Below, piece after piece: positions 1 to 6,833 of a stretch of 6,833 nt of DNA (positions are counted from its first letter, which is position 1; every line of letters starts with the position of its first letter). The notes beneath the pieces are model-generated. The model saw only the letters and a list, made by a program, of their open reading frames with translations, was not told where the DNA came from and searched no databases. The DNA is from Brevibacillus sp. (lineage in GTDB: Bacteria; Bacillota; Bacilli; Brevibacillales; Brevibacillaceae), in the NCBI GenBank assembly GCA_029240815.1, contig JARDZO010000292.1, positions 1 to 6,833 on the forward strand. Reading direction: 5' to 3'. Position numbers and translations under genes: made by a program.

Positions 1-62
1 AAAGGGCACAAGTCTCGCCTTCTCACTATCGTTCGAGGTCTCGCTATGTTGCACTTATACTG

Positions 63-87
63 GATAAGAATCTTATAAATTCTTATC
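63..87 (-). terminator. AT-rich perfect hairpin at the end of tctB (possible weak terminator or processing site)
   Basis: Two perfect 9-base arms (63-71 and 79-87) enclose a 7-base loop, and the arm at 79-87 contains the tctB stop codon. Read on the minus strand the stem is GATAAGAAT/ATTCTTATC. It lacks the GC-rich stem and U tract of a typical intrinsic terminator, so it may only attenuate transcription or stabilise the mRNA 3' end. No clear start of a following gene (for example tctA) is visible in 1-62; that stretch holds only a GTCTCGC direct repeat (near 13 and 39). Confidence 0.4.
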
Positions 88-574
88 TGTAGAACAAAAT
101 TCCACTCGGAAATGTAATTTGCAGCCAGTAGACGAACACACCGTACAAGCACCCAGTGAGAAGAATGGAAAAGAAGAGGGAAGTCAGCCATCGATAGAAA
201 CCGATCAAACGAAACAGTACGAAGGAAGCGAGAAATGTAGCCAGCACGTATCCTAGCCAATCCAGCAGCCATGCGTAGAGAAAGAGTGAGATGAAACAAA
301 GGACCAACCGCGTTTTCTCACCGGAGACTGCCGTCGGACTCGGTTCTTCGGATGCGGCGTTTGCCTCTCCCTTTTTGGTACGGAAAGATTGGAACAGCAA
401 AGCTACGCCCAACACGGCAAACACGATCCCCAGTATAAACGGCAACGTATGGTCACCGACATACGCGGAACTGGCATAGCTCTCCAGTCGATATGCCTCC
501 AGACTAACGATGAAGCCCAGAGCTATGCACAGGAGTGCCCCAATCAGATCAGGCAGATTATACGGGCGTACCAC
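83..574 (-). CDS. tctB: TctB-family small membrane subunit of a tripartite tricarboxylate transporter
   Basis: The 163-residue protein resembles the small integral membrane subunit (TctB) of TTT transporters, which works with a large TctA permease and a periplasmic or lipoprotein TctC binding protein to import carboxylates. Family signs are the length, an N-terminal D-x-I-G-x-L helix (about 8-27), a second helix with LPFILG (about 43-63), a charged cytoplasmic loop rich in K, E and S (65-88), hydrophobic helices over about 89-121 and 130-152, and a C-terminal FPSGIL motif like the usual P-x-G-x-L ending. The GTG start at 574 is chosen because an AAGGGGTGAT Shine-Dalgarno lies just upstream; an ATG 6 bases upstream of it is in another frame. 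No tctC or tctA is seen in the window, so partners must lie beyond position 1 or elsewhere. The substrate cannot be told from this subunit. Confidence 0.8.
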   Translation of the reverse strand: MVRPYNLPDLIGALLCIALGFIVSLEAYRLESYASSAYVGDHTLPFILGIVFAVLGVALLFQSFRTKKGEANAASEEPSPTAVSGEKTRLVLCFISLFLYAWLLDWLGYVLATFLASFVLFRLIGFYRWLTSLFFSILLTGCLYGVFVYWLQITFPSGILFYR

Positions 575-658
575 TTCATCACCCCTTCCGTTACATTCAA
601 AAAGCTATCAACAGCCTATGGCACAAATGCCTATTGTGTGCGTTTGCCTCGCTCAGAG

Positions 659-692
659 AAAAAAACCGCCCGGGAGAGCTGCCCGGACGGTT
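659..692 (-). terminator. Strong intrinsic terminator after the YrdB-family gene
   Basis: Read on the minus strand, 11-base arms (692-682 and 674-664) pair with a single T-G wobble around a 7-base loop and run into seven U residues (665-659). The stem is very GC-rich (core CCGGG/CCCGG). It lies 15 bases after the stop codon of the gene at 707-1051 and separates it from tctB, so tctB probably needs its own promoter in 575-658, where I could not identify convincing -35/-10 boxes. Confidence 0.9.
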
Positions 693-706
693 CTTGCGGT
701 TTTCCA

Positions 707-1051
707 TTACTTTTCAGCTAACACGTAATCCATCCCATGTGACACGAGTACACACAGCCCAAACAGAAGGGCCAATCTTGGGCGCCCCGCCGAGTACAGG
801 GCAGCTGCTGCAAAGCCAAAGACCATCACCTTCATCACGATTTTAAGTACGTTTGGAATCTCCATGCTTGCTTTCGGCGCAAGGAAAAGGCCCCAGACAA
901 CGATGACCACTACTGGGATACCGATGCCCAGTGCCCATTTGATTATGGCAGAAGTATGAAATTGAAAACCCCAATAACCATAGGCAATGATTGCTGCTAC
1001 CTCTGACAGAAATACGAGAAGAAGGAAAAAAGCATGAATCATACTCGTCAC
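707..1051 (-). CDS. YrdB-family (DUF2568) small integral membrane protein
   Basis: This small protein (114 residues from the chosen start) has four predicted hydrophobic segments at roughly 4-22, 30-53, 66-84 and 89-106. The sequence W-G-L-F-L-A-P-K-A after the second segment, followed by a hydrophobic stretch ending in A-G-R-P, is the pattern I associate with the YrdB/DUF2568 family, whose function is unknown. The frame stays open up to an ATG at 1102, but that extension is highly charged and an AAAGGAG site lies inside it (about 1062-1068). I therefore prefer the GTG at 1051, 10 bases from the SD core; an ATG at 1042 is a second option. It is transcribed alone, ending at the terminator at 659-692. 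Recognition rests on memory of the family pattern. Confidence 0.75.
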   Translation of the reverse strand: MTSMIHAFFLLLVFLSEVAAIIAYGYWGFQFHTSAIIKWALGIGIPVVVIVVWGLFLAPKASMEIPNVLKIVMKVMVFGFAAAALYSAGRPRLALLFGLCVLVSHGMDYVLAEK

Positions 1052-1190
1052 GTAAGCCTCACTCCTTTTCCGGGTTTGTTCACCCCGCGTTCTCTTTATC
1101 ATTGCTGTGTGCTAGGTTATTTGTAAAGATCTTCCTTACACAAATTGCGGGAATTACAACCACTTCCTTTTTCCACTCGGTCAGACTGTA

Positions 1191-1426
1191 GTGGAGGAGA
1201 GAAAAAAGGGGAAAACGCCCCAGCTTCATAGGAACACCTACTGGGGGGCGTCACTGTCCGGCTCCATGCAAAAAACGAAACCGCGTCCAAAGCAGCCATC
1301 TCAGGGAGATCCTCAGAGGTGGACGCTTACAACCGTGTTTCGTTTTTTCCATTGCGCCTCGGTAGGTGTTCCTAAGATCTTCCGCTTATTTCCCCTTTTT
1401 CCTCGGCCCAGCTTTGGCTCTTCCAC
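1191..1426. repeat. Long imperfect inverted repeat (about 236 nt), possible MITE or structured RNA
   Basis: The two halves are complementary in ordered blocks. GTGGAGGAG (1191-1199) pairs with CTCTTCCAC (1418-1426) at 8 of 9 positions. The AAAAAGGGGAAA block near 1203-1214 pairs with the TTTCCCCTTTTT block near 1389-1400. TAGGAACACCTAC (1229-1241) pairs with GTAGGTGTTCCTA (1362-1374), AAAAAACGAAAC (1270-1281) with GTTTCGTTTTTT (1337-1348), and GCGTCCA (1283-1289) with TGGACGC (1319-1325). The apex holds a small ATCTC-AGG-GAGAT hairpin. Both strands could fold into a rod. GTA occurs immediately outside both ends (1188-1190 and 1427-1429), compatible with a 3-base target duplication but short enough to be chance. 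No transposase is encoded. I do not recognise an RNA family. Confidence 0.65.
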
Positions 1427-1673
1427 GTATCTTATTCTGGGGGCTTTCCTAGGTTTTTTTGAGAAAAATCCTCCTTGGGTCAATGCCTTTGAAGAATCAA
1501 AGCATGGTTCTCCTTAATTCAATGGCTTCCTTGACACGTCGAACGGACCTATTTGACGACTTCGTTCTTCACTTAATTCACCCATGTCCTTCAAAGCGCC
1601 ACGATTGAGAAATTAATCTTTTACTCCCTTGAATCTCTTCATACCAGGTAGCTAGAGGCCACAACAGCTCGCA
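1427..1673. other. Gene-free spacer between two long inverted repeats
   Basis: I see no credible coding region. Short dyads are present: AGG-T7-GAG-A5-TCCT at 1451-1472, and a hairpin at 1483-1505 with an AAGAAT loop (CTTTG/CAAAG core). On the minus strand two AAGGAG-like purine runs appear (near 1470 and 1510), but the only nearby ATG is followed at once by a stop (ATG CTT TGA). The stretch could be decayed coding DNA, but nothing in it is recognisable. Confidence 0.5.
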
Positions 1674-1874
1674 GGAGAAGCAGGTTTCCAGGCGGAGCGA
1701 CTCCGGAACCCTACTCAGCGGAACAACGAATTCACGGGAACCAGAAGCGGTACCTCTGTGCTCGCTGCGAAGCGGCTACTACTTTACCGCTTCCCCGTGA
1801 ATCGTTGTGGAGCGGACAGTCTAATCTTCTACGTAGGGTGTAGGCCGGAGCATAGATCGGAAACCTGCTTCTCC
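1674..1874. repeat. Long inverted repeat with a perfect 16-bp closing stem; possible rod-shaped RNA or MITE
   Basis: GGAGAAGCAGGTTTCC (1674-1689) is the exact reverse complement of 1859-1874. Inside, further ordered blocks pair: CTCCGG (1701-1706) with CCGGAG (1845-1850), ACCCTAC with GTAGGGT, ACAACGA-A-TTCACGGG (1723-1738) with CCCGTGAATCGTTGT (1794-1808), and AAGCGGTA with TACCGCTT. On the plus strand the apex contains CGCT-GCGA-AGCG, a stem capped by a GNRA-type tetraloop (about 1763-1774). The fold is a long rod with internal loops. There is no U tract after either strand, so it is not a simple terminator. It does not match the tmRNA, SRP, RNase P or 6S sequences that I know, and no protein is encoded. 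Confidence 0.65.
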
Positions 1875-1901
1875 CCTCCACCACAGCATGTTAGTTCGTA
1901 C

Positions 1902-1954
1902 AAAAAAAGCTGCCACTGCCGTCTTTCATAAGAAGACTCGACCAGCAGCAGCTT
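1902..1954 (-). terminator. Intrinsic terminator of the zinc alcohol dehydrogenase gene
   Basis: On the minus strand AAGCTGC (1954-1948) pairs with GCAGCTT (1913-1907) and is followed by a run of U (1908-1902). The interior continues with a partly paired CTG/CAG region and a GTCTT/AAGAC tip. It begins 23 bases after the adh stop codon, so the ADH mRNA is probably monocistronic. Confidence 0.85.
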
Positions 1955-1977
1955 CGCTTTTCCCCTAGTTCACTTTC

Positions 1978-2991
1978 CTACTCCATCGTCAAAACAACAC
2001 GACCGTTAATTTGTCCTTTTTCCATCCGTTCAAATATCTCATTAATCTTGTCGAGCGGTTGTGTCTCGATGATCGCGCGCACTTTGCCGCGAGCAGCGAA
2101 GTCGAGAGCTTCCTGCATATCTTTTCTTGTCCCGACAATAGAGCCCTTCACTGTCACCCCATTGAGTACAGTATCGAAGATCGGAATCGGCAGCTCGGCA
2201 TTCGGCAGGCCCACGACGACGAGGGAGCCCCCGCGTCTGACTGATTTGTACGCTTGCTCAAACGCTTTTTTGGTGACAGCAACACTGATCGCACCGTGTA
2301 CGCCACCGACCTGCTCCTGGATCGCCGCCACAGGGTCAACCTCGCTGCCGTTTACGGTGATATCCGCACCCAGTTCTTTTGCCAGCTCCAGCTTTTCATT
2401 GTGGATGTCTACGGCTACGACGTTGTAGCCCATTGCTTTGGCGTATTGAAGAGCGACGTGCCCCAAGCCGCCGATGCCGTAGATGGCTACCCATTCCCCT
2501 GGTTTCACGTTGGCAACCTTCAGTGCTTTGTACGTCGTCACACCTGCGCACAGAATCGGAGCGGCATCCACATCGTTCAGCTCAGCCGGGATGCGAGCTA
2601 CGTAAGCAGCCGGTGCCACGCAGTATTCGGCGTAAGCTCCATCTGCCGAGTAGCCTCCGTTCACTTGCTTTTGGCAGAGTGTCTCCCAACCGGACAGGCA
2701 GTAATCACACTCGCCGCATGCGGAGAACAGCCAAGGAATCCCTACCCGATCACCCAGCTTCAAAGAAGTTACGCCCTCGCCCAGCTTTTCTACTACGCCT
2801 ACCCCTTCATGTCCGGGAATCAACGGCAGCTTTGGCTTGACTGGCCAGTCCCCATGGGCAGCATGCAGGTCTGTATGGCACACACCGCACGTTTTGATTT
2901 TAACCAGTACCTCTCCATACCCTACTTCTGGTACCGCTACCTCCTTTACCTCCAATTTTTTCAGGAACTCATTGACTACCGCTGCCTTCAT
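1978..2991 (-). CDS. adhP: Zinc-dependent NAD+-type alcohol dehydrogenase (AdhP/ADH-T type)
   Basis: This is a complete medium-chain alcohol dehydrogenase of 337 residues, the same length as thermophilic Bacillus ADH-T, which it closely resembles from memory. It is a cytoplasmic enzyme interconverting primary alcohols and aldehydes. The catalytic zinc ligands are Cys38 (in GVCHTD), His61 (in GHEGVG) and Cys148 (in CAGVTTY). The structural zinc lobe has Cys92, Cys95, Cys98 and Cys106. The Rossmann motif GIGGLG spans 172-177, and Asp195 at the end of the second strand indicates NAD+ over NADP+. The ATG at 2991 is chosen because AAGGGAGG (3007-3000) sits 8 bases before it; a GTG at 3015 is in frame but would place this SD inside the gene. 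It is divergent from the iron-ADH operon, preceded by a sigma-54 promoter and cre-like palindrome, and ends at its own terminator. All catalytic residues are intact. Confidence 0.95.
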
Positions 2992-3058
2992 CTCTTTTTC
3001 CTCCCTTAGTCCCACTTTCGGCTCTTGCCGTATGGATTAGTGTGATGCTGTTTTCTAT

Positions 3059-3075
3059 AGCAAGCAGCGTGCCAA
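3059..3075 (-). promoter_or_regulatory. Sigma-54 (SigL/RpoN) -24/-12 promoter for adhP
   Basis: On the minus strand the sequence reads TTGGCACG-CTGC-TTGCT, matching the sigma-54 consensus TGGCAC-N5-TTGCW at every conserved position. The invariant GG (3073-3072) and GC (3061-3060) are separated by exactly 10 bases. Transcription would start near 3048, giving a leader of about 57 nt before the ATG at 2991. Sigma-54 promoters need an AAA+ activator, and such a protein is encoded at 5692 onward. A TGC-TATAGA sequence overlapping its downstream edge could act as an extended -10 for sigma-A, but its -35 partner is poor. Confidence 0.85.
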
Positions 3076-3097
3076 GTTGAAAGCGCTTTATTCAACT
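3075..3097. promoter_or_regulatory. Palindrome with cre-like core, candidate CcpA or other operator
   Basis: AGTTGAA (3075-3081) and TTCAACT (3091-3097) form perfect 7-base arms around AGCGCTTTA. Within it, 3078-3091 reads TGAAAGCGCTTTAT, which matches the Gram-positive cre pattern TGWAANCGNTNWCA except at the last two positions. It abuts the -24 element of the adhP promoter, placing a bound protein against sigma-54 polymerase. CcpA repression is the first candidate. A binding site for the local NtrC-type regulator is the alternative, although it lies closer to -24 than is usual for an enhancer. Confidence 0.55.
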
Positions 3098-3126
3098 GCT
3101 GTTTAGGCGCTATCCCTCCCTTACGA

Positions 3127-3184
3127 GCCGTCATTTCGGCCGCTTGTGCCAAAAAAACGGCCCACTAGCCAACCTTTTGGCAAG
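3127..3184. promoter_or_regulatory. Cluster of dyads in the divergent region, candidate upstream activator sites
   Basis: GCCG-N6-CGGC lies at 3127-3140. A larger imperfect inverted repeat, CTTG-TG-CCAAAA (3143-3154) against TTTTGGCAAG (3175-3184), follows. These lie about 55-110 bases upstream of the adhP -24 element, a distance typical of enhancer sites for sigma-54 activators. They also lie 60-120 bases upstream of the iron-ADH start. No repeated copy of either dyad is seen, so the assignment rests on position and symmetry only. I found no convincing sigma-A or sigma-54 promoter for the plus-strand operon in 3098-3230. Confidence 0.3.
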
Positions 3185-3244
3185 AAGAGGGATTTACTCT
3201 TTGGTTGCGGTATTACTAGGTAGTGGAAAAAGGGGGACGATGGT

Positions 3245-4393
3245 ATGCAAATTTCCAAATTCATGACTCCGGAAATCATTTTTGGCAACCAGTCCATTGC
3301 CCAGATCGGGGAAAGCCTGCGCAGACTCGGGGCGACACGCGTCTTTCTCGTCAGTGATCCTGGAGTAGTCAGCGCTGGCTGGGTGGAGCGAATCATGGAA
3401 TATCTCACTTTGCAAAGACTCGATTACCACCTGTGGACCAACGTCACAGCCAATCCCAAGGACTATGAAATCCATGCAGGTGTGGCGGAGTATCGGGCAC
3501 ACGAATGCAATGCGATTCTGGGTGTAGGCGGCGGGAGCGCGATCGATGCAGCGAAAGCCATCGCGCTTTTGGGCACGAATGAAGGCAGTATCGTCGAATA
3601 CGAAGGGGTAGACAAAATCTTGCATCCCCTCCCCCCTATGGTCATGGTCCCAACCACAGCTGGCTCCGGCTCAGAGGTTTCGCAATTTTCCATTATCGTC
3701 GACAGTGCCAGAAAGGTGAAAATGGCGATCATCTCCAAATCGCTGATTCCCGACATCGCGATCATTGACCCGCAGACGCTGATGACCAAGGACAAGCAAT
3801 TAACTGCCAATACGGGCATGGACGTCCTGACCCATGCCATCGAATCGTATATTTCTCTTGCTGCTACGCCCTTGACCGAGGTGCATTCGCTACAGGCGAT
3901 GCGGCTGATCGCCAAGCATTTGCGACCGTCCGCAGCCAGTCAGTACAACGCAGATGCCAAGCAAGCGATGGCGATGGCAAGCCTCCAGGCAGGTATTGCC
4001 TTTTCCAACGCCATTCTCGGTGCTGTACACGCCATGTCTCACCAACTGGGGGGCTTCCTGGATGCTCCTCATGGCGAAGTGAATGCCATTCTGCTCCCTT
4101 ACGTACTCGAATACAACTACATCGCTGCACCTGAAAAATACAGACAGATCGCCGAATGCTTGGGAGAAAACACCGCAGGCCTGAGCTCCCGGGATTCCTC
4201 CCGGCTCGCCTTGAAGGCAGTGAAAGAGCTGGCTCGTGATCTGGATTGTCCCGAATCGCTGTCTGCCATCGGGCTCGTTCCCGAACAGATTGACCTCTTG
4301 AGCACGCATGCCTTGCTCGACGTCTGCATGACCACGAATCCTCGCGACATGAGCGCCCAAGACGTTGCTACCCTTTTCCGCCATGCCTTGTAG
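3245..4393 (+). CDS. Iron-containing (group III) alcohol dehydrogenase
   Basis: This 382-residue cytoplasmic protein belongs to the Fe-ADH family that interconverts alcohols and aldehydes (or lactaldehyde, 1,3-propanediol and related substrates) with NAD(P). The N-terminal dinucleotide domain carries VFLVSD at 33-38 and the GGGS loop at 95-98 followed by AID-AAK. The family signature appears as PTTAGSGSEVS (136-146), with Ser where Thr is usual at two positions. The predicted metal ligands are all present: Asp193 and His197 (GMDVLTH), His262 (VHAMSH) and His276 (APHGE). The ATG at 3245 has a G-rich SD (GGGGG, 3232-3236) 8 bases away; an ATG at 3240 is out of frame and closes after eight codons. 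The kinase gene follows after only 10 bases with no terminator, so the enzyme is very probably co-expressed with the two-component pair. Substrate is unknown. Because of this linkage it may be a metabolic partner, or like Pseudomonas ErcA, a contributor to signalling. Confidence 0.93.
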   Translation: MQISKFMTPEIIFGNQSIAQIGESLRRLGATRVFLVSDPGVVSAGWVERIMEYLTLQRLDYHLWTNVTANPKDYEIHAGVAEYRAHECNAILGVGGGSAIDAAKAIALLGTNEGSIVEYEGVDKILHPLPPMVMVPTTAGSGSEVSQFSIIVDSARKVKMAIISKSLIPDIAIIDPQTLMTKDKQLTANTGMDVLTHAIESYISLAATPLTEVHSLQAMRLIAKHLRPSAASQYNADAKQAMAMASLQAGIAFSNAILGAVHAMSHQLGGFLDAPHGEVNAILLPYVLEYNYIAAPEKYRQIAECLGENTAGLSSRDSSRLALKAVKELARDLDCPESLSAIGLVPEQIDLLSTHALLDVCMTTNPRDMSAQDVATLFRHAL

Positions 4394-4403
4394 GAGGTCG
4401 ATT

Positions 4404-5723
4404 ATGCAAAACAAACAGGAAATTCTCGAAAAGCTGACCGGCATCCAATCCTCCCGGAAAAGCTATTACACCGAGCTGATCTACCTCGTGGAGGAGATGA
4501 AAAAGAAAAACAGGCAACTGGCCGTCATCAACCAGCTGACGCAAATCCAGATCAATGCCTCCTGGCCGGAAACCAGCATCTACATCGCGAGCCAGCTTTC
4601 GCAGATCCTCCCGTTTGGTCATTTTGTTCTGACGCTCATCAAGGGAAGCAATCTTTCCTCCTATCTCACGAGACAGGATGGTGAGCAATGGCAGTGTCAT
4701 ACGCTCGCAGGCGCTGTCACACCTGATCAACCGACCCTCTCGCTAAAGGACGTCCTGCATCATTCCTTTGGTGAGATGTTTCCTGATCATCAAGCTCTGT
4801 CCGTTCCATTGCGCAGCCAGTTCAACCAGACATTCGGCTTCCTCACCCTGCTGCAAGAGGACAGGCAAAAGGTAGATGGCGAGGATGCTGACTTGTTTTC
4901 ATTGATTGCCGGTCATGTCGCTGTCTCGGTAGAAAACATCCTGCTTTTTCAAGACGTCAGCGAAAAAATCAAGATTGAAGCCCAGCTGATCCAATCAGCT
5001 AAAATGGCTGCGATCGGTGAAATGGCTGCCGGGATCGCCCATGAGCTGAACAGTCCGCTCACCGCTATTCTCGGTAATTCCCAATTGCTCCTGAGAGAAA
5101 TGAAAGCCAGTCCGACTGCTCCCTTGATGAATGACATCTATCAATGCGGTGTGCGCTGCAAAAAAATCATTCAAAACCTGCTCACCTTTTCGCGGCAGGA
5201 GGAGTATTTGTTCTCTACGATTTCGATCAATGAAGTCGTGGAGGACTCTCTCGGTCTGATCGGCTATCAGCTCTCTGTCTCCGGTCTTACGATTACCAAG
5301 GAGCTGGCACAGCCCCCGCTGCTCTTTCACGGGAGCCGTCATCAAATCGAACAGATCGTGATCAACCTGCTGCTCAATGCGAGAGACGCACTCGTAGGTC
5401 GAGAAAATCCCCGCATCGGGATTCGCTCTTTTATGGTGGAGGAAGACGGCGGTCAGTGCTATGCAGGGCTCACCGTGCATGACAACGGAGAAGGGATCGC
5501 AGCGGAACAGCTGCAGCAAATCTTTCACCCATTTTATTCCACCAAGGAGCGGACAAAAGGAACAGGCCTCGGCTTATCTGTCAGTCTGGGAATTGCGGAA
5601 GCGCATGGTGGGCGGCTGCTAGCCGAAAGTGAAGAAAACCAGTACAGCAGATTCACCCTGCTGTTGCCGCTTTTACGAGAGGAGGTCCAGGATGGAGAAG
5701 AAACGGATGCTGATTGTGGATGA
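4404..5723 (+). CDS. Soluble GAF-domain sensor histidine kinase (NtrB-like catalytic core)
   Basis: This is a 439-residue histidine kinase without membrane segments or signal peptide, so it should sense a cytoplasmic cue. Order of parts: an N-terminal charged, probably coiled-coil stretch (1-45), a GAF-like sensory domain (about 45-183), a linker helix, a HisKA dimerisation domain with phosphoacceptor His213 in A-H-E-L-N-S-P-L, and an HATPase_c domain with N box (NLLLNARDAL, 321-330), G1 box (DNGEGI, 360-365), F box (FHPFYSTK, 374-381) and G2 box (GTGLGLS, 386-392). The ATG at 4404 is preceded by a near-perfect AGGAGGT (4392-4398) that overlaps the end of the upstream gene; an ATG at 4365 lies inside the iron-ADH gene and lacks this site. 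It overlaps the regulator gene by 32 bases, implying translational coupling and a cognate pair. No family-specific ligand motif is visible in the GAF region, so the signal is unknown. Confidence 0.93.
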   Translation: MQNKQEILEKLTGIQSSRKSYYTELIYLVEEMKKKNRQLAVINQLTQIQINASWPETSIYIASQLSQILPFGHFVLTLIKGSNLSSYLTRQDGEQWQCHTLAGAVTPDQPTLSLKDVLHHSFGEMFPDHQALSVPLRSQFNQTFGFLTLLQEDRQKVDGEDADLFSLIAGHVAVSVENILLFQDVSEKIKIEAQLIQSAKMAAIGEMAAGIAHELNSPLTAILGNSQLLLREMKASPTAPLMNDIYQCGVRCKKIIQNLLTFSRQEEYLFSTISINEVVEDSLGLIGYQLSVSGLTITKELAQPPLLFHGSRHQIEQIVINLLLNARDALVGRENPRIGIRSFMVEEDGGQCYAGLTVHDNGEGIAAEQLQQIFHPFYSTKERTKGTGLGLSVSLGIAEAHGGRLLAESEENQYSRFTLLLPLLREEVQDGEETDADCG

Positions 5724-6833
5724 TGAAACAGAGGTTACCTCGTTTTTCACCTATTTTCTCAGGCAAAAAAACTGCGATGTGGTCGTGGCGAATACAGGAA
5801 AAGACGTAGAACGCCTGCTCCTCTCCCAATTGGAAGGTTTCCATGCCGCCTTGGTCGATTTAAAGCTGCCAGATGCCAATGGTTTGGATCTGCTCAAACG
5901 GATCAAAGCCGTGTTTCCCACCTGCGAGGTCTTGATCATGACCGGATACAGCACGATCAAATCTGCGGTAACTGCCATGCAATGGGGAGCAAAGGACTAC
6001 CTGGAAAAACCGTTTGACGATCTGGACAGTCTGGAGCGTGTCATCGATGCAGTCCTGGAATCGTCTGCGCAAGAGGATGACGAGCTGTCTCGTGAGGCTG
6101 CCCAGTACGGAATCATGTATGCACCCGATAGCCCGATGGCCAAAGTCGTCACCATCGCCAAAAAGCTGGCAAAAAAGGCGATTCATATCCTGATCGAAGG
6201 GGAAACCGGGACCGGCAAAGAATTGATGGCCCGCTTCCTGCACGGAGCCAGCTCACGCTCGGAGCAGCCCTTTGTTGCCTTTAACTGCGGTGCCGTTCCT
6301 GAATCTTTGTTAGAGAGTGAGCTGTTTGGCTACGAGAAAGGGGCTTTTACCGGAGCGCTAAAAGCGCGCAAAGGCTTTTTCGAGCTCGCCCACAACGGCA
6401 CCCTGTTTCTCGATGAAATCGGAGAAGCCCCTTCCTCCATTCAAGTAAAGCTGCTGCGCACGCTGGAAACAGGTGAGTTCATGCGGATTGGCGCCGAACA
6501 GGTCGGCCAGAGTAACATTCGCTTTATTTCCGCCACCAACCGCGATCTGGAGCATGAAGTAGAAATGAATCGCTTTCGCAGAGACTTGCTCTACCGCCTC
6601 GAAGGGATCAAACTGTCGATCCCGCCTCTGCGCGACCGTATCCATGACATACCCACGATCGCCCAGGCGTACATCCAAAAAAGGAGCGGAACCGTCCGTG
6701 AAATCGATTCGGACGCAATGGAATTGCTGCAGCATTACGACTGGCCTGGCAACGTCCGTCAGTTGATCAATGTCCTGAATCAGACCCTTGCCCTGCACGA
6801 ATGCGAGAGAGTCCGAGCTGAGCATCTGCCAGC
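5692..6833 (+). CDS. NtrC-type sigma-54-dependent response regulator (partial, 3' end outside window)
   Basis: The frame is open from ATG 5692 to the window edge, giving 380 full codons. Residues 1-122 are a receiver domain with acidic pair Asp10/Asp11, phosphoacceptor Asp56, Thr84 and Lys106 (in EKPF). Residues about 140-380 are an AAA+ sigma-54 activation domain with Walker A GETGTGKE (170-177), the sigma-54-contacting GAFTGA loop (217-222), Walker B TLFLDE (237-242), SATNRD (280-285), arginine-finger region FRRDLLYRL (295-303) and the sensor [10 protein letters not shown] (351-358). All ATPase motifs are intact. A C-terminal Fis-type helix-turn-helix is expected beyond 6833. The start is set by GGAGG (5681-5685) lying within the kinase gene. 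The role is to activate sigma-54 promoters when phosphorylated by the adjacent kinase; the adhP promoter at 3059-3075 is the obvious local target. Confidence 0.95.

Follow-up and report, generated by a model that had tools for sequence, protein, structure and literature searches.

A predicted sigma-54 alcohol-response module in Brevibacillus with an ErcA-like dehydrogenase as candidate sensory partner of its kinase

Genes and regulatory sites at the locus

The window, that is, the whole 6,833-nucleotide stretch of Brevibacillus DNA analysed here, carries adhP (positions 1978–2991, minus strand), a Zn alcohol dehydrogenase gene and the predicted target of the module, whose product exceeded the NCBIfam AdhP threshold (NF006940, 420.9 bits; cut-off 344). 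Divergent from it, three packed plus-strand genes encode an ErcA-like iron alcohol dehydrogenase (Fe-ADH; 3245–4393), predicted to be the sensory partner of the kinase, a probably cytosolic histidine kinase (4404–5723) and an NtrC-type response regulator (5692–6833, cut by the window end). Recomputation within the window placed the Fe-ADH directly upstream of the kinase with a gap of 10 nt and gave an overlap of 32 nt between kinase and regulator, as the preliminary description had reported; the arrangement that it observed is real. Among the matches listed, 9 of 10 Brevibacillus loci retained the four-gene order, a check proposed in that description, and adhP adjoined the module in L001–L009 with 91–96% identity.

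The regulator contains a receiver and a sigma-54 AAA+ domain with GAFTGA, bearing out its assignment as NtrC-type with this motif intact. Its counterparts in L001–L009 are 478–489 aa long and end in an HTH-like C-terminus (read by eye), a part known here from relatives since it lies beyond the window; GSFTGA, GAFSGA and GAFTHA also occur among the regulators of relatives. The kinase carries the N-terminal motif LTGIQSSRKSYYTEL (residues 11–25; 4434–4478, plus strand), the predicted site of contact with the Fe-ADH, followed by a GAF-like domain, HisKA (HELN at residue 213) and HATPase_c. The 19-residue stretch 164–182 reaches a Kyte-Doolittle peak of 1.78 (usual threshold 1.6), but it holds His, Glu and Asn, and it was modelled inside a long helix joining the GAF-like domain to HisKA. 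In the structural model of the lone kinase (pTM 0.46), the GAF-like and catalytic parts were mostly confident and the motif region was low (pLDDT 54–55), and a fold search with this model returned histidine kinases. Of the earlier description as a soluble kinase and a GAF histidine kinase, HisKA, HATPase_c and the GAF-like fold were recovered, while the GAF match fell below the Pfam cut-off and a cytosolic location is, judging by the model, only likely.

Upstream of adhP, the predicted sigma-54 −24/−12 promoter (3059–3074, minus strand) matches the −24/−12 consensus TGGCACGNNNNTTGCW with 0 mismatches. At up to 2 mismatches this pattern was found 3 times in the window versus 1.36 expected by chance, and only the element at 3059–3074 was exact, in agreement with the promoter first proposed for the zinc ADH. 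The element (GG-N10-GC) aligned in 10/10 Brevibacillus intergenic regions, window included, which answers the earlier proposal to examine its conservation, and transcription of adhP would be expected to start near 3048.

Three GCC-N8-GGC dyads (3127–3181) and a cre-like site (3077–3091) were absent from the preliminary description. Dyad 1, a predicted upstream activating sequence (UAS) and the closest to the −24 element (3127–3140), and dyad 2, 21 nt from it (3148–3161), were exact in 10/10 Brevibacillus regions; dyad 3, 20 nt further (3168–3181), was exact in 9/10, with a one-base variant in L004. The cre-like site (plus strand), a purely hypothetical site for CcpA, abuts the −24 element and differs by 1 mismatch from the cre consensus; at this stringency the window should hold 3.17 matches by chance, so that the pattern is not above chance and its standing rests on its conservation in the 10 aligned Brevibacillus regions. 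Helical phasing of operator positions in related loci (R 0.69 at 10.5 nt, 0.73 at 11 and 0.48 at 10) was suggestive only. A promoter scan found no sigma-70 promoter for the Fe-ADH operon, and an Rfam search of the window returned nothing at gathering scores.

Target gene and regulator across homologous modules

The relation between regulator and target was evaluated in 40 target regions, namely the window, L002, L010 and 37 of the loci L122–L164. L130, L145 and L147, where no candidate target was seen near the module, were excluded, together with L151 and L152 (another module type) and L138, a near-copy of L136 whose sigma-54 site scores 15.9. Using a matrix with weights set by hand from the −24/−12 consensus and a threshold of at least 12, a sigma-54 site was found within 700 nt of the target gene in 39/40 modules, window included (the miss was L148), and within 400 nt in 38/40. 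The background elsewhere in the 43 loci L122–L164 was roughly one such site for every 22 kb of strand (66 of 102 sites, 1.45 Mb of strand). In the 400 nt upstream of the linked Fe-ADH, no site of this score was present in any of 45 loci (best score 9.0).

Furthermore, with a matrix for the operator built from 29 Brevibacillus sites, and a pass defined as a tandem pair matched by at most 2 of 200 shuffles, a tandem operator pair was detected in 38/40 target regions (misses, L122 and L150), the shuffles ignoring kinship of the loci. The count was 36/38 without the two training loci and 34/36 when the close relatives L163 and L164 were also removed, versus 1/11 in control regions upstream of linked Fe-ADHs with no target there. 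The second Fe-ADH of L122, still counted among the 40, has a sigma-54 site, fails the operator test, in which 109 of 200 shuffles did as well, and adjoins another activator; it is probably not a target.

The target gene itself is swappable, being adhP, a second Fe-ADH or the acetaldehyde dehydrogenase gene exaC, and Fe-ADH and kinase stay constant. Promoter and tandem operators accompany the target gene in most of the loci whose target does not diverge from the operon. This comparison, made at the level of sequence, establishes genes, promoter, operators and target, and the proposal that the regulator turns on adhP through its sigma-54 promoter is well supported. As to the cue proposed earlier (alcohol, aldehyde or redox), ethanol or aldehyde fits, since ExaC is an addition or a replacement in some relatives.

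A scan of 10 genomes for further tandem-dyad targets recovered the locus itself in the nine Brevibacillus genomes; elsewhere, 18 other forward matches were obtained versus 25 for a reversed-pattern control, with 0 of the strict form in Sporosarcina. Brevibacillus exaC is located elsewhere in the genome, with a best sigma-54-like site of 13.6–15.9 in 13/13 genomes (in L220 the best-scoring site differs from the site aligned with the other genomes). As a second target of the module regulator it was rejected, its dyads being of the tgttcc/ggaaca type (read by eye, no shuffle control). The module is therefore self-contained only in part, given this separate exaC with its own sigma-54-like promoter and other dyads.

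The iron alcohol dehydrogenase and its kinase

The best NCBIfam match of the Fe-ADH was ErcA (NF041833), with 496.5 bits, below the curated cut-off of 550 that the proteins of P. benzenivorans, Marinobacterium and L151 passed. Unlinked Fe-ADHs come near this score (436 in Acinetobacter, 422 in Marinobacterium and 421 for the target Fe-ADH of L135), so the ErcA score alone cannot separate roles, and the tree does. After removal of linked near-copies above 86% identity, which reduced 114 rows to 71 (the unlinked rows coming from few genomes), kinase-linked Fe-ADHs and ErcA formed one clade of 49 rows (99/97) that includes the window protein. Within it, a Bacilli part (96/88) stands beside an ErcA part (100/99), with L217 on a long branch; the kinase-linked labels of L151 and L152 were amended after the tree was built, which keeps the original ones. 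The swapped-in target Fe-ADHs fall outside this clade. Thus the window Fe-ADH is sister to ErcA/YiaY and has an ancestry in common with ErcA from which the catabolic-type Fe-ADHs sampled stand apart. In addition, K5, E10, S146 and Q147 occur in all linked rows that have a residue at the position and in 0–6% of the unlinked rows (49 linked, 22 unlinked).

Among 398 sampled Bacilli genomes, 61 carry the Fe-ADH/kinase pair (E ≤ 1e-100), which is not peculiar to Brevibacillus. The kinases share an N-terminal motif, G..S.RKS[YH]Y..L, in which seven columns are invariant among nine kinases from Bacilli, Pseudomonas and Marinobacterium; the pattern, a regex fitted after the sequences were seen, is present in 61/61 Bacilli loci, and wherever a Bacilli genome gave a strong Fe-ADH match (E ≤ 1e-100; 61 genomes), a motif kinase adjoins that Fe-ADH. 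The pairing holds even where the kinase has PAS in place of GAF (L151 and L186). Moreover, when the motif was searched first, outside Bacilli, 27/30 profile matches lay directly after such an Fe-ADH, comprising 17/19 in 398 Pseudomonadota genomes and 10/11 in 50 mixed genomes (50 of the 70 loci L011–L080); the three matches with no preceding Fe-ADH were weak (E 0.0045–0.0099). The only match in the P. benzenivorans genome is the kinase after ErcA, which arises by construction, as the motif profile A1 contains it. Comparison thus shows a linkage of Fe-ADH and kinase with a common motif, and this motif may form the contact between the two proteins.

An NtrC-type regulator follows the kinase in 49 of the 61 genomes (that of L127 reads as two pieces). 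The other 12 comprise 10 loci too short to show it and two, L151 and L152, in which it was not seen and a receiver protein follows the kinase (Pfam-checked in L151 only). In the genome of Brevibacillus fulvus (L067/G183) the kinase motif profile had no match, and the regulator matched only over residues 138–380 at 43%.

An Fe-ADH that lacks a sigma-54 site in 45/45 loci, is sister to ErcA/YiaY and is tied to a motif kinase is better read as an ErcA/YiaY-type sensory partner of the kinase than as a further response enzyme, and is probably not itself a target of sigma-54 regulation. Overall, adhP as target and its sigma-54 promoter stand from the original interpretation; the role of the Fe-ADH is revised, the pair extends beyond Brevibacillus and self-containment is partial.

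Alternative readings, proposed mechanism and known systems

The Fe-ADH might instead be a catabolic enzyme co-transcribed with its regulators, with the GAF domain of the kinase sensing alcohol, aldehyde or redox state. Its metal ligands (D193, H197, H262 and H276) are all present, as they are in 49/49 linked Fe-ADHs, and it might thus be an enzyme of the ordinary kind; methanol and 1,3-propanediol dehydrogenases are the nearest solved structures, and the kinase has a GAF-like fold of its own. However, a catabolic role sits poorly with an Fe-ADH that has no upstream sigma-54 site, is retained while target enzymes swap, remains tied to one kinase motif even where PAS replaces GAF, and whose loss in Pseudomonas represses transcription, and we regard it as quite unlikely. 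An indirect role, in which the active enzyme makes aldehyde or NADH that the kinase senses without docking, is unlikely too, if somewhat less so: parts of PMC10308882 propose methanol sensing by YiaY through oxidation and those of PMC12997753 indicate that H281 of YiaY matters, whereas contact is favoured by the N-terminal motif that the kinases share across phyla and by signature residues of the Fe-ADH close to its own N-terminus. That another sigma-54 activator drives adhP, the neighbouring regulator serving other genes, appears very improbable. The sigma-54-like promoter and other dyads of Brevibacillus exaC do suggest a further activator, but the operator type recurs across genera at the target beside this regulator, and across the nine Brevibacillus genomes no locus other than that of adhP stands out for tandem dyads.

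We therefore consider it probable, with good though not full confidence, that the kinase has the Fe-ADH as its alcohol-sensing partner and that the regulator fires adhP through sigma-54. With NAD and metal, the Fe-ADH would bind a short-chain alcohol and perhaps turn it over, and it would contact the cytosolic kinase at its conserved N-terminal motif. The bound or turned-over state of the Fe-ADH would alter kinase activity, and the kinase would phosphorylate the NtrC-type regulator. The regulator would then bind two to three tandem dyads (predicted consensus GGGCCGAAATTTCGGCCC) upstream of adhP and drive sigma-54 RNA polymerase at the −24/−12 promoter. The targets would perform ethanol-to-acetate steps (AdhP and, in some relatives, also ExaC), and a preferred sugar would damp adhP, perhaps with CcpA acting at the cre-like site. 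On a wider view, whose chances we judge evenly balanced, the Fe-ADH clade may comprise alcohol receptors that clamp the shared kinase motif across phyla, with outputs rewired to sigma-54 activators in Bacilli, a LuxR-type activator in Pseudomonas and stand-alone receivers in others. The short kinase motif and the four Fe-ADH residues name a candidate contact open to point-change tests, and operators and promoter could serve as an alcohol-inducible expression switch for Brevibacillus.

Several known systems resemble parts of this module. AdhR of Clostridium beijerinckii is likewise a sigma-54 activator of alcohol dehydrogenase genes, with three UAS, all contributing (in part of PMC7017808). By description rather than sequence it differs in its TGT-N10-12-ACA inverted repeats (in part of PMC6615313), compared with GCC-N8-GGC in the window, and the passages cited from both papers mention no dehydrogenase partner. 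An Fe-ADH, a kinase and a receiver protein also follow one another in N. oxamicus (L217) and a Desulfovibrio MAG (L218/L233, GSFTGA frame), with the kinase motif degenerate (SKLGFFQEL, read in N. oxamicus L217/L232). DVU2395 and DVU2396 we take to be a kinase and an Fe-ADH. Desulfovibrio DVU2394, a receiver-type sigma-54 activator with GSFTGA, likewise has an alcohol dehydrogenase operon as its mapped target, and differs in that its reported site is a direct repeat (passages of PMC3333781 and PMC4641369). NosP-NahK is similar in that the gene of a dedicated sensor protein neighbours that of the kinase which the sensor modulates (passages of PMC12997753), although that sensor detects NO and is not a dehydrogenase. 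It differs, too, in that the kinase after ErcA gave the sole motif-profile match in P. benzenivorans.

A further likeness is to ErcA-ErcS / YiaY-YiaZ (PP_2683) with ErbR/AgmR of Pseudomonas, which shares the Fe-ADH directly upstream of the kinase, a sister Fe-ADH clade, ethanol-gene targets and the kinase N-terminal motif, seen in P. benzenivorans and other genomes (PAO1 and KT2440 lay outside this check). In Pseudomonas the ErcA/YiaY Fe-ADH is required for ethanol-gene induction. According to parts of PMC12997753, the ped cluster is repressed when yiaY or the gene of its kinase is lost, and a modelled contact between the N-terminal parts of YiaY and the kinase as well as an effect of YiaY H281 have been reported; section 18 of this 2026 review states that signal transfer from ErcA/YiaY to the kinase is unknown. 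The same parts describe PP_2683 as a hybrid kinase (the Marinobacterium kinase of L186 has PAS and a receiver) and the output as a LuxR-type rather than a sigma-54 activator. The Brevibacillus locus would represent a second, simpler version of ErcA/YiaY, made up of a single kinase, a single regulator and a single predicted promoter.

The module locus in Brevibacillus

The reading frames, the gap and the overlap between the genes, the GAFTGA motif, and the divergent orientation of adhP were all as the preliminary description had stated, and the −24/−12 element of adhP was an exact match at 3059–3074 on the minus strand. The regulator gene is incomplete in the window and runs off its end. Because the window kinase is identical at 415/439 positions to Brevibacillus choshinensis P0001, its closest named match in a protein search, the strain appears close to B. 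choshinensis, same species not being proven; the P0002 kinase is identical at 416/439 positions in the same search.

The regulator search returned 80 loci, ten of which were titled Brevibacillus. The order adhP, iron alcohol dehydrogenase (Fe-ADH), kinase, and regulator, put forward earlier as a self-contained module, was complete in nine of the ten (L001–L009), and the −24/−12 element aligned in the intergenic regions of these nine loci and the window. The tenth locus, from B. fulvus (L067), held a partial regulator match (43%), and no kinase with the N-terminal motif G..S.RKS[YH]Y..L (motif kinase) was found in the B. fulvus genome. Moreover, the alignment of the nine regions and the window showed a cre-like site adjoining the −24/−12 element and three GCC-N8-GGC dyads at a spacing of ~20–21 nt, exact in 29/30 instances over the ten regions, with a single variant in L004. 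The tandem dyads single out the module locus across nine Brevibacillus genomes, with 18 forward matches elsewhere vs. 25 for the reversed-pattern control.

The minus strand of the window also encodes, outside the module, a TctB-family protein (86–574) and a DUF2568 protein (710–1102). Two distinct imperfect palindromic repeats of ~220–230 nt lie between the DUF2568 gene and adhP (1191–1410 and 1655–1885), and Rfam gave no match for them. Each represents a repeat family scattered across Brevibacillus genomes (in six genomes, 14, 28, 19, 43, 30, and 1 matches for one repeat and 9, 7, 15, 10, 11, and 1 for the other), and in several places the two adjoin in the same order. Elsewhere in Brevibacillus, the exaC loci (L219–L231) displayed a sigma-54-like promoter in 13/13 genomes, with upstream tgttcc/ggaaca dyads read by eye and without a control. 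This promoter and its dyads suggested that a further aldehyde- or alcohol-linked sigma-54 activator is probably present.

Predicted targets, promoters, and operators across Bacilli

Fe-ADH matches at E ≤ 1e-100 were obtained in 61 of the 398 Bacilli genomes searched, and a kinase lies directly downstream in 61/61. The kinase motif, scored with a regular expression fitted post hoc to seen sequences, occurs once per locus in all 61 and is absent from 1.15 Mb of 70 loci (L011–L080). Among the 51 of these 61 loci that were inspected beyond the kinase, it is followed by an NtrC-type regulator in 49 and by something else in two.

Among the 43 long Bacilli loci, adhP is divergent from the operon in most, convergent behind the regulator in five (L141–L144 and L146), on the same strand upstream in two (L149 and L150), and replaced by a second Fe-ADH in six (L135–L140). 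The Sporosarcina locus L010 has an aldehyde dehydrogenase that NCBIfam assigns to ExaC (985.5 bits vs. a cut-off of 900), and 11/43 loci contain an aldehyde dehydrogenase with ≥70% identity to it (in one case partial at the locus edge, in another split into two). In L151 and L152, an ErcA-type Fe-ADH and a motif kinase (with PAS in L151) are followed by receiver proteins, without an NtrC-type regulator; this is a third output type of the Fe-ADH/kinase pair, found in Bacilli. The regulator gene of L127 (10478–11892) is read as two overlapping pieces in different frames, from a sequencing error or a broken copy.

Using a sigma-54 matrix with weights hand-set from the consensus, a strong site was detected at 39/40 target genes (adhP, second Fe-ADH, or ExaC) within 700 nt and at 38/40 within 400 nt, and upstream of the linked Fe-ADH, next to the motif kinase, in 0/45 loci (400 nt searched). 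The remaining strong sites in the 43 loci numbered 66, or ~1 per 22 kb of strand. In addition, a Brevibacillus-trained matrix identified tandem operator pairs in 36/38 non-training target regions (≤2 of 200 shuffles). In loci whose target does not diverge from the operon, the pair passed in 8/9 cases (8/10 counting L122); as a control, the linked Fe-ADH's own upstream region passed in only 1/11. Judged by comparison, promoters and operators go with the target gene, and the predicted target, promoter, and operator of the module are strongly supported. L149 and L150 carry a shifted dyad of the tcc-N8-gga type alongside a divergent C-terminal end of the regulator, which fits a possible joint change of operator and regulator.

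The iron alcohol dehydrogenase and the kinase motif

The finding is more interesting than the preliminary description had it, on a different ground. NCBIfam ranked ErcA ('alcohol dehydrogenase-like regulatory protein') top for the window Fe-ADH, with a score below its cut-off, and the module Fe-ADH of B. centrosporus reached 496.5 bits against the ErcA profile vs. 344 for the next paralogue. This score alone cannot decide the role, because unlinked Fe-ADHs score up to 436 (Acinetobacter 436, Marinobacterium 422); the target Fe-ADH of L135 scored 421. In a 71-row Fe-ADH tree, the kinase-linked rows formed a single clade (49 rows, support 99/97); within it were a Bacilli group (96/88), an ErcA group (100/99), and the long-branched row L217 of N. 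oxamicus. Fe-ADHs that serve as targets in the swapped loci fell outside this clade, in a group (100/100) with the unlinked Fe-ADHs of Acinetobacter and Marinobacterium. The program flagged long branches on several unlinked rows, and L151 and L152 were tagged unlinked in this run, yet both possess the kinase. The four metal ligands are retained in every linked row, and K5, E10, S146, and Q147 are common to linked Fe-ADHs and rare or absent among unlinked ones. The Fe-ADH is a probable sensory partner of the kinase.

The motif reads LTGIQSSRKSYYTEL in the window kinase and, in the kinase after ErcA, LLGLGSHSVRKSYYPEL in P. benzenivorans and LIGLGGHSARKSYYPAL in Marinobacterium; RKSHYPEL is the reading in many Pseudomonadota kinases. 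When the motif-region profile was searched alone, blind to Fe-ADH presence, 17/19 matches in 398 Pseudomonadota genomes directly followed an ErcA homologue (52–100% identical to P. benzenivorans ErcA, whose own match is by construction), and the other two were weak and coiled-coil. Among 50 mixed genomes, 10/11 matches lay directly after an Fe-ADH (Desulfobacterota and other Deltaproteobacteria, Sporomusaceae, and Propionivibrio), the eleventh having an E of 0.0099. The reverse search, Fe-ADH first, in 229 genomes of the P. benzenivorans class gave two at E ≤ 1e-110, both with a motif kinase. Since the middle domain (GAF, PAS, or hardly any) and the outputs vary while the motif is constant, the comparison argues that it is the motif, rather than the GAF domain, that goes together with the Fe-ADH. 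Docking of the Fe-ADH through this motif is plausible.

Comparison with known systems

Full-text searches of open-licence papers listed no report of the module in Bacilli or of the kinase motif. In N. oxamicus (L217/L232), the Fe-ADH gene precedes that of a kinase whose motif is degenerate (SKLGFFQEL), and a receiver comes next. A Desulfovibrio MAG (L218/L233), in which a gene for an iron-sulphur flavoprotein lies ~6 kb upstream, combines an Fe-ADH with a kinase match and a frame containing GSFTGA. We take these genes to be counterparts of DVU2396–2394. In Desulfovibrio vulgaris, DVU2394 is catalogued among receiver-type activators, its motif being GSFTGA (PMC4641369), and its target is given as an alcohol dehydrogenase/heterodisulfide reductase operon (PMC3333781). 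AdhR of C. beijerinckii is described as acting through three UAS (PMC7017808). For the Pseudomonas Fe-ADH YiaY (of ErcA type), sensing by way of oxidation has been proposed (PMC10308882), and a 2026 review describes the sensing mechanism as unknown and residue H281 of YiaY as important; it reports that the ped cluster of ethanol genes is repressed when either yiaY or the gene for its kinase is lost and that contact between the N-terminal parts of YiaY and the kinase is predicted by a model (PMC12997753).
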